64,000 nt of DNA, taken from positions 1-64,000 of the forward strand of contig JABCZO010000002.1 of the NCBI GenBank assembly GCA_013289615.1, read 5' to 3'. The notes below the pieces were generated by a model, which was not told the origin of the DNA, did no database searches, and was given only the letters and a program-made list of their open reading frames with translations. This document shows, in pieces, positions 1 to 64,000 of the stretch. The stretch comes from Gammaproteobacteria bacterium (GTDB lineage Bacteria > Pseudomonadota > Gammaproteobacteria > Steroidobacterales > Steroidobacteraceae). The first letter of the stretch is position 1; every line of letters begins with the position of its first letter. The translations under genes and the position numbers were made by a program.

Positions 1-410
1 GTCTCGAATACCCGAAAGCACTTACCGGCAAAGCGCAGGCACACGCCTTTTCGCTTAATGCTGGCCGCTTTGAAGGGTACCCACCCCAGTGAGCGCCGGG
101 CGCCACGACTCACCCGCCAGCGTAGCTTGAGCCGATGCGCAGCCTGGCGTTTCTGCGCGTAGTGCACACAAATCGACTGAATCGTATCGGCGCCAATCTT
201 GTCAAAATACTGGCTGGCACCGGCCGTCAGGTTGCACAGGTCAAAGCCGCTCATCCACTTGCGTTTGGTATCAGTGCGCGTTGCCGCCTTGAGACTGGTC
301 TCATTGCAGTAGTTGAACACCTCGTTCACTTCCGCTGCTGCGGCATTGAGCCATGAGTAGGCTTCCGCACGAACCTTCAACCGAAGAGTGCGCGTGAACG
401 AGAGCGGCAT
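1..410 (-). CDS. tnpB: TnpB-family RNA-guided nuclease (transposon-encoded), N-terminal part, cut by window edge
   Basis: Reading leftward from the ATG at 410, an open frame of 136 codons runs off the window without a stop. It begins MPLSFTRTLRLKV, and later contains FNYCNETSLKAA, KIGADTIQSICVHYAQKRQA and RRSLGWVPFK, the pattern of the N-terminal wedge/REC part of IS200/IS605-type TnpB (OrfB). TnpB proteins are RNA-guided DNA endonucleases of IS elements. The RuvC catalytic region, zinc finger and the overlapping omega-RNA would lie left of position 1 and cannot be judged. A GAGGAG-like ribosome site lies about 10 nt upstream of the ATG. No tnpA is visible on the right. Whether the copy is intact is unknown. 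Confidence 0.75.
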   Translation of the reverse strand, partial: MPLSFTRTLRLKVRAEAYSWLNAAAAEVNEVFNYCNETSLKAATRTDTKRKWMSGFDLCNLTAGASQYFDKIGADTIQSICVHYAQKRQAAHRLKLRWRVSRGARRSLGWVPFKAASIKRKGVCLRFAGKCFRVFE

Positions 411-521
411 GAGCGTATTATCTCTCCTCACGGGGTTTTCCAGCTCGGGTGTTTTTGCCCACTTCATTGCGAAATTCACTGGCGGGTCGCGACGTCCGTG
501 TCGCTTCATCGTTGCCGTGGC

Positions 522-1196
522 TCAAAGGGCTTTGCGAAAGGTGAGATTGATGCGGCACGCACCCGTCAGTGGGTGCTCGCCGTCGGCCAGTGCGGTGACG
601 CCGTGGAAGGCAAGGCGCTGGCGGCCGCCCCAGACCACCACGTCGCCGTGAAGCAGCGCAATGCGCTGCGCGGGATCGGCGCGGCGCAGGCCGCCGAACA
701 GGAACACGGCCGGCAGCCCCAGCGATACCGACACCACCGGGGCGCTGAGATCGAGCTCGTTGCGGTCCTGGTGCAGGCTCAGTCGCGTCCCGGGCGCATA
801 GCGATTGACCAGGCAGGCGTCGGGTTTAAAGCCGGCGAAGCCAGCCATCGCCGCGGCCCGCGCGGCCAGCCGCTGCAGCAGCGCGGGCATGCCCGGCCAG
901 GGTCGGCCGCTGTCCGGATCGACGCTGTCGTAGCGATAACCGCGCCGATCGCTGACCCAGCCGACGTGGCCGCAGTTGGTCATCGCGACCGACATGGTGA
1001 GGCCACCCGGCGTGACCATATGGCGCCACGGCGCCTGCGCGATCACCGGCTGCAACGCGGCCAGCAGCGCCGGCGCATCAGCGCTTGCCGCACCGGCAAG
1101 CAGCACCGCATCCTCGGCGATGCGCTCCCGGGCGGCGCGCGGCAGCAGCGACTGCGTGCGCGGATCCTGGCGGCGCGAGCGCGGCCGGCTGCTCAT
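522..1196 (-). CDS. alkB: AlkB, DNA oxidative demethylase
   Basis: 224 aa, close to the usual AlkB length. It uses Fe(II) and 2-oxoglutarate to remove 1-methyladenine and 3-methylcytosine lesions from DNA. Visible signatures are the HxD iron ligands H142 and D144 (SLHQDRNE), distal H198 in the block HGDVVVWGG...RLAFHG, and R215/R221 in RINLTFR, which bind 2-oxoglutarate. PDACLVNRYAPG also matches the family. The start codon overlaps the stop of the upstream oxygenase by 4 nt (ATGA), so it is the last gene of an ada-oxygenase-alkB operon and probably induced through Ada. Confidence 0.95.
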   Translation of the reverse strand: MSSRPRSRRQDPRTQSLLPRAARERIAEDAVLLAGAASADAPALLAALQPVIAQAPWRHMVTPGGLTMSVAMTNCGHVGWVSDRRGYRYDSVDPDSGRPWPGMPALLQRLAARAAAMAGFAGFKPDACLVNRYAPGTRLSLHQDRNELDLSAPVVSVSLGLPAVFLFGGLRRADPAQRIALLHGDVVVWGGRQRLAFHGVTALADGEHPLTGACRINLTFRKAL

Positions 1197-1930
1197 AGTG
1201 CATCGTGGAAAACGATGCCGAGCGCATAGCGCTCGCCGTCACGCAGACGGCTGACGCCGTGGCGCATCGTCAGGCGATGCATGCCGTGCGCACCGCGGCC
1301 GGGTCGGTAGCGGGATGCGAAAATGATCGCATCGCCGCGCTCCAGCGGCACGACTTCCACCCGCGACTGCGCGCGCGCTTTCTGTTCCGTCACGACGAAT
1401 TCACCGCCGTAGAAATCGATGCGCGGCTGCGACAACAGCAGCGTGAGCTGCAGCGGAAACACCTGCTCGCCGTACAGATCCTGGTGCAGGCAGTTGAAAT
1501 CGCCGGCCGTATAGCGCAGCAGCAGCGCAGTCGGGCGGGTCTGGCCGGCAGCATGGCAGTGCTCGAGGAACGCGGCATGTTCGGACGGAAAGCGCGTCGC
1601 CAGCTGCAGGGCCTGGTGCCAGCGATTGGCGATCAGCGCCAGCGGTGGGTACAGACCACGGCGCAGCTCCTGCACCAGCGCCGGCAGCGGATAGGCGTAG
1701 TACTGGTATTCACCGCAGCCGAAGCCATGCTGCGCCATGACGATGCGGCTGCGAAACAGTCCCGCGTTTCCATAGCTCGCCGCCAGCGCGGCGCACTCGC
1801 TGCCCGACAGCAGCGCCGGCACGCGCGCGGTGCCGGCGGCATCCAGATCGCTCGCGAGCTGCGTCCACGGCAGCTGCGCGATGCGCTCGGACAGTGGCGC
1901 GTCGGTGGCGAGCGCGCTGGTCGTGCTCAT
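1193..1930 (-). CDS. 2OG-Fe(II) oxygenase encoded between ada and alkB
   Basis: 245 aa from the ATG at 1930, chosen because it overlaps the ada stop by 4 nt; the frame stays open further upstream but only through ada in another frame. A double-stranded beta-helix dioxygenase is indicated by H149/D151 (NCLHQDLYGE), a FYGGEF strand and the C-terminal block RHGVSRLRDGERYALG, with H224 as likely third iron ligand. It differs from AlkB in sequence and belongs to an uncharacterised oxygenase group. Its position between two alkylation-repair genes, coupled on both sides, suggests demethylation or repair of a modified base or nucleotide. The substrate is unknown. Confidence 0.85.
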   Translation of the reverse strand: MSTTSALATDAPLSERIAQLPWTQLASDLDAAGTARVPALLSGSECAALAASYGNAGLFRSRIVMAQHGFGCGEYQYYAYPLPALVQELRRGLYPPLALIANRWHQALQLATRFPSEHAAFLEHCHAAGQTRPTALLLRYTAGDFNCLHQDLYGEQVFPLQLTLLLSQPRIDFYGGEFVVTEQKARAQSRVEVVPLERGDAIIFASRYRPGRGAHGMHRLTMRHGVSRLRDGERYALGIVFHDAL

Positions 1931-3018
1931 CGCGCCGATCGCATCGACGCCTCGCGCTCGAGCAGCGCGCGCTTGCGGCTCACGCCCCAGCGATAGCCGC
2001 TGAGCGAGCCGTCGCGGCGTACCACACGATGACAGGGAATCGCGACCGCCAGGGCATTGGCCGCCACCGCGCCGGCGACCGCGCGCGCTGAACCGGGCAT
2101 GCCTAAGCGACGGGCGATATCCCCATAGCTCACGGTGCTGCCCGGCCGGATGCGGCGCAAAGCCTGCCACACGCGGTGCTGAAACGCGGTCCCGCGCAGA
2201 TCCAGCGGCAAGTCCAGGCCGCGCGCCGGGGCTTCCACCAGGCCGGCGACCTGTGCCACCAGCTTTTCAAATCCAGGCTCACCGCCGATCAGCCGGGCCT
2301 TGGGAAAGCGGTCCTCCAGGTCGCGCAGCAGCACCGCAGCGTCATCGCCCAGAAGGATCGCGCAGATGCCCTTGTCGCTCGCGGCGACCAGGATCGAGCC
2401 GAGCGAGCATTCACCGATGGCAAAGCGGATCGCCACCCCATCACCGCCACTGCGGTAGGCGCTGGGCGTCATCCCCAGGGCCGCGGCGCTGCCGGCGTAG
2501 AAGCGTCCGTTGGAGCCGAAACCGGCGTCGTAGATCGCACCGGTGACGCTGTCGCTGCGCTGCAGCTCATCGCGCACGCGCCGTGCGCGCTGCGCCGTGA
2601 TGTACGCCTTGGGCGTCATGCCCATCTGCTGCCTGAACAGGCGATGGAAATGAAACCGGCTGATACCGGCCGCGCGCGCAAGCGTCGCCAGATCCGGCAT
2701 CAGCTCGGCCGTATCGATCAGCTGGCAGGCCCGTGCCACCATCGCTGCATGCCGCTGCGCCAGGCCGGCGCCGTCCGGGTGGCAGCGCTTGCAGGCGCGA
2801 AAGCCGGCGCGCTCGGCCGCCGCTGCGGTGTCGAAAAACCGCACGTTCTTTCGCAACGCTCGGCGCGCTCCGCACGACGGGCGGCAGTAGATGCCGGTGG
2901 TGCGTACCGCATAACAAAAAATCCCATCGGCGCTGGCGGCCCGTCGCCCGATCGCCGCCCAGCGCTGCGCGTCGGTCGCATAGCGCAGCGGTGCGCGCGT
3001 CGTTGTCGTGGTGTCCAT
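1927..3018 (-). CDS. ada: Ada, bifunctional methyl-DNA repair protein and transcriptional activator
   Basis: 363 aa from the ATG at 3018, which has GAGGAG about 8 nt upstream; a longer frame to 3195 is ignored because that stretch reads as another gene remnant on the plus strand. Domain order is typical: N-terminal zinc domain with C45, C49, C76, C79 (GIYCRPSCG and FRACKRC), where one Cys accepts methyl from phosphotriesters; an AraC helix-turn-helix (about 95-190); and the O6-alkylguanine methyltransferase domain with acceptor C329 in IPCHRVV. Methylated Ada should activate its own operon. It heads the ada-oxygenase-alkB operon, with both junctions overlapping by 4 nt. Confidence 0.95.
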   Translation of the reverse strand: MDTTTTTRAPLRYATDAQRWAAIGRRAASADGIFCYAVRTTGIYCRPSCGARRALRKNVRFFDTAAAAERAGFRACKRCHPDGAGLAQRHAAMVARACQLIDTAELMPDLATLARAAGISRFHFHRLFRQQMGMTPKAYITAQRARRVRDELQRSDSVTGAIYDAGFGSNGRFYAGSAAALGMTPSAYRSGGDGVAIRFAIGECSLGSILVAASDKGICAILLGDDAAVLLRDLEDRFPKARLIGGEPGFEKLVAQVAGLVEAPARGLDLPLDLRGTAFQHRVWQALRRIRPGSTVSYGDIARRLGMPGSARAVAGAVAANALAVAIPCHRVVRRDGSLSGYRWGVSRKRALLEREASMRSAR

Positions 3019-3084
3019 CGCGTCATTCTCCTCGATTGGCCTGGCGCCTATCTTGGCGACACCCGCCCGGCGCGAAACTCCGCC

Positions 3085-3099
3085 TCTTGCTTTTGAATT
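3085..3099 (-). promoter_or_regulatory. Possible Ada box upstream of ada
   Basis: Minus-strand AATTCAAAAGCAAGA lies 66-81 nt before the ada ATG. It resembles the Escherichia coli ada operator as I remember it (AATTAAAGCGCAAGA), with 12 of 15 positions matching. The recalled sequence was not checked, so the call is tentative. Confidence 0.35.
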
Positions 3100-3130
3100 A
3101 GCATCCAGTCGAAGCATCGCAGAATGAGTA

Positions 3131-3241
3131 GTTTCTGAGCCCGCACAGCGCAACAAGCCCCCGATTATCCTGATCCTGGGCACGCTCAGCACCATCAGCC
3201 CGTTTGCGATCCAACGCGACAGCAGCGGCCCTGCCGGTTGA
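3131..3241 (+). pseudogene. Decayed N-terminal fragment of a Bcr/CflA-type MFS exporter
   Basis: Plus-strand frame ending at TGA 3239-3241 encodes KPPIILILGTLSTISPFAI followed by QRDSSGPAG and a stop. The first part looks like the opening transmembrane helix of Bcr/CflA drug exporters (KPP...LILLGALS..GPFAID). The conserved DMYLPA segment that should follow is replaced, and no start codon is seen. The remaining protein is absent. It lies head-to-head with ada and overlaps the region that gives ada a spurious 5' extension. Confidence 0.35.
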
Positions 3242-3464
3242 GTTAACTGAAGGGCGGAGGCGCGCCGGTCAGGGGTCGGTGGCTACGGTCAAATCGTCCT
3301 ATTGTTGCATTAATGCCGTAATATACGGCCAGTTTTGGCGACATTAGCCATCTATTGTTACAATACCGGGAAACCTGGTCACTTGGCGACTGCGGCCGAC
3401 CTCGGAATCGCAAGCGGCAGGTATCGGCGGTAGCATGACTCCAGGCCAACTGAAATGGTGAGCC
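3242..3464. promoter_or_regulatory. AT-richer intergenic region with inverted repeat, upstream of antitoxin-like gene
   Basis: No gene is seen. A perfect inverted repeat, GCCGTA-ATA-TACGGC, lies at 3315-3329 and is followed by an AT-rich stretch. It could be an autoregulatory operator for the toxin-antitoxin-type genes that follow, but it is 135 nt upstream and no protein-operator link can be shown. Confidence 0.3.
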
Positions 3465-3698
3465 GTGGCGAGAGAGCTCGAACAGATCGAACGCGATATC
3501 GAGGCACTGAGTGATGAGCAGCGCCTCGTCCTGTTGCGCTCCTTGATCGCCGACCTTGACGGGCCAGCGGACGCCGACATTGAGGAGGCGTGGCTGTCGG
3601 AAGCTGAACGCCGCGACCGCGAGTTGGAGTCCGGCACCGTCCAATCGATTCCCGCCGAAGACGTCTTTCGCGAGGCCCATCAGCTTCTGCGTCGATGA
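3465..3698 (+). CDS. Addiction-module antitoxin (PF09720-type, ParE/RelE partner)
   Basis: 77 aa starting at GTG 3465. The sequence [20 protein letters not shown], then a central [11 protein letters not shown] and [25 protein letters not shown], matches the small 'putative addiction module component' antitoxins that are encoded immediately upstream of ParE/RelE toxins. Its TGA overlaps the ATG at 3695, exactly where a toxin should begin, but the toxin is reduced to its first codons. It is therefore an orphan antitoxin. Confidence 0.7.
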
Positions 3699-3727
3699 GA
3701 GTCCGGCTGCACCCGGCCGCGCGCGCG
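3695..3727 (+). pseudogene. Remnant of a ParE/RelE toxin start codon region
   Basis: The frame beginning at ATG 3695 reads [11 protein letters not shown], the usual first strand of ParE/RelE toxins (…HPAAREEL…). It then departs from the family and runs in frame into the HigA-like sequence that starts at 3779. The overlap with the antitoxin stop is the normal arrangement for an intact pair, so a deletion or recombination has probably removed the toxin body. The right boundary is approximate. Confidence 0.45.
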
Positions 3728-3778
3728 GCAACCGCACAGCGCGCCATTGGTGCGCGGCGAATTTCGACGCATGGGTCG

Positions 3779-4090
3779 ATGCTCAACCCCCCTCATCCCG
3801 GCCTATCGATTCGACATGATTGCCTTGAGCCGCTCGGTCTTAATGTGACCGACGCAGCCAAGGCGCTCGGCGTGACGCGCCAGGCGCTCAACAACCTGGT
3901 CAACGGCAAGAGCGGGATTTCACCCGAGATGGCCATTCGGCTGGATAAGGCCTTTGGCGGTGGAGCGGAGACATGGCTGCGTCTACAGATGGCCTACGAC
4001 CTCGCACGGGCACAGAAGGGCGCCGCTAAGATCACGGTACAGCGGCTGCGTCGTAAGGCGAACGAGCAGGGCGCTGGGCGTTTGCTCTGA
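3779..4090 (+). CDS. higA: HigA-family antitoxin, XRE-type HTH
   Basis: 103 aa from the ATG at 3779; the frame is open back to 3695 through the toxin remnant, so a 131-aa read-through protein is also possible. MLNPPHPG at the start, the helix-turn-helix [20 protein letters not shown] and [29 protein letters not shown] are typical of HigA/VapI antitoxins. A HigB toxin normally precedes it and is missing. Orphan HigA proteins can still repress their own promoter or others. Confidence 0.85.
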
Positions 4091-4253
4091 GCCCGAATGA
4101 GAAGAAGACGCGGCAGGGAAGGGCGTGTGCATTGGCGAGCACGCTTCCGGGGACAGCGGTACTCGGATCGCGCTGCTGAATGGCTGAAAGTACAGGAAGA
4201 ACCATAGTCGAAGAGGCCGGAGCAGCCATGGTGCACCTGGATGCGAGAGGCGT

Positions 4254-4733
4254 ATGAAGCGCATTTCTTCGAAGCGGACGGTTTTCTATAAGCGCCTATT
4301 TCCCGTGCTTTGGTTTGGCTTTCTCGCGTCCTTTGTGCTGGCTGGATTGCTGGCAAACCGACGCACGCACGTCGAGGCCGTTCCAATGCTCCTCGTGCCA
4401 TTGGTCATGACGGTAATCGGATATGTGTTGTTTCGGCGGCTGTTGTTCGATCTGGTCGACGAAGTCTGGGACGACGGTGATGCGTTGATCGTCAAGAACA
4501 CCGGCGTCGAGGAGCGCGTACCGTTGAAGAGCATTATCAATATTGGATATTCGTTGCTCACCAACCCAGAGCGGGTGACACTGACGCTGCGCGATGCCGG
4601 TCCTTTCGGGAAAGAAATCACTTTCATGCCGCTGTCTCGTGCGTTTTCGTTTCGATGGTTGTCACGCAATCCGATCGTTGATGAGTTGATCGAGCGGGTG
4701 GATCAGGCGCGGCGGCGTGGGAGCTTAGGGTAG
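4254..4733 (+). CDS. Small inner-membrane protein, PH-like cytoplasmic part
   Basis: 159 aa. Two hydrophobic helices lie near residues 13-33 (FPVLWFGFLASFVLAGLLA) and 43-62, followed by a charged, strand-rich domain (about 70-140: VDEVWDDGDALIVKNTGVE, VPLKSIINIGY). This resembles small bacterial membrane proteins with a PH-like fold, but no family is recognised firmly. A GAGAGG-type ribosome site precedes the ATG. It ends 65 nt before the GTG of the DUF1684 gene. Confidence 0.6.
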   Translation: MKRISSKRTVFYKRLFPVLWFGFLASFVLAGLLANRRTHVEAVPMLLVPLVMTVIGYVLFRRLLFDLVDEVWDDGDALIVKNTGVEERVPLKSIINIGYSLLTNPERVTLTLRDAGPFGKEITFMPLSRAFSFRWLSRNPIVDELIERVDQARRRGSLG

Positions 4734-4762
4734 CAATGCCATCGCAGTTTCTGTCGAGTTCA

Positions 4763-4786
4763 GAAAGCTATACGCCACTGGCGGAC
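4763..4786. repeat. Short dispersed repeat, copy 1
   Basis: GAAAGCTATACGCCACTGGCGGAC is nearly the same as a segment at 5729-5751, differing at about three positions including a 1-nt gap. It contains the inverted repeat GCC-ACT-GGC. It lies in the leader of the DUF1684 gene. Confidence 0.45.
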
Positions 4787-4798
4787 AGGGGGACAATC

Positions 4799-5692
4799 GT
4801 GGCTAAGCTAAAAGTCCTACGCTGGATGGCAGTGTCACTGCTTCCTCTCCTATTGCTGACGCCGTTTGCCTATGCCGGTGATACTGCGTACGTCGCCGAG
4901 ATTCAGAAATGGCGGGACGAGTTTGATAAAGACGTGCGCACAGGAGGTTGGCTCGAGCTTATAGGGCGCCTCCAACTCGAAGAAGGCGGCACGACGCTTG
5001 GCAGCGATTCGGATTCCACCATGATCCTGCCGTCGCAGGCGCCGAAGCGGCTGGGCACAGTGACTCGACAGGCTGGTGTGTTTAAGTTCGAGCCGGCGGA
5101 CGGTATCGAAGCAATCGTTGACGACCATGCGGTCGCCGGCGTCACGGTACTTTCTACAGTCAGCGGCTCTGGGCGAGTCAAAGTCGGCACTTATGGATTT
5201 GCTGTTCGCGCCATCGGGGATGACTTCTACCTGCTGGTTCGGGACTCCCAGAATCCGGCCATTGCTAACTTCAAGGGGACGACCTGGTTTCCGATTGGCG
5301 CCACTTACCGCGTGCCGGCGCGATTCACAGCCTATGAGCACCCGGAACAGGTGCCCACACCGTTGACTCACGTCGAGTCGAAGCAGCTTTTTACATCAAC
5401 GGGTGATGTGACTTTCAAGTGGGCCGGCAAAACCATTCGATTGAAGTCTTTCATCGACGATGATCAGCTCTTCGTCATGTTTCAAGATCCCACGAACGGC
5501 AAGCAGACCTACGGCGGGGGAAGATTTCTCCACGCACCGATGCCGAAAGACGGGCAAACGGTGTTGGACTTCAATAAGGCGTTTAATCCTTATTGCTCCG
5601 TGAATACCTACGTGATGTGTCCGATTCCTCCGCCGGAGAATCGGCTCGAGGTCAAGATCGCTGCCGGGGAGAAGTACGACGGGCATGAGTGA
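4799..5692 (+). CDS. DUF1684 family exported protein
   Basis: 297 aa from GTG 4799, chosen because GGGGGA sits 5 nt upstream and a signal peptide (LRWMAVSLLPLLLLTPFAYA) follows at once; an ATG at 4736 would add 21 residues across a short repeat. The mature part has the DUF1684 hallmarks: a start with IQKWRDEFDKDVR..GWLELIGRLQLEEG, a strand-rich middle, and the C-terminal FNKAFNPYCSVNTYVMCPIPPPENRL. The function of DUF1684 is not established. Codon usage looks less GC-biased than downstream genes, fitting an accessory region. Confidence 0.8.
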   Translation: MAKLKVLRWMAVSLLPLLLLTPFAYAGDTAYVAEIQKWRDEFDKDVRTGGWLELIGRLQLEEGGTTLGSDSDSTMILPSQAPKRLGTVTRQAGVFKFEPADGIEAIVDDHAVAGVTVLSTVSGSGRVKVGTYGFAVRAIGDDFYLLVRDSQNPAIANFKGTTWFPIGATYRVPARFTAYEHPEQVPTPLTHVESKQLFTSTGDVTFKWAGKTIRLKSFIDDDQLFVMFQDPTNGKQTYGGGRFLHAPMPKDGQTVLDFNKAFNPYCSVNTYVMCPIPPPENRLEVKIAAGEKYDGHE

Positions 5693-5728
5693 ACGGCAAT
5701 GGCTGACGGCGCGATTTGTGGGCGCTCG

Positions 5729-5751
5729 GAATCTATACGCCGCTGGCGGAC
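5729..5751. repeat. Short dispersed repeat, copy 2
   Basis: Second copy of the element at 4763-4786 (GAATCTATACGCCGCTGGCGGAC), again just upstream of a gene, here the permease. The inner inverted repeat is extended to CGCC-GCT-GGCG. Confidence 0.45.
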
Positions 5752-5848
5752 TTAGTATGAGCTGGGAGGATGATTTGATCGACCGACGCACTCAGGCGGC
5801 CTGCGCCACTTGCGTAGTTTCAGACAAGAATTCCGTCGGGGAGGGTTG

Positions 5849-7276
5849 GTGAGCGCACAGCATCCGAGCGCGGCGGCCGCGAGCAGTGGGACGCAGCAGC
5901 TGCATCGCACGCTCTCCTCGTTCGGCGTGCTGATGCTGACCCTGTCGTGTCTGTCGCCGGTAGTCTCGATCTATGGACTCGGCTCGGACGTCCTGCTGCG
6001 TGCCGGCACCGGCGCGGCCAGCATGTTCATCGTCGGCATCGGCGTGGCACTGGTGTGGGCCATCGTCTACGCGGAGCTCGGATCCGCTTACCCGTACGCC
6101 GGTGGCGACTATGTCGGCGTGGGTTCCATATTGGGTCCTTGGGCGGGCTTCGCTAGCCTGACGGTCTGGGCAGTCACGCAGGGCCCGTCCATCGCTTTTC
6201 TGGCGAGAACGATCGCCAGCTACGTCAGCGAGGTGCTACCGGCGGCATCGCCGCTCATGGTGACCTATGGTGCGCTCGCCGCAGCCGTGGCGGTCGCTTT
6301 GCTTGCCGTGCGCACCAGCGCGTTCGTCACCGGAATCTTCCTCGGCATCGAGATGCTGGCCGTTTTCGCTCTGATTGCTGTCGGGCTCTGGCACCCGACT
6401 CGCAGCCTCTCCGAGGTCCTCGCCCATCCGCTGACGCTCGGGGCTGCCGGGACGCTGGTGCCGGTGGCAATGGGCGCGATGGCGCTGGCGGGCGTCAGCG
6501 CCGCCTACGCGACCACCGGCGGCAACCAGGCGATCGCATTCGGAGAGGAACTGGCACAGCCGCACCGCCACATGGGCCGCGTGATTCTGATCGCGGGCCT
6601 GATTGGCGCGTTTGCCACGGCTGTGCCCGTCATTGTCGTGGCCATCAGCGCGCCGGACCTGCCGTTTATGCTGCGAAGTCCGGCGCCATTCAGCGCCTTC
6701 GTCGCCTCCGTGGCCGGGCCCGCGGCCGGTCAGTTATTGAGTGCAGGCGTCATATTGGCATTGTTCAACGCGCTGATCGCCCTGATCATGTTCGCCGCGC
6801 GCCTGTTCTTCAGCTTTGGGCGCGACGAGATATTCAACCGCGCCGTCAACGTAACCCTGGCGCGGGTGCATCACTCCTCCGGAGCCCCGCGGGCGGCCAC
6901 CTGGTTCGTCAGCATGATCGGGGCGGCTTGCTGCCTGCTGAACACGCACGTGCTGGTGGTCTTCATTTCGGGTCTGACGGTCTACAGTCTCGGCCTGGTG
7001 AGCTATGCCGTGCTTATCGGACGCGCGCGGCAGTTGACCGGGCAGCCCGGGTGCTGGCGATCGATGCTGTTTCCGCTCGCACCGGTGCTCGGCCTGATGC
7101 TGGCAGTCGCGTTCGGAATCGCAGACCTGGTTGATGCGGATGCCGGGCGGCCGAGCCTGCTTATACTCGGAGCGATGATCGCAGCGGGTCTGCTCTGGCA
7201 CCACCTGGTCTTGCGCCGGCGTCCCGGTGGCTGGGCACCGAAAGTCATGTCGATACCGCCCGCCGCGGCGGAATAA
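5849..7276 (+). CDS. APC-superfamily amino acid permease
   Basis: 475 aa from GTG 5849, which has GGGGAGGG a few bases upstream; a TTG at 5810 would add 13 residues. About 12 hydrophobic segments are visible, and the N-terminal block (LTLSCLSPVVSIYGLGSDVL, AELGSAYPYAGGDYVG) matches amino acid-polyamine-organocation permeases, whose first helix binds the substrate carboxylate through a Gly-rich break. It imports or exchanges an amino acid or amine across the inner membrane; the substrate cannot be told. The next feature downstream is tRNA-Arg on the other strand. Confidence 0.85.
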   Translation: MSAQHPSAAAASSGTQQLHRTLSSFGVLMLTLSCLSPVVSIYGLGSDVLLRAGTGAASMFIVGIGVALVWAIVYAELGSAYPYAGGDYVGVGSILGPWAGFASLTVWAVTQGPSIAFLARTIASYVSEVLPAASPLMVTYGALAAAVAVALLAVRTSAFVTGIFLGIEMLAVFALIAVGLWHPTRSLSEVLAHPLTLGAAGTLVPVAMGAMALAGVSAAYATTGGNQAIAFGEELAQPHRHMGRVILIAGLIGAFATAVPVIVVAISAPDLPFMLRSPAPFSAFVASVAGPAAGQLLSAGVILALFNALIALIMFAARLFFSFGRDEIFNRAVNVTLARVHHSSGAPRAATWFVSMIGAACCLLNTHVLVVFISGLTVYSLGLVSYAVLIGRARQLTGQPGCWRSMLFPLAPVLGLMLAVAFGIADLVDADAGRPSLLILGAMIAAGLLWHHLVLRRRPGGWAPKVMSIPPAAAE

Positions 7277-7309
7277 ATGCCCTTCCTGATTGATGGGTGA
7301 AAAAGTTCG

Positions 7310-7386
7310 TGGCGCGCCCGGCGGGATTCGAACCCACGACCTGCAGCTTCGGAGGCTGCCACTCTATCCAGCTGAGCTACGGGCGC
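7310..7386 (-). tRNA. tRNA-Arg (anticodon CCG)
   Basis: Read on the minus strand from 7386, the acceptor arm GCGCCCG pairs with CGGGCGC, the D arm contains AGCTCAGCTGGATAGAG, the anticodon arm is GCAGC-CTCCGAA-GCTGC giving anticodon CCG, and the T arm contains GGTTCGAATCC. Discriminator G is followed by encoded CCA (7312-7310). It reads the Arg codon CGG. Confidence 0.97.
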
Positions 7387-7425
7387 ACGTGAGCGCTGCG
7401 GGCAAGATTAGCGCGACATCTGGCC

Positions 7426-8301
7426 TCAGTGGTGCTTTTCGCTCGCCGCCAGGTCGTTGGTGAGCTGGATCAGATTGTCCGGGCCTGCGGCCATGCCGAC
7501 ATCGCTTTCGTACTTGCCGTTGATGACGATGCTCGGCACCCCGTCGATGCGGTCGCGCCGGGCCAGATCGTCCGCCTTGCGCAGGTTGTTCTGTACGCCG
7601 AATGAGTTATAGGCGGCGAGGAAATCCGATTCGCTGATGCCGTTGGCCTTGGCAAATCGCAGCTGATCCTGCAGCGTCGCCTGCTCGTTGCCCGCGACAT
7701 AGAGCGGATCCTGCTGGCTATGGATCTGCTCGAACACCTTGGCGTGCAGTTCGTCGAGCTTGCCCAGGGCCTGCAGCGTGTAGAACAGCCGCGCGTGCGC
7801 CCGGTGCACCTCACCCCACATTATCGGCATGCGTACGAACTCGACGTACGCGGCCTTGAGCTTGCGCCAGCTCTCGATGTACGGATCGAGCACGTAGCAG
7901 TGCGGGCAGGCATACCAGAAGAACTCGATGACCTCGACCTTGCCCGGCGACGCGTCGGTCGGTTGTGCCGGCGAGAGCACCTTGTAGTTGGTGCCGGCCA
8001 CCCACTTGCTCACCGGCAGCTGTCCCTCGGGCGGCAATGCGGCTACTCGCTCCAGCGCGATCTCGCTGCTATCGGCACCCTTGCCGGTGTCCGCCCCTTC
8101 CTGCTGGGTCTTCGCGGCCACCGCCACGTCGCTGACGCTGGCGGCCGCAGCCGCAGCCGCACCCGCGGCAGCGGCTACGGTCGGGGCAGCTGCCGACGAG
8201 CTGGCGTCGGTTGAGGCGCCCGGCGCCGGCGTCTGAGCCGACTCGCGCGCGCACGCGGTCAGGCTGGCCACCAGCAGCAACAGCGCGAGGTAGGGTTTCA
8301 C
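7426..8301 (-). CDS. dsbA: DsbA-like thiol:disulfide oxidoreductase lipoprotein
   Basis: 291 aa. A lipobox-like signal (LLLVASLTACARES) is followed by an Ala/Ser-rich linker of about 70 residues and a DsbA thioredoxin-like domain with active-site CPHC (FFWYACPHCYVLDPYI), the helical insert, and the cis-Pro loop GVPS. It should introduce disulfides into exported proteins at the membrane surface. The lipoprotein anchor and long low-complexity linker are longer than in soluble DsbA. It follows cytochrome c4 by 8 nt on the same strand; dsbA, cytochrome c4, engB and polA also cluster in pseudomonads. Confidence 0.9.
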   Translation of the reverse strand: MKPYLALLLLVASLTACARESAQTPAPGASTDASSSAAAPTVAAAAGAAAAAAASVSDVAVAAKTQQEGADTGKGADSSEIALERVAALPPEGQLPVSKWVAGTNYKVLSPAQPTDASPGKVEVIEFFWYACPHCYVLDPYIESWRKLKAAYVEFVRMPIMWGEVHRAHARLFYTLQALGKLDELHAKVFEQIHSQQDPLYVAGNEQATLQDQLRFAKANGISESDFLAAYNSFGVQNNLRKADDLARRDRIDGVPSIVINGKYESDVGMAAGPDNLIQLTNDLAASEKHH

Positions 8302-8309
8302 CGGGATGC

Positions 8310-8954
8310 TCAGCGCATGCCCTGCAGGTAGGAGGCGAGGTTGCGGATGTCCTGCGCAGTCAGACGGCTGGCGATGGTATGCATGATCTCGGCGTTCGGA
8401 CCGCCGCTGCTCTCGCCTTTCTCATTGCGTGTATAGCGCTTGTCGGCGGCGTATTCGCCGAGCTGCTGCACGGTGTAGACCGCGTGCTGGGCGCGCAGCA
8501 TCGGGAAGCCGGCCGACGGAATGCCGCGTCCGACCGGCCCATGGCAGGCGATGCAGGCCGGGATACTGCGCGCGCGATCGCCGCCGCGATACAGCTTCTG
8601 CCCAGCCTGCCAATACGACGGATCGGCGTCGAGGCCGTTGGTCGTCTGCTGCGAAAAATAGGCCCCGAGATCCTGCATGTCCTGGTCACTCAGGGCGGCA
8701 GCCATCGGCGGCATCACGCCGCTGGCATCGATTCGGGTCTTGTCATGGAAGTGCTTCAGCTGGGCCGTGATATAGGCCGCGCCCTGGCCAGCCAGCGTGG
8801 GCCATTGCTCGTTGACGCTGTTGCCGTTGGCGCCGTGGCAGGCGAAGCAGACGGCGGCTTTGGCGCCGCCCGCCGCAGCGTCGCCTGCGGCCGTCGCCAT
8901 CGGGGCGCTGCACACCATCAGCATCAAGCCAGCCCAACGCATGATCGGCATCAT
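8310..8954 (-). CDS. Di-haem cytochrome c4
   Basis: 214 aa with a Sec signal (WAGLMLMVCSAPMATA) and two CXXCH haem sites, CFACHG and CIACHG, each in its own cytochrome c domain with distal Met candidates (SGVMPPMAAAL; EIMHTIAS). This is the cytochrome c4 layout: a periplasmic electron carrier to cytochrome oxidases. It lies divergent from engB across 93 nt and upstream of the dsbA-like gene. Confidence 0.93.
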   Translation of the reverse strand: MMPIMRWAGLMLMVCSAPMATAAGDAAAGGAKAAVCFACHGANGNSVNEQWPTLAGQGAAYITAQLKHFHDKTRIDASGVMPPMAAALSDQDMQDLGAYFSQQTTNGLDADPSYWQAGQKLYRGGDRARSIPACIACHGPVGRGIPSAGFPMLRAQHAVYTVQQLGEYAADKRYTRNEKGESSGGPNAEIMHTIASRLTAQDIRNLASYLQGMR

Positions 8955-9047
8955 TTGCAGTCAGCTCCCGTCCAACGGCAGTTTTCTTTGCACAGCACTG
9001 GGATCGAAGAATTGTACACTAGCTCACCCGGCGCGCGTGCCTGGCCG

Positions 9048-9695
9048 ATGACCGACCCCCAAGCCGCGCTCGAGCCTAGGCGTCATTCGCCGCTTCTTGC
9101 AGGACACCGCGTGAGCGTTTATCCCAGCGCGCAGTTCCTCTTCAGTGCGGCCGCCGCCGCCCAGTTTCCCGCTGACAGGGGCGCGGAGGTCGCGATCGCC
9201 GGGCGCTCCAACGCCGGCAAATCCAGCGCAATCAACGCCATCACGGCCCGCAACGCGCTCGCACGCACCAGCAAAATGCCCGGCCGCACGCGATTGCTGA
9301 ATTTCTTCCAGCTGGCAGACGGCAAGAGGCTGGTGGACCTGCCGGGCTATGGTTTTGCCGAGGGGCCGCCGCCCGAACGCGATTCCTGGGCGCGGCTGAT
9401 CGAGGCGCTGGCGCAGCGGGCATGCCTGAAGGGACTGCTGCTGGTGGTGGATGCGCGTCGCGGTCTGCTGCCCGCCGACCTGCAACTGCTGGATTGGGCG
9501 GAAGGGATGACACGCCCGGTGCATGTGCTGCTGTCCAAAGCCGACCAGCTCAAGCGTAACGAGGCGCGCGTGCTGCTGGCGCAATCGCAGGCTACCCTTG
9601 CGGCTCGCGCGTCGGTGCAGCTGTTCTCGGCACGCGCCGGGGTGGGACTGGACGAGGCCCGGGGCACGATCGATGCCTGGCTGAAAAGTGCCTGA
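9048..9695 (+). CDS. engB: EngB/YsxC, ribosome-biogenesis GTP-binding protein
   Basis: 215 aa from ATG 9048; a GTG at 9111 with a weak GGA site is an alternative start. The G1 loop GRSNAGKSS, G3 DLPGYGFAE and G4 LSKADQL with the switch motif PGRTRLLNFF define the TrmE-Era-EngA-EngB-Septin family member EngB, an essential GTPase in 50S subunit assembly. The frame is open back to 8211, but that part is antisense to cytochrome c4 and is not used. Confidence 0.95.
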   Translation: MTDPQAALEPRRHSPLLAGHRVSVYPSAQFLFSAAAAAQFPADRGAEVAIAGRSNAGKSSAINAITARNALARTSKMPGRTRLLNFFQLADGKRLVDLPGYGFAEGPPPERDSWARLIEALAQRACLKGLLLVVDARRGLLPADLQLLDWAEGMTRPVHVLLSKADQLKRNEARVLLAQSQATLAARASVQLFSARAGVGLDEARGTIDAWLKSA

Positions 9696-9703
9696 AAAGA
9701 AAA

Positions 9704-9743
9704 GGCCCCGGTAGTCCAGATTAGGGGAGGGACTGCCGGGGCC
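9704..9743 (-). terminator. Rho-independent terminator (minus strand)
   Basis: GGCCCCGGTAGTCC at 9704-9717 pairs with GGACTGCCGGGGCC at 9730-9743, with one wobble/mismatch. On the minus strand the stem is followed by TTTTCTTTTC; on the plus strand there is no T run. So it ends transcripts arriving from the right, and lies just past the engB stop on the other side. Confidence 0.8.
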
Positions 9744-9862
9744 AGAGCAACCCGGCGCGGGTCTCTACGCACCGGATTCTTGCCCGCTTTAGGGAGGGAA
9801 GCGGGGAGTGCAGCGCACTCGTAAAGTTGGAGGCATCGGAACGCCAGAAGTTTCGTACCCTC
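9704..9862 (-). ncRNA. Candidate structured sRNA with C-rich hairpin loops
   Basis: Between the terminator and the outer-membrane protein gene, the minus strand can fold into four consecutive hairpins: 9819-9807 (AGTGC/GCACT), 9805-9783 (CCCGCTT/AAGCGGG with loop CCCTCCCTA), 9775-9752 (CCGGTGCG/CGCGCCGG), and the terminator with a CTCCCCTAATCT loop. An AT-rich segment (9869-9880) could be a -10 region. No coding frame accounts for it. It may instead be a processed 3' UTR of the upstream gene. The two exposed CUCCC-type loops could pair with Shine-Dalgarno sequences. The 5' end is a guess. Confidence 0.45.
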
Positions 9863-9920
9863 GAGTGAATTTTATTTAATGTGGAATCAAGACTTTAGGT
9901 TCCACCGCGTAGCGCCGCCG

Positions 9921-10460
9921 CTACAGAAATGTCCAGGTGACCCCTACCGAGGCCAGACTCATGGTGCTGGCGACGGACATGTCGTAGCGCTGGTATTCCA
10001 GCCGGGCGCCGAGGCTCCCCCAGTGCATGCCGGCCCCCACCCCATAGGTCAGGTCCGAGCCGCTACGGTGAAATGACGAAAACGGCGCATGCACATCGGC
10101 GCGCCAGTTCACCAGTCCCAGCCGGCCGTAGACATCGACCAGCGGAATCGGCAGGAATCCGAGGGCGGATACGCCGATGCCGTCCGTGTCGGCGTAATTA
10201 ATTCCGCTGTGCGCCCGTCCGAGGTCGACATAGTTCAGCTCGGCGGCCAGCAGATCGAGCGGCCGCCAGCCGGCGGCCACCTGATAGCCGGTATTTTGAG
10301 CTCTGAGACCGTAGTCGCTGGGATGGAAGCGCTCGCTCGATTGACCGATGGAGCCGCCGCCATACAGGCCAACCTCCTCATCGCCAAGCGCTGCCGTAGC
10401 GGGCAGCAGCGCCGCCGGCACGAGCGCCAGCGCCAGGATTATCCACCGGTAGTCACGCAT
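9921..10460 (-). CDS. Outer-membrane beta-barrel protein (OmpA/OmpW-like)
   Basis: 179 aa from ATG 10460 with GGAG 8 nt upstream. A signal peptide (WIILALALVPAALLPATAALG) precedes alternating strands: LYGGGSIGQSSERF, GYQVAAGWRPLDLLAAELNYVDLG, VYGRLGLVNWRADV, TYGVGAGMHWGSLGARLEYQRY and a C-terminal VGVTWTFL ending in an aromatic-type residue series. This is an eight-stranded porin-like barrel of unknown role. It starts 14 nt after polA ends, so it may be read from the polA transcript. Confidence 0.75.
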   Translation of the reverse strand: MRDYRWIILALALVPAALLPATAALGDEEVGLYGGGSIGQSSERFHPSDYGLRAQNTGYQVAAGWRPLDLLAAELNYVDLGRAHSGINYADTDGIGVSALGFLPIPLVDVYGRLGLVNWRADVHAPFSSFHRSGSDLTYGVGAGMHWGSLGARLEYQRYDMSVASTMSLASVGVTWTFL

Positions 10461-10474
10461 CAGGATCTCCTCAG

Positions 10475-13336
10475 CTAGTGTGCCTGGTCCCAATTCAAGC
10501 CGCTGCCGACTTCGACCCGCAGCGGCACTGCAAGTTGCGCCGCGCCGCTCATGCGGGCGCGCACTTCGCGCCCCGCCTGTTCGAGGAAGCCCTCGGCCAC
10601 CTCCAGCACCAGCTCATCGTGCACCTGCATCAGCAGCTTGGCCGGCACCTCGGGGCGCTGGCACCAGGCATCGATCGTGATCATCGCGCGCTTGATGATG
10701 TCGGCCGCCGTACCCTGCATCGGCGCATTGATGGCGCTGCGCTCGGCGTACTGCTGCAGCTGCCGGTTACGCGAACGGATCTCGGGCAGGTACAGCCGTC
10801 GGCCGAACACGGTCTCGACGTAGCCGTCGCGGCGCGCCTGCTCGCGGGTGGCGTCCATGTAGCGCCGTACGCCCGGATAGCGTGCAAAGTACAGGTCGAC
10901 GTAACTTTGCGCCGCGCTGCGTGCCACCCCCAACTGACGCGCCAGCCCAAAGGCGGACATTCCGTAGATCAACCCGAAGTTGATCGCCTTGGCAGAGCGG
11001 CGCTGATCTGCCGACACCTGCTCGAGAGCGACGCCGAACACTTCCGCCGCGGTGGCCTGATGGATGTCGCGATCCTCGGCGAAGGCGCGCAGCAGTCCTT
11101 CATCGCCCGACAGGTGCGCCATGATGCGCAATTCAATCTGCGAATAGTCGGCAGCGAGCAGCCGCTGGCCGGGCGCGGCGATGAATGCCTGTCGAATGCG
11201 GCGTCCCTCGGGGCTGCGGATCGGTATGTTCTGCAGATTGGGGTCGGTCGATGACAGCCGGCCGGTGGCGGCGACGGCCTGGTGGTAGGAGGTATGCACC
11301 CGGCCGGTGTCCGGATTGATCTGCTCGGGCAGTCGCTCGGTATAGGTCGAGCGCAGCTTGGCAAGACCGCGATACTCGAGAATCAGCCTCGGCAGCGGGT
11401 AGTCGGCCGCGAGTTCCTCGAGCACGTCCTCGGCGGTCGACGGCGTTCCGCTCGGCGTCTTGCGCATCACCGGCAGTCCGAGCCGCTCGAACAGTATCTG
11501 CTGCAGCTGCTTGGGCGACTCGAGATTGAACGGCGCGCCGGCCTCGCTATGCGCCAGCGCCTCGATCTCGCGCAGCCGCAATGCGATCTCGCCGCTCTGC
11601 GCATGCAGCATGGCGCGATCGATCAGCACGCCGTGACGCTCCATGCGCTGCAGTACCGGCACCAGCGGCTGCTCGATCTCCTGGTACACCCGCGCCAGTG
11701 CCGGCAGCTGTTCGAGCCGCGGCCACAGCACGCGATGCAGCCGCAGCGTGACATCGGCGTCCTCGGCGGCGTATTCCGCGGCCTTGTCGACGCTGACCTG
11801 GTTGAAAGTGATCTGCTTGGCGCCCTTGCCGGCGACATCCTCGAAATGAATCGTGCGCATGCCCAGCAGATGCGCCGCCATCGAATCCATGTCGTGCCGC
11901 GTCGCGGTGCTGTTGAGCACGTACGACTCCAGCATCGTGTCGTGGCGCTGGCCGCGCAACTGCACGCCATGATTCTGGAGCACGTGAATGTCGAATTTGA
12001 GGTGCTGACCGACCTTGCCGTGGGCCGGGTCTTCGAGCAGCGGGCGCAACGCCTCGAGCACCCGGGTGCGATCGAGCTGGGGAGGTGCGCCGGCATAGTC
12101 ATGTGCCAGCGGCACATAGGCCGCATGGCCGGGCTCGATGCAGAACGACACGCCGACGATGCTGGTCCTCATGTAGTCGAGACTGGAGGTCTCGGTGTCG
12201 AACGCAAACAGCTCCGCGCCCGCGAGCGCATCGATCCAGCGCGACAGCGTCTCCCAGTCCATCACGGTCTCGTAGCGCCGCGCGACGCTTGCCAGTGCCG
12301 CCGCTGCCGCATCGGCCGGCTGCGGCAGATCGATGGGCGCCATCGTCGTGTTCGCCTCCGCGCCGGCGGCGCTGGCCGCGGGTTGCGAGGCGAGCAGCAG
12401 CGCGGCGACCGGCTCGGCGCCGTCGCCGCCGGTAGCGCTGGCGGCAGCGGCGACAGCGGTGGCAGCGGTGGCAGCGGTGGCCTCCAGTTGCTGCAGCAGC
12501 GAGCGCAGCTCGAGCCGACGATACAGCGCGCGCAGCCGCGCGGTGTCGGCCGCGCGCCGTACCAGTCCGCCCGTTTCGAGTGGCAGTTCCAGCTCGCAGC
12601 TGATGGTGGCCAGCCGCCGCGACAGCGCCAGCGTAGCAAGTCCGGCGCGCAGGTTGTCGCCCACCTTGCCTTCGATTTCCGCGGCGTGGGCGAGCAGCAC
12701 ATCCAGCGTGCCGTACTTATCGAGCCATTTGGCAGCCGTCTTCGGGCCGACCTTGTCGATGCCGGGAATGTTGTCCGAGCTGTCGCCAACCAGGGCCAGG
12801 TAATCGATGATCTGTTCCGGAAACACGTCGAACTTGGCCTTCACCCCGGCGCGATCGAGCACCGTGTTGCTCATGGTGTTCACCAGCGTGATGTGCTCGT
12901 TCACCAGCTGCGCCATATCCTTGTCGCCGGTGGATATCAGCACCCGCTGACCGGCGCTGGCGGCCCGGCAGGCCAGCGTGCCGATCACGTCATCGGCTTC
13001 CACGCCGCCGATGCGCAACACCGGCAGGCCGAGCGCCTCGACCGCCTCGAGCAACGGTTCGGTTTGTGCACGCAGGTCATCCGGCATCGGCGCTCGATTG
13101 GATTTGTACTCGGCGAACAGCTCGTCGCGGAAAGTCTTGCCCGGCGCATCGAACACCACCGCGATGTGCGGCGGGTCGAACTCGCGCAGGAACTTCAGCA
13201 GCATCGACAGCACGCCGTGCACGGCGCCGGTCGGCTGTCCGGCCGAATTGGTCAGTGGCGGCAGCGCGTGAAAGGCGCGGTACAGGTATGACGAACCGTC
13301 GATCAGTACCAGGTCAGGTCGCGTCGGCAGGGGCAT
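10475..13336 (-). CDS. polA: DNA polymerase I
   Basis: 953 aa from ATG 13336 (MPLPTRPDLVLIDGSSYLYRA). The domains are a 5'-3' flap exonuclease (about 1-290: FDAPGKTFRDELFAEYK, GVEADDVIGTLA, GDKDMAQLV), a 3'-5' proofreading domain with the DxE motif (FAFDTETSSLD) and an A-family polymerase with motif A DYSQIELRIMAHLSGD (D about 729), motif B RRSAKAINFGLIYG and motif C VHDELVLEV. All catalytic acids are present. An Ala-rich linker between the exonuclease domains is encoded by a small repeat (GGCAGCGGT units, about 12452-12480). It acts in lagging-strand processing and repair. Confidence 0.97.
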   Translation of the reverse strand: MPLPTRPDLVLIDGSSYLYRAFHALPPLTNSAGQPTGAVHGVLSMLLKFLREFDPPHIAVVFDAPGKTFRDELFAEYKSNRAPMPDDLRAQTEPLLEAVEALGLPVLRIGGVEADDVIGTLACRAASAGQRVLISTGDKDMAQLVNEHITLVNTMSNTVLDRAGVKAKFDVFPEQIIDYLALVGDSSDNIPGIDKVGPKTAAKWLDKYGTLDVLLAHAAEIEGKVGDNLRAGLATLALSRRLATISCELELPLETGGLVRRAADTARLRALYRRLELRSLLQQLEATAATAATAVAAAASATGGDGAEPVAALLLASQPAASAAGAEANTTMAPIDLPQPADAAAAALASVARRYETVMDWETLSRWIDALAGAELFAFDTETSSLDYMRTSIVGVSFCIEPGHAAYVPLAHDYAGAPPQLDRTRVLEALRPLLEDPAHGKVGQHLKFDIHVLQNHGVQLRGQRHDTMLESYVLNSTATRHDMDSMAAHLLGMRTIHFEDVAGKGAKQITFNQVSVDKAAEYAAEDADVTLRLHRVLWPRLEQLPALARVYQEIEQPLVPVLQRMERHGVLIDRAMLHAQSGEIALRLREIEALAHSEAGAPFNLESPKQLQQILFERLGLPVMRKTPSGTPSTAEDVLEELAADYPLPRLILEYRGLAKLRSTYTERLPEQINPDTGRVHTSYHQAVAATGRLSSTDPNLQNIPIRSPEGRRIRQAFIAAPGQRLLAADYSQIELRIMAHLSGDEGLLRAFAEDRDIHQATAAEVFGVALEQVSADQRRSAKAINFGLIYGMSAFGLARQLGVARSAAQSYVDLYFARYPGVRRYMDATREQARRDGYVETVFGRRLYLPEIRSRNRQLQQYAERSAINAPMQGTAADIIKRAMITIDAWCQRPEVPAKLLMQVHDELVLEVAEGFLEQAGREVRARMSGAAQLAVPLRVEVGSGLNWDQAH

Positions 13337-13385
13337 AGGCGCGCACGATAAGCCAGCCGCCGCCGCCACGCACGCCGGTCCGGCG

Positions 13386-13790
13386 CTACGGGCGGTCGGT
13401 GCGGTATTGCGGTAGTCCGTCGGCCGGCCGGTCCCAGGCGAGCGCGTCTGCCATCCAGGTGTGATCGGCCGGCGCGGCAAGCTCCGGGTGGTCGAGACTT
13501 GCGATCGTCACCGACAGGTCAGCCGGCCAGTCGGCGTGCCAGTAGCTGAGGGCGGTCCCGCAGCGTGCACAGAATCCGCGCCGTACCTTGGCCGAGGACC
13601 GATAGTCGAGCGGTCGGCCCTGGGTGAAGAGCACCTGCCCCCGATCCACCGTGTAGAGCCCGAGCACATGCGCTCCGGCCGCACGCCGGCATGACACGCA
13701 ATGGCACAGGGTTGGCGGCGATTTCGGTAGCGCCGTACGGTAGCGCACCGCGCCACACAGGCAGCCGCCCGTCAGCTCATCGGCAGGCAT
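13386..13790 (-). CDS. GFA-family (Mss4-like) zinc protein
   Basis: 134 aa. Cys pairs at CLCGAV, CHCVSCR and FCARCGT are the zinc ligands of the GFA/CENP-V fold, first described in glutathione-dependent formaldehyde-activating enzyme. Most such proteins have no proven activity. It lies 49 nt upstream of polA on the same strand and may share its transcript. Confidence 0.85.
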   Translation of the reverse strand: MPADELTGGCLCGAVRYRTALPKSPPTLCHCVSCRRAAGAHVLGLYTVDRGQVLFTQGRPLDYRSSAKVRRGFCARCGTALSYWHADWPADLSVTIASLDHPELAAPADHTWMADALAWDRPADGLPQYRTDRP

Positions 13791-14022
13791 GTCATCTCTT
13801 TACGCGGCCCGGGCGCCGATCTTACTCCCGATGGCCGCGCCGACGAGGGCGCCCGTCGCTCGTGAGCGGATCTTCGATGATCCCGGCAGCGCGCTGAAAC
13901 CTTTATCCGTGGCGGCGGCACTCACCCGCAGCCGGTATCTGCACTGCGGGCCTGGGCACGCAAACTGCGCCTGCCGGCGAGCAGGGCTGAGCAAAAACAT
14001 GTCTTTTAACTGGGGATGCGTC
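13791..14022 (+). other. Leader/intergenic region, no supported gene
   Basis: 232 nt between divergent genes. The plus frame is open from 13789 into the next gene but lacks a signal peptide, and the ATG at 14023 has a better ribosome site. No repeat or convincing promoter was seen. Confidence 0.5.
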
Positions 14023-15129
14023 ATGCAGACACTACGAACCATTCGGTGCACAGTTCGCGGCAGCCTAGTGGCGGCGAGCCTGGGCTTGGTCGCGGCAATC
14101 GGATCTCAGGCCGATGCGGCCGATGCCTTCATTCCACGAGTCGTCAACTCCTCCACCATTCCATCCAATGGCGACGTCAATCCCTACGGGGTGGCGTTCG
14201 TGCCGACGGGATTTCCTGCTGGCGGAAAAATTGCCGCCGGCGACGTGCTGGTCAGTAATTTCAACAACAGCGGCAACGTCCAGGGCACCGGCACGACGAT
14301 CATACAGCTGACGCCGCAAGGGCCACTCGCGCCTCCGATGACCGCGGTTACCTTCTTCAGCAGCAGCCTGACCGGCCTTAGCACGGCGCTCGGCGTTCTT
14401 AGGAGCGGGTTTGTCCTGGTGGGCAATGTACCGACGAGCGATGGCAAGTTCGACACCATAGGCAAGGGTGCGCTGCAGGTGATCGACCGGCATGGACACT
14501 TGCTCAAGGCCTGGACCGATCCGGTTTTTCTGGACGGCCCGTGGGATCTCGCCCTTGATGACGACGGGCCACTCGCCCACGTGTTTGTCTCCAATGTGCT
14601 CAACGGCACCGTATCGCGTCTGGACGTTGCGGTGGAGTCCGGCAGCCTCAAGCTGCTGAAGAAATCCACCATCGCCGTCGGTTATAAGCACGAGCCCAAC
14701 CTGGGGGCCGTCGTTCTGGGTCCCACCGGGCTCGCCTACGACGAGGGATCCGACACGCTCTATGTCGCATCAACGGACGACAATGCCATCTTTGCAATCA
14801 CCGATGCCAGCCAGCGTACCAGTCCCGTCAAGCTGGGAAACCTGGTATTTGCTGACTCGCACCTGCGCGGGCCACTGGCGTTGCGGTTTGCGCCCAACGG
14901 CGATCTGCTGACGGCCAATGGCGACGCGGTCAACATGGATCCGCTTCATCCCAGCGAAATTGTGGAATTCACCCGCTGGGGAGAATTTGTCCGCGAGTAC
15001 AACGTCGATGCGGGCCAGGGCGGCGCCTTTGGCATCGACACCGTGCCGGAGAGCATCCTCGGTTTCAATTACGCGGTGGTGGATGACGTGACCAACAGCC
15101 TTCTGGTCATCGATCTGCCGGTCGATTGA
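14023..15129 (+). CDS. Exported beta-propeller (NHL/SMP-30-like) protein
   Basis: 368 aa from ATG 14023, with GGGGA 9 nt upstream and a signal peptide (GSLVAASLGLVAAIGSQADA). The mature chain has repeated propeller-like blades: NPYGVAFVPTGFP..GDVLVSNFN, GPWDLALDDDGPLAHVFVSNVLNGTVSRLDV, GPTGLAYDEGSDTLYVASTDDNAIFAI, GPLALRFAPNGDLLTANGD. A role in binding or hydrolysis of an extracellular ligand is possible, but no catalytic motif is seen. Known relatives are annotated only as periplasmic or secreted hypothetical proteins. Confidence 0.75.
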   Translation: MQTLRTIRCTVRGSLVAASLGLVAAIGSQADAADAFIPRVVNSSTIPSNGDVNPYGVAFVPTGFPAGGKIAAGDVLVSNFNNSGNVQGTGTTIIQLTPQGPLAPPMTAVTFFSSSLTGLSTALGVLRSGFVLVGNVPTSDGKFDTIGKGALQVIDRHGHLLKAWTDPVFLDGPWDLALDDDGPLAHVFVSNVLNGTVSRLDVAVESGSLKLLKKSTIAVGYKHEPNLGAVVLGPTGLAYDEGSDTLYVASTDDNAIFAITDASQRTSPVKLGNLVFADSHLRGPLALRFAPNGDLLTANGDAVNMDPLHPSEIVEFTRWGEFVREYNVDAGQGGAFGIDTVPESILGFNYAVVDDVTNSLLVIDLPVD

Positions 15130-15176
15130 CGCGTCGGGCTGGCGCAAGCAAGGGTGAGGCGTGCGCGCGGCGGCGA

Positions 15177-16349
15177 TCATGGACCGCGGCGCGCGCGCCC
15201 CAATAAATAGCCGGCGGCGAACGGCAGGCCGAGCAGCACCACGGCCAATGCGATGACCACCCACAGCGCCTCGCGGACCAGCGCGCGCGCCTGCTCGCCG
15301 GCCTCGCGAATGAGCTGACTGGCAATGCGGGCGGCATCGGCGGCGACCGCGGCGCGCTCGACGTCGAGCGCCTGCACCGTGGCCTGCCGTTCGGCGCTGA
15401 CCGAGGCGGACAGCGTGCCGCCCTCGGTGTGAACGGCGCCGATCACCTCGGCCCAGGCGCCGTTGAAGCGCCTGCCCACCTCGCGCACCACGCCGTCGAA
15501 TCGCTGCGGCATACCCTCAGCCATCCCCGACAGCGCTGCGATGCGCTCATCCAGGCGCTGCAGCGCGCGCTGCAACTCCGTGGCGCTCAGTCCTGACTCC
15601 TGCGCGGCCAGTTGCGCCTTCCACAACACCTGTGAGGGCGCGGTGTCGCCGTACATGCGCAGCAGCTCGCCCGCGTTGGCCAGCGCCTCGGGGACCGTGC
15701 CGAGCGAGTCCACCAACCTGACCTGGGCGCCGGTATCGTGCATCCAGAGATCCACGATCGAAGCGCGTACGAATTCGAGCCCTTCAATCGGATGCGCGCG
15801 AGCGTAGTCATCGATGAAGCGCTGATCGTGCTCGAACTCGTCCGGCCCGGTCAGGCGCCGGGCCAGCTGCTGCGCCTGCTCGCGCAGTTCGGCTGCGAGC
15901 GTCACCGCCAGTGGCTGCTCGCTGGCAAACAAAGCTCGTCCCGCGCCCTCGCTCAGATACTGCTGCATCTGAACCGCCAACGCCCAGGTGTCGAGCAGAC
16001 CCATCATCGGCGCGATCTGGCTGGCAGCACGCTCACTGCTGACCGATGCGGCAATCTTCCAGCGCAGCGCGCTGACGCGTGCCGAAGGATCCTGGGTGGC
16101 GGCGGCGATCTGGTCGGCGGTCTGTTCGACGGCGGCGATGAAGTGCGCGGAATACTCGTGCGTCAGGATGCGGGCGTTGAGATCACGCGTGGACAGTGGC
16201 TTTTCCGGACTCTTCAATGAAATCAGCGAGCAGCTCGCGACGCTTGCAATCAGCAGCGCCAGCGCGGCCACGCGCAGCAACGCCAGCAGCGTGCCGACAC
16301 TTGCGGTCGACGCTGATGTCTTCGCGGAACACAGGCGCTGTTGTGCCAC
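15177..16349 (-). CDS. Membrane-anchored protein of unknown function (N-terminal lipobox-like helix, C-terminal TM)
   Basis: 390 aa. A hydrophobic segment ending in ASVASCS (residues about 24-41) could be a lipobox, and a second helix (about 360-382: LWVVIALAVVLLGLPFAAGYLLG) is near the C-terminus, followed by GRARR. Between them is an almost purely helical region with heptad-like Ala/Leu/Gln/Glu content (for example ATELQRALQRLDERIAAL and SAERQATVQALDVERAAVAA). The helical stalk and membrane anchor resemble the dimerising part of chemoreceptors, but no signalling tip is present. Function unknown. Confidence 0.65.
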   Translation of the reverse strand: MAQQRLCSAKTSASTASVGTLLALLRVAALALLIASVASCSLISLKSPEKPLSTRDLNARILTHEYSAHFIAAVEQTADQIAAATQDPSARVSALRWKIAASVSSERAASQIAPMMGLLDTWALAVQMQQYLSEGAGRALFASEQPLAVTLAAELREQAQQLARRLTGPDEFEHDQRFIDDYARAHPIEGLEFVRASIVDLWMHDTGAQVRLVDSLGTVPEALANAGELLRMYGDTAPSQVLWKAQLAAQESGLSATELQRALQRLDERIAALSGMAEGMPQRFDGVVREVGRRFNGAWAEVIGAVHTEGGTLSASVSAERQATVQALDVERAAVAADAARIASQLIREAGEQARALVREALWVVIALAVVLLGLPFAAGYLLGRARRGP

Positions 16350-16579
16350 GCTAGCTGCGTGCAGCGCCGCGCCGATGCTGTTCAGGCGTCATGTCGATCC
16401 CCTCCAACGCCCGGTTGATGTTCACGGATGCGCTCTGCGTTGGCAACCACCCCATTCCCAGGCGCTCCCGACGCCCTCGCTCGTGAACTGCGTCTCAGCA
16501 GCCGAGGTCAACGATCGTCACTCTGGCGCGCTCATCCGGGGAGTCAGGCGCCATTTCGCGCCTAAGTGCTGGTGCCACC

Positions 16580-18007
16580 GTGTCGCTGGATTATTCGCCG
16601 GCCATTGCCGCCAATCGCTTCGGTCTGGGCGCAAAGCCCGGCGAGCTCAGTGCCATCGGCTCCGATGCCCGCGGCTGGCTCGAGGCGCAGCTGCGCGGCC
16701 CGGCACCGGCTGTGCCCTCGCTCGGGCTGCGTACGTCGGCCGATATCCTGAGTGACGCTGCCGGAATCCGGCAGCAGCTGAAATCGCAGCGACAAGCGCC
16801 GGCCGCGCAGGGCGCCGGGGGCGCGTCGCCGGATGCTGCCGAGGCGCAGGCGTTCGCGATGCGCCTGCCGCAGCTGTTTCGGCCGATCTACATCGCCGAA
16901 GTGCAGGCACGCCTGCGCAACGCGATCGCCACCGAGCGGCCGTGGATCGAGCGGCTGGTGTATTTCTGGAGCAATCATTTCGCGGTCTCGGTCGATAAAC
17001 TCGCGGTGCTCGGCGTCGCCGGTACGCTGGAACGCGAGGCGATCCGGCCGCACCTGCTCGGCAATTTCCGCGAGCTGCTGCTGGCCGTCGAGCAGCACCC
17101 GGCGATGCTGCTGTATCTGGACAACCAGCGCTCGGTCGGACCCAATTCCGTGCTCGCGCAGCGCGCGGCACGACGCGAGCGCACGCTCGGGCTGAACGAG
17201 AATCTGGCGCGCGAAATTCTCGAGCTGCATACGCTCGGCGTTGATGGCGGCTACACCCAGGCCGATGTCACCAGTTTTGCCAAAGTACTCACCGGCTGGT
17301 CGCTCGGTGGCGGCGATGGTGCGGGGCCGGTGCAGGCAGGCACGACCGGACAGTTCCTGTTTCGTGCGCTACTGCACGAGCCCGGTGCGCAGACGGTTTT
17401 TCGCCGCCGCTATGGACAATCGGATCAGGCGCAGGGACGCGCGGTGCTGAATGACCTGGCGCTGGCAACTCCGACGGCGCGCCACATCGCGACCAAGCTG
17501 GCGCGGCATTTCATTGCCGATGAGCCGCCGGCGGCTGCGGTAGCGCGCATCGCCGCCGCGTTCGAACGCAGTGGCGGTGATCTGCCGCAGGTGTATCGGG
17601 CGCTGATGAGCTGCGAGGAGGCCTGGCGTTTGCCGCTGCCGAAATACAAGACGCCGCAGGACTACCTGCTCTCGGTCTATCGCGGCCTGCAGTTGCCGGT
17701 CGCGGATGCGCCGCGTTCGATCGCCGGGTTTGACCTGCTCGGACAGCGCCAGTTCGCGCCCGGGTCGCCCGCCGGCTGGCCGGATCGCAGCGACGACTGG
17801 GACGGCGCCTCGGCGCTGATGAAGCGCATCGAATTCGCCGACAGCGTCGCGCAGCGCCTGGGCGGCACGCGCACCGTGGCCGAGCTCGGACCGCAACTGC
17901 TGGGCGCCACCTACAGCGACGAAACCCGCAGCGCCCTGCTGCATGCCGCCACCGATGCCCAGGCACTGACGCTGCTGCTGACCGCCCCGGAATTCATGCG
18001 GCGATGA
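16580..18007 (+). CDS. DUF1800 family protein
   Basis: 475 aa from GTG 16580. Family marks are ANRFGLGAKPGEL near the start, WIERLVYFWSNHFAVSVDK, HPAMLLYLDNQRSVGPNS, NENLAREILELHTLGVDGGYTQADV and FDLLGQRQFAPGSPAGWPD. DUF1800 genes are almost always paired with DUF1501 genes, as here: the DUF1501 start overlaps this stop by 4 nt (ATGA). The pair is thought to act outside the cytoplasm, but no biochemical role is proven. No signal peptide is visible at this start. Confidence 0.9.
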   Translation: MSLDYSPAIAANRFGLGAKPGELSAIGSDARGWLEAQLRGPAPAVPSLGLRTSADILSDAAGIRQQLKSQRQAPAAQGAGGASPDAAEAQAFAMRLPQLFRPIYIAEVQARLRNAIATERPWIERLVYFWSNHFAVSVDKLAVLGVAGTLEREAIRPHLLGNFRELLLAVEQHPAMLLYLDNQRSVGPNSVLAQRAARRERTLGLNENLAREILELHTLGVDGGYTQADVTSFAKVLTGWSLGGGDGAGPVQAGTTGQFLFRALLHEPGAQTVFRRRYGQSDQAQGRAVLNDLALATPTARHIATKLARHFIADEPPAAAVARIAAAFERSGGDLPQVYRALMSCEEAWRLPLPKYKTPQDYLLSVYRGLQLPVADAPRSIAGFDLLGQRQFAPGSPAGWPDRSDDWDGASALMKRIEFADSVAQRLGGTRTVAELGPQLLGATYSDETRSALLHAATDAQALTLLLTAPEFMRR

Positions 18008-19290
18008 GGTATTTCCCAATGCGCGGCGAACCCATCCTGCCTATCAATCGACGCTCGCTGGTGAAGCTCGGGCTGGCCGCGAGCGCGGCAGCATTGACGG
18101 CGCGCTACAGCTTTGCCGCACCGGCCGCCAGTGCCTCGCGCTTCGTGTTCATCATCATGCGCGGCGCGCTCGACGGGCTGTCGGCGGTGCCGCCGTACGC
18201 CGATCCGGACTACGCGCGGCTGCGCGGCGAACTTGCCATTGCTGGCCCCGATAGCAGCGATGGGGCGCTGGCGCTGGATGGCTATTTCGGCCTCAATCCC
18301 GGGCTGCAATTCATGCGCGAGGCGTATCTTGCCCGCGAACTTGTGGTGCTGCCGGCTTGTGCTACCGCCTACCGCGAACGCTCCCACTTCGACGGTCAGG
18401 ATGTGCTCGAGAACGGCATGCTGCAGCCGCACGCGAGCCAGAGCGGTTGGCTCAACCGGGCACTGGTGAATCTGCCGTTGGCCACTCGCGCTGCCCGCGA
18501 GAGCGGTGTGGCGCTGGCACAGAACGTACCGCTGGTGCTACGAGGATCGGCCGAGGTGGTCTCCTGGTCGCCCTCGGTGCTGCCGGATCTGGATGAGGAC
18601 ACGATGCGCCGCATCGCCGATCGTTATGCGAGCGACCCATTGCTGGCGCGGCGGCTGGCGGACGCGCTCGCCACCGGCAGCCAGATGCTGCAGCCACCAT
18701 CGCCGCCGATGGCCGGCGACGCCGCGGACGCCCAGGCGATGAAGCCGGCCGAGCGCTCGACCACGGCGCGCTATAGCGAAACGGTACGCACCGCGGCCGG
18801 TTTCCTGCGCCATGACGATGGACCGGCGGTGGCCGTGTTTGACACCACCGGTTGGGATACGCATTTCAACGAAGGCGGCGCGCAGGGGCAGCTGCGCACT
18901 CGCCTGAGCGTGCTCGATCAGAGCCTGCGCACGCTGAAGGAGTCGCTCGGTGACGTCTGGCCGCGTACCGTGGTGCTGCTGGCCACCGAATTCGGCCGCA
19001 CCGCAGCCGCCAACGGCACTCGCGGCACCGACCATGGCACCGGCAGCGCCGCGTTCCTGCTCGGCGGCGCGGTCGCAGGCGGGCGGGTCGTGGCGGACTG
19101 GCCCGGCCTGTCGGCACGCGCACTGTATCAGCAGCGCGACCTGAAGCCGACGCTCGATCTGCGATCGGTGATGAAGAGTGTGCTGCACGATCACCTGCAG
19201 ATCGCCAGCCGCACACTGGAGAAGGACGTGTTCCCGGACAGCGCTGGCGCGCCGTATATCGCCGGCCTGCTGCGCGGCCACGAGGTATGA
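18004..19290 (+). CDS. DUF1501 family protein, Tat-type signal
   Basis: 428 aa. The N-terminus has a twin-arginine signal (NRRSLVKLGLAASAAAL), then FVFIIMRGALDGLSAVPPYADP, SHFDGQDVLENG, and near the C-terminus TTEFGRTAAANGTRGTDHG-like residues (ATEFGRT, GTDHGTG). These belong to DUF1501, a sulfatase/alkaline-phosphatase-like fold. The D-x-H of GTDHGTG and an Asp/Thr near the start could bind metal. It is translationally coupled to the DUF1800 gene and likely forms a functional unit with it. Confidence 0.9.
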   Translation: MRYFPMRGEPILPINRRSLVKLGLAASAAALTARYSFAAPAASASRFVFIIMRGALDGLSAVPPYADPDYARLRGELAIAGPDSSDGALALDGYFGLNPGLQFMREAYLARELVVLPACATAYRERSHFDGQDVLENGMLQPHASQSGWLNRALVNLPLATRAARESGVALAQNVPLVLRGSAEVVSWSPSVLPDLDEDTMRRIADRYASDPLLARRLADALATGSQMLQPPSPPMAGDAADAQAMKPAERSTTARYSETVRTAAGFLRHDDGPAVAVFDTTGWDTHFNEGGAQGQLRTRLSVLDQSLRTLKESLGDVWPRTVVLLATEFGRTAAANGTRGTDHGTGSAAFLLGGAVAGGRVVADWPGLSARALYQQRDLKPTLDLRSVMKSVLHDHLQIASRTLEKDVFPDSAGAPYIAGLLRGHEV

Positions 19291-19419
19291 GTTTCGCACT
19301 CACCTGAACGGAATGTGATGCACCGCACGGACGCGAGCGTTCGATTTCTAGTCAGCTGCGCAGCGCGATACCCACGCTGGCGGGTGGCAGGGTTGGTTTT
19401 TTTTTAAGGAGCGAGGCCG
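19291..19419 (+). other. Intergenic region with poly-T tract
   Basis: A weak GC-rich hairpin (ACCC...GGGT, about 19370-19385) precedes a run of nine T and then the AAGGAG ribosome site of the next gene. It may act as a terminator for the DUF1501 gene or as a leader attenuator; the stem is too short to be sure. Confidence 0.3.
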
Positions 19420-19884
19420 ATGAGAGTGAACGACAGGAACTGGCTGGCGGTGTCGAGTCTAGTGGTGTTTCTGGCGCTGCCGCTTGCAGCCAACGCCGAT
19501 CTGCCCGGGAAGCATCCGGCTTACCTGCACGCGTTAGCCGATCTGCGCACGGCGCGCTGGATGCTGGAGCATCGTCCCGGCGATGCCGCGGTCAGCAGGC
19601 ACGAAGATGCGGCCATCATGGAGATTGATAAGGCGATCGGTGAAATCAAGCACGCTGCCATCGACGATGGCAAGAACCTTCACGATCATCCAGGCCCCGA
19701 CCTGGCTGATCGCCCGGGCCGTCTGCACAAGGCGCTCGAATTGCTGCGCACGGTGCACGCCGATGTCGCGCGCGAGGAGGACGATCCGATGACCCGAGGC
19801 CTGCGCAACCACGCGGTGGGTCACATCGATGCCGCCATTCACGAGACCGAGAGGACCATTTTTGACGTCGAACACGCTCGTTGA
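19420..19884 (+). CDS. Exported helical protein of unknown function
   Basis: 154 aa with AAGGAG 11 nt upstream. A signal peptide (LAVSSLVVFLALPLAANA) is followed by a helical, His-rich mature chain: DLPGKHPAYLHALADLRTARWML, DEAIMEIDKAIGEIKHAAIDDGK (approximate reading), ALELLRTVHADVAREEDDP and GHIDAAIHETERTI. Related small exported proteins occur in Proteobacteria and Acidobacteria without known function. It ends 20 nt before the YXWGXW lipoprotein, so the two are probably co-transcribed. Confidence 0.7.
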   Translation: MRVNDRNWLAVSSLVVFLALPLAANADLPGKHPAYLHALADLRTARWMLEHRPGDAAVSRHEDAAIMEIDKAIGEIKHAAIDDGKNLHDHPGPDLADRPGRLHKALELLRTVHADVAREEDDPMTRGLRNHAVGHIDAAIHETERTIFDVEHAR

Positions 19885-19904
19885 TCGCTACTGGAGATAG
19901 ATCG

Positions 19905-20909
19905 ATGCGTTATTGGATTGTCGCCATGTTTGTTGTGCTGGCCGGCTGCGTGGCGCAGGTGCGCGTCGCTGCGCCCCCGCCGCCGCCACCGCGCGTGGTT
20001 TACGCACCGCCGCCGCCACCCCCGCCCGCCTACGCTGCGCCCGAGGAGGCGTACGAAGCGCAGGCGAGCGAGGCGCCCCCGCCGTTGCCGGACTATGAGC
20101 AGCCGCCGTGCCCTGAGGAGGGCTATCTGTGGGCGCCGGGCTATTGGGCTTATGCGCCCGGTGGCTATTACTGGGTCCCCGGCACCTGGGTGCAGCCGCC
20201 GCGCGTGGGAGTGCTGTGGACCCCGGGCTATTGGGGCTTCGTCGGCGGCGTGTATGTGTTCCATGCCGGCTATTGGGGTCCGCACGTTGGTTTCTACGGC
20301 GGTGTCCATTACGGCTATGGCTACGGCGGCACCGGATTTGCCGGCGGCCGCTGGGCGGGCAACTCGTTTGCCTATAACCAGTCGGTGACGAACGTCAATG
20401 TGACGGTCGTGCATAACACCTACAACGAGACGGTGATCAACAACGTCACGGTCAACAAGGTCAGTTACAACGGCGGCGCCGGCGGCATCGCCGCCGCGCC
20501 GACGCCCCAGGAACGACAGGCGGCTCAGGAGCCGCATGTTGCGCCGACTCCTATGCAGCAGCAGCACATCCAGGAAGCGGCCAAGAACCCGGCGCTGTTT
20601 GCCAAGGCCAATGCGGGCCGTCCGCCGATCGCGGCGACGCCGAAGCCGGCCGTGTTCAACGCCCCCGGCGTCGTGGGTGCACACGGCGCGGTGATGGCGC
20701 CGCCGCATGCTGACGTGGCCGTTCATGCCAACAATGGCAGCGGCGCGCCGCCGCCACCCACTCAGCCGAACACGGCACACGCGCTGCCGCCCGCTGCGGC
20801 TGTGCACGCACAGGCACTGAACGCCAAGCCGCCGCCGCCTAAGCCCAAACCCAAGCCCAAAGCGCCGCCGAAGGAAAGGAAACCTGAAGGGCAGGGCGAG
20901 GCCAAGTAA
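19905..20909 (+). CDS. YXWGXW-repeat lipoprotein with Pro-rich flanks
   Basis: 334 aa from ATG 19905 with GGAG 8 nt upstream. The lipobox MFVVLAGC gives lipidation at Cys 13 or so. It is followed by poly-Pro runs, then aromatic repeats WAPGYWAYAPGGYYWVPGTW, LWTPGYWGFVGG, FHAGYWGPHVGFYGG (the WxxGxW-type repeat), an Asn/Val-rich strand region (SVTNVNVTVVHNTYNETVI) and a long Pro/Ala/Lys tail. Members are surface or periplasmic proteins of unknown function. It is likely in one transcript with the preceding exported protein. Confidence 0.85.
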   Translation: MRYWIVAMFVVLAGCVAQVRVAAPPPPPPRVVYAPPPPPPPAYAAPEEAYEAQASEAPPPLPDYEQPPCPEEGYLWAPGYWAYAPGGYYWVPGTWVQPPRVGVLWTPGYWGFVGGVYVFHAGYWGPHVGFYGGVHYGYGYGGTGFAGGRWAGNSFAYNQSVTNVNVTVVHNTYNETVINNVTVNKVSYNGGAGGIAAAPTPQERQAAQEPHVAPTPMQQQHIQEAAKNPALFAKANAGRPPIAATPKPAVFNAPGVVGAHGAVMAPPHADVAVHANNGSGAPPPPTQPNTAHALPPAAAVHAQALNAKPPPPKPKPKPKAPPKERKPEGQGEAK

Positions 20910-21009
20910 CAAGCACTGACGTCACAGGTATTGCCCCAGGCGGCGCGCCCTTGCGAAGCCCGGCCGCGCGGTTAGCATGGGCTCCCGCTGCGCGACCCTG
21001 GAGGATCAC

Positions 21010-21618
21010 ATGAGGCTGTACTACATGACCGGCGCCTGCTCGCTGGCGTCGCTTATTGCCTTGCATGAATCGGGCATCAGCTTCGATACGGCGTCGGTAG
21101 ACCGCAAGACGCGCAAGACGTCGGATGGTCTGGAGTTCAACCAGGTCAATTCAAAAGGCTATGTGCCCGCGCTGCGGCTGGATGACGGGCAGGTACTCAC
21201 GGAGAATGTCGCCGTCCTTCTGTACATCGCGGACCGAAATCCGGCGGCCAGGCTCGCACCGGCCGAAGGCACTCTGGGCCGCTATCGACTGATCGAATGG
21301 CTGGCCTTCATCAATTCAGAGGTCCACAAGAACTTCGCGCCGTTGTTCCATGCGGACGCCAGCAAGGAGACCAAGCAATACACGCGCGACAACCTCAGCA
21401 AGCGCCTGGATTGGCTGAACGCGGCGATGGGCGCGAACGTCTATCTCACCGGAGATACTTTCACTGTCGCGGATGCGTACCTGTTCGTGGTCCTTGGCTG
21501 GTCGGCTCATGCTGGTATCGACCTTGCGCGATGGCCGAATCTCAAGCGCTATCGCGCTGAGCTGGCAAGCCGACCCGCGGTACGGGCAGCGCTGAGAGCG
21601 GAAGGTCTGTCGAAGTAG
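21010..21618 (+). CDS. gst: Beta-class glutathione S-transferase
   Basis: 202 aa from ATG 21010 with GGAGG 7 nt upstream. The N-terminal thioredoxin-like domain begins MRLYYMTGACSLASLIALHE, with the beta-class Cys10, then GYVPALRLDDGQVLTENVAVLLYIAD, the glutathione-binding cis-Pro and Glu-Asn/Ser region. The C-terminal helical domain contains GDTFTVADAYLFVVLGW with the conserved Asp cap. It conjugates or transfers glutathione in detoxification. It converges on the lptM-like gene. Confidence 0.93.
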   Translation: MRLYYMTGACSLASLIALHESGISFDTASVDRKTRKTSDGLEFNQVNSKGYVPALRLDDGQVLTENVAVLLYIADRNPAARLAPAEGTLGRYRLIEWLAFINSEVHKNFAPLFHADASKETKQYTRDNLSKRLDWLNAAMGANVYLTGDTFTVADAYLFVVLGWSAHAGIDLARWPNLKRYRAELASRPAVRAALRAEGLSK

Positions 21619-21690
21619 TCGTCAGGCCTGGCGTGGAGCGCCCGTACAATGAGGGTTCGCTTGCGCTTGCGGCGCCTCTGGCAGGCGTCT

Positions 21691-21927
21691 TTAGGAGGGC
21701 GCCGGCGATGTGGAAGGCGCAGGCGCGCTCCCGGGCGGCGGGGTGCTCTGCTGCGGGGTGCCCTGCGGCTGCTGCGTCGGGGGCAGCTTGGATTTCTTCT
21801 GACTCGGCAGGTAGAGCTTTCCCTTCTGTCCGCAGCCGCTCAGCGTAGCGCCGGCGAGCCCCAGCGCGATCAGCGCGATCGCCAGCACCAATGAGCCGCG
21901 CGACCCAGGGCGGCGGCTCGCACTCAT
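21691..21927 (-). CDS. lptM: LptM/YifL-like small lipoprotein
   Basis: 78 aa from ATG 21927, which overlaps the stop of the upstream membrane-protein gene (TGATG). A signal with lipobox GATLSGC is followed by GQKGKLYLPSQ, the short CGxKGPLYLP-type motif of LptM, which assists maturation of the LptD/LptE lipopolysaccharide translocon. The rest is Pro/Gln/Ser-rich. In enterobacteria the gene stands beside dapF/lysA; here it ends the arginine operon. The orthology call rests on a short motif. Confidence 0.7.
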   Translation of the reverse strand: MSASRRPGSRGSLVLAIALIALGLAGATLSGCGQKGKLYLPSQKKSKLPPTQQPQGTPQQSTPPPGSAPAPSTSPAPS

Positions 21928-22376
21928 CACGGCACGCTAGCGAGCACCGGCATCGAGCGCCCATCGCGCAGTGCCAGCCAGCCGCGCACGATGCGATAGA
22001 TCACCCACAGGCCGACCAGGCCAAAGCCGAGCAGGCCGAGAAGGAAGCCGACGCCGATCAGCAGCAACGGCATGGCGATGATTGAGGTCAGGAAGATCCA
22101 CAGCCAGGCGTACCAGAAGGTGCGGATCTGCCAGCGAAAATGCGATTCGAGCCAGGTGCCGCGGGTCTCGGAGCGACGCGCGTAGTTCATGATCACCGCG
22201 ATGATCGAGGGCAGTCCGAACGCGAAGTGCAGCGCCACGGCGCGGGCGGTAAGCAACGCGCTGAGCACCGACAGCGAATGCAGGGCGTAGATCCAGTGCG
22301 TGTAGCCGACCAGCCCGCCTAGCTGGCTGTCGGCAGAGCCGGGTGGATTAACGGCGATGTTGGGATCCGCATCCAT
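21927..22376 (-). CDS. DUF4870-like inner-membrane protein
   Basis: 149 aa from ATG 22376, preferred over ATG 22385 because AAGGA lies 9 nt upstream. Three hydrophobic helices are visible (YTHWIYALHSLSVLSALLTAR; FWYAWLWIFLTSIIAMPLLL; GFLLGLLGFGLVGLWVIYRIVRG). The segment NYARRSETRGTWLESHFRWQIRTFW is characteristic of this family. Function unknown. It starts 5 nt after argH and is translationally joined to the lptM-like gene. Confidence 0.75.
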   Translation of the reverse strand: MDADPNIAVNPPGSADSQLGGLVGYTHWIYALHSLSVLSALLTARAVALHFAFGLPSIIAVIMNYARRSETRGTWLESHFRWQIRTFWYAWLWIFLTSIIAMPLLLIGVGFLLGLLGFGLVGLWVIYRIVRGWLALRDGRSMPVLASVP

Positions 22377-22381
22377 GGTGA

Positions 22382-23572
22382 TCATTCCTTGCGCTGGTAG
22401 CGCGCCGCTATGCGCTGATAGGCTTCGCGAAAGGGTATGCCTTCCGTCACCACCAGCGCAAAGGCTTCTTCGGTCGCGTGGATGGCCGGATCGAGGCGAA
22501 TATGCCCGGGTCGGAATTTTAGCGCATCGATCGCTGCGGCGACGATGTCGAGCGTCTGCGCAGCCATATCGATGCCGCGGAACAGAGGAAACTTCAGCAG
22601 CTGCAGATCACGTTGATAGCCGGACGGCAGCTTGGCACAGATCGACAGTGCTTCTATGAGGCAGGCAAGTGCCGTGGCGCTGCGCGCGCGCACCAGTTCG
22701 AACAGGTCCGGATTGCGCTTCTGCGGCATGATCGATGAGCCGGTGGTGAACGCATCGGGCAGCTCGATGAAGGCGAATTCCTGCGTGTAGAACAGCAGCA
22801 GGTCGGCCGCCATTCTTCCCAGGTCCTGCATCAGCAGGCCGAGTTCGAACAGCAAATGCGCTTCCGCCTTGCCGCGCGAGAGCTGCACCGAGGTGACCGG
22901 CTGCTGCGTGATGTCAAAGCCGAGCGCACGGGTGGTCGCGTCACGATCGAGCGGCAGACCCGGCGTACCGTAGCCGGCCGCAGATCCCAGCGGATTCTTC
23001 TCGATGCGCCGGTGGACACTCTTGAGGCCGCGGGCATCGTCGAGCAGTTCGGCCGCATAGCCGCCGGCCCACAGGCCTACCGAGCTTGGCATCGCCTGCT
23101 GCATATGGGTATAGCCCGGCAGCGGCGTCGCACCTTCGCGCTGCGACAGGCGATCGAGCGCCGCCGCCACCGCGTGCGTGCCGGCATCGAGCTCGTCGAT
23201 CGCATCGCGCAGGTACAGCCGCAGTGCGGTCAGCACCTGATCGTTGCGCGATCGTCCGAGATGAATGCGCCCGCCGGCCGGCCCGATGCGCTCGCTCAGG
23301 CGGCGCTCCAGCGCCGTCTGTCCGTCCTCGTCGCTGAGCTCGATGTGCCACAGGCCGCGCCGGTGCTCCTCGCCCAGCGCCGTGAGCCCATCGCGGATCA
23401 GCTGCAGGTCCTGCGCCGACAGCAGGCGCTGAGCGTGCAGCATGTCGGCGTGTGCGATCGAGGCGCGCACGTCATAGCGCACCAGGCGCTCATCGAGCGC
23501 GAAGTCCTCCCCGGCGGTGTAGCGCAGTACCCGCGCATCGAGCGGTGTGCCCTTGTCCCACAGGCGCGTCAT
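22382..23572 (-). CDS. argH: Argininosuccinate lyase
   Basis: 396 aa, shorter than the usual ~460. It cleaves argininosuccinate to arginine and fumarate, the last step of the pathway. Signature GSSIMPQKRNPD is intact, as are GRSRNDQV and the catalytic-His region PLPGYTHMQQAMPSS. The shortening is spread over the C-terminal part. It begins 13 nt after argB. Confidence 0.93.
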   Translation of the reverse strand: MTRLWDKGTPLDARVLRYTAGEDFALDERLVRYDVRASIAHADMLHAQRLLSAQDLQLIRDGLTALGEEHRRGLWHIELSDEDGQTALERRLSERIGPAGGRIHLGRSRNDQVLTALRLYLRDAIDELDAGTHAVAAALDRLSQREGATPLPGYTHMQQAMPSSVGLWAGGYAAELLDDARGLKSVHRRIEKNPLGSAAGYGTPGLPLDRDATTRALGFDITQQPVTSVQLSRGKAEAHLLFELGLLMQDLGRMAADLLLFYTQEFAFIELPDAFTTGSSIMPQKRNPDLFELVRARSATALACLIEALSICAKLPSGYQRDLQLLKFPLFRGIDMAAQTLDIVAAAIDALKFRPGHIRLDPAIHATEEAFALVVTEGIPFREAYQRIAARYQRKE

Positions 23573-23585
23573 GCGCTGACCCGAA

Positions 23586-24521
23586 TCATGTGCTGCTTTG
23601 CTGCTCGGCTGGTGTCAGGGCGTTGACGTCGGCCACGATCAGGGTGCCGGTGCCCTCATTGGTGAAAACTTCGGCCAGGATGCTGTCGGTGGCGGCGTAC
23701 GAGATCACGTGCACGCGGCGTACCCCGCCGCGAATCGCAAACTCGATCGCCCTGCTCTTAGGCAGCATGCCATCGAGGATACGGCCTTGCTCGCGCAGCC
23801 GACCCAGGCCCGCCAGGTCGGTATAGGAAATGATCGACGAGGGATCATCGACGCGCTCCAGGATCCCGGGCGCACCGGTACACAGGATCAGCTTCTCGGC
23901 CCCGAGCGCCGCGCCGATCGCCGCGGCGACGGTATCGGCATTGACGTTGAGCAGGATGCCCTTGTCATCGGCCGACAGCGGACTGATGACCGGCATCAGT
24001 CCGTTATCAAGATGCTGGCGGATCACGCTGACATCGACCGAGTCGATGTCGCCGACAAAACCGAAGTCCACCGTCTCGCTGTGGCCGGCAAGGTGCACCG
24101 GCGGGCGCCGATGCGCACGGATCAGCCCGGCGTCGACACCCGACAGGCCGACGGCGCTGATTTCCAGATCGCGGCAGATGGCGAGGATGCGGGTATTGAT
24201 CAGGCCGTTGAGCACCATGGAGGTGGCGTCGATCGACTTTTCATCGGTGATGCGCCGCCCCTGCACCATGCGGGTGGGCACGCCCAGGGCCTCGGTGAGT
24301 TCGGTCAGCTGCGGACCCCCGCCATGCACCATGACGACGCGCACGCCGAGGTAGTGCAGGATCGCGATCTGCTCGATCAGTGCCCGCGTCATGGCGACAT
24401 CGCCGAATACGGCGCCGCCCGCCTTGACCACGAAGATCTTGCCCTTGTAGAGGCGGATATAGGGCGAGGCGTTACGCAGCGCGCGAATCATCGCCGCGTG
24501 ATCGGATCGATGCAGGATCAT
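23586..24521 (-). CDS. argB: N-acyl-glutamate kinase (acetylglutamate kinase family)
   Basis: 311 aa from ATG 24521. Amino acid kinase fold: FVVKAGGAVFGD, VVMVHGGGPQLTELTEALG, SGVDAGLI, NVNADTVAAAIGAALGAEKLILCTGAPGI. It phosphorylates N-acetyl-glutamate (or N-succinyl-glutamate, see the carbamoyltransferase). Many Xanthomonas-type kinases carry a C-terminal GNAT domain that makes N-acetyl-glutamate; here the protein stops after the kinase, so the synthase is missing. The spacing to argF' is 10 nt. Confidence 0.92.
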   Translation of the reverse strand: MILHRSDHAAMIRALRNASPYIRLYKGKIFVVKAGGAVFGDVAMTRALIEQIAILHYLGVRVVMVHGGGPQLTELTEALGVPTRMVQGRRITDEKSIDATSMVLNGLINTRILAICRDLEISAVGLSGVDAGLIRAHRRPPVHLAGHSETVDFGFVGDIDSVDVSVIRQHLDNGLMPVISPLSADDKGILLNVNADTVAAAIGAALGAEKLILCTGAPGILERVDDPSSIISYTDLAGLGRLREQGRILDGMLPKSRAIEFAIRGGVRRVHVISYAATDSILAEVFTNEGTGTLIVADVNALTPAEQQSST

Positions 24522-24531
24522 GTCGGTGTGG

Positions 24532-25536
24532 TTACTCCGTTTGCTTGAGCAGTCGATACAGCACGGCCATCTGCGCCGGCATGCGGTTGTAGGCCTGTCG
24601 CAGCACCACGCTGCGCGGGCCATCGAGCAGGCGGTCGGCGACCGCGACATTACGCCGCACCGGCAGGCAATGCATCAGGCGGCAATCCGCGCGCGCCTCG
24701 GCGAACCACGACTCGTCCAGGCACCAGTGCGTCAGGCTGCGGCGGGCATCGGCATCCGCGGCCTCATTGCCGTAGTGGGCGGTGCTGGCCCATTCCTTCG
24801 CGTACACCACGTGTGCACCCTCGAGCGCCTCGCGCCGATCACTGGTGGTGCGCAGCGAGCCGCCGCTCGCGGCGGCCGCGCGCTGCGCCTTGTCGATGAT
24901 GGCGCTCGGCAGTGCGAAGCCTTCCGGCTGCAGCACCACGACTTGCATACCGCGCATCGCCGCCATATGCACGGTGGACGCCGCCACCGCCAGCGGCAGG
25001 GCGCGCGGATGATAGGCCCAGCTCAGCACCAGCTTGCCATGGCGTGGAATGCCCAGTTCATCGAGCGTCTTCCAATCGGCCAGCGACTGGCACGGGTGAT
25101 TGACCGCGGATTCCAGATTGATCAGCGGCTGCTCGATGAGCTTTGCCATCGCGGCAAACTTGTGCTCGCCAAGATCCGCCGCCAGGTCCTTGCCATCGGC
25201 AAACGAGCGGATGCCGAGCGCATCGCAATACGAGGCCAGCACCGGCACGCCTTCGCGCACGTGCTCGGCCGCGGTGCCGTTCATCACCACGCCGTCGCGG
25301 GTTTCGATCTGCCAGGTGCCGCTGCCCGGCGTGATCACAAATGAGGCGCCGCCGAGCCGCGCCATGCCGCTCTGGAACGAGGCCACGGTGCGCAGCGACG
25401 GGTTCATGAACAGCAGCCCGAGCACCTTGCCCGCCAGCGCCTGCGGCTCGGGCCTTGCCTGCAGCCGGCGCGCCAGCTCGATCAGCCCCAGCAGCTCGTC
25501 GCGCGAGAAATCGGCCAGGTCGATGAAGCGCCGCAT
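24532..25536 (-). CDS. argF': N-acetyl- or N-succinyl-ornithine carbamoyltransferase
   Basis: 334 aa. It carbamoylates an acylated ornithine rather than ornithine. Family features: FMNPSLRT (phosphate loop, with the usual SxRTR reading SLRTV), NLESAVNHPCQSLAD, WAYHPRALPLAV and MHCLPVRRN. The residue just before EH in GTAAEHVREG (A90) corresponds to Glu92 of Xanthomonas acetylornithine carbamoyltransferase and Pro90 of the Bacteroides succinylornithine enzyme. From memory, changing Glu92 to Ala, Ser, Pro or Val shifts the former towards succinylornithine, so this protein may use succinyl substrates. This is inference and needs assay. Confidence 0.88.
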   Translation of the reverse strand: MRRFIDLADFSRDELLGLIELARRLQARPEPQALAGKVLGLLFMNPSLRTVASFQSGMARLGGASFVITPGSGTWQIETRDGVVMNGTAAEHVREGVPVLASYCDALGIRSFADGKDLAADLGEHKFAAMAKLIEQPLINLESAVNHPCQSLADWKTLDELGIPRHGKLVLSWAYHPRALPLAVAASTVHMAAMRGMQVVVLQPEGFALPSAIIDKAQRAAAASGGSLRTTSDRREALEGAHVVYAKEWASTAHYGNEAADADARRSLTHWCLDESWFAEARADCRLMHCLPVRRNVAVADRLLDGPRSVVLRQAYNRMPAQMAVLYRLLKQTE

Positions 25537-25545
25537 GCGTAAGCC

Positions 25546-26730
25546 TCAGGCGCCGATATCGAGCAGCGCGTCGCGCAGCAGTTCGACGTGCGCGGCTTCA
25601 AGCACGTACGGCGGCAGCAGCCGCAGCACGTGCGGATCGGCGCTGGTGCCGGCGAGAATGTCGCGCTCGAGCAGTGCGGCATGAATCTCCTTCGCTGGCC
25701 TGCTGGTGCGCAGTCCGACCAGCAGTCCCGCACCCTGATGCGAAACCACCGGACCCACCAGGCAGCGGCTGCGGATGAGGGCCGAGAGCGTGCGCACGCG
25801 CTCGAGCAACTGCCCGGACTCGATCGCCTCAATGACGGCCTCGATGACCGCACAGGCCATCGGTCCACCACCGAAGGTGGTGCCCAGCGCGTCGAGCTTC
25901 AGTGCCGCGCTGACCGGCGGCGACATCAGCAGCGCGGCGCACGGAAAACCGGCGCCCAGGGCCTTGGCGGTGGTGATCATGTTGGGCTGCACGCCGTACA
26001 GGGTGGCCGCAAACGCTTCACCGACGCGGCCCATGCCGCACTGGACCTCGTCGAAGATCAGCAATGCGCCGACCTCATCGCAACGCGAGCGCAGCGCCTG
26101 GAGAAATGGTGCGCCCAGGTCGAAGGCGCCGCCGACGCCCTGTACCGGCTCGACCACGACCGCCGCGGTATGCTCGCCAACGTGGCGCGCGATGGCGGCG
26201 TGGTCGCGGCGCGGAATGAAGCTGACATCGAACGGGGTACGCGGAAAGGCATACCACTTCGAGGCCGCGCCCCAGGTGATGGCGCCGGCGGCGGCGGTGC
26301 GGCCGTGAAACGAATGCTCGATCGCCGCGACGTGTGCGCGACGGGTGATCGTGAACGCCATCTTGAGAGCGTTTTCATTCGCCTCCGCGCCGCTGTTGAC
26401 GAAGAACACGCTGTTGAAGTCGAGGCCCGAGAAGCGGATCAGCCGCCGTGCGGCACGCACGCGCACGTCGATCGGCACGGCATTGCTCTGAAAGCTCAAG
26501 CGTTCGGCCTGCTCGCTCAGCGCGCGGGTCCAGATCGGGTGGCCGTAACCCAGAGCCGCGACCGCGTGGCCGCCGTACAGATCGAGCACGCGGCGGCCGT
26601 CGGCGGTAGTGAGCCAGACGCCCTCGCCGCCGACCACGTCGAGCGGATACTGCGCAAACACCGGCGCCAGGAAATCCGGGACTCGCGGCGCCGGCACTGG
26701 CTCGGACGATGAGGTAGCTTGCGCGCTCAC
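25546..26730 (-). CDS. argD: Acylornithine aminotransferase
   Basis: 394 aa from GTG 26730, chosen because AAGGAG lies 6 nt upstream; the ATG at 26751 has none. Class III PLP aminotransferase features: VNSGAEANENALKMA, SFHGRTAAAGAITW, LLIFDEVQCGMGRVGE, and the PLP lysine in TTAKALGAGFP. It transaminates acyl-glutamate semialdehyde to acyl-ornithine and may also serve lysine synthesis. A 109-nt gap with a palindrome separates it from argC, the only real gap in the operon. Confidence 0.92.
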   Translation of the reverse strand: MSAQATSSSEPVPAPRVPDFLAPVFAQYPLDVVGGEGVWLTTADGRRVLDLYGGHAVAALGYGHPIWTRALSEQAERLSFQSNAVPIDVRVRAARRLIRFSGLDFNSVFFVNSGAEANENALKMAFTITRRAHVAAIEHSFHGRTAAAGAITWGAASKWYAFPRTPFDVSFIPRRDHAAIARHVGEHTAAVVVEPVQGVGGAFDLGAPFLQALRSRCDEVGALLIFDEVQCGMGRVGEAFAATLYGVQPNMITTAKALGAGFPCAALLMSPPVSAALKLDALGTTFGGGPMACAVIEAVIEAIESGQLLERVRTLSALIRSRCLVGPVVSHQGAGLLVGLRTSRPAKEIHAALLERDILAGTSADPHVLRLLPPYVLEAAHVELLRDALLDIGA

Positions 26731-26754
26731 ATCTACTCCTTGATGAGGCATCGA

Positions 26755-26795
26755 ACCCAGAGTGAATTTTTCATTACGAAAAATTCACTCTGGGT
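26755..26795. repeat. Perfect 18-bp palindrome in argC-argD gap (REP-like)
   Basis: ACCCAGAGTGAATTTTTC at 26755-26772 and its exact complement at 26778-26795 flank a 5-nt spacer ATTAC. Such 'gacc(c)agagtgaattttt' sequences are familiar to me as repeated extragenic elements near REP-associated transposases in proteobacterial genomes. On RNA it forms a strong hairpin between argC and argD, without a U tract. No second copy is seen in this window. Confidence 0.7.
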
Positions 26796-26839
26796 CCGAT
26801 GGCTCGTGAATGTGGGTTGCATGAGCGCGCCGCCTACGT

Positions 26840-27919
26840 TCAGGTCCAGCCCGGCGCCGGCGCCGTCAGCCCGCTGGTCTCGGGCAGCCCGTAGAGGCGG
26901 TTCATCCACTGCACGGCACCTCCGGCCGCTCCCTTGTTCAGGTTATCGATGGCGCACATCACTGCCGCGGTACGCCCGTCGCTGACTGCGGACAGCTGCG
27001 CATAGTTACTGCCTGCCACCTCTTTGACGCGCGGCGCGGCATCGCTGACCCGCACGAACGGCGAGCCGGCGTAGTACTCGCGCAACGCGCCGAGGATCTG
27101 CGCGCTGTCGCGCGCCGTGCGCAGCGTCGCCTGCACCGTGGCATGGATGCCGCGCGCGAACGGACCCGAGTGCGGCACGAAGGCGACCTGGGCCTCGATG
27201 CCGGTGGCCGCGAGCGCGCAGGCCTTGATCTCGGGCGCGTGCCGGTGGGCGAGCGCGCTGTAGGCGTAGAGATCGGCGTGTCGCGTCGGGTGGTGGGTGC
27301 CGTCGCTGGGTTTGCGGCCCGAACCGGTACTGCCGGTGACCGCGGCCACGAACAATTCGGGCGTCGTGAGGCCCATCGCCAGTAGCGGCACGCACGCCAG
27401 CAAGGTCGCGGTGGCGAAGCAGCCCGGATGCGCCACATGCGGCGTGAGCAGCTCGCGCAGCTGTTCCGGTACCGCGCAGCTGAAGGCGGCCAGGCGTGCG
27501 GGCGCGCCGTGCGCGTGCCGGTACACCGCCTCGTAGGCGGTGGCCGAGCGAAAGCGAAAGTCGGCCGAGATGTCCACCACGTGCGGCGCCCGGCCCGCGC
27601 CCTCGGCCTTGAGCAGCAGCGCATCGATCAAGGTGGCTGCCGCGCCGTGCGGTGCCGCCGAGAATATCGCGGTCGCCTGCTCGCGCTCGACGATGGTCTC
27701 GATCTGGGCCTGCGACTTGAAGCTCTCGTGCGGAAAGGCGCTGGCCAGATGAGGGAAAGCCGCCGCCACCGGCTCGCCCGGCCGGCTGTCGGACATGATG
27801 CCGGCCAGTGAGAAATTCGGATGTCCGGCGATCAGGCGCAACAGCTCGCCGGCGACATAGCCGGTCCCGCCGAGCACCACGGCGGGTATCGATCGCAGCG
27901 CTTCGCGGCTGCGGCGCAT
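26840..27919 (-). CDS. argC: N-acyl-gamma-glutamyl-phosphate reductase
   Basis: 359 aa. The N-terminal NADP fold starts with VVLGGTGYVAGELLRLI, the catalytic Cys is in VAHPGCFATA, and GSTGSGRKPSDGTHHP and the His of FVPHSGPFARGI are conserved. It reduces acyl-glutamyl phosphate to the semialdehyde. Its ATG touches the stop of the upstream P-loop gene (TGATG). Confidence 0.93.
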   Translation of the reverse strand: MRRSREALRSIPAVVLGGTGYVAGELLRLIAGHPNFSLAGIMSDSRPGEPVAAAFPHLASAFPHESFKSQAQIETIVEREQATAIFSAAPHGAAATLIDALLLKAEGAGRAPHVVDISADFRFRSATAYEAVYRHAHGAPARLAAFSCAVPEQLRELLTPHVAHPGCFATATLLACVPLLAMGLTTPELFVAAVTGSTGSGRKPSDGTHHPTRHADLYAYSALAHRHAPEIKACALAATGIEAQVAFVPHSGPFARGIHATVQATLRTARDSAQILGALREYYAGSPFVRVSDAAPRVKEVAGSNYAQLSAVSDGRTAAVMCAIDNLNKGAAGGAVQWMNRLYGLPETSGLTAPAPGWT

Positions 27920-29001
27920 CAGTCGGCGGCCCCGGCCGCGTGCCGGGCCTGGCCCGCGACCCCGATGGCATCGATGACGTGATCGCCGAGGGCGGCGGCA
28001 TCGGAGAGCGCGTTGAACGCGGCGACGTTCATCTGCTGTTGAATGATTTCGATGCCGACCAGGTTGTCGGTCGAAGGACCGGTGACGACGCAGGGCTCGA
28101 TCTGGAAGCGCTCACGCAGCAGTTTCACGCCGCCCCAGGCCGCGACCGGGTCGTTGGCCGACAGCACGACGCCGGTCAGCGCGCGGCGGATATCGGCGCA
28201 TTCGAGAATGGCATCGACGCCATAGGTGCCGAGTAAGCCGTCGCCGAGCTCGAACACGATCGCATCCGGCTTGCCGACCGACAGCTCGCTGAGCATGGTG
28301 CGTGTGAGCGCCGGCCCGGTGCGCGCCGAGGTGGTGACCACGCCCAGGTCGGTAAAGATCATGGTGCGGCGCGCGCCGGCATCCTCGAAGGCGAGGATGT
28401 CACGCCGCAGCGACACGCCGGTGGCCTTGAAGGCATCGACAACCAGGCCGCGATGACGCATGCGGCCGACGATGGCGGCGGCGGCGGCGGTCTTGCCCGC
28501 TTCCATGCAGGTGCCGGCGAGCGCCACCACCGGCACGTTGCGACTGTCGAGCGCCGCATTGAAGTCGAGCGGCCGGTAACCGACGCGCGCCGGTACGCCG
28601 ATGCGCTCGCCCAGGTACGGGAACTGCAGCACCACGCCCAGTACCCGGCAGTCGAACGGCTTGCCTTTGTCGGGCGTCGCCGAGTCGCAGATCCCCAGTA
28701 CGCCGCCGATATTGAGCATCTGGATGACATCGCCGGGCTTGAGCGCGGCCGGCACGTGGCCGGAATAGCCGAACAGCGCACGTCGCGGACCGAGCGCGCC
28801 GACCACGATGTCGCCTTTGCCGACTTTGGCCATGCGGCCGCTGGCCAGCTCGAGCGTGTTGTAGGTCGATTTGTTGTTGAGGACCTCGGCCACGATCACC
28901 ACGCCTTCCTCGGCCGGGATGTCGCTGGACAGCCGAAGTTCCGGCCCGAGCGCGCAGGCCTGGGTGACCGAGGCGATTTTGTCGACGATCACGGTCTTCA
29001 C
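27919..29001 (-). CDS. Uncharacterised BioD-like P-loop protein within the arginine operon
   Basis: 360 aa from GTG 29001, which overlaps the argG stop by 4 nt (GTGA); the stop overlaps argC. Residues 1-165 form a strand-rich domain with KVGKGDIVVGALGPRRALFG and GDVIQMLNIGGVLGICDSA. Then comes ALAGTCMEAGKTAAAAAIVG, the extended P-loop (GTxxxxGKT) of dethiobiotin-synthetase/CobQ-like and DUF1611-like enzymes, followed by DAFKATGVSLRR, FELGDGLLGTYG and VVLSANDPVAAWGG. No argA is present, and DUF1611 relatives (DgcN) are reported to N-acetylate D-glutamate, so an acyl-glutamate-forming role is possible. The function is not known. Confidence 0.75.
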   Translation of the reverse strand: MKTVIVDKIASVTQACALGPELRLSSDIPAEEGVVIVAEVLNNKSTYNTLELASGRMAKVGKGDIVVGALGPRRALFGYSGHVPAALKPGDVIQMLNIGGVLGICDSATPDKGKPFDCRVLGVVLQFPYLGERIGVPARVGYRPLDFNAALDSRNVPVVALAGTCMEAGKTAAAAAIVGRMRHRGLVVDAFKATGVSLRRDILAFEDAGARRTMIFTDLGVVTTSARTGPALTRTMLSELSVGKPDAIVFELGDGLLGTYGVDAILECADIRRALTGVVLSANDPVAAWGGVKLLRERFQIEPCVVTGPSTDNLVGIEIIQQQMNVAAFNALSDAAALGDHVIDAIGVAGQARHAAGAAD

Positions 29002-30254
29002 GGTTTTGCAGCCTGGGCGTCGCCGGTGGGTGAGCTGGCCTCCCCGGCACGACGATGGAACACGCCGGTCAGCGCGACGATCTTGGAGAACCCGAGCGCA
29101 TCGGCAGCGGTCCATTCCCCGGCGGCTTCCCCGTACACGCCCTTGGAGGCGGCCATCAATGAGTACGGCGAGTCCACGCCCTCGATGAACAGCGAGCCGG
29201 GACGCAGCAGCAGCTGCACCTGCCCGCTCACGCGCTCCTGTGATGACAGCAGCAGCGCCTCTATGTCGCGGCACACCGGATCGAGCAGCTGCCCTTCGTG
29301 CACCAGGTCGCCGTAGGTCAGCGCCACCGATTCCTTGATGCGCTGCTGGCGCGCGGTGAGTACCAGCTTCTCGAGCTCGCGGTGCGCAGTGAGCAGCATG
29401 TCGGCCGCGGGCGCTTCGAACGCCACCCGCCCCTTGGTGCCGATGATGGTGTCGCCCAGATGTATCCCGCGACCGATGCCAAACGATGCGCCGAGCGCCT
29501 CGAGCCGCTCGATCAGCTCCACCGGGGCGCTCGGCGTGTCGTCGAGCGCCACCGGGCGGCCGCGCTCGAAGCGCAGGCTATGGCGCTCGGGCAGCCTTGG
29601 CCGGCTGAACGCATCGCGCGTCAGTACCCAGGCATCGTCGGGAATGCTGGCGCTGGAGGTCAGGGTTTCCTTGCCGCCGATGGTCACGCCCCACAGCCCG
29701 CGGTTGATCGAATAGGCGGCGCCGAATGGGGGCACCGGCAGCGAGCGGTGCTGCAGGTACTCGAGCTCCTCGCTGCGCTTGAAGGCGCGGTCGCGCACCG
29801 GGGCCAGCACCGTAAGGTCCGGCGCCAGCGTGCGCAGGGCCACCTCGAAGCGCACCTGGTCGTTGCCGGCGGCGGTGCAGCCGTGCGCAATCGTGTTGCT
29901 GCCGAGCTTGCGCGCCATGCGGGCCATGGTCTGAGCCTGCATCACCCGCTCGGCGCCGACGCACAGCGGATAGAGCTGGCCGCGGCGCACGTTGCCCATG
30001 ATCAGGAATCGCAGCACCTGTTCGAAATAATCGGCGCGCGCATCCACCTGGTGGTGCTCGATGGCGCCCAGCGCGTGCGAGCGCTCGAGGAGCAGCCGTG
30101 CGGCCGCGGCGTCGATGCCGCCGGTGTCCACCGTCACCGTGATGATCGGACGGCGATAGTTTTCGGCCACCCACGGGACCAGGAACGAGGTGTCCAGGCC
30201 GCCGGAATAGGCGAGCACGATGGGCGTGGCGCCCGTCTGGGTGGGCTGGGTCAT
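28998..30254 (-). CDS. argG: Argininosuccinate synthase
   Basis: 418 aa. The PP-loop ATP motif AYSGGLDTSFL near residue 15, HGCTAAGNDQVRFE, the citrulline/aspartate region and SINRGLWGVTIGGKE define the enzyme that joins citrulline and aspartate. It starts 7 nt after argR and its stop overlaps the GTG of the P-loop gene. Confidence 0.94.
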   Translation of the reverse strand: MTQPTQTGATPIVLAYSGGLDTSFLVPWVAENYRRPIITVTVDTGGIDAAAARLLLERSHALGAIEHHQVDARADYFEQVLRFLIMGNVRRGQLYPLCVGAERVMQAQTMARMARKLGSNTIAHGCTAAGNDQVRFEVALRTLAPDLTVLAPVRDRAFKRSEELEYLQHRSLPVPPFGAAYSINRGLWGVTIGGKETLTSSASIPDDAWVLTRDAFSRPRLPERHSLRFERGRPVALDDTPSAPVELIERLEALGASFGIGRGIHLGDTIIGTKGRVAFEAPAADMLLTAHRELEKLVLTARQQRIKESVALTYGDLVHEGQLLDPVCRDIEALLLSSQERVSGQVQLLLRPGSLFIEGVDSPYSLMAASKGVYGEAAGEWTAADALGFSKIVALTGVFHRRAGEASSPTGDAQAAKP

Positions 30255-30261
30255 GGGTTTC

Positions 30262-30714
30262 TCAGCTTCGAAACAGGGTATTGAGGCGTTGGATCAGCCG
30301 CCGTTGCGCACGAGCATCCGCGGTGGCAATGAAAATGGTGTCGTCACCGGAAATCGTGCCGACGACCTCCGGCCATTCGGCTTTGTCCACCGCAACGGCC
30401 ACACTGGGCGCGGCGCCGATACTGGTCTTGATCACGGTGGTCGAGGATCCGGCCGCCCTGATCGCGCGCACGAATGGCGCCAGCGCGCCGAAATCCCCGT
30501 TGGCACGGGAAATCTCATCCGGCGGTACCAGGTAGCGGCCGCTGGCCTTGAGCACACCAAGCTCGCGCAGGTCGCGACTCACGGAGGACTGCGTGACATC
30601 GAAGCCGTCGCGTCGCAGCAGCTGCGCCAGGTCGCTTTGCCGGTGCACGACACCGCCGCGCAGGATGCGCAGGATGGCGTTGCGTCGCTCGAACAGGTGG
30701 CGGTCGTTCAGCAT
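30262..30714 (-). CDS. argR: ArgR, arginine repressor
   Basis: 150 aa from ATG 30714. N-terminal winged helix (RRNAILRILRGGVVHRQSDL, VTQSSVSRDLRELGVLK) and C-terminal arginine-binding/hexamer domain (TSIGAAPSVAVAVDKAEWPEVVGTISGDDTIFIA) with the GDD of arginine binding. It leads the arg operon and probably represses it through the ARG boxes just upstream. Confidence 0.95.
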   Translation of the reverse strand: MLNDRHLFERRNAILRILRGGVVHRQSDLAQLLRRDGFDVTQSSVSRDLRELGVLKASGRYLVPPDEISRANGDFGALAPFVRAIRAAGSSTTVIKTSIGAAPSVAVAVDKAEWPEVVGTISGDDTIFIATADARAQRRLIQRLNTLFRS

Positions 30715-30723
30715 GGCAGTTCG

Positions 30724-30757
30724 TGCATAAATTATCGAAATTATGCATAAACATGCA
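30724..30757. promoter_or_regulatory. Two ARG boxes upstream of argR
   Basis: TGCATAAATTATCG (30724-30737) and TGCATAAACATGCA (30744-30757) are 20 nt apart start to start. The second fits the TGnATnnnnATnCA ArgR operator half-site pattern well, the first partly. They lie 10-43 nt before argR, so the operon is likely autorepressed by arginine. Confidence 0.7.
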
Positions 30758-31019
30758 TCGGCTGGCAAGCGGCGCTGTTCCGCCGCCGCCCGGGCAGCGC
30801 CGGGCGGCCTGCGCAACGGCCGCCAGGCGGGTGATCGCAGCGCGATCGCGACGCCGCTGGGGCTCCAAAGCGGGCCGATTGCGGGCCGATCGCCGTCCGG
30901 CGCGCGCGCCGCGCATCGATTGCCGATAATCACACTACCGGGCGCTGATCGCTTCAGTTATCTTTGCTGACATACAGGCGCGGTAGCATCACTCACGCGC
31001 GCAAAAAAAGGGGATGGTC
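30758..31019. other. GC-rich intergenic region between argR and VOC gene
   Basis: About 260 nt with no supported gene. The half near argR carries the operators; the right end has an AT-richer tract and the AAGGGG ribosome site of the next gene. No repeat or hairpin with a T run was seen. Confidence 0.4.
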
Positions 31020-32216
31020 ATGGCACAGGGCAGCATTCACGGTCGATTCGTCTGGCAGGAACTCACGACGGAGGATCCCGCGACCGCGGTGTCCTTCTAT
31101 TCCAAGGTGGTAGGCTGGCACGCGCACGCCAATGCCACGCATCCGAGCTACACCGAGTTCGGGATCGGCACCAACCACACTGCCGGAATGATGGCGCTGA
31201 GCGACGACGCGCGTGCCGCGGGGACGCGCTCGAACTGGCAGCCCTACATCGGCGTGACGGATGTGGACAGCAGCGCGGCGGCGGCTGAAAAGCTCGGCGC
31301 CAAGGTAGTGCATCCGGCCACCGACATCGCGCAGATCGGGCGTTTTGCCACCCTGCACGATCCGCAGGGCGGGGTGTTCTCGCTGTTCAAGCCCTCGGGC
31401 CAGGCCCCGAGCGGCCCGGTCCCCACCACGGTACCTGTGGGCGCCTTTGCTTGGCTCGAGCTCGCCACCAGCGACTACGAGGCCGCGTTCGCGTTCTACG
31501 GCAAGCTGTTTGGCTGGCAGGTGATGCAGCGCATGGACATGGGTCCGCAGGGGGTCTACCTGGTGTTTGGTGCGGACGGGGTGCAGCGCGGCGGCATGTA
31601 CAAGATGCAGGCGGAGCGCTCGTCGCGGCCTTACTGGCTGCCCTATGCCGAAGTGCCCAATGCCGATGCCGCGGCAGCCGCGGCTACCGCCGCCGGGGGC
31701 CGGATCATCGTCGGCCCGATGGACGTGCCGGGTGGCGGGCGCATGGTGCAGGTGCTCGACCCCAGTGGCGCGATGTTCGCGGTCCATTCCACCGCGCCGG
31801 TCAAGCCGGCAGCCCCGAGTAAACCCGCCGCCAAGCCCGCCGCCCCCAAACCGGTCGCCGTGAAGCCGGCCGCGGCCGCCCCAGCCGCGGCGAAGGCACC
31901 GGCGCCTGCCGCCGCCAAGCCCGCGGTCGCCAAGCCTGCGGTCGCCAAGCCTGCCGTCGCCAAGCCAGCCGCCAGCAAGGCTGCGCCCAAGAAAAAGGCC
32001 AGCGCGAAGAAAGCCGCGGCCAAGAAGCCCGCGGCCAGGAAGAAGGCTGCCGCCAAGAAGAAGCCGGCAGCCCGAAAGAAGAAGGCAGCGGCCAGGAAGA
32101 GTGCGGCCAGATCGGCCAGGAAATCCGCGAAGAAGCCGGCCAGGAAGTCTGGCGCCGGCAAGAAGAGGCGCGCCAAGGCCCGGCGCGCGGCGCGTAAGGC
32201 GCGGCGCAAGAAGTAA
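31020..32216 (+). CDS. Double VOC-domain protein with histone H1-like basic tail
   Basis: 398 aa from ATG 31020 (AAGGGG 7 nt upstream; ATG 31014 is too close to it). Residues about 5-125 and 135-255 are two glyoxalase/VOC domains (GRFVWQELTTEDPATAVSFYSKVVGW; FAWLELATSDYEAAFAFYGKLFGW), each ending in a DPQG/DPSG..F motif. From about 260 to the end the chain is only Ala, Pro, Lys, Arg and Val (PAVAK repeats, then KKAAAKK/ARKSA blocks) and ends ARRAARKARRKK. Such AKP tails are seen in bacterial H1-like DNA-binding proteins. The combination of the two is unusual; the tail may bind DNA or RNA. Confidence 0.85.
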   Translation: MAQGSIHGRFVWQELTTEDPATAVSFYSKVVGWHAHANATHPSYTEFGIGTNHTAGMMALSDDARAAGTRSNWQPYIGVTDVDSSAAAAEKLGAKVVHPATDIAQIGRFATLHDPQGGVFSLFKPSGQAPSGPVPTTVPVGAFAWLELATSDYEAAFAFYGKLFGWQVMQRMDMGPQGVYLVFGADGVQRGGMYKMQAERSSRPYWLPYAEVPNADAAAAAATAAGGRIIVGPMDVPGGGRMVQVLDPSGAMFAVHSTAPVKPAAPSKPAAKPAAPKPVAVKPAAAAPAAAKAPAPAAAKPAVAKPAVAKPAVAKPAASKAAPKKKASAKKAAAKKPAARKKAAAKKKPAARKKKAAARKSAARSARKSAKKPARKSGAGKKRRAKARRAARKARRKK

Positions 32217-32219
32217 GCG

Positions 32220-35200
32220 CTATCTTTCGATGGTGAAGACCAGGTCGGCACTGCGCTGGGTGCCGGCCTCGGTCTTGATGGTCCAGTGGTCACCGACCGT
32301 GTAGCGCATCTTGACCGTGTTGATCGCCTCGACCAGGCCAACGCCGTAGCTCACATACAGGCGCGGTGACAGATAGCGGCCCAGGACCAGCGAGGTCTCG
32401 TTGCTCATGTCCTGTTCCACGCCGGCCTCGATGTCGAAACGCCCGCCGATCTGCTGCGCCAGGATGGCCCCTCCCTGCATCAGCGCATCGGAACGGCCCG
32501 CATTGGCACGGCTAGCCGGATCGCTCGAGTTCTGCAGGCTCTCGAGCGAGCCGCCGGCCAGCAGCAGCGACACGATCTGCGATTGCGCCACTTCGGGATC
32601 GGAAAAGAAAGTCATGCGCGGGGAGCGCAGGGTACCGCGCACGTTGACCCCGGCGGTGATGTCCGGGAACTTCTTGACCGCGCGCAGATCCAGGCCCGGG
32701 TCGCTGATGAAGCCGTTGCTGAACAGCAACCGCCCGCGCTGGATGTCCAGATTGCGCCCATACGCCAGGTACTTGCCTTCCTCTACCTTGAGCTCGCCGC
32801 TGCCGCGATTGATGCCGGTGTCGTCGGAGTTCACGGTGATACTGCCGCTCAGGCGTCCGGACAGGCCCTGGGTGTTGACGGTGACGCGCTCGCCGAGCAC
32901 CAGCGTGATGTCGCTGAACACCTTGATCTGTGCCTCGCGCGGCGTCGTATCCGCGCTGACGATCAGCTCATCGCCCGAGGGCAGCACCGCGCGAGCGAGG
33001 TTTGCCGGCTCGATGCGCGCGTACGGCAGCGTGACCTGGCCGTGCAGGTCGATGCGCCGGCCATCCATATGCAGCGACACGTCGGGCGAGGCATCGACCC
33101 GCGCTTCAGGAATGTTGAGCACCCGCAGATCCGAGCCGACCAGATGCAGGTCCCCAAAGGGTAAGCCGTGCTGCCAGCGCAGGTTGCCGTTGACGCTGGC
33201 ATGACCGTCGGGACCTGCCAGGGCCGCGCCTTGGAGCGTCAAGGTATCGTCGGTGAGCTGGGCAGTGAAATTCACCTCGCGCAGCGACAGGTTGATCTGG
33301 TAGGCGTCGAGCTGCGCGTTGATCACCTTGAGCTCACCCGCCAATCGCGGCGCGGCGACTGAGCCCGACAGCGTCAGCTGTGCACTGACGCGTCCGCTGG
33401 CGCGGTCGATCGGCGAGACATAGGCACTGATAAACCCGAGCGAGTGCGAGTCGAGTCCGAGCTCGCCGGTCAGCGGCCAGTTGTGCCAGTCCACGTCAAG
33501 GCCGCCGGCGCGGATCTTGCCGCTCATGCTGCCGGACTCGCCCGCATCGAGCGCCAGCTCACCGCTCAGCTCATGCTCGCTGATCTGCCCGGTCACGGTG
33601 CCGTTGCCAAGATCCAGCGTCTCGACACGCCCATTGATGAACTGGCGGTGCAGCGCCGCGTTGGCGAGCTGCGCACGAAGACTGCCGCGCCACGGTTCCC
33701 CGGCGCTCGCCTGGGCATCGACCGCAATGCTCAGCGTGCCGTCGTATTCGGTACCGGGGGTGACACCGGCGGTCATCGCGTGCATCGACAGGTCGGTGGC
33801 GCGCAGCTCGAGGCTGCGCTGCGCCGCATCGATCGCGGCGGAAGCGCACAGGCGCGCATGCTCATCGTGCAGGCAGGATTGATCGAGCCTAACGCGTTCG
33901 GCCGACAGCAGCAGCTGCGAGGGTGTCTCGAGACTCATGTGCAGCCGCGCCTGGTTGCCAAGATCAGCGCTGGCGATGTGCGCCAGCCATTGGCCGGCCG
34001 CGTAATGCGCGCTGCCGCGCACCGCGAGCGTCAGGCCTTCGCCACGCACATCGATCGCCAGGCGATGTTCGGCGCTGGCGCCGTCCAGGCGCAGCGTGAG
34101 CTCATCGAGCCGGCGCTCGGCGAGCTGCAGGCCCTGCAGTTGCAGCGTCGAGTCGACGCGTCCCGAGCCGTGCGGATCAAAGGCGATGCTGGCGTCGAGC
34201 GCCTCGAGCCGCACGCCAGTCCACTCGATGTCGCGCCCGTGCGCGCTGCCGAGCAGCGTCGGGTCGCGCAGATCGCCGTGCACGCTGCCGCGGGCCGAGA
34301 ACTGGCCGTGAGCGCCGGGTTTGAACAGGCCCAGGTCGGCGGCCTCGAGGGCGAACTTCAGGTCCAGTAATGCGCCGGCGCGGCCGTCGAGGTCGATGCG
34401 CGTGGCACCCAGCTGCAGCCGCACGTCGTTGAACAGCCAGTCGGTGCCACGGTGCTCGATCTGGCCGTGACCGGCGGCGCGCTGGCCGCGCAGCACTCCG
34501 GACAGCTCGCTGATGCTCGCTTGCAGCTCGCCCTGGCGGTTGTAGCCGCGGCCGGCGGCGCTCACGGCAAAATTCAGACGCCCGGCGATTCCCGGGCGCA
34601 GCTGCGCGACATCCAGATCGGCAACGTGGCCGACGACGCGCCAGCTCGCAGCCGGCGACCAGCGCAGCTCGCCGCTCAGCTGTGAGCGGGCGCCCAGCGC
34701 TTCGATCTCGGCGCCCTCGGCGCTGAAGGCCCCGGGTGCGAAGCGGCCGTGCACTGCGACCTGCAGCGGCGGTGATGCGGCGGCGCGCAATTCGCCCTGG
34801 GCCGTGAGTTCATAGGGCCGCAGGCCCTGCAGCGTGTAGCTGCCACGCTCGCTGCGGATCGGCGCCTCGGCGGCTGCCAGCGGCCAGCGAAACTGGGTCC
34901 ATTCACCGCGCAGGTCAAGTCGCGGCCCGCCGGCGGCCAGCGTGACACTGCCCTGGGCATCGGCGATCGCCCCCGAGCCCGCATGACGCAGCCGCAGCCG
35001 CGACACGGTCAGTACGCGCGCGCTGTAGCGGCCGCTGAAGTCGGCGTTGAGGGCACCGGCCGCCAGTCCCGGCGGATCGACCGTGCCCTGGGCGCGAAAA
35101 CCGCCGCGATCGCCTTCCAGCGCAAGACTGGCGCTGATGACGCCCAGCGCATTGCCCGCGTTCCAGGCCGCGAGTTCGAAGCGCCGCAGCTGCGATTGGC

Positions 35201-35951
35201 CGCGCCAGCGCCAATGGCCGGTCAGATCCGTGATCTCGCCATGAAAATCGGCGGCGAACGGTTCGGTGACATCGGCATCGAGCGCCAGCTGCGCCAGGTT
35301 GCCGTTGAGACGGGCATTGACGGTCCAGGCCGGCTGCCCCGGCGGCTGCGCATCGAAATGCAGCACACCGCTGAGCCCGATCGGCTGTGCGGCGCGTACC
35401 TCCCCGCTGGTGCGCGCGTGCACGCCGTTGTAGTCGAATGCGCCGGCGTACAGGCGTACGAACTGGGGATAGACCGCGCCGAGGGCGCTGGCCGCGGTGC
35501 CCTCGAATTCATCGCCGTTGATCGTGATCAGCTGCCAGCGCTGCGCATCGGCGTGTTCGGCGGAGATGTGCATCAGCGGCGGCAGAAAGTGCGGCTTCCA
35601 CTCGCCGGCCTCGCCGACGCGCGGCAGCGCGTGCACCAGCAGCCGCCCCATGTGCAGCTGCGGCACGCGGATGGTGCGCCAGGCCAGCGGCAGGATCGCG
35701 AGCCGGCCACTGGCGTCGTCCACCTCGATATGCACGCGGCGGTGGTCGATCACCAGCGCATCCACGTGCAGACCATGCGCCAGCGTGCCGCTCACGCCGC
35801 GCAGCTGGATGCGCACGCTGCCGATGCGCCCGTTCAGGTGCGCGGCGACGACCGCCAGCCCGCCTGGGGTGTAGGCCAGGTAATAGAGCGCCGCCAGCGG
35901 CAGCGCCAGCAGCAAGACCGGAATCCAGCACAGGTGAATCAGGTGACGCAT
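32220..35951 (-). CDS. tamB: TamB, translocation and assembly module inner-membrane component
   Basis: 1243 aa. An N-terminal membrane anchor (IPVLLLALPLAALYYLAYT) is followed by a very long strand-rich chain of repetitive beta-helix/AsmA-like segments, and the conserved TamB C-terminus (IVSLLLAGGSLESLQ, ILAQQIGGRFDIEAGVEQDMSNETSLVLGRYLSPRLYVSYGVG, ending LVFTIER). It spans the periplasm to assist outer-membrane protein assembly or lipid transport. It starts 2 nt after tamA, as expected for the tamAB operon. Length is near the family norm (about 1250). Confidence 0.94.
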   Translation of the reverse strand: MRHLIHLCWIPVLLLALPLAALYYLAYTPGGLAVVAAHLNGRIGSVRIQLRGVSGTLAHGLHVDALVIDHRRVHIEVDDASGRLAILPLAWRTIRVPQLHMGRLLVHALPRVGEAGEWKPHFLPPLMHISAEHADAQRWQLITINGDEFEGTAASALGAVYPQFVRLYAGAFDYNGVHARTSGEVRAAQPIGLSGVLHFDAQPPGQPAWTVNARLNGNLAQLALDADVTEPFAADFHGEITDLTGHWRWRGQSQLRRFELAAWNAGNALGVISASLALEGDRGGFRAQGTVDPPGLAAGALNADFSGRYSARVLTVSRLRLRHAGSGAIADAQGSVTLAAGGPRLDLRGEWTQFRWPLAAAEAPIRSERGSYTLQGLRPYELTAQGELRAAASPPLQVAVHGRFAPGAFSAEGAEIEALGARSQLSGELRWSPAASWRVVGHVADLDVAQLRPGIAGRLNFAVSAAGRGYNRQGELQASISELSGVLRGQRAAGHGQIEHRGTDWLFNDVRLQLGATRIDLDGRAGALLDLKFALEAADLGLFKPGAHGQFSARGSVHGDLRDPTLLGSAHGRDIEWTGVRLEALDASIAFDPHGSGRVDSTLQLQGLQLAERRLDELTLRLDGASAEHRLAIDVRGEGLTLAVRGSAHYAAGQWLAHIASADLGNQARLHMSLETPSQLLLSAERVRLDQSCLHDEHARLCASAAIDAAQRSLELRATDLSMHAMTAGVTPGTEYDGTLSIAVDAQASAGEPWRGSLRAQLANAALHRQFINGRVETLDLGNGTVTGQISEHELSGELALDAGESGSMSGKIRAGGLDVDWHNWPLTGELGLDSHSLGFISAYVSPIDRASGRVSAQLTLSGSVAAPRLAGELKVINAQLDAYQINLSLREVNFTAQLTDDTLTLQGAALAGPDGHASVNGNLRWQHGLPFGDLHLVGSDLRVLNIPEARVDASPDVSLHMDGRRIDLHGQVTLPYARIEPANLARAVLPSGDELIVSADTTPREAQIKVFSDITLVLGERVTVNTQGLSGRLSGSITVNSDDTGINRGSGELKVEEGKYLAYGRNLDIQRGRLLFSNGFISDPGLDLRAVKKFPDITAGVNVRGTLRSPRMTFFSDPEVAQSQIVSLLLAGGSLESLQNSSDPASRANAGRSDALMQGGAILAQQIGGRFDIEAGVEQDMSNETSLVLGRYLSPRLYVSYGVGLVEAINTVKMRYTVGDHWTIKTEAGTQRSADLVFTIER

Positions 35952-35953
35952 AC

Positions 35954-37771
35954 TTAAAGTTTAGGGGATATGTTCAGGTGCAGGCGCGGTCCGGGCAAGT
36001 GAGGGTATCCGGGAGCACGCAGCGCCTGCGCCACGTCCACACCGACCGTCACCACTGGCAGGCGCAGACGAAAGCCCAGGCCGGCCGCATAGGCCAGCGG
36101 GTCGCTGAACCGGTCGAATGCGTTGCCACCGTCGAAGAAGGCGGCGACGCCGAAATTGCGCGGCAGGTCGCGCTCGATCTCCACGGTGGCAGTGGCCAGA
36201 TCGCGGCCGCCCACCTTGGCCGGCCTGCCGGGGATCAGTTGGCCGGTGGTTGGATCGCGGCTGGATGTCGTGATGCTGACCGGAGACAGATCGTCATAGG
36301 CGAAGCCGCGCACGCTGCGATCCCCGCCGGCGAAGAAGCGGTACTGGCCGGGCAGCTCCTCGATGTTGCTGATGCTCGAGGCACCCAGCTCGGAGCGCAG
36401 CAACAGGTGCCAGCGTGGATTCAAGTCCACGACACGCTCGGCCTGCAGATCGAGGCGCAGGAAATTGGCGCGCGCGCCCAGCGTGGTGGTGCAGCCCTGC
36501 AGCTGCGCATACAGGCCGCGACTGAACAGCGCCTCACCGAGGTAGCCTTCCGGGATCGAGGCAAACACGATGCTCGGAATCACCAGGTTGTCCACCCGCC
36601 GGCCTTCGATCGGATCGGTGGTGATGGTGTGGGCGAAGCTGGCGGACAGCACCCGCTGCCAGTTGCCCATGATCTGAGTCACGCTCGGGGCGAAGGCAAT
36701 CTGCGAGGCGGTGACGTCCTCGCCGTAGTTGGCCTGCTGGCCCAGCAGATCGAGCGATATCTTCTCCAGCGCCGGATCGCCGAACGGAATGTCATACCGG
36801 GCGTCGAACAGCTGCTCGATCTGCGACAGTTCCATCTGCACCCGAAAGCGATGGCCGTACTGGTTGACGCGCGGCACGGTCCAGGCGGCGGTGCCGCGCA
36901 CCCCGGTGTCGGTGCCGTAGCCGATGCCGAACGAATAGCCGCGCCGGGCATTGCTGGCGTGGATCGAGATCGGCACGGTGTGGTGGACCGGGTCGCGCTC
37001 CCCGGCCTGCACTTCCACCGTGGAATAGTACTGGCTGTCATCGAGCGCGAACTGTGTGCGCAGCAGCGCGAGCGCGCTGTAGGGGTCGCCTTCGTGGTAG
37101 CGCAGGAAGCGCCGCACCTGGCTGTCGCGCACCGCGTTCTGCTCGATGCTCGTGGCGCCGAAGAAATAGCGCTCGCCGCTGTCGAGCTGCAGGTAGATGT
37201 TGGCCTTGTGCGTGCCCAGATCAACCTGCATTTCGCTGCGCAGCATGCGCGCGTCCAGGTAGCCGTAGGTCGCGGCCGCGCGCGTAAGGCTGCCCTTGTA
37301 CTGCTCGTAGGCCGCGTGGCTCAGTCGCTCGCCGCTGTGCAGCGGCGGAACGTCGGTCAGTCGCCTGAACACCGCATCGTCGGCGCCCGGTCCGTCGATC
37401 CTGACGCTGACACGATCGATCAGCACCGGCTCGCCGGGGTCGACCGTGATCCTGACGTGCCAGTGCCGGTCGCGGTCGGGGCCGGCGATGCTGGCGTCGA
37501 TCACCGGCTGGTAGTAGCCGTACGGGCGCAGCGCCGAACGCACCTCGTCGTCCACGCGCTTGAACAGGCGCTGGACGGCGTCAGGCTCGATGCGGTCACG
37601 GTCCTTGTAGCGCTCGAGGCTCAGCAGCGCCAGTACATTGCGGCGCACCTCACCGTCCACCCCCTCGAGCTCGATCCGGATATCGGCCATCGCGGGACGC
37701 AGCACCGACAGCACGACAGCGAGCAGGAGCCACGCTGCCGGGGGGCAACGCCGGTGTGCGAAAGAGGGCAT
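35954..37771 (-). CDS. tamA: TamA, Omp85-family outer-membrane assembly protein
   Basis: 605 aa. Signal peptide (AAWLLLAVVLSVLRPAMA), then three POTRA-like domains (about 28-270: VRRNVLALLSLERYKDRD, PVLIDRVSVRIDG, FGATSIEQNAVRDSQVRRFL), and a 16-strand barrel that carries the Omp85 lid motif region FAGGDRSVRGFAYDDLSP (the VRGF motif) and ends LHLNISPKL. It partners TamB. nudC lies 73 nt upstream on the same strand. Confidence 0.94.
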   Translation of the reverse strand: MPSFAHRRCPPAAWLLLAVVLSVLRPAMADIRIELEGVDGEVRRNVLALLSLERYKDRDRIEPDAVQRLFKRVDDEVRSALRPYGYYQPVIDASIAGPDRDRHWHVRITVDPGEPVLIDRVSVRIDGPGADDAVFRRLTDVPPLHSGERLSHAAYEQYKGSLTRAAATYGYLDARMLRSEMQVDLGTHKANIYLQLDSGERYFFGATSIEQNAVRDSQVRRFLRYHEGDPYSALALLRTQFALDDSQYYSTVEVQAGERDPVHHTVPISIHASNARRGYSFGIGYGTDTGVRGTAAWTVPRVNQYGHRFRVQMELSQIEQLFDARYDIPFGDPALEKISLDLLGQQANYGEDVTASQIAFAPSVTQIMGNWQRVLSASFAHTITTDPIEGRRVDNLVIPSIVFASIPEGYLGEALFSRGLYAQLQGCTTTLGARANFLRLDLQAERVVDLNPRWHLLLRSELGASSISNIEELPGQYRFFAGGDRSVRGFAYDDLSPVSITTSSRDPTTGQLIPGRPAKVGGRDLATATVEIERDLPRNFGVAAFFDGGNAFDRFSDPLAYAAGLGFRLRLPVVTVGVDVAQALRAPGYPHLPGPRLHLNISPKL

Positions 37772-37844
37772 GGGTGCTCTGCAGCGGCTGTGACGGTGCG
37801 TTCCCGGCCTGTCGTGGCGGTGGATGCGGGTTCGCCCGCCTGGA

Positions 37845-38762
37845 TCAATTCTGTCCTGGGGCTGCGGCGGTCTGCTCCCGGACCCAGGCCTCGATCAGCC
37901 GACGTGCGATCGTGTACGGCGGCGGCAGCAGGGCCTCATCGGCGCCGCGCAGCTGCTCCAGGTCAAACCAGCGGGCATCCTCGAGCTCGCCGTCGAGCCG
38001 CACCGCGGCCTCACGTGCATGGGCGTGAAAGCCCAGCATCAGCGAGGCCGGAAACGGCCAGGGTTGCGAGGCGAAATAGCGCACCCAGGTCACACGCACG
38101 CCGGTCTCCTCTTCCACTTCGCGCGCCACCGCGTCCTCCAGACTCTCGCCAGCCTCGACGAAGCCGGCCAGTGCGGAATAACGCCCAGGGGCCCAGCTGC
38201 GCTGACGTCCGAGCAGCGCCCGCCGCGCGTCGGTTACCAGCACGATGATGGCCGGGTCGATGCGCGGAAAGAATTCGGCCCCGCAGCCGCTGCGGGTGCA
38301 GGCGAGCACGTGGCCGGCGCTGCGCGCCGCGGTCGGCGCACCGCAGACGCCGCAGTGCCGATGACGCGAGCGCCACACCAGCAGCGCGCGTGCATAGGCC
38401 AGCAGCTGCGCCTCATCCTCCGGCAGCACCGCCACCAGCGAGCGCAGCTCTTCAAAGGAAGCGCCCGGCACCGATGCGCTGTTCTCAGGCGCCAGGTCCA
38501 CCAGCACGCAGCGCTCGCCATGAAACCAGCCCAGCAGCACCAGCCGCGATGGGTCCACTCCGGCGAGCAGCTCGTGGCCGGCGCCGACGAAGGCGATCTG
38601 CGTCTGCGGCTCGCGCCGGATCAGGTGCGAGGTGCCACGCGAGATCAGAAAGCGGGTGGCCGGATCGCTCAGCGCCGCCTGCGCCCAGTCCGGCTGCAGC
38701 CGTGCCTCGGCGCGCCGCTGCAGGGCTGCTGCTGCGGGATAGGAAATCGGTGACGCACTCAT
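37845..38762 (-). CDS. nudC: NudC, NAD+ diphosphatase / mRNA decapping Nudix hydrolase
   Basis: 305 aa from ATG 38762. N-terminal domain, a zinc ribbon (HCGVCGAP and CTRSGCG), FPRIDPAIIVLV and a complete Nudix box GFVEAGESLEDAVAREVEEETGV, then the NudC motif SQPWPFPASLMLGF. It hydrolyses NAD(H) and removes NAD caps from RNA 5' ends. Confidence 0.95.
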   Translation of the reverse strand: MSASPISYPAAAALQRRAEARLQPDWAQAALSDPATRFLISRGTSHLIRREPQTQIAFVGAGHELLAGVDPSRLVLLGWFHGERCVLVDLAPENSASVPGASFEELRSLVAVLPEDEAQLLAYARALLVWRSRHRHCGVCGAPTAARSAGHVLACTRSGCGAEFFPRIDPAIIVLVTDARRALLGRQRSWAPGRYSALAGFVEAGESLEDAVAREVEEETGVRVTWVRYFASQPWPFPASLMLGFHAHAREAAVRLDGELEDARWFDLEQLRGADEALLPPPYTIARRLIEAWVREQTAAAPGQN

Positions 38763-38924
38763 GAGAGCGCCAGTCTTGCAGACCGCGTAGGACTGGTAAA
38801 TGGCACACCTCAAAGAGAGGCCAGCAAGTACGCCCGGTACCTGCGCCCATTGCTCGCAATTCGTCAGCGGTGAGTGGCGCGGAAGTGCTATGCGGTTTTC
38901 GGCAGATGCGTCCTGAGCAGGATG

Positions 38925-39137
38925 TCAGCCAGCGACCTCAACATAGTCGACGCGACTGGACGGTAGGGGAATCGGGGTGCCATCCGCGCGCATTGCTTCC
39001 AGATGAATTTCGATTGCTTCGCGAATATGCTGCTCTGCTTCAGCAACCGTAGCGCCAGTTGCAATGCATCCCGGCAGATCGGGAACATAGGCCGAGCGAT
39101 TAGTCCCGGCGTTCTCGATCACGATCGCGTAGCGCAT
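38925..39137 (-). CDS. hicB: HicB-family antitoxin (orphan)
   Basis: 70 aa from ATG 39137 with AGGTGG upstream. The partial RNase-H-like HicB fold is evident: RYAIVIENAGTNRSAYVPDLPGC, ATGATVAEAEQHIREAIEIHLE, GTPIPLPSS. Unlike the long HicB type it has no DNA-binding extension. HicA should precede it; only the tail of hicA remains, so the module is broken. Confidence 0.85.
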   Translation of the reverse strand: MRYAIVIENAGTNRSAYVPDLPGCIATGATVAEAEQHIREAIEIHLEAMRADGTPIPLPSSRVDYVEVAG

Positions 39138-39147
39138 GGGATCCACC

Positions 39148-39190
39148 TTAGTTCTCGATGCCAGACTGTTTTAGGATACTGGCGCCACAA
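39148..39190 (-). pseudogene. hicA: 3' remnant of a hicA toxin gene
   Basis: Minus-strand frame ending at TAA 39148-39150 reads GASILKQSGIEN, the usual C-terminus of HicA (…RSILKQAGI). About 8 codons upstream the frame meets a TGA, and the double-stranded RNA-binding body with its catalytic His is absent. The start codon of hicB follows 10 nt later, as in an intact hicAB operon. The left part has been deleted. Confidence 0.55.
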
Positions 39191-39238
39191 GCGGTTGATT
39201 TTCAAGCCACGACAATTGCGACTATCAATCCGGGGCCG

Positions 39239-39871
39239 TTAGGCCGCGACCGCCGCGGTGCCAGCGCCAGCCATGGCGGCGGGCGCGCTGCAAGCGGCTG
39301 AAGGCAGCGGAGCCTCCGCGCCCTGCGCATGGTCGGCCGCGCACAGCGGGCAACGCGGGGCACGCAGCGACCAGCGATCGACGATCAGCATTGCGCTGCA
39401 GTCGCGGCAGCCGCCCAGGATCAGTTCATCGCCCCGCACCAGCGTCGTGATCAGAAACACCGCATGCTCGAACGAGATCAGCCCTTCCGGGATCAGGCCG
39501 CGATAGGCCTCGTAGGCCTGGCACAGCAGCTCGGCGCGCGCCAGGCACGGCAGCGAGCGCTCAAGCTCAGGGGCTGGTGCGAGCGGCAGGGCACCGAGCA
39601 GGCGGCACAGGCTCGCCAGCAGTGCCGCTTCCTGGCGCGCGCGAGCGGTACGCATGAAGTAGGCGACCTGCTGCGGCGATTTGCCGCGATGACGCGCCAG
39701 CGGCGCGCCGCGACAATCGCACAGGTAGGAACGATAGAGTTTGCGGATGCGGTCGTCACTCAGGCCGGTCCAGGCGCGGATGGTGTGGGTGCGCGCCTCG
39801 TGGCGAATGAATTGCAGAGCGATGTCGAAGCGCAGCCGGTCGCGGCTGTAGCGATCGTCTGAAATACGCAT
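39239..39871 (-). CDS. FlhC-like transcriptional regulator
   Basis: 210 aa from ATG 39871 with GGGAGG upstream. It resembles FlhC: RLRFDIALQFIRHEARTHTIRAWTGLSDDRIRKLYRSYL fits the N-terminal helices, and CRDCSAM...RAPRCPLC fits the four-Cys zinc site of FlhC (CxxC and a second pair 16 residues later). FlhC normally works in an FlhD4C2 complex on flagellar promoters. Here no flagellar gene is nearby; the FlhD-like partner is divergent, 131 nt away. An Ala-rich tail replaces the basic C-terminus. Confidence 0.75.
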   Translation of the reverse strand: MRISDDRYSRDRLRFDIALQFIRHEARTHTIRAWTGLSDDRIRKLYRSYLCDCRGAPLARHRGKSPQQVAYFMRTARARQEAALLASLCRLLGALPLAPAPELERSLPCLARAELLCQAYEAYRGLIPEGLISFEHAVFLITTLVRGDELILGGCRDCSAMLIVDRWSLRAPRCPLCAADHAQGAEAPLPSAACSAPAAMAGAGTAAVAA

Positions 39872-40002
39872 GCTGCCTCCCAAAAACTCTCGATTCAGGT
39901 GGAATGTTACCAGTCACAGATTTAGTATTAATATGACAGATATCGACTGCTGCTCCAAGCCTGCCTGCGGCAGGATATTTCTCCCGATTCTGGAGGAATG
40001 CC
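39872..40002. promoter_or_regulatory. Shared divergent promoter region of FlhC-like and FlhD-like genes
   Basis: 131 nt, AT-rich in the middle (TTTAGTATTAATATGACAG at about 39920). A perfect inverted repeat CCTGCC-TGC-GGCAGG lies at about 39960-39974, and GGAGGA serves the right-hand gene. It probably holds two back-to-back promoters and may be the operator of the encoded regulators. Confidence 0.45.
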
Positions 40003-40638
40003 ATGCTCGAGGATTTTCATCCGGCGCCGCTGAGCGGCGCGTGGGACAGCGCGCTGCTCGGCCCGGTGGCCGAGATCAACGAGCAGATGCTCGAATGCCT
40101 GCGGCTGATGGCTGCGGACGATGCGCCGGATGCGCCGCGGCTGGTAACGCTGCTGCGCGAGGACTGGCGGCGGCTGGACCTCACCGCGCAGCGGCGCCTC
40201 GCCGCCTGCCCCTATCTGCTGCTCGACGCCGGCTTCGCGCAGCCGCGGCGCTGGGACTGGATGGCATCGGCGGCTGTCATGGAGGCAACGCCACGCTGCG
40301 CTTACTTTGCCGGCAGCAGCGGAATTGCGCTGGTGCGCCGTACGCTGGTGCTCGCCTGGCACCTGGCGCGCTCCAATCGCGTCACGGCACGGGTGATACT
40401 CGGCATGAACACACGCTCGGCCGAGCGCATCGCCGCCTGCCGGCTCACCGAGCTGGAGGCGCTGGCCGAACTTAGCCCGGGCTGGATCACGCCGCGCTGG
40501 GAGCAGCAGCCGAATGTCTGGCGGCAGCTCATCGGCGCCGGGTGTCGGGGCCAGGCGCTACTGCTGCGCCAGGCGCAGCTGCGGGGACTGCAACTGCTGG
40601 CGCGTGCCAGCGTCGCCGCCGGCACGCCCGATAGCTGA
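40003..40638 (+). CDS. FlhD-like regulator with N-terminal extension
   Basis: 211 aa with GGAGGA 7 nt upstream. Residues about 112-175 align almost without gaps to FlhD as I remember it: LVLAWHLARS...TARVILGMNTRSAERIAACRLTELEALAEL against [37 protein letters not shown]. FlhD is about 115 aa; here about 110 extra residues precede the match, with EINEQMLECLRLMAA perhaps a degenerate copy of the same first helix. It is divergent from the FlhC-like gene. No computed alignment was made. Confidence 0.6.
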   Translation: MLEDFHPAPLSGAWDSALLGPVAEINEQMLECLRLMAADDAPDAPRLVTLLREDWRRLDLTAQRRLAACPYLLLDAGFAQPRRWDWMASAAVMEATPRCAYFAGSSGIALVRRTLVLAWHLARSNRVTARVILGMNTRSAERIAACRLTELEALAELSPGWITPRWEQQPNVWRQLIGAGCRGQALLLRQAQLRGLQLLARASVAAGTPDS

Positions 40639-40771
40639 GCAGACGCGGCCTGACCATGGGTGAACGGGCAGCTGCAGCGGCGGCAGCAGGGGCGGTGGCA
40701 GCAGGGGCCTGCGTGGCTCGCGATATGCTAACTTGCGCGGCCTCAAATCGACCGATTGACATCAGCGGCCC

Positions 40772-41695
40772 ATGTTTGCACTCTCGACCCGTGCCCTCAC
40801 CAAGGTCTACAAGAACGGCGTTCAGGCCCTGCGTGGGGTCGATCTGGACGTGGAGCAAGGGGATTTCTTCGCCCTGCTGGGACCCAACGGCGCCGGCAAG
40901 ACCACGCTGATCGGCATCATCACCTCGCTGGTCAACAAGAGCGGCGGCACCGCCAGCGTGTTCGAGCATGACATCGACCGCGATCTGGAGCGCGCCAAGT
41001 CCTGCATCGGCGTGGTGCCGCAGGAGCTCAATTTCAACCAGTTCGAGAGTCCGCTGACGATCGTGATCAACCAGGCCGGTTTCTACGGCATCGCTCGTCC
41101 CGAAGCGCGGCGGCGTGCGGAGCAGTACCTGAAGCAGCTGCAGCTGTGGGACAAGCGCTACGGCGCCGCGCGCGGGCTGTCCGGCGGCATGAAGCGCCGG
41201 CTGATGATCGCGCGCGCGCTGATGCACGAACCGCGGCTCCTGATCCTCGATGAGCCGACCGCCGGCGTCGACATCGAGGTGCGCCGCTCGATGTGGGAGT
41301 TCCTGCGCGACATCAACGCCCGTGGCACCACCATCATCCTCACCACGCACTACCTGGAAGAGGCGGAGCACCTGTGCCGCAATATCGCGATCATCGACAA
41401 GGGCAACATCGTCGAGCGCGACCACATGGCCAATCTGCTGCTGCGGCTGCACACCGAGACCTTCGTATTCAATACCAGGAATGCGGTGCGTGCGGCGCCC
41501 ACCGTGGCCGGTTTCATGCTGCGGCGGATCGATGACTACACGCTCGAGGCCGACATCACCAAGGAGCAGAATCTCAACGAGCTGTTCGCGCTGCTCACGG
41601 CGCGCGGCATCGAGGTGCTGAGCATGCGCAACAAGGTCAATCGCCTGGAGGAGATCTTCATGCGCCTGGTCGAGAACCGGGGGACCCATGGCTGA
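40772..41695 (+). CDS. ABC-2 exporter ATPase (YadG-like)
   Basis: 307 aa. Walker A GPNGAGKTT, Q-loop GVVPQELNFN, signature LSGGMKRR, Walker B LLILDEPTAGVD and the switch His in TTHYLEEAEHL are all present. The C-terminal 70 residues resemble drug/polysaccharide exporter ATPases. Its 3' end overlaps the permease gene by 8 nt. The substrate is unknown. Confidence 0.94.
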   Translation: MFALSTRALTKVYKNGVQALRGVDLDVEQGDFFALLGPNGAGKTTLIGIITSLVNKSGGTASVFEHDIDRDLERAKSCIGVVPQELNFNQFESPLTIVINQAGFYGIARPEARRRAEQYLKQLQLWDKRYGAARGLSGGMKRRLMIARALMHEPRLLILDEPTAGVDIEVRRSMWEFLRDINARGTTIILTTHYLEEAEHLCRNIAIIDKGNIVERDHMANLLLRLHTETFVFNTRNAVRAAPTVAGFMLRRIDDYTLEADITKEQNLNELFALLTARGIEVLSMRNKVNRLEEIFMRLVENRGTHG

Positions 41696-42500
41696 TGCCG
41701 GCGCAGCGAGCGCGCCGATGAGCGTGTCGATGGCCGCGATCCGCTGGATCGGGTTCCAGACCATCGTCATTCGCGAGTACGGCCGCATCGTGCGCATCTG
41801 GGGCCAGACGCTGGTGCCGGCGATCGTCACCGCGACGCTGTATTTCGTGATCTTTGGCAGCCTGATCGGCTCGCGGGTCGGACCGATGCAGGGCTTCGAC
41901 TACAAGCAGTTCATCGCGCCCGGGCTGATCATGATGCAGATCATCCAGGTGTCGTATGCCAATGTCGTGTCCTCGTTCTTCGGTGCCAAGTTCGGCAAGC
42001 ACGTCGAGGAGCTGCTGGTATCGCCGCTGCCGAACTGGATCATCGTCGCCGGTTATACCGCCGGCGGCGTGCTGCGCGGCTTCATGGTCGGCGTGGTCGT
42101 GACCGTGGTGTCGCTGGTGTTCGCGCGCCTGCCGGTGCAGCACATCGGAGCGCTGCTGGCGGCCGCACTGCTGAGTTCAATCGTGTTCTCGCTCGCCGGG
42201 TTCATCAACGCCATCTTCGCGCGCAACTTCGATCAGGTGAACTGGATCCCGACCTTCATCCTGACCCCGCTGAACTATTTCGGCGGCGTGTTCTATTCGG
42301 TGTCGATGCTGCCGGTCTGGGCGCAGAAGGTGTCGCTTGGCAATCCGATCCTGCACATGGTCAATGCCTTTCGCTACGGGTTCCTGGGCACCTCGGACGT
42401 GCACGTCGAATTCGCGTTCTTTTTGATGCTGGCGCTTGCGGCGCTGCTGTTCGGTGTGGCGGTGATGCTGCTGGACCGGGGTGTCGGGACCCGGGACTGA
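41688..42500 (+). CDS. ABC-2 exporter permease (YadH-like)
   Basis: 270 aa with six hydrophobic segments and the ABC-2 signature around FTLTPLNYFGGVFYSVSMLPVWAQ-like residues (ILTPLNYFGGVFYSVSMLP). It forms the channel with the upstream ATPase. Related pairs export lipids or drugs; nothing here fixes the substrate. Confidence 0.92.
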   Translation: MADAGAASAPMSVSMAAIRWIGFQTIVIREYGRIVRIWGQTLVPAIVTATLYFVIFGSLIGSRVGPMQGFDYKQFIAPGLIMMQIIQVSYANVVSSFFGAKFGKHVEELLVSPLPNWIIVAGYTAGGVLRGFMVGVVVTVVSLVFARLPVQHIGALLAAALLSSIVFSLAGFINAIFARNFDQVNWIPTFILTPLNYFGGVFYSVSMLPVWAQKVSLGNPILHMVNAFRYGFLGTSDVHVEFAFFLMLALAALLFGVAVMLLDRGVGTRD

Positions 42501-42623
42501 TCCGCCTTATGACCTATGGGTTGCCCCAAAACGAGAAATGGATCACCATAATCAATGACTTGTCATCGTATCTTCACATTGCAGTCACAAGTTTGAAGGG
42601 CGGCATGATCTAGGGTAGCGGCT

Positions 42624-43157
42624 ATGAACCGTGCCCAGCTCATCATGGCCCGCTTCGATCTGGCCGAGTACGCGTTGTGCCGGCGCCTGAACCGCGGCGC
42701 GGGTTCCCCGTCCGTGCGCGCGCTGCTGCGCATCGCCAGCCGGCTCGGCGACGGCATCGCATGGTACGCACTGGTGGCGGTGCTGCCGCTGCTCTACGGC
42801 CGCGCGGCCGTGCGGCCCGCCATCGGCATGGCGGTAACGGGCATCATCGGCGTACTGATCTACCGCTGGCTCAAGCACGCGCTGGTGCGCGAGCGGCCGT
42901 TCATCCGACATCCGGGCATCACGCTGGCAATGCCACCGCTGGATCGCTATAGCTTCCCCTCCGGCCACACACTGCACGCGGTGGCTTTCACCTGGCAGGC
43001 GGTGGCGAAGTTTCCCGAGCTCGCCTGGGTACTGGTGCCGTTCGCAGGCCTGATCGCCGCCTCACGCCTGGTGCTGGGGCTGCACTATCCCAGCGACGTG
43101 CTGGCCGGCGGCGCGATCGGCGCCGCGCTCGCGATGCTGGCGCTGAATTTCTTCTAG
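42624..43157 (+). CDS. PAP2-family membrane phosphatase
   Basis: 177 aa. The three PAP2 motifs are complete: KHALVRERPF, SFPSGHT and SRLVLGLHYPSDV, within five or six membrane helices. Such enzymes dephosphorylate phosphatidic acid, undecaprenyl or other lipid phosphates. It ends 27 nt before a lipid-type glycosyltransferase on the same strand, so a shared lipid or envelope pathway is likely. Confidence 0.9.
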   Translation: MNRAQLIMARFDLAEYALCRRLNRGAGSPSVRALLRIASRLGDGIAWYALVAVLPLLYGRAAVRPAIGMAVTGIIGVLIYRWLKHALVRERPFIRHPGITLAMPPLDRYSFPSGHTLHAVAFTWQAVAKFPELAWVLVPFAGLIAASRLVLGLHYPSDVLAGGAIGAALAMLALNFF

Positions 43158-43184
43158 CGCCCGCGGTTGCCGTCACGCCAGCGC

Positions 43185-44387
43185 ATGCGGGTACTGTTCA
43201 TCTCGGACGTCTATTTTCCGCGCGTCAACGGCGTTTCCACCTCGATTCGCACTTTCCGCACCGATCTGCGCGACGCCGGCGTCGACACCGTGCTGGTGGC
43301 GCCCGACTATGGCACCAGTGCCGCCGTGCCGCACTCATCGATGATCCCGGATGAACCGGGAGTGCTTCGCATCGCCTCCGGCGCCGTGCCGCGCGATCCG
43401 GAGGACCGGCGGATGAAATACTTCGCGCTGTGCCGGCGCCTGGATGAACTCGAGGCGCAGCACTTCGATCTGGTGCACATTCACACCCCATTCCTGGCGC
43501 ACTACGCCGGCGTACGCTTCGCCCGTTCCAAGGCCATTCCGGTGATCGCGACCTATCACACCTTCTTCGAGGAGTACCTGCACCACTACGTCCCGATGCT
43601 GCCGCGACCGATCGGGCGCGCCCTGGCGCGCCGCTTCACCCTCTCGCAGTGCGCGCAGCTGGCCGCGATCGTCGCGCCGTCCGAGCCGATGCGCTCGCTG
43701 CTGCTGGAATACGGCGTCAGCGCGCGCATCCAGGTGATCCCGACCGGACTGCCGGCGGAGCGCTTCGTACCGGGCGATGGCGCGCGCTTTCGGGCGAATT
43801 TCGGCATTGCCGCGGGCCGGCCGCTGCTGCTGTATGTCGGGCGCGTGGCGCATGAGAAGAACATCGACTTCCTGCTGCGCGCGTTCGTCGCCCTGCGCCG
43901 CATGCGCCCCGGCGCACTGTTCGCCATCGCCGGCGAGGGGCCGGCGCGTGAACATCTGCAGTCGCAGGTGGCGCGGCTGGGCATTGCCTCGGACGTGCAG
44001 TTCATCGGCTATCTCGACCGCGAGCGCGGACTGGCCGACTGCTACGCGGCGGCCGACGTGTTCGTATTCGCCTCGCGCACCGAAACCCAGGGCCTGGTGC
44101 TGCTCGAGGCGCTGGCTCAGGGCCGCCCGGTGGTCTCGACCGCGCACCTGGGCACCGCCTCGATCCTGCAAGCCGGCTGCGGCGCGCGCGTGGCGCCCGA
44201 GAAGCCGGACGCGTTCGCCCAGGCCATTGCCGATATCCTGGACGATCCGGCGCGCGCGGCGCGACTGTCGGCACAGGCGCGCAGCTACGCGCAGAACTGG
44301 ACCTCGAGTCACATGGCCTGGCGGCTGGCCGAGCTGTATCACGAACTCGCCTACCAGCACGAGCCGGACGCCATCGCCGCAGCCTGA
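43185..44387 (+). CDS. GT4-family glycosyltransferase
   Basis: 400 aa from ATG 43185 (a TTG at 43167 is less likely). GT-B fold: acceptor side FISDVYFPRVNGVSTSIRTF and HIHTPFLAHYAG, donor side VGRVAHEKNIDFLLRAF and ETQGLVLLEALAQGRPVV with the EX7E pattern. This is like the mannosyl/sulfoquinovosyl transferases acting on diacylglycerol or phosphatidylinositol. It likely acts after the PAP2 enzyme on a diacylglycerol-like acceptor. The stop codon lies inside a 17-bp tandem repeat. Confidence 0.88.
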   Translation: MRVLFISDVYFPRVNGVSTSIRTFRTDLRDAGVDTVLVAPDYGTSAAVPHSSMIPDEPGVLRIASGAVPRDPEDRRMKYFALCRRLDELEAQHFDLVHIHTPFLAHYAGVRFARSKAIPVIATYHTFFEEYLHHYVPMLPRPIGRALARRFTLSQCAQLAAIVAPSEPMRSLLLEYGVSARIQVIPTGLPAERFVPGDGARFRANFGIAAGRPLLLYVGRVAHEKNIDFLLRAFVALRRMRPGALFAIAGEGPAREHLQSQVARLGIASDVQFIGYLDRERGLADCYAAADVFVFASRTETQGLVLLEALAQGRPVVSTAHLGTASILQAGCGARVAPEKPDAFAQAIADILDDPARAARLSAQARSYAQNWTSSHMAWRLAELYHELAYQHEPDAIAAA

Positions 44388-44423
44388 TCCGCACCGCAGC
44401 CTGATCCGCACCGCAGCCTGAGC
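44377..44423 (+). repeat. 17-bp tandem repeat spanning a stop codon
   Basis: CCGCAGCCTGATCCGCA occurs at 44377-44393 and 44394-44410, followed by a partial third unit (CCGCAGCCTGAGC). Each unit contains a TGA; the first TGA ends the glycosyltransferase gene. Copy number could vary without changing the protein. Confidence 0.85.
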
Positions 44424-44492
44424 ATAAGTCCGTCGCCGCGTGCAGACAGCGCCGGAGAGCCGAGCGGCAGGCGCTTGCGCTAAGATCGCGTC

Positions 44493-45881
44493 ATGGCCGC
44501 AAGACGTGCGCTGGTAGTCGATGATTCGAAATCCGCGCGGGCATTCCTGACGCGGATCCTGGAGCGCTACGAACTGGCCGTCGATAGCGTGGAAACGGCC
44601 GAACAGGCGATCGACTATCTGACCAGCCAGCGGCCGGACGTCATCTTCATGGATCACCTGATGCCCGGCATGGATGGCTTCCAGGCCGTACAGTCGATCA
44701 AGAACAACCCGCGCACCGCGACCATCCCGATCATGATGTACACCTCCCAGGAGGGCGAGCTGTACCTGAGCCAGGCACGCGCACTGGGCGCGATCGGTGT
44801 GCTGCCGAAGCAGATCAAGCACGCCGATGTGTCGAAGGTACTCGAACAGCTGCACCTGCTGGGCGAGGTCACACCGGAAGTCGAGCTCGCCGGCGCCGAG
44901 GCCGAGCCGGTGGCGCTCGATACCGTGCCGCCGCTGGACACCACCAGCGAACGGCGCGGCCCGATGCGCCCCAAGGCGCCGCCGCTGCCGCAGGACCTGC
45001 GGCTGGTGATCGAAGCCATGCTGGCGCACCACATGCTCGACGTGCGCCGCTTCATCGTCGAGAACCTGGAGAACAACGCCGATCGCATCGTCAGTGACGT
45101 GCGCCTGATGGTGCAGGATCAGACCCCGCCTGCCGCCGACTTTCCGCCGCGGGAACAGCCGACGGACTGGCGGCTGTGGCTGGCCGTGGCAGGTCTGGTG
45201 GCGGCGTTCCTGTTCGGCCTGCAGTGGTCCAAGCAGCGCGGTGACTCGGACGCGCTGTCCGCGCAGTTGGAAAAGACGCAGCAGCAGCTGGGCGAGACCC
45301 AGCAGAATCTGCTGGCGCTGCAGCCCGCGGATGCCGCCGCCGCCGCCGCGGCGGCCAGCGCCGCGGCCAGCGCCCCGGCTCCGCTCAACGATGTCGTGGC
45401 GGAACCCACCGCTGCCGGGCACGCCATCTCGATGATGGAACCGGTGCCGTTTGGTGAGACGCCGCTGGCCGGGGCGAGGCTCGAGCACATTTCGGGCCTG
45501 CTGACGCGCCTGGCCACCCAGGGCAGTCGCGGCGTGGTGCAGATCCGCAGCATTCCGGGGCGCTTCTGCACCGTCACCAACGCCGGCGGCGCGCCGGTAC
45601 TTGCCAGCGATGTGCTGCTATATTCCAAGTGCGAGCAGGCCGGCAATCCGCGCGACGACAATGGCTCGGCGAGCCAGCGCCAGTCGGTCGCGTTCGCCAA
45701 CATGGTGTCCACCGCGCGGCAGAATTCCGGCGGCAAGATCGATGTGCAGATCAGCGCCGGCAATTCCGATGAGGTCGTGACGCCCTACCCGGCGGTCAGC
45801 GACACGCTGACGGCCGGCGAGTGGAATCGCGTCGCGGCCGCGAATAACCGCGTCGAAGTGCATTGGCAGCCGGCGCACTGA
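44493..45881 (+). CDS. Response-regulator receiver domain fused to a transmembrane helix and periplasmic domain
   Basis: 462 aa. Residues 1-120 are a complete receiver domain: D10, D11, phosphoacceptor D54 (IFMDHLMPG), T84 and K106. After a linker (130-220) comes one membrane helix (about 228-245, LWLAVAGLVAAFLFGLQW), a coiled-coil stretch (SAQLEKTQQQLGETQQNLLAL), an Ala-rich spacer and an about 140-residue domain ending VEVHWQPAH. The topology puts the phosphorylatable part inside and the C-terminal domain outside. Receiver domains are normally soluble outputs, so signalling could run inside-out. No kinase is nearby. Confidence 0.8.
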   Translation: MAARRALVVDDSKSARAFLTRILERYELAVDSVETAEQAIDYLTSQRPDVIFMDHLMPGMDGFQAVQSIKNNPRTATIPIMMYTSQEGELYLSQARALGAIGVLPKQIKHADVSKVLEQLHLLGEVTPEVELAGAEAEPVALDTVPPLDTTSERRGPMRPKAPPLPQDLRLVIEAMLAHHMLDVRRFIVENLENNADRIVSDVRLMVQDQTPPAADFPPREQPTDWRLWLAVAGLVAAFLFGLQWSKQRGDSDALSAQLEKTQQQLGETQQNLLALQPADAAAAAAAASAAASAPAPLNDVVAEPTAAGHAISMMEPVPFGETPLAGARLEHISGLLTRLATQGSRGVVQIRSIPGRFCTVTNAGGAPVLASDVLLYSKCEQAGNPRDDNGSASQRQSVAFANMVSTARQNSGGKIDVQISAGNSDEVVTPYPAVSDTLTAGEWNRVAAANNRVEVHWQPAH

Positions 45882-46888
45882 AGTATCAACCGCCGGGGTT
45901 ACTGCGTAGCGGCCATCTGCAGACCGTGCTCAGCAGCCTGTGGCCTGTATCCTGGCTGATCCGGCGCCGCGCGGCGCGGCTGCGCGCGCAGGCGCAGGAG
46001 CTGCTGCTCGAGTGCGGCGATGAGGTGCGGCTGCAGGCGTTCCTGAGCCGCGCGGCCGAGGCGGCCGGTGATGCTGATGCGCGGCGCGTGGCGATCCTGC
46101 TGCACGGCTGGGAAGGCAGCGCCGAGGCCAGCTACGTGCTGTCGCTCGGAAGCCTGCTGCTGGCACGCGGGTTCGATGTGGTGCGGCTGAACCTGCGCGA
46201 TCACGGCGCCACCCACCATCTTAATCGCGACATCTTTCACTCCTGCCGGCTGGCCGAGGTGGTGGGCGCCACGCGTGCGCTGGCGCAGCGTTTTTCCGGC
46301 GCGCGGCTCTACCTGGCCGGCTTTTCGCTCGGCGGTAATTTCATGCTGCGCGTGGCGGCCGATGCGCGGCTGCCGGGCGCGGTCGCCGGCGTGGTGGCGG
46401 TCTCCCCGGTACTCGATCCGGAAGTCACGCTCGCGGCGCTGGAGCGCGGGCCGGGAATGTACCGGCGCTCGTTCCTCAGGCGCTGGTCGCGCTCGCTGCG
46501 GCGCAAGCAGCGCGCCTGGCCGGGCGTGCACGATTTTGGCCCGATGCTGCGCCTCGGGCAGTTGCGGGCGATGACCGCAGGGCTGGTCGCACACTGCACC
46601 GATTTTCCAAGCCTGGCGGCGTACCTGGACGGCTACGCGGTGACCGGCGAGCGACTGGCGACGCTGCGCGCGCCGGTAAGTGTGCTGCTGGCCGACGATG
46701 ACCCGATCGTCCCATCGGCAGACCTGTCGCGCCTGGCGCCCTCATCGCAGCTCACGGTGGTGCGCTCGCGTTATGGCGGTCACTGCGGATTCGCTGCCGG
46801 CGTGGCGCGGCCGAGCAGGGCGGATCAGTTCGTGCTCGAGCAGTTCGAGCGCTTCGATCACCTCGCCCGCGGCGCCGCGGCGTGCTGA
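45863..46888 (+). CDS. YheT-family alpha/beta hydrolase
   Basis: 341 aa from TTG 45863, overlapping the previous gene by 19 nt; the family's conserved start PPGLLRSGHLQTVL lies right after it. Nucleophile elbow GFSLGGN, acid in ADDDPIVP and His in YGGHCGF form the triad; HGWEGSAEASYV is the oxyanion region. Function of YheT hydrolases is not clear. Confidence 0.85.
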   Translation: MAAGALKYQPPGLLRSGHLQTVLSSLWPVSWLIRRRAARLRAQAQELLLECGDEVRLQAFLSRAAEAAGDADARRVAILLHGWEGSAEASYVLSLGSLLLARGFDVVRLNLRDHGATHHLNRDIFHSCRLAEVVGATRALAQRFSGARLYLAGFSLGGNFMLRVAADARLPGAVAGVVAVSPVLDPEVTLAALERGPGMYRRSFLRRWSRSLRRKQRAWPGVHDFGPMLRLGQLRAMTAGLVAHCTDFPSLAAYLDGYAVTGERLATLRAPVSVLLADDDPIVPSADLSRLAPSSQLTVVRSRYGGHCGFAAGVARPSRADQFVLEQFERFDHLARGAAAC

Positions 46889-46889
46889 T

Positions 46890-47324
46890 CTAGAACCGCT
46901 CGAACGGATTGGGGATGCGCACCCGGCCGATCCAGGAGGCGGTGCCGATCCCGATCCCGAGCAGCGCACCGGCCGACGCCAGCACATAGATGGCGTTGGC
47001 GCCAAAGCTCGCCTGCAACCAGGGAAGCACCACGGCCACCGCGGCGCCGGCGGCAAACGCACCGCCGATCAACGTGCCGAGCGTGCGGCGGCGCAATCGC
47101 AGGTAATCGGCATCCAGTTCGGCCATGCGTTCGCGCTGTTCGCGCTGCGCGTGCGTGCGACTGGCAGCGCGGCTGCCCGGGCCGGCACTCGCTCGCGCCA
47201 GCGCTGCCTGCAGCCGCAGCTGAAACCCGAGCGGCAGGGCCGGGGGACTCAGTGCGCGCGCGAGTGCAGCATCCAGTGCCTGCGCGCGTGGATCGTCGCT
47301 GGCGATGATTTCATCGCTACTCAT
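46890..47324 (-). CDS. Putative anti-sigma factor membrane protein
   Basis: 144 aa, coupled by a 4-nt overlap to the ECF sigma gene. A cytoplasmic N-terminal helical part (SSDEIIASDDPRAQALDAAL...RLQAALARA) precedes two hydrophobic helices (TLGTLIGGAFAAGAAVAVVLPW; AIYVLASAGALLGIGIGTASW). This matches membrane anti-sigma factors that hold the sigma factor at the inner membrane. No zinc HxxxCxxC motif is seen. Confidence 0.65.
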   Translation of the reverse strand: MSSDEIIASDDPRAQALDAALARALSPPALPLGFQLRLQAALARASAGPGSRAASRTHAQREQRERMAELDADYLRLRRRTLGTLIGGAFAAGAAVAVVLPWLQASFGANAIYVLASAGALLGIGIGTASWIGRVRIPNPFERF

Positions 47325-47929
47325 CGGCCCGCCTCCAGCCAGTCGCGCGGGTCGTCCAGACCACGGCGCCGTAGCTGTTCGGCCAGCGCGGCGCGGGCGC
47401 GAAACAGGCTGGTCTTGACCGTGCCTTCGGGCATGCCGAGCATGCTGGCCACCTCGCTGACCGAACGATCCTCATAGTAGAACAGCAGCAGCGTGCGCCG
47501 GTAGCGCTCGGGCAGTAGATCCACCAGTTCACGCAAGGTTGCCGACATGTCCTGCGGCTCGCTGCCGCCAGCGTCCACCTCCTGCACCTGGGCTTCGGCT
47601 TCGGCCTCGACCGCGGCGTCGCTGAGCGACGCCAGCTCACGCCGGCGCGCTATCGCGGTCAGGCAGCGATTGCGAGTGATGGCATAGATCCAGGTGGACA
47701 GCGATGCCCGCCCGTCATAACTGCCCATCGCCTTCCAGATTCGCACCAGGCTCTCCTGTGCGGCATCCTCGGCCGCGGTGGGATCGCGTAGCAGCGTGCA
47801 GCACAGCCGGTACACCTTGTCCTGATAGCGCGCCAGCGTGCGCTGGAACGCGGCCTCAGGGACGCCGCCCTGCAGCAGCGCGACGATGTCGCGATCCTGG
47901 GCCGCTGCATCGGCCGGCGCGCTCTGCAT
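47321..47929 (-). CDS. ECF-type RNA polymerase sigma factor
   Basis: 202 aa. Region 2 (KVYRLCCTLLRDPTAAEDAAQESLVRIWKAM, ASLSTWIYAITRNRCL) and region 4 (LPERYRRTLLLFYYEDRSVSEVASMLGMPEGTVKTSLFRAR) are complete, as in RpoE-type factors. An acidic linker separates them. It likely drives its own gene and the divergent DUF6249/UrcA genes from the paired promoters in between. Confidence 0.93.
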   Translation of the reverse strand: MQSAPADAAAQDRDIVALLQGGVPEAAFQRTLARYQDKVYRLCCTLLRDPTAAEDAAQESLVRIWKAMGSYDGRASLSTWIYAITRNRCLTAIARRRELASLSDAAVEAEAEAQVQEVDAGGSEPQDMSATLRELVDLLPERYRRTLLLFYYEDRSVSEVASMLGMPEGTVKTSLFRARAALAEQLRRRGLDDPRDWLEAGR

Positions 47930-47949
47930 GGAATTGACTACCTCAGCCG

Positions 47950-47981
47950 TTATTACCCCCGAGCGCGCAATCCGGTTTCAA
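47950..47981 (-). promoter_or_regulatory. ECF-type promoter of the sigma/anti-sigma genes
   Basis: Minus-strand TTGAAACC (47981-47974), an 18-nt spacer and TAATAA (47955-47950). The -35 matches the AAC-rich type recognised by RpoE-like factors. The distance to the ATG at 47929 is short, leaving a 5' leader of about 14 nt, so the start or end may need revision. Confidence 0.5.
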
Positions 47982-48022
47982 CGAAATGCCCGGCGCCGGC
48001 ATCTAAGGGACCGACGACATCA

Positions 48023-48054
48023 TTGAAACCGTTTTACCGCCGCGGAGGTATCAA
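48023..48054 (+). promoter_or_regulatory. ECF-type promoter of the DUF6249/UrcA genes
   Basis: TTGAAACC (48023-48030), an 18-nt spacer and TATCAA (48049-48054). It is the mirror image of the promoter on the sigma side, with the same -35 octamer and spacer length. Start of transcription is expected near 48061, about 29 nt before the GTG. Confidence 0.55.
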
Positions 48055-48089
48055 GCAGGTGTACCACATCTCCATAAGAGGACCTTACC

Positions 48090-48605
48090 GTGGACCCAAA
48101 CTCAGTCGCCAGCATCGTTGCCGAGGGCTCGGACAATGTGGTGGCGATCCTCGGCGTGATGATTCCGATCGTAGCCATCGTCCTGGGCCTGGGCGTCGGC
48201 ATGCTCAAGCTGTGGCTGGAATATCGCAAGAAGCGCGACATCCTGCAGGCGCACCATGCCGAACGCATGGCGGCGATCGAGAAAGGTATCGAGCTGCCGC
48301 CGTTGCCGCCGCAGTTCTACGGGCCCGGGAGCGTGTCGGCGCCGCCCGAGATGCTGCAGGAGCGGTTCAATGGACGACATGCCACATTGCCGTACCTGCG
48401 CAGCGGCCTAACGTGGCTGCTGATCGGGATCGCGATCAGCGTCGCGCTGTATGCCAATCATGACAATTATGCCGCCCACAATGCCGCCTGGTGGGGCGGG
48501 GTGCCGGCCGCCATTGGGCTGTCAAAGCTGCTGTTCTATTTCATCGCCAACCGAATGAACGCTGGCGCCGATGCGCGCAGCGATCAGAGTAAACCCAAGG
48601 AGTAA
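48090..48605 (+). CDS. DUF6249-like inner-membrane protein
   Basis: 171 aa from GTG 48090 with AGAGGA 7 nt upstream. A helix at the start (VVAILGVMIPIVAIVLGLGVGML), then a charged segment LWLEYRKKRDILQAHHAERMAAIEKGIELPPLPPQ, and two more helices. The 'HHAERMAAIEKGIELPP' segment is typical of DUF6249 proteins, which are commonly adjacent to ECF sigma genes. It is likely a member of the sigma regulon. Confidence 0.8.
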   Translation: MDPNSVASIVAEGSDNVVAILGVMIPIVAIVLGLGVGMLKLWLEYRKKRDILQAHHAERMAAIEKGIELPPLPPQFYGPGSVSAPPEMLQERFNGRHATLPYLRSGLTWLLIGIAISVALYANHDNYAAHNAAWWGGVPAAIGLSKLLFYFIANRMNAGADARSDQSKPKE

Positions 48606-48610
48606 GCCAC

Positions 48611-48994
48611 ATGAGTTCTACCCAGACACAGTTTCCGCACCGCGTCGGCGCCGCCGTCGCAGCCGTGGCGGCCGTCGCAGCAGTGGCCGTCAGCGCGATG
48701 GTCATCGCCGCCGGCGTGAGCGGCGAGGCCGGCGCCGCGCAGCCGCGCACCCTCAGGGTCGCCTATGCGGCGCTGGACCTGTCGCAGCCGATGGGTGCGC
48801 AGCTGCTGTATCACCGCCTGCAGCAGGCCTCCTCGAGCATCTGCGGCTCGCTCGACCGGGCCGATATCGGCGCCTACCTGCGCTGGCAGCATTGCTACGA
48901 CGGTACGCTGCAGCGTGCGGTGCTGCAGATCGATGCGCCGCCATTGCTCGCGCTCTATCGCATCGATGCCGCGCGCTCGCGCCATGCCGGCTGA
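48611..48994 (+). CDS. UrcA family exported protein
   Basis: 127 aa, 5 nt after DUF6249. Signal-like helix (VAAVAAVAAVAVSAMVIAA), then RTLRVAYAALDLSQPMGAQLLYHRLQQASSSICGS and QIDAPPLLALYRIDA, the UrcA signature with paired Cys (ICGS...HCYDG). UrcA proteins are small, of unknown function, common in Steroidobacter- and sphingomonad-type bacteria. Confidence 0.85.
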   Translation: MSSTQTQFPHRVGAAVAAVAAVAAVAVSAMVIAAGVSGEAGAAQPRTLRVAYAALDLSQPMGAQLLYHRLQQASSSICGSLDRADIGAYLRWQHCYDGTLQRAVLQIDAPPLLALYRIDAARSRHAG

Positions 48995-49477
48995 GGGTGC
49001 GATCAGTGACTCAATGCACTGTCGATGCGGGCGCGCCGTGACGTCCGGGCGGCGCGCGCCGCTGGTGCTGGTTGACCTGCTGCAAAGCGCGGCGGTGCTG
49101 TGGCTTGCGAGGGGTGAAGCCGCGTGCCAGCGGACAACGCAGGGTGACTCAGTGCCGCCGCCTCCAGCACCGTCGCCCAGTCGCGACGTGACGGGGCGGC
49201 GCTCGCGATCACGCGCGCCAACGGGCCGCCGCGATGACCCATCGGATCGAAACTGATCGCGATCGGAAAGGCGATACCTTCGACCAGCGCGGCGTAGCGC
49301 TCTACAACTCCGCCGGCGCCGATTGCAAACCTACGCTGAATTCCAAGCGTGCTCCGGCGCTGACAAGGCGCCGTAGTTGACGGACGGTCGCTGACGCGCG
49401 TAGATATCATCAACAGTGCGCTGACTGGCGACCGGCGCGCTTGCGTTAATAACTCACTCCGCGACGGGATGCGGACA
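48995..49477. other. Long intergenic region without a supported gene
   Basis: About 480 nt. A 48-codon plus frame (49234-49380) exists but has no ribosome site and no recognised motif. No hairpin plus T run, tandem repeat or clear promoter was seen until just before the TPR gene (GGGA at about 49466). Confidence 0.45.
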
Positions 49478-51349
49478 ATGGCCGAGTCACGCAGAGTCTC
49501 AGAGCTACTGGGCGCGGATACCGAAGCTCCCGCTGAGGGCTCGGTCGCCGAGAGCCCGCTGGACCCAACCGCTGCAGCACTTGCTGCCGAGGCGGCCAAG
49601 AGCGATCCCGAGCTGGCCCAAAAGGCTTCTGCCTACTTCGACAAACAAACTCATCTGGTCGAGGTACAGACCGAGCACCTGCACGAGCAGCGCGTCGTCA
49701 ACCTGCAATTACTCAAACTTAAGCGTTTTGGCGAACGGCTCAGGCTCGGATTTCAGGTGTTTGTGATCCTGGTCGCCACCGTCATCGGGATCGGGATTGT
49801 CATCGTGATCCGCGACGCCGTGGCCTCGCGCAGTGTCGTCATCGACCCTTTCGACGCCCCGCCGTCGCTCGCGGCCGATGGCCTCAACGGCAAGGTTCTC
49901 GCCGCCGGGCTGCTCGATGTTCTGACGCGCATCCAGGCGGCGAGCCGGGCCAACATCGAGCACCGCAATCTCTCGAATGCCTGGACTAACGAGATTTCGA
50001 TGGAAGTCCCGGAGACCGGCATTTCGATCGGCCAGCTCGAACGAGTCCTGAAGGCACGCTTCGGTCACGATCAGCACATCGAGGGGGATTTGGTGAAGAG
50101 CGGCTCCGCTGGACTTGCGCTCACGGTGCGCGGCACCCGGATCCTGCCCAAGACCTTCTCCGGTGAGGCTGGATCCCTGGACAAGCTCCTGACCCAGGCT
50201 GGTGAGTATATATTCGGCCAGTCGCAACCGGGCCTGTGGGCGGCATACCTGACCAATAACGATCGGGACGACGAGGCAATCCGCTTCGCCCAAAGCGCCT
50301 ACAACACAGTGGAGGCGAGCGAGAAGCCCTATGTGCTCAATTATTGGGCGAATGCCATTGCCGACTTGGGTCGCGAGGGGGCGATGCGCGAGGCGCTGCC
50401 GCTGTGGCGGGAAACGCTGCGCCTGAAGCCCGATTACTGGGCCGGGTACAACAACCTCATGTTCGCGCTCGCGGGCCTTGGGGACGAGGAAGGCGTGGTG
50501 CGGGTGGCTGAGCAGATGATGCAAGCCGCCGGTGGCCGGCCCGGACGGGCATCTGAGTCCGAGTATCAGAACTACGATCAGTTGGTCTGGGACCTGCCGG
50601 CGTGTCGTGCCGAAGCGATCGCCGACATCGAATCTCACGGCGGCATTGGATCGACGGTCAGTGTCTCGGGCGCCGAAAATCTCAGTGTGGCCCAGATTGA
50701 GGTGCAGATGCACGATGTAGAGGCGGCGGCACTCCGACTCAAAACGACACCCGTGGATGAGAAGGACGTGCCGGATGTCGCGGCGGCAACGTTAGACCGG
50801 GCGCTGCTCGCCGAAGAGACGGGGGAACTGACGGCGGCGGCTCATGAGTGGGACGCTTATGGCACCGCCTATGCGAACCCGATTGTCTCGACACAGAATC
50901 CGCAGTACATCTGCTATTCGGCAGTCACCTACGAGAAGACTGGCCAGCCGGGTAAAGCAGATGCGGCCTTGAATGCGGTCGGCAAGCTCACGTTCGTCGA
51001 TTGCTACCGCTTCCGCGGCGATGTTCTGGATCTGCGCGGCGACTGGACCGGTGCGCAGCAATGGTATGCGAAGGCCGTCGAACTCGCGCCCAGCATTCCC
51101 TCGGGTTACTACTCCTGGGGCGTGGCGCTCGCCCGGCACGGGGATCTTGCGGGTGCGGCGGCAAAGTTCAAGGATGCCAATCTGAAAAGCCCGCACTGGG
51201 CCGATCCCCTGAAGGCGTGGGGCGATGTGCTCAAAGCCCAAGGCAAGATCAAGGAGGCCCTCGGGAAGTACGATGCGGCTCTCAAGTACGCACCAAACTG
51301 GAAGCAGCTCAAGGAAGCGCGCGTGGCCGTAGCCAAGCAGAGGACTTAA
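49478..51349 (+). CDS. TPR-repeat membrane protein of unknown function
   Basis: 623 aa from ATG 49478 (GGGA 9 nt upstream). A cytoplasmic N-terminal part of about 90 residues with coiled-coil features is followed by one membrane helix (VFVILVATVIGIGIVIVI), a folded domain (about 115-240) and TPR-like helices: LWAAYLTNNDRDDEAIRFAQSAY, AMREALPLWRETLRLKPDYW, AGYNNLMFALAGLGDEEGVV, AQQWYAKAVELAPSIPSGYY, GKYDAALKYAPNW. The layout fits an adaptor that binds partners outside the cytoplasm; no enzyme motif is seen. Confidence 0.75.
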   Translation: MAESRRVSELLGADTEAPAEGSVAESPLDPTAAALAAEAAKSDPELAQKASAYFDKQTHLVEVQTEHLHEQRVVNLQLLKLKRFGERLRLGFQVFVILVATVIGIGIVIVIRDAVASRSVVIDPFDAPPSLAADGLNGKVLAAGLLDVLTRIQAASRANIEHRNLSNAWTNEISMEVPETGISIGQLERVLKARFGHDQHIEGDLVKSGSAGLALTVRGTRILPKTFSGEAGSLDKLLTQAGEYIFGQSQPGLWAAYLTNNDRDDEAIRFAQSAYNTVEASEKPYVLNYWANAIADLGREGAMREALPLWRETLRLKPDYWAGYNNLMFALAGLGDEEGVVRVAEQMMQAAGGRPGRASESEYQNYDQLVWDLPACRAEAIADIESHGGIGSTVSVSGAENLSVAQIEVQMHDVEAAALRLKTTPVDEKDVPDVAAATLDRALLAEETGELTAAAHEWDAYGTAYANPIVSTQNPQYICYSAVTYEKTGQPGKADAALNAVGKLTFVDCYRFRGDVLDLRGDWTGAQQWYAKAVELAPSIPSGYYSWGVALARHGDLAGAAAKFKDANLKSPHWADPLKAWGDVLKAQGKIKEALGKYDAALKYAPNWKQLKEARVAVAKQRT

Positions 51350-51420
51350 TTGACGCTCCCGGAAGCGGATCCCTCGCGAAAGAGAGTTGGCTGGTACCCT
51401 TAATGCACGATAGGTTATAA

Positions 51421-51440
51421 ACGCTTATTCGCTTAAGCGT
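51421..51440. promoter_or_regulatory. Inverted-repeat operator before RHH gene
   Basis: ACGCTTA (51421-51427) and TAAGCGT (51434-51440) around TTCGCT form a 7-bp perfect inverted repeat 9 nt before the RHH start. Such a site is the usual autoregulatory operator of ribbon-helix-helix antitoxin-like proteins. Confidence 0.5.
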
Positions 51441-51448
51441 GAGACTTC

Positions 51449-51730
51449 ATGAAAACCGCTGACGACGACACCGTGCGCTGGACGATCTTCGTGCCGAGAG
51501 ACACGGATCTCTCGCTGCGCACGCATCTGGCGCAGGCGGGCCTGAAGAAGGGCAGCCTGTCGAAGTTTGTCGCCGATGCCGTCGCGTGGCGACTGTTCGA
51601 CCTGAACGTGGGCGCGGCGCAGGCACACAACCAGGCTGTGCCGTCGCGCAAAATTGAAGACGAGATCGAGCAGGCACTGAATGATGTGCGCAGGGAGCGT
51701 CGCACGGCGTTCCGGCCGACGTCATCGTAG
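51449..51730 (+). CDS. Ribbon-helix-helix protein (XACb0070 type)
   Basis: 93 aa. VRWTIFVPRDTDLSLRTHLAQAGLKKGSLSKFVADAVAWRLFDLNV is an N-terminal RHH strand-helix-helix as in the XACb0070 family, with a helical tail (DEIEQALNDVRRERR). Members are often antitoxins encoded beside a PIN toxin; no toxin is found here. It probably represses its own promoter through the adjacent inverted repeat. Confidence 0.8.
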   Translation: MKTADDDTVRWTIFVPRDTDLSLRTHLAQAGLKKGSLSKFVADAVAWRLFDLNVGAAQAHNQAVPSRKIEDEIEQALNDVRRERRTAFRPTSS

Positions 51731-51773
51731 GCTCTGGAGATTTAGGCTGCGAGCGCCAGTACTGCGCGCATGC

Positions 51774-52961
51774 TCAGTCGGCGCGCAGCGGCAGCTCATC
51801 GGTGCGCGCGAGCGCTCGGCGCGCCGGCAACGATGATGCGACCTGCCTGAGTGCGCGCTGCGCGACCGCGCGATAGGTGGTGAGCTTGCCGCCGTAGATT
51901 GACAGTACCCGCGGGCGCGGCATCCGATCGGGCACCAGCAGCGTCTCGCGCGAGCGGTGAAAGGTGTGGCCGGCACCGCCCGGCAGCACCCGCAGCCCGG
52001 CGAAACTGCTGACGATGTCATCGGCCGAGGTGGCGCCATAGCGCGGGAAGTAGTGCTTGAGCACGCCGAGCAGGTAGTGAATCTCGGCGTGGCTGGGCGA
52101 CACGTCGGCCGGATTGCCATGAAAGCGCGTCTCGGTGGTGCCGATCATGAGCTGGCCGCGCCACGGCATCACGAACAGCGCGCGGCCATCGCGCGGGCTT
52201 TCGACGTAATAGATGCCGCGCTCGATGGCCCCGGCAACCACGATATGCGCGCCCTGGACACACTCGAGTGCCGGCACGGGAATGGTCGGTGTCATGCTGG
52301 CGCTGAGCGCGTCGGCCCAGGGACCGGCGGCATTGATCAGCACGCGCGCCCGGCATGACTGCTCGCTGCCCAGGTGCGTGTACCTCAGGTCGACGCCGTC
52401 CTCGCTCAGCGCAGCACCGCTGAAGCGTGCCGGACACAGGAAGCGGGCGCCGAGCGCCTGCGCGGAGCGCAGCACCGCGCCGGTCAGCGCCTGATCGTCG
52501 GTCTGCGCGTCGTGGTACCAGAACACGGCTTCAAGGCCGGTGGTATCCAGCCCGTCGAGCGTCGCCCACAACTGACATGGCACGGTGCCGAAATGCGCGT
52601 CGCGGGTAAAGCCTGCCAGCAGCGCGTACAGCGACAGACCGAGTCGCAGCTGCCACGCTCGGCGTCGGGTCTGGCGGTAGACGGGGAAGTAGAAACGCTG
52701 CAGGCGCACCAGTCCGGGGGCGAGGCGCAGCAGCGTGCTGCGCTCGTGCAGGCTCTCGCGCACCAGGTGAAATTGCCCGGTCTCCAGATAGCGCAGGCCG
52801 CCGTGGATCAGTTTGCTGGAACGGCTGGAAGAGCCGGCAGCGATGGCGCTTTGCTCGAGCAGCCATACCGAGTGGCCGGCTGCCGCCGCCGCCTGCGCCA
52901 TGCCGGCGCCGTGAATGCCGGCGCCGATGACGGCCACATCGACGTCGAATGCGGCGCTCAC
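51774..52961 (-). CDS. glpD: Short FAD-dependent glycerol-3-phosphate dehydrogenase-like protein
   Basis: 395 aa from GTG 52961, overlapping the GDPD stop (GTGA). GlpD-like FAD domain: VDVAVIGAGIHGAGMAQAAAAAGHSVWLLEQ, SSSRSSKLIHGGLRYLETGQFHLVRESLHER, VLINAAGPWAD and a C-terminal IYGGKLTTYR. The usual GlpD is about 500 aa and has a C-terminal helical cap that is missing here. Residues of the substrate pocket are not fully verified. With the GDPD it would turn glycerophosphodiesters to glycerol-3-phosphate and then dihydroxyacetone phosphate, passing electrons to quinone. Confidence 0.85.
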   Translation of the reverse strand: MSAAFDVDVAVIGAGIHGAGMAQAAAAAGHSVWLLEQSAIAAGSSSRSSKLIHGGLRYLETGQFHLVRESLHERSTLLRLAPGLVRLQRFYFPVYRQTRRRAWQLRLGLSLYALLAGFTRDAHFGTVPCQLWATLDGLDTTGLEAVFWYHDAQTDDQALTGAVLRSAQALGARFLCPARFSGAALSEDGVDLRYTHLGSEQSCRARVLINAAGPWADALSASMTPTIPVPALECVQGAHIVVAGAIERGIYYVESPRDGRALFVMPWRGQLMIGTTETRFHGNPADVSPSHAEIHYLLGVLKHYFPRYGATSADDIVSSFAGLRVLPGGAGHTFHRSRETLLVPDRMPRPRVLSIYGGKLTTYRAVAQRALRQVASSLPARRALARTDELPLRAD

Positions 52962-53752
52962 GCGCCCGGGCGCGGGGCCCGCGCGGGCCGCTGCAGCTTG
53001 CGCATCGCCTCGCTCATCGCCTGCACCGCCATGGTCTCGATGTAGTGGGCGCCACGCGCGGCCAGCGCCTGCGCCAGCGCCAGGGTTTCCACCTCGTACA
53101 CCGCCCAGCGCCACGGGCCGCGCCACAGGGACGCGCCGCCCGGGGGCAGCTTCTGGTGATCGACGAACAGGAACTCGGGCTGCAGGGCTTCGAATTTCAG
53201 CCGGGTATGGGCGTCGTAGGCGCCGATCACCCAGCCGATCGGCATGCCGCCGGTCTGGCGCGCACGGTGCACGGCGGCCAGGTCGAACGAGATCACCACG
53301 CACTGGCTGCGCGCGGGCTTTAGCGTGTTGACCACGCGCGCGACCACCTGGTCGTAGCCAAAGCGCGTGAGGCTGGCGCGTTTGATCTCCACGAACAGCG
53401 TGACCTCGGGCCGGTGCTCGAGCAGTGCCAGAACATCGCTCAGCTTGGGGATGCGGGTGCCGCGGAATCGCTCACCAAAGCGCGTCGGTTCGCAGGCGTC
53501 GATCTGCACCAGATCGCGCGAGCGCATGTCGAACACGCAGCCCGGCCGGCCGGTGGTACGCGTCAGGTCGTGGTCGTGAATCACCATCGGCACGCCATCG
53601 GCCGACAGATGCACGTCGAGCTCGAGGAAGCGCAGGCCCAGCTCGAGCGCGGAGGCGAAGGCGGGCAGCGTGTTTTCCGGAAAGTCGCGGGCGTTGCCGC
53701 GATGGGCAACCAGATGAATCAATCGTGCGTGGTTCAAGCGGGCATCCGGCAT
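52958..53752 (-). CDS. glpQ: Glycerophosphodiester phosphodiesterase
   Basis: 264 aa. Motifs: HRGNARDFPENTLPAF, FLELDVHLSADGVPMVIHDHDLTRTT (metal/His residues), VEIKR and the C-terminal WAVYEV-like strand (WRWAVYEVET). This is the cytoplasmic UgpQ-like type: no signal peptide. It is coupled to the GlpD-like gene. Confidence 0.93.
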   Translation of the reverse strand: MPDARLNHARLIHLVAHRGNARDFPENTLPAFASALELGLRFLELDVHLSADGVPMVIHDHDLTRTTGRPGCVFDMRSRDLVQIDACEPTRFGERFRGTRIPKLSDVLALLEHRPEVTLFVEIKRASLTRFGYDQVVARVVNTLKPARSQCVVISFDLAAVHRARQTGGMPIGWVIGAYDAHTRLKFEALQPEFLFVDHQKLPPGGASLWRGPWRWAVYEVETLALAQALAARGAHYIETMAVQAMSEAMRKLQRPARAPRPGA

Positions 53753-53792
53753 CCGTACGACAGCATCGCCCAGGATTATAGGCGTGCGCTGA

Positions 53793-54209
53793 CTAGCGCG
53801 TCTGCGGCGTGCGAGGCGTGGTGCGCTTTTCCTCGAATTCGACGATCGGCTGGTTACTGGTCACCGTGACCTCGCCCTCGATCGTGGCCCCGCGCTCCAT
53901 CGCGATGCTGGCGGCGATCACGCGCCCACGGATGATGGCGCTGGCGGCGATTTCGATTTTCTTGCGCACCATGATGCAGCCGGTGATACGCCCGGCGATC
54001 ACCGCGCTGTCGGCGTGCACGTCTCCCTCCCAATGCGCCTCCACCGACACCGACAGTTCGCCGCCGACGTTGCCGTCACCGCGCACGTGACAGCCAATCA
54101 TCAGCGCACCGGGGGTTTCGATGTCGCCGACCACGCGCGAGCCGGTGGCCAGCAGCGACAGGGTGCCGCTCAGTTGGTCGAGGATCCGGCGATTGGGTTT
54201 ATCGTTCAT
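53793..54209 (-). CDS. Bactofilin (DUF583 cytoskeletal polymer)
   Basis: 138 aa from ATG 54209. Central right-handed beta-helix with the usual glycine-turn repeats: GSRVVGDIETPGALMIGCHVRGDGNVGGELSVSVEAHWEGDVHADSAVIAGRITGCIMVRKKIEI, ending in a short disordered tail. Bactofilins polymerise without nucleotide and scaffold envelope enzymes. Divergent from the SPOR lipoprotein; the two may share a cell-wall function. Confidence 0.9.
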   Translation of the reverse strand: MNDKPNRRILDQLSGTLSLLATGSRVVGDIETPGALMIGCHVRGDGNVGGELSVSVEAHWEGDVHADSAVIAGRITGCIMVRKKIEIAASAIIRGRVIAASIAMERGATIEGEVTVTSNQPIVEFEEKRTTPRTPQTR

Positions 54210-54277
54210 GGCGGTGGGCGCGGATAAGGCTCTCGCTGCTGGTACAATTATTCGCTTAGTGGGGCGGAGGTGATGTG

Positions 54278-55039
54278 ATGAGAACCGCAGGAATTTGTCT
54301 GGTGGCGATCGTTCTGGGCACGCTGGGGCTGGCGGGCTGCAGCCGTGAGAGCGCGGATTGGAAAGCCGCGAGCGCGGCGGACAGCGCGGCGGCCTATCAG
54401 CAGTTCCTGCAGCAGCATCCCAAGAGTGCCAATGCGGCCCAGGCGCAGGCGCGTATTGCGCAGATAGCCGACGATCGCGACTGGCAGGCGGCCGCCGCCG
54501 CCGACACCCGCGATGCCTACGGGCACTACGTGGCCCAGCACGCAGATGGCAAATGGGCGCAGGAAGCTCGCATCCGGATCGAGAACTTTGCCCAATCGGG
54601 CACCGCCAGCGGCTCGACTTCCACGGTGACGGTCGCCTCGCCGCCCCCCGCCTCAGCGTCAATGGCGGCGAAGCCTGCGAGCGGCCGAGCGGCCGCAAAT
54701 GCCGCGGCGAAACCAGCTGCCGCCGGCGGCAGCAGCAAGGTCGCGAGCGTGTCGGAGCGCGGCCATTTCGTGCAACTGGGCGCCTTCCACAGCAAGGCAC
54801 GGGCGGAATCGGAGTGGAAAAAGCTCTCGAGTAAGTACCCGACCGAATTGCAGTCGCTCAAGCCGCACTACGTGGCGGGCAAGTCCAAGAGCGGCCCGGT
54901 CTACAAGCTGCGCGTGGGCATGTCCTCGGCAAGCGATGCCAGGGGCTTATGTGCAACGCTCAAGAAGCACTTCCAGGTGTGCGTGCCGGTGACGGCCGCA
55001 GGCCGCAGCGCGTCAGGTCTTGGTCAGCGATTGACGTGA
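54278..55039 (+). CDS. SPOR-domain lipoprotein
   Basis: 253 aa from ATG 54278 with AGGTGA upstream; TACAAT at about 54243-54248 could be its -10. Lipobox GTLGLAGC, then DWKAASAADSAAAYQQFLQQHPKSANAAQAQARI (a TPR-like pair repeated at DWQAAAAADTRDAYGHYVAQH), an Ala/Ser linker and a C-terminal SPOR domain (HFVQLGAFHSKARAESEWKKL...YKLRVG). SPOR binds denuded peptidoglycan at septa. It is divergent from bactofilin. Confidence 0.88.
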   Translation: MRTAGICLVAIVLGTLGLAGCSRESADWKAASAADSAAAYQQFLQQHPKSANAAQAQARIAQIADDRDWQAAAAADTRDAYGHYVAQHADGKWAQEARIRIENFAQSGTASGSTSTVTVASPPPASASMAAKPASGRAAANAAAKPAAAGGSSKVASVSERGHFVQLGAFHSKARAESEWKKLSSKYPTELQSLKPHYVAGKSKSGPVYKLRVGMSSASDARGLCATLKKHFQVCVPVTAAGRSASGLGQRLT

Positions 55040-55110
55040 ATTGGCAGCCGAACAGCGCCGCTTTGCTGACGCTTTAATTTAACTTGTTGATTTATATGAT
55101 CTTGTACTAT

Positions 55111-55126
55111 TGGCATAGGGTTTGCT
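55111..55126 (+). promoter_or_regulatory. Sigma-54 (RpoN) -24/-12 promoter
   Basis: TGGCATAGGGTTTGCT: GG of the -24 (55112-55113) and GC of the -12 (55124-55125) are 12 nt apart, the exact RpoN spacing. An RpoN transcript would start near 55137, the first base of the hairpin below. No enhancer-binding protein gene is in the window. Confidence 0.7.
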
Positions 55127-55136
55127 TTGTCATGCT

Positions 55137-55227
55137 GGTAAGGTTTTCCCCTAACCTTTGCGGACAACGCTCCCCGATGTTCGCTCTTAGGCGCCGCAGC
55201 GCTCCCCGTGCTGCGGCGCTCTTCTTT
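55137..55227 (+). ncRNA. Predicted RpoN-dependent sRNA with three hairpins
   Basis: From the predicted start at 55137 to the terminator about 91 nt can fold into three hairpins: GGTAAGG/CCTAACC (55137-55156, one mismatch), GCGGACA/TGTTCGC (55160-55184) and GCGCCGCAGC/GCTGCGGCGC (55191-55219). Loops 2 and 3 each display CGCTCCCCG, and loop 1 is TTTTCC. C-rich loops of this sort can block Shine-Dalgarno sites. The region has no coding frame and lies between a SPOR gene and an M16 gene. No known sRNA is recognised. Confidence 0.65.
55191..55227 (+). terminator. Rho-independent terminator of the sRNA
   Basis: Perfect 10-bp stem GCGCCGCAGC/GCTGCGGCGC with a 9-nt loop (GCTCCCCGT), followed by TCTTCTTT. 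It would end the predicted sRNA before the M16 gene, so that gene needs its own promoter or read-through. Confidence 0.8.
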
Positions 55228-55269
55228 GGCGGCCTCGCCCCCATCCAGCTCTAGATGGAACCCGACGAC

Positions 55270-56661
55270 ATGCGTGGACTGAAATGGGTCGGCGGTGCGC
55301 TCGCGTCGGTGGCGGTGGGTTCAGCGACGCTGGCCGCGCCGGCGGCGCGCTCGTTTGCCGATGCGGCGGCGGTGGTGCGCACCACCACGCTCGCCAACGG
55401 CATGCAGATCGTGGTCTGGCCGGACCACAACATCCCGAACGTTGCGCTCTACAACTGGGTGCACGTCGGCAGCCGCAATGAAGGCACCGGCACCACCGGA
55501 CTGGCGCACTTCTTCGAGCACATGATGTTCAACGGGACCTCGACCCACGCACACGGCGACTTCGATCGGCTGATGGAGGCGCAGGGGGCCAGCAACAATG
55601 CCTACACCTCCCAGGATGTCACCGTCTACCAGGACTGGTTCCCGAGCTCGGCGCTGGAGCTGGTGTTCGACCTGGAGAGCGATCGGATCGCCAACCTCGC
55701 GTTCGTGCCCGACGTGGTCGAGAACGAGCGCAAGGTGGTCTATTCGGAACGCCGGCTGCGCATCGAGGACAGCAATGCGGCGCTGCTCGAGGAGCAGGTG
55801 CAGGCCACGGCCTTCCTGGCTCATCCCTACCGCATCCCGACCATCGGCTGGCCGTCGGATATCCAGTCCTGGACCATGGCCGACCTGCAGAATTTCTATC
55901 ACCGCAATTACGCGCCCAACAACTGCACGCTGATTCTGGTGGGCGCGGTCGACCCTGCGCAGGTGTTCGCATTGGCACAGAAATATTTTGGCCCGATCGC
56001 GCAGCGCGATCCGCCGCCGCCAGTGCGCACGCGCGAGCCCGAGCAGCTTGGGGAGCGGCGGCTGGTGCTCGAGCGCCCCGGGCAGAATCCGCTGCTGCAC
56101 TACGCCTATCACGCGATCCCGGCGGCCGACCCGCGCGAGCCGGCACTCAATATCCTGCAGACCATCCTGACCGGCGGTCACGCCGCACGGCTGCACCGCG
56201 CGCTGGTGGAGGAGAAGAAGCTCGCGGTCGCGATCGACGGCGGCTGGTCGGAAGGCTTCGATGCCAATGTGTTCGTCATTCACGCCACGCTGCCTGCCGG
56301 CGGCTCGGTGAGCGATCTGGAACAGGCCCTGGATGCCGAGCTCGCGCATGTCGTCAAGGACGGCGTAACCGATCAGGAGCTGCGCCGGGCGAAGAACCTG
56401 GTCGCCGCGGATTTCTGGCGCGGGGTGCAGACCATCAACGGCAAGGCGCGGCTGCTCGGGGAATACGCGGTCATGCACGGCGACTACCGGCTGCTGTTTG
56501 CCGCGCCCGACGCCTACGAGCGCGTCACGCGCGAGGACGTGGCCAGTATCGCTCGCCAGGTGTTCAATGCGGACAAGCGCACCGTGGGCGTGCTGGTGCC
56601 GACGCCAGGCGGGAATTCCCATGGCAATGCCGGTGCTCACCCCGACGCGGGGATGCACTGA
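55270..56661 (+). CDS. M16-family zinc peptidase, catalytic subunit
   Basis: 463 aa from ATG 55270 (ATG 55255 has no ribosome site; both are weak). Signal peptide (GALASVAVGSATLAAPAA), then inverse zinc motif HFFEHMMFN with the third ligand in ENERKVVYSERR, and a second M16 domain. Such periplasmic peptidases degrade or process peptides. It overlaps its partner gene by 1 nt (TGATG). Confidence 0.9.
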   Translation: MRGLKWVGGALASVAVGSATLAAPAARSFADAAAVVRTTTLANGMQIVVWPDHNIPNVALYNWVHVGSRNEGTGTTGLAHFFEHMMFNGTSTHAHGDFDRLMEAQGASNNAYTSQDVTVYQDWFPSSALELVFDLESDRIANLAFVPDVVENERKVVYSERRLRIEDSNAALLEEQVQATAFLAHPYRIPTIGWPSDIQSWTMADLQNFYHRNYAPNNCTLILVGAVDPAQVFALAQKYFGPIAQRDPPPPVRTREPEQLGERRLVLERPGQNPLLHYAYHAIPAADPREPALNILQTILTGGHAARLHRALVEEKKLAVAIDGGWSEGFDANVFVIHATLPAGGSVSDLEQALDAELAHVVKDGVTDQELRRAKNLVAADFWRGVQTINGKARLLGEYAVMHGDYRLLFAAPDAYERVTREDVASIARQVFNADKRTVGVLVPTPGGNSHGNAGAHPDAGMH

Positions 56662-58091
56662 TGCTGGCGCAGTCGGTGCGCGCCGTCACCGCGGCGGCAC
56701 TGCTCGGAGCCGTCAGTGGCTGGTGCCATGCGGCCGATCAGGCGGTGTCGGTCGGCGTGAAGATTCCGCCGCATCAGCGCTTCACGCTGCCCAACGGCGC
56801 CAGGCTGATCCTGATCCCGCGCCACGATGTGCCGCTGATCGCCTTTGAGGCGATGCTGCGCGGCGGCTCCCGGCTCGATCCCGAGGGCCGTGCCGGTGTG
56901 GCGTCGCTGGTGGCTGAGCTGCTGACGCATGGCGCCGGCAGTCGCGATGCCTATGCGTTCGCCGACGCGGTCGAGGGCGCGGGCGGAAGCCTCGATGCCG
57001 ACGCCCACAGCGAGGCGATCCTGGTGCACGGCCAGTTCCTGGCGCGCGACCGCGACCTGCTGCTGGGCCTGCTGGCCGACGCGCTGCAGCGTCCGCGCTT
57101 CGACGCGGCCGAGCTCGACAAGCTGCGCTCGCGGCGCATCGAGTTCATCAAGGCCGCCAAGGACTCCGAGCCGCAAAGCCTGATCGGCACCTACGGCCGC
57201 GCGCTGCTGTTTGCCGGCCACGCCTACGGCAAGCCGGTCGGCGGCAGCGAGAGGAGCCTCGCGACCATCACGCGCGCGGACCTGCTCAAGTTCTATCACG
57301 ATCAATTCGGCGCCGATCGGCTGACGCTGGTGTTTGCCGGCGACTTCGATCCGGCGCAGCTGCGCAGCGCCGTCACCGCCGCCTTTGCCGCCTGGCCCAA
57401 GGTCGGCGTGCCCGAGTCGCCGTTAAGCGTCCCCGACCGGGTCAAGGGCCGGCGGGTGTTGCTGATCGATTCGCCCGGAGCGGCGCAGACCTATTTCTGG
57501 ATCGCCAATGTCGGGGTGGCGCGCGCCTATCCGCAGCGCGCGGCGCTTGACGTCACCAATACCGCGTTCGGCGGCAGTTTCGGCTCCATGCTGATGCAGG
57601 CGCTGCGCGTCAAGTCGGGACTGAGCTACTCGGCGCATGCCGGATTTCGCCGTGGCGCGGTACCCGGTGAGTTCGCGATCAGCTCATTTACCCAGACCGC
57701 GAGCACTGGGCGGGCCATCGACATCGCCCTGCAGACCTTGGCGACGCTCAAGCAGCAGGGCGTGAGTGACGCGGCGATCGATTCCGCACGCAGCTACATC
57801 CTTGGCCAGTATGCGCTCGGTTTCCAGACCGCTGCCGATTGGGCCGGCGCGCTGGCGGACCTTGATCTATACCACCTGCCGGAAAGCTACATCGACGATT
57901 TCCGGCCGCAGCTGCTGCGGGTCGACGCGGCGGCCTCCAGGCAGGTCATTGCCAGCGCCTACCCGGGCAGCGAGGACGTGGATATCGTTCTGATCGGGGA
58001 TGCGGCGCGCATTCGTGCCGAGGTAGCCAAGCTCGGACCGCTGATCGAAAAGCCGCTCGAGGCGACGGACTTCGAGCCGCCGACTCACTGA
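56661..58091 (+). CDS. M16-family peptidase partner lacking the zinc motif
   Basis: 476 aa with a signal peptide (AVTAAALLGAVSGWCHA). M16 fold: FEAMLRGGSRLDPEGRAGVASLVAELLTHGAGSR occupies the place of HxxEH, with no zinc ligands; GKPVGGSERSLATITRADLLKFYHDQFGADRLTLVFAGDFD and the C-terminal LRVKSGLSYSAHAGFRRG (R/Y pair) are kept. This is the usual inactive partner in M16 pairs, probably binding substrate next to the active subunit. Confidence 0.9.
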   Translation: MLAQSVRAVTAAALLGAVSGWCHAADQAVSVGVKIPPHQRFTLPNGARLILIPRHDVPLIAFEAMLRGGSRLDPEGRAGVASLVAELLTHGAGSRDAYAFADAVEGAGGSLDADAHSEAILVHGQFLARDRDLLLGLLADALQRPRFDAAELDKLRSRRIEFIKAAKDSEPQSLIGTYGRALLFAGHAYGKPVGGSERSLATITRADLLKFYHDQFGADRLTLVFAGDFDPAQLRSAVTAAFAAWPKVGVPESPLSVPDRVKGRRVLLIDSPGAAQTYFWIANVGVARAYPQRAALDVTNTAFGGSFGSMLMQALRVKSGLSYSAHAGFRRGAVPGEFAISSFTQTASTGRAIDIALQTLATLKQQGVSDAAIDSARSYILGQYALGFQTAADWAGALADLDLYHLPESYIDDFRPQLLRVDAAASRQVIASAYPGSEDVDIVLIGDAARIRAEVAKLGPLIEKPLEATDFEPPTH

Positions 58092-58127
58092 CGGCAGCGC
58101 TGTGATGGCCGGCACCCGGCAGAGCGA

Positions 58128-59012
58128 TCATTCCCGATGGATCGCAACGGCAATGATCACCAGTCCGATCCCGGCGAGTTCGGCGGGCGAGGGAATCTGG
58201 CGCAGCACCAGGATGCCGATGGCGGTCGCCGTTGCCGGCAGCAGCGCCAGCAGAAACGCAAAGGTCGCGCGCGACAGTCGCGCCATCGCGAGCTGATCGC
58301 AGACGTAGGGAATCACCGAAGAGCACAGGCCGACGCCGGCAGCGGCGGCGAGCAAGATGGGATGGCTGAAGGCGGGCAGCGCATCGGCGAGGCCGATCGG
58401 CAGCGCGATAATCATCGCCACCAGCATCGCGGCGGCCAGGCGATCGATGCCCGCAGCGCCGCCATCCCCGGCGATGCGGTGGCCGAGGATGACGTACAGC
58501 ATGAACAGCGCGCAGTTGGCAAACGCGAAGCACAGGCCGCGCGCATCGGCGACGAGGTGCACCCCGGTCAGGATATAGACACCACCGGCGGCGAGGGCCA
58601 GTGCGATCAGGTTGCGCCGGGTCGCAAGGCCCGCGAACGCCAGCACCACCGGACCCAGGAATTCGATCGCGCCGACGCTCGCCAGCGGCAGGCGCTCGAT
58701 CGCCAGGTAGAAACTCGCGTTCATCACTGCCAGCACCGCGCCCAGCCACAGGATCGAGCGGCGCGTCCTCGCATCCAGCAGCCGCACATCGCGCCAGGGA
58801 CGTCGCCAGAGGGCAAAGATCGCCGCCGCGGTCGCGATGCGCAGCCAGGCGACGCCGAGCGGGGCGAGCTGCGCGAAGAGCAGCACCGCAAAGGCGGGAC
58901 CGAGGTAGTGAAACACCGCGCTAGTGACAAAGAACAGGTGCGGCGGCAGCCGCTGCGTCAGCGAGCCAGCGCGCGCACAGCGGGCTGCGAGCGGGACCGA
59001 GGCGTATTGCAT
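58128..59012 (-). CDS. EamA/RhtA-type exporter
   Basis: 294 aa from ATG 59012. Ten hydrophobic segments in two EamA halves (AVFHYLGPAFAVLLFAQLAP; IEFLGPVVLAFAG; FANCALFMLYVILGHRIAG; SSVIPYVCDQLAMARLSRATFAFLLALLPATATAIGILVL). This resembles RhtA, which exports threonine/homoserine. It is divergent from an Lrp-family gene, a frequent regulatory pair for amino acid exporters. Confidence 0.88.
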   Translation of the reverse strand: MQYASVPLAARCARAGSLTQRLPPHLFFVTSAVFHYLGPAFAVLLFAQLAPLGVAWLRIATAAAIFALWRRPWRDVRLLDARTRRSILWLGAVLAVMNASFYLAIERLPLASVGAIEFLGPVVLAFAGLATRRNLIALALAAGGVYILTGVHLVADARGLCFAFANCALFMLYVILGHRIAGDGGAAGIDRLAAAMLVAMIIALPIGLADALPAFSHPILLAAAAGVGLCSSVIPYVCDQLAMARLSRATFAFLLALLPATATAIGILVLRQIPSPAELAGIGLVIIAVAIHRE

Positions 59013-59023
59013 GGTGCCGACAA

Positions 59024-59033
59024 TACAGCTGTA
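59024..59033. promoter_or_regulatory. Palindrome between EamA exporter and Lrp regulator
   Basis: TACAGCTGTA is a perfect 10-bp palindrome 11 nt before the EamA ATG and 55 nt before the lrp-like ATG. It may be the binding site of the regulator. Confidence 0.35.
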
Positions 59034-59087
59034 GCTCAGCCACTTTGAATACCTGAATGAAGGTCGTATGCTGCTACGGCCATCGAT

Positions 59088-59582
59088 ATGAAAGAATTTA
59101 ACGCGTTGAAGCTTCAATGTTCGGATCTGCTGCGGGACCCGCGCAATCTGGAGCTATTGCGGCTGCTGCGCGCCGATCCGCGGATGAGCCTGTCAGGGCT
59201 CGCGCGCCGCATCGGCATGTCGGCGCCCGCGGTGCGTGAGCGCATCGCGCGGCTGGAGGAGGGCGGGGTGATCCGCGGCTATCGGCTGGAGATCGATCCG
59301 CGCGCGCTGGGCTTTCCGATCGCCGCGATGGTGCGCATCCGTCCGATGCCCGGAAAACTACCCAAGATCATCGAGCTGGCGCGCTCGACGCGCGAAATCA
59401 GCGAGTGCCACCGCATCACCGGCGAAGACTGCTTCATCATCAAGCTGCATCTGCGAAGTCTGGATGAGCTCGATCCGATCCTCGATCAATTCCTGGCCTT
59501 TGGTCAGACCACGACCTCGTTGCTGCAATCCTCCCCGGTGCCCCCGCGCGCCCTGCCGCTGCCGGATGAGCCGCCGGCATAA
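59088..59582 (+). CDS. Lrp/AsnC-family transcriptional regulator
   Basis: 164 aa. Winged helix NLELLRLLRADPRMSLSGLARRIGMSAPAVRERIARLEEGGVIRGYRLEIDP, then the RAM ligand domain with GEDCFIIKLHLRSLDELD. It probably controls the divergent EamA exporter in response to an amino acid. The first 12 residues before the HTH are longer than usual. Confidence 0.93.
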   Translation: MKEFNALKLQCSDLLRDPRNLELLRLLRADPRMSLSGLARRIGMSAPAVRERIARLEEGGVIRGYRLEIDPRALGFPIAAMVRIRPMPGKLPKIIELARSTREISECHRITGEDCFIIKLHLRSLDELDPILDQFLAFGQTTTSLLQSSPVPPRALPLPDEPPA

Positions 59583-59588
59583 TGCGGC

Positions 59589-60392
59589 TCAACTGATCAG
59601 CGTGCGGTACTGGCGCAGGTGCCGGATCATGTGCGGCTGGTTGCCTTGAATTTCATACAGGCGCGCAAGGTTATAGTGCGCATCGGCAAAGCCAGGATCC
59701 ACTGAGATGGCCGCCAGATAGCTGTCGATGGCTTGTGCGGTTCGACCGGTGTCCTCCAGCAGTACCCCAAGATTGAACAACGCGTGGGCATCGCCGCTGC
59801 AGGCCTCGACCCGATAGAGCTGTTCTGCCAGATCGAACTGCCCGGCCTGGTGAAGCAGCCTGGCGCAATTAATCCGCGCTTCCACCCGCTCGCCGTCGAG
59901 CTCCAGGCAGCGCCGGTACAATCCGATCGCACGCTGCGGATCGGAATTCTCCAGCTGCGCGGCCTCATCGAACAACTGATCGCTCTGTGCCGAAGCGGGT
60001 GCGGGCGAGCGCTCGATAATGTGCAAGGTGCCATTGGTGACCAGCACGTCGAGAGCCAGCAGGTACTGCCCGGAATCGCTCTGCCACTCGAGCTGACCTT
60101 CGCGCACGCTCACGCGATCGCCCACGGCTCGAAGCGACAGGCCGGAGATCGGCGCGTGCTCGGGCAGGCGGCGACGCAACTCACGCAGCGAGCGGGTGAT
60201 GCGGCGATTGGACAGGTGCGCGCCAGACAGAGCCTTCGCGGTTCGCAGCAGCAGCAGGTCCTGGAAGGAAAACCGGTATTCGCGCCGCGCTCCGCGATGC
60301 GGGGCTACGAACGCCTGGCGGATCAGGGAACGCACGACCCCGCGAGACAGCCCAACCAGTCGCTCGATATCGGCAATGGAATAATCGTGCAT
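59589..60392 (-). CDS. MerR-like HTH plus TPR protein, downstream of ku
   Basis: 267 aa. Residues 1-75 are a MerR-type helix-turn-helix (YSIADIERLVGLSRGVVRSLIRQAFVAPHRGARREYRFSFQDLLLLRTAKAL); about 135-265 are TPR repeats (AIGLYRRCLELDGERVEARINCARLL; HALFNLGVLLEDTGRTAQAIDSYLAAISVDP; AHYNLARLYEIQGNQPHMI). It begins 23 nt after ku on the same strand and may regulate ku or organise it. No DNA-repair motif is seen. Confidence 0.85.
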   Translation of the reverse strand: MHDYSIADIERLVGLSRGVVRSLIRQAFVAPHRGARREYRFSFQDLLLLRTAKALSGAHLSNRRITRSLRELRRRLPEHAPISGLSLRAVGDRVSVREGQLEWQSDSGQYLLALDVLVTNGTLHIIERSPAPASAQSDQLFDEAAQLENSDPQRAIGLYRRCLELDGERVEARINCARLLHQAGQFDLAEQLYRVEACSGDAHALFNLGVLLEDTGRTAQAIDSYLAAISVDPGFADAHYNLARLYEIQGNQPHMIRHLRQYRTLIS

Positions 60393-60415
60393 GAGCCCCA
60401 GCGGTCCGCAAACCG

Positions 60416-61273
60416 TCAGCCGCGGGAGGTCTTTCTCGCCGGCGCCTTGCGCTCGGCCCGCTTGGGAGCCTTGCGCGGTCCGAGCTTATCCTGCTGCTTG
60501 CCGCCCAGGCTCGCCTTGAGCGCCGACATCAGGTCGATGACGTTACTCGATGCGGCACGCACCGGGCTTGCGGACAGGGAAATCTGCTTGCCTTCGACCT
60601 TCTTCTGTATCGCCGCCTCCACCCGGGCCTTGACCTCATCCACGTACAGCGTCGGGTCGAACTTATCGGTTGCCTGCTGATCAATCAGCTGGCGGGCGAG
60701 TTTCAGCTCGTTGTCCTTGACCTCGGTGGGCACAACGCCGATGTCGTCGATCGAGCGCACTTCGGCGGCGAAGTGCAGCTGATGCATGACCAGCGCCTTG
60801 TCGAGCGGCCGGACCACGATCATGTGATCACGACCGTGGGCGGCCCAGTGCCCAATGGCGCAGCGGCGCGTCTCGCGCAGCGCGGCCGAGAGCAGCGCGT
60901 ACGGGCGAGCGCCACCCTTACCAGGGGCGAGGAAGTAACTGCGATCGAAGTACAGCGGGTCGACCGAGGTCAGGGGCACGAATTCGACGATATCGATGGT
61001 GTCGGAACCGGCTTCATCGAGCGCCTTGATCTCCTCGGCGGTGAATTGCACGTACTGGTCCTTGGCAAATTCGTAGCCCTTCACGATCTCGCTGCGCTCG
61101 ACGACCGTGCCCTCCTTGACGCACACATACTGCTGTTTCAGGCGCGAGCCGTCCTTGGCGTGCAGCAGGTTGAAGCTGATCTTTTCGCTCGAAACAGTCG
61201 CCGTATACAGGTCAACGGGAATCGATACCAGCCCGAAGGAGATATTCAGCGATGCCATGGATCGTGCGGCCAT
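60416..61273 (-). CDS. ku: Ku, DNA end-binding protein (NHEJ)
   Basis: 285 aa. Bacterial Ku core: LNISFGLVSIPVDLYTATVS, ISFNLLHAKDGSRLKQQYVCVKEG, IVKGYEFAKDQYV, FDRSYFLAPGKGGARPYALLSAAL, ALVMHQLHFAAEV, and a basic C-terminal tail (KLGPRKAPKRAERKAPARK) as in Ku proteins that bind DNA internally. It binds broken ends and recruits LigD. No ligD is in the window. Upstream, GGAG lies 8 nt before the ATG. Confidence 0.95.
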   Translation of the reverse strand: MAARSMASLNISFGLVSIPVDLYTATVSSEKISFNLLHAKDGSRLKQQYVCVKEGTVVERSEIVKGYEFAKDQYVQFTAEEIKALDEAGSDTIDIVEFVPLTSVDPLYFDRSYFLAPGKGGARPYALLSAALRETRRCAIGHWAAHGRDHMIVVRPLDKALVMHQLHFAAEVRSIDDIGVVPTEVKDNELKLARQLIDQQATDKFDPTLYVDEVKARVEAAIQKKVEGKQISLSASPVRAASSNVIDLMSALKASLGGKQQDKLGPRKAPKRAERKAPARKTSRG

Positions 61274-61453
61274 AGGGATGCTCCGGCTCTTGTTGCGCGA
61301 CCTACAGAGTGTCTGGGCGCGCGTCGAGCGTCAATATGAACCCGGCCCGTCAGGCCTCCAATGCGCCTGTTGGTCGCTGGTTTTGACATTTTGTCCTACC
61401 GTAGCCGGCTGTTGCGCAGCGCAGCAATGCCGCCGGGCCGCGGGGGTGCGGGC

Positions 61454-62086
61454 TTACTGGGGGAACTGCCTGCCCTCATCGGTGAGCCACGCGAGCTCTT
61501 CCGGCGTGCTGTCGCGACCGAGCACGCGATTGCGCTGGGGAAAGCGGCCAAAGCGCTGGATGATGTGCCGATGCTGGACGGCGGCCTGCAGATTGCTGTC
61601 GAAGGTGCGATGCAGGTCGGCAGGGGCTTCCTCGAGCAGCCGGCGAAAGGCCGCGACCGATTCTTCCTGCACCTCCAGGCTCTCGGCGTGCATCAACGGC
61701 ATGTAGAAGAACAGCCGCTCGACCGGATCGAGGGTCGCGTCGGCTCCGTGCTGCATGCCGGAGACCGTGAGCGAGAGCGCCTGCAGGTCCTGCGTATAGG
61801 CGCGCACGCTGCCGCGGTAGATGTTGCGCGAGAACTGGTCGAGCAGCAGGATCAGCGCCAGGCGGCGCCGGGGGCTGGATTCCCAGGCGGACAGTTCGCC
61901 CCGTTCCGCCGCGGCTGTCAGCTCGGCAAAGCGATCGCGGATCAGCTCATCGGTCTGCGGTGTGATTTCAGGCGAATCCGGCTCGCCGAACCACAGACGC
62001 GCATGCTGCAGCACCCGCGCCGCCGCGTACGGACGCGGTCCGAACCAGAAGAACAGAACATCGTGGGCGCTGATCGGCGGGGTCAT
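61454..62086 (-). CDS. DUF924 family protein
   Basis: 210 aa. DUF924 hallmarks: VLFFWFGPRPY, RLALILLLDQFSRNIYRGS, FFYMPLMHAESLEVQEESVAAF and FGRFPQRNRVLGRDSTPEELAWL. It is an all-helical protein of unknown function, sometimes called a transmembrane or TPR-like protein, with no catalytic residue known. The gap to ku (61274-61453) shows no gene. Confidence 0.92.
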   Translation of the reverse strand: MTPPISAHDVLFFWFGPRPYAAARVLQHARLWFGEPDSPEITPQTDELIRDRFAELTAAAERGELSAWESSPRRRLALILLLDQFSRNIYRGSVRAYTQDLQALSLTVSGMQHGADATLDPVERLFFYMPLMHAESLEVQEESVAAFRRLLEEAPADLHRTFDSNLQAAVQHRHIIQRFGRFPQRNRVLGRDSTPEELAWLTDEGRQFPQ

Positions 62087-62113
62087 GGTACGGGTGGTGC
62101 CGGGGGGACGAGT

Positions 62114-62494
62114 TTATTCGCACAGGCTTTCCAGGTAGCTCTGGGCAACCGTGGACAGGTGCTTGCGGGCTAACGCCCGGGCCTTGGGATTATCGACCAG
62201 GTGTTCCAGCGGACCGGTGACCAGCATGCGGCGCACTGCCGGGTCCCTGGCGGACATGCGAGCCATCTTGTTCAGGACGGTGAATGCGCGGTGGATCTTG
62301 GCGCGCGGCGCCCGGTCGCTTTCGATGGAGCGGGCGAGGTACTGGCCGAAGCGGCTGTACAGAAAGTAGTCATCGTTGCCGACATGAAATCGCGCTTCGG
62401 CAAAGAAGTCGGGGAAGTTCTTCTCGAGATACTGGTTAACGCGGTGAAGACGAGGCCCAGGTTCGCTGTTCGCGGACGCTTTGCGTTTCTTCAT
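62114..62494 (-). CDS. Hypothetical protein
   Basis: 126 aa, basic at the start (KKRKASANSEPGPRLHRVNQ) and rich in helices (YLEKNFPDFFAEARFHVGNDDYFLYSRFGQYLA; KIHRAFTVLNKMARMSARDP; ARKHLSTVAQSYLESL). No signal or membrane segment. Ends 27 nt before DUF924 on the same strand. Not recognised. Confidence 0.6.
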   Translation of the reverse strand: MKKRKASANSEPGPRLHRVNQYLEKNFPDFFAEARFHVGNDDYFLYSRFGQYLARSIESDRAPRAKIHRAFTVLNKMARMSARDPAVRRMLVTGPLEHLVDNPKARALARKHLSTVAQSYLESLCE

Positions 62495-62742
62495 TGCAGT
62501 CTTGTCACACCTCCGTGGTCGGCCGATCTTTAGGCGCGCGAACGTTAAGGCACAACGACTTGCGATGCAATAGACAGCTTCGACTTCTGTGAGCCAGCTC
62601 GCCTCGCAGGCGAGCTGATCGCGGAGCTGGAGCTGCGGTTACAGGTAACGGCGCCCGTGGACGCTGCTCGTCGCCAGCCTCTACAATTAAAAAGTGACGG
62701 GAAATCCAAGATCATGAGTTTTATCGCTGACAGGGTCAGACC

Positions 62743-64000
62743 ATGAGTGACCGCGAGCAGATGCAATATGACTTCGCGCTCGTCGGTGCAGGTCCCGCGG
62801 GGCTCTCCTGCGCGCTGCGACTCAAGCAGCTCAAGCCGGAAGCGTCGATCTGCGTGCTCGAGAAGGGGTCGACCGTAGGGGCGCACTCGCTCTCGGGTGC
62901 GGTGCTCGAGCCTGGACCGCTGGAAGCGTTGCTGCCCAACTGGCGCGCGAGCTATACCGGCATGGCAGTGCCCGCGCAGCACGATGAGTTTCATTTCCTG
63001 ACCGCGAGCAAAGCGCTGTGGCTGCCGTTGCCGCCGACGATGCGCAATCACGGCAATTTCATCGTTTCGTTGTCGCAGCTGACCGCATGGCTGGCACAGC
63101 AGGCCGAGGCCGCCGGCATCGACGTGTTTGCAGGCTTTGCGGCTGAGGCCTCTATCTATACCAACGATGGGGCGGTTGCCGGGGTTCGGGTCGGGGACAT
63201 GGGCCTGGGTAAAGATGGCGTCCAGGGTCCGAATTACACGGCGGGCGTCGAAATTCTCGCCGGCACCACGATCCTGGCGGAGGGCTGCCGCGGTTCTATC
63301 GCCAAGCAGCTGATCCGGCAGTTTCGCCTCGATGAAGGCAAGTCGCCGCCGACCTTTGGACTGGGCTTCAAGGAACTGTGGCAGCTACCGCCAGGACGTG
63401 CACAGCCGGGGCTGATCCGGCATAGCGCGGGCTGGCCGCTGGATGGGGGCACCTACGGCGGCAGCTTCCTGTATCACCTCGATCACGACCGGGTGTACGT
63501 CGGCTTTGTGGTGGGCCTGGACTACCAGGATCCGCGCCTGCAGCCGTTTGAAGCATTCCAGCAGTTCAAGCATCACCCCTCGGTCAAACCATTGCTTACC
63601 GGTGGGGAGATTCTGTCGGCCGGGGCGCGCACCATCGCAGCCGGCGGCTGGCAATCGCTGCCGAAGCTGGAGATGCCGGGCGCGCTGCTGATCGGCGATG
63701 CCGGTGGCACCCTGAATGTGCCCAAGATCAAGGGCATTCATCAGGCCATTCGATCCGGCGTGTGCGCCGCCGAGCACCTGGCCGAAACGGGCAGCCCGGC
63801 GGGTTTCGATGCGCGCTGGCGCGCCAGCCCCGGCGGCCGCGAGCTGCGCAAGGTGCGCAATATCAAGCCCGGCTTCAAGCGCGGCTTCTGGTGGGGATTC
63901 GCCAACGGCGCACTGGAAACGCTCACGGCCGGACATTTGCCGTGGACGCTGCGCAATCGGGTCGACGATGCCGCTCAGCTCAAGCGCCTGGACGCCTACC
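62743..64000 (+). CDS. Electron transfer flavoprotein-ubiquinone oxidoreductase (ETF-QO), cut by window end
   Basis: 419 codons from ATG 62743, no stop before the window end; usual length is about 550. FAD-binding FALVGAGPAGLSCALRLKQL, SLSGAVLEPGPLEALLPNW, TFGLGFKELWQLPPGRAQPGLIRHSAGWPLD, GGSFLYHLDHDRVYVGFVVGLDYQ, and ALLIGDAGGTLNVPKIKGIHQAIRSG are ETF-QO hallmarks. The C-terminal 4Fe-4S part lies outside. It carries electrons from ETF (fatty acid and amino acid oxidation) to ubiquinone. The short ATG-adjacent GACAGGG may be its ribosome site. Confidence 0.93.
   Translation, partial: MSDREQMQYDFALVGAGPAGLSCALRLKQLKPEASICVLEKGSTVGAHSLSGAVLEPGPLEALLPNWRASYTGMAVPAQHDEFHFLTASKALWLPLPPTMRNHGNFIVSLSQLTAWLAQQAEAAGIDVFAGFAAEASIYTNDGAVAGVRVGDMGLGKDGVQGPNYTAGVEILAGTTILAEGCRGSIAKQLIRQFRLDEGKSPPTFGLGFKELWQLPPGRAQPGLIRHSAGWPLDGGTYGGSFLYHLDHDRVYVGFVVGLDYQDPRLQPFEAFQQFKHHPSVKPLLTGGEILSAGARTIAAGGWQSLPKLEMPGALLIGDAGGTLNVPKIKGIHQAIRSGVCAAEHLAETGSPAGFDARWRASPGGRELRKVRNIKPGFKRGFWWGFANGALETLTAGHLPWTLRNRVDDAAQLKRLDAY

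Follow-up and report, generated by a model that had tools for sequence, protein, structure and literature searches.

Between the genes of a SPOR-domain protein and an M16 peptidase, the window (the whole 64,000-nucleotide stretch analysed here) contains a short gap that an earlier note, made from the letters alone, had read as a sigma-54 promoter followed by a small noncoding RNA. The question raised by this locus is whether the gap encodes a genuine regulatory RNA and, if so, what turns it on, what it acts on and where it came from. The features concerned are as follows.

54275–55039, plus strand: SPOR-domain protein gene, upstream neighbour (Pfam SPOR, 47.6 bits)
55023–55045, plus strand: enhancer-like half-sites GTC-N7-GAC-N7-GGC (GTC-N7-GAC-N7-GTC in relatives)
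55080–55092, plus strand: IHF-like site, the reverse of WATCAANNNNTTR, 31 bases upstream of the -24 element
55111–55125, plus strand: sigma-54 promoter TGGCAT-N5-TTGC (-24/-12), sequence TGGCATAGGGTTTGC
55137–55228, plus strand: predicted small RNA gene, its start taken from the promoter and its end from the terminator
55140–55158, plus strand: hairpin 1, loop UUCCCC(U), in the consensus fold
55160–55184, plus strand: hairpin 2, GCGRACAA..UCCCC..UGUUCGC
55190–55220, plus strand: hairpin 3, the intrinsic terminator stem, loop CUCCCC, T-rich tail to 55228
55255–56661, plus strand: M16 peptidase gene, downstream neighbour

The region 55137–55230 was predicted to fold into these three hairpins at -43.9 kcal/mol (z -4.6), a value equalled by none of 200 shuffles, and the three-hairpin structure claimed in the earlier note was thus confirmed. 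The canonical distance to the -12 C places the start at 55137, as had been proposed; hairpin 1, said to begin exactly there, begins at 55140 in the consensus fold. The RNA from this start to the end of the terminator is ~92 nt long. A single terminator was found, with 13 pairs at 55190–55220 and the tail CTTCTTTGGC (shuffle mean 0.6), and it is good rather than perfect, as it had been called, because its T tract is interrupted. The sequence CGCTCCCCG does occur twice, at 55168–55176 and again at 55200–55208, as expected of a motif repeated in loops 2 and 3, but loop 1 carries TTCCCC, so that the C-rich motif is present in three loops (UCCCC in each) and not in two. The reported absence of a coding frame held: no plus-strand frame of at least 25 aa with a stop was found from the promoter to 60 bases beyond hairpin 2, and no frame of at least 60 aa on either strand overlapped the RNA unit. 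As for the promoter, the claimed element with exact spacing is present, but a -24/-12 match alone is within chance in a window of this size (0.47 expected, and seen in 39 of 100 window shuffles), and its significance therefore comes from conservation.

When 59 relatives and the window's own genome (60 in all) were searched at the DNA level with blastn, five of the genomes matched strongly (the own genome, G004, G006, G010 and G011), whereas the matches in G005, G009 and G013 covered the terminator region alone and were rejected as homologues. A model built from the five strong sequences (R1) recovered the RNA in 68 of 200 family genomes at E ≤ 0.1, in 46 at E ≤ 1e-3 and in 36 at E ≤ 1e-4, its E-values being rough and a search across so many genomes running stricter filters. 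Among the 15 genomes of the window's genus, R1 gave five strong matches, including the own genome, one weak match (G013) and none in the other nine. In two of this genus, G001 and G008, the M16 frame directly adjoins the SPOR stop (L065, about 1450–1460; L066, about 2850–2860), and the small RNA and its promoter are accordingly absent. A SPOR-like protein was recognised by eye 5' of the RNA also in L003, L004, L006 and L168; in the first three the RNA again lies between the SPOR-like gene and an M16 peptidase gene, as judged by eye, and in L168 the downstream neighbour is not an M16 peptidase gene.

A pattern of hairpin 2, scanned against 84,980 species genomes, returned 50 loci, all in records titled as metagenome-assembled genomes, of which 47 fit by context. 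By record title, nine of the 50 belong to Steroidobacteraceae and three to unrelated groups, and the rest are labelled Gammaproteobacteria, Proteobacteria or Pseudomonadota. The three unrelated ones (L134, L145 and L152, titled Thermoplasmata, Bacteroidetes and Opitutaceae) were discarded as chance matches, having no promoter in 300 bases and no visible terminator. Among the terminator-only blastn matches rejected above, L007 and L010 resembled coding sequence by eye, and L008 was judged by eye alone.

In an alignment of 47 sequences, hairpin 2 was paired in every cell and six of its seven pairs were invariant; for 45 of these sequences, however, both arms had been prescribed by the search pattern, which makes the invariance of the arms a matter of construction. 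The arms were also kept, with single-letter exceptions, at the pattern-free loci found by R1 (16 and 15 rows, the window being in both), a support that is itself biased by the preference of R1 for similar sequence. Evidence of another kind comes from the terminator stem: four of its nine pairs showed double-sided changes in the 47 sequences, and over the whole structure such changes amounted to 24 cells, where shuffles gave 8.3 and sliding the structure along the alignment gave no more than 7. The five g14 rows had terminator loops that were not C-rich. Within the aligned set, hairpin 1 with a UUCCCC loop was confined to the window's genus, and the short g18 versions of the RNA begin a few bases 5' of hairpin 2. 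Conservation of loops and stems, which the earlier note had named as the refuting test, held for hairpin 2 and the terminator and, for hairpin 1, within the window's genus, and ten of the 15 same-genus genomes lacked a strong match; the constant loop core in the relatives is UCCCC and not the longer repeated motif proposed before. Judged by comparison with the relatives, this is a real and conserved small RNA family of Steroidobacteraceae, a family name that rests on record titles. A GGGGA stretch after the terminator was considered as a built-in target and dropped, since GGGGA 3' of the terminator was not enriched (it occurs in 7 of 46 tails, with 4.7 expected).

The promoter was conserved together with the RNA. 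An exact TGGCAY-N5-TTGC was present within 300 bases upstream in 45 of 51 rows (the 50 scan loci plus the window), against 0.02 in single-base shuffles, and in all 44 context-fitting loci with 300 bases upstream; the six rows without it were the three chance matches and three loci whose sequence ends 95–220 bases upstream. The distance from the promoter end to hairpin 2 ranged from 15 to 238 bases, so that the 5' part of the RNA can vary freely. Further upstream, half-sites spaced 10 bp were counted in 38 of the 51 rows (the 13 left out being the six without a promoter and seven that were too short). The right-hand pair, GAC-N7-GTC, occurred in 37 of these 38 rows against 0.77 in shuffles, and all three half-sites, GTC-N7-GAC-N7-GTC, in 20 against 0.02; in the window the third half-site is degenerate by one base, leaving two of the three intact. 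In 44 of 45 rows, the best IHF-like match, scored with WATCAANNNNTTR, which we take to be the IHF consensus, started 30–32 bases upstream of the -24 element, with at least eight of nine positions matched in 29 (0.67 in shuffles) and all nine in eight (0.04 in shuffles). The promoter, half-sites, IHF-like site and terminator constitute independent evidence, because none of them is part of the hairpin-2 scan pattern. Sequence conservation demonstrates a complete predicted enhancer-dependent promoter, composed of the -24/-12 element, the IHF-like site and the GTC/GAC array, in front of a noncoding RNA, and the comparison with relatives supports the earlier view of a putative sigma-54-driven, terminator-ended, noncoding RNA with C-rich loops.

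The combined enhancer-promoter pattern was found exactly once in 20 of 22 genomes, which had been picked for carrying the small RNA, and always at the small RNA, against 0 of 22 for a backward control. The strict pattern was absent from the window's own genome (G000) and from G004. In 32 further genomes it occurred in 12, namely in five of seven with a strong small RNA match and in seven of 25 without, and three g4 genomes had two sites each. Across the order, the pattern was present in 52 of 296 genomes (33 of the window's family and 19 of other families; two in the backward control), some of which carry two or three sites.

Sigma-54 activator domain matches numbered eight in G000 and six in G132, of which six and five, respectively, were examined (L208 gave no 330-aa frame, and L211 and L215 were outside the examined set). 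Proteins resembling NtrC, PilR and GlrR were recognised in both genomes, the PilR-like protein being named by no NCBIfam model. In NCBIfam scans of ten regulators, NtrC exceeded its cut-off, and GlrR was the best match by far at 573 and 605 bits, below its cut-off of 763. NtrC and PilR are expected to serve several promoters, and the once-per-genome site thus argues against both. A GlrR match was present in 30 of the 36 genomes with a strong small RNA match and in 87 of the 164 others (Fisher p 7e-4), in a comparison where the genomes are related rather than independent and many are incomplete; the other six of the 36, including G258 (97% complete), yielded no GlrR match at the cut used. The GlrR-like gene of the own genome (L213, contig C33) is preceded, by eye, by lipoprotein and histidine kinase genes, a neighbourhood that matches the E. 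coli order qseE-qseG-qseF given in PMC6075780. According to the same paper, E. coli QseF together with IHF drives the small RNA gene glmY from a sigma-54 promoter. The E. coli QseF sites are described as TGTN12ACA (PMC6075780) or TGTCN10GACA (PMC8745638), whereas the sites found here are GAC-N7-GTC, of different spacing and without the TGTN12ACA consensus. Because of this difference in spacing, GlrR is a candidate regulator by elimination with about an even chance of being the right one. In E. coli, the GlrR/QseF signal is linked to the state of the cell envelope.

Taking these data together, we consider it probable that the locus encodes a stand-alone, trans-acting small RNA of ~92 nt that would be made on demand through an enhancer-binding protein (most likely GlrR), IHF and sigma-54, and would repress mRNAs through its UCCCC loops. 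The half-sites would be bound by the enhancer-binding protein of a two-component system, with GlrR (QseF) as the likeliest candidate, and IHF would bend the DNA, the sigma-54 polymerase being opened only under the regulator's signal. The unpaired UCCCC loops of hairpin 2 and the terminator hairpin would then be exposed on the RNA and may pair with G-rich sequence in or close to ribosome-binding sites, by which a set of mRNAs would be repressed. Pairing with GGGGA-type ribosome-binding sites is plausible by the precedent of sX13, an RNA of Xanthomonadaceae that requires its C-rich loops and G-rich target motifs near start codons (PMC3771888).

The same promoter was also found in front of other products. 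Nine of the fifteen sites from the 32-genome set and four new order-wide sites were inspected. Four of them (L231, L229, L227 and L220), located at the M16 locus in two genomes of g4 and also in g3 and g23, precede RNAs that lack hairpin 2 and whose terminators still have loops of the UUCCCC or CUCCCC type. At other g4 and g17 sites, as well as in families f6 and f10, what follows the promoter is a frame of ~85 aa with 13 invariant residues in eight sequences and the motif ..TGCFRRGxPIIDPVTRExLGYEME.., for which no Pfam or NCBIfam match was found in the five sequences scanned. These ~85-aa frames, which lie mostly directly behind the sigma-54 enhancer-promoter, include the following, among others.

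L226, 1225–1464: ~85-aa frame
L230, 1629–1865: ~85-aa frame
L225, 1220–1465: ~85-aa frame
L236, 1629–1877: ~85-aa frame
L244, 1188–1463: ~85-aa frame

A profile of this protein matched 36 of the 296 order genomes, none of them of g1, g10, g14 or g18. With E ≤ 1e-10, 20 of 26 matches lay directly downstream of an exact enhancer-promoter site, and so did 12 of 18 when the eight profile-building sequences were removed. The 3' ends of seven of these genes showed a C-rich-loop terminator in three cases (L236, L239 and L225) and none in four (L226, L230, L224 and L244), and at L232 (f4), a counter-example, the terminator that comes after the enhancer and promoter has no C-rich loop. A separate conserved frame of 60–69 aa (MSTRTLT..VDARLARA..) lies between the promoter and hairpin 2 at g10- and g14-type loci (L126, L133, L136, L144, L160, L169, L172 and L173), and homology between it and the ~85-aa protein was not established (hhalign probability 0.7%). 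No frame of at least 60 aa was found behind the promoter in 37 of the 44 promoter-bearing scan loci.

These observations bear on an alternative in which the RNA is a leftover sigma-54 transcript of a small-protein mRNA, its hairpins being merely the 3' end and a stabiliser. The position of the ~85-aa gene under the same enhancer-promoter in genera g4 and g17 and in other families, and the C-rich-loop terminators at three of seven of its 3' ends, favour this alternative, but the R1 loci keep hairpin 2 and its UCCCC over several genera while the 5' part varies. A relic would also be expected to decay, and yet the R1 loci retain the full enhancer promoter, an argument weakened by the preference of R1 for similar sequence; on balance, we regard a leftover transcript as unlikely. 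The occurrence of the promoter on the ~85-aa protein gene, sometimes with a C-rich terminator, suggests that the RNA may descend from an mRNA 3' end. Going further, we tentatively envisage a private circuit, which we would rate somewhat below probable, in which, in many species, a single target promoter per genome can be recognised for a GlrR-like regulator, and in which the product of this promoter, once a small-protein mRNA that ended in a C-rich terminator, became a stand-alone regulator with C-rich loops, the promoter itself being unchanged. If this were true, a small RNA would have been caught emerging from the 3' end of an mRNA. We regard the possible link to the small-protein mRNA as the most interesting lead. 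The series that runs from the mRNA of the small protein, ending in a C-rich terminator, to frame-less RNA behind the same promoter would make it directly testable whether regulatory RNAs originate at mRNA 3' ends.

GlnZ is an example of an RpoN-dependent 3'UTR small RNA. Small RNAs of this kind (PMC9731577) share with the small-protein versions seen here a sigma-54-controlled RNA tied to an mRNA 3' end; the RNA of the window differs from them in having its own promoter and in being frame-less (at least 60 aa) at those 37 scan loci.

The promoter logic also brings in GlmY of Enterobacteriaceae (QseEF/GlrKR, sigma-54, IHF), which, according to PMC6075780, likewise is a small RNA gene with upstream half-sites, IHF and a sigma-54 promoter; by sequence match, an IHF site lies between enhancer and promoter here as well. 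In contrast with GlmY, the present RNA has a different half-site spacing and C-rich loops, its gene (contig C2) is not beside the qseEGF-like operon (C33), and Rfam scans of the window and of the RNA unit returned no GlmY or GlmZ. Since GlmY acts by binding the protein RapZ, action by protein binding rather than mRNA pairing has to be weighed, and besides the shared promoter logic it could account for the stem of hairpin 2 being kept along with the C run. The missing GlmY/GlmZ match and the nature of the shared unpaired element, a C run typical of pairing loops, argue against protein binding, which we hold to be distinctly improbable. For other systems, the accessible literature on PrsR offered no usable enhancer motif, and the authors describing ncS25 found no sigma-54 motif upstream of it.

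The best Rfam match was sX13 (RF02232), with 30.6 bits against a gathering cut-off of 50 (E 4e-4 in a 401-base search), so that the earlier statement that no known small RNA is recognised was too strong and has to allow for this weak match. The two RNAs are alike in length (about 100 nt for sX13), in three stable stems with apical C-rich loops, by prediction in our case, in an intrinsic terminator and in the lack of a frame. Unlike the present RNA, which lies between SPOR and M16 genes behind an enhancer-dependent sigma-54 promoter, sX13 is, according to PMC3771888, always 3' of polA in its hosts and constitutively expressed, with changes under some stresses, and that paper never mentions rpoN. 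In the window, polA is at about 10478–13345 on the minus strand, 42 kb from the RNA, and the polA adjacency of sX13 is therefore lacking. That the RNA is an sX13 orthologue relocated from polA is very unlikely, for despite the best Rfam score, the end-to-end alignment and the three C-rich-loop stems, the aligned positions are mostly C runs and paired positions, the cut-off is reached by none of 296 genomes of the order, and the gap between polA and engB has a C-rich candidate of its own. Membership in sX13 was rejected on the sub-cut-off score, the location away from polA and that other candidate. No published RNA of the same kind was found for Steroidobacteraceae or among sigma-54-linked C-rich small RNAs in the literature covered, to which subscription journals mostly do not belong. 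The RNA represents a new family, sX13-like in architecture and not filed as sX13, in which two known designs, sigma-54 enhancer control and C-rich loops, are newly combined in one molecule. Steroidobacteraceae, represented here by metagenome-assembled records alone, thereby gain a small RNA family with a defined promoter, and the data suggest that GlrR-type systems may drive small RNAs outside enterobacteria.

C-rich loops and an intrinsic terminator are also features of ErsA, anti-hemB and the C-rich RNA of the polA-engB gap, which belong to another locus, and the window holds one of these separately. This candidate, at about 9696–9823 on the minus strand between polA and an engB-like GTPase gene, scored 31.0 bits with sX13 and 31.1 with anti-hemB, with a fold z of -3.5 for 9690–9880, and look-alikes were seen by eye in L032, L034, L036 and L038. 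Elsewhere in the same genome, a weak sX13 match (27.9 bits), seemingly intergenic, was found at L062:1906–2012 on the minus strand (G000:C20), and a c-di-GMP-I riboswitch (75.6 bits) at L063:6457–6546 on the minus strand (G000:C16).
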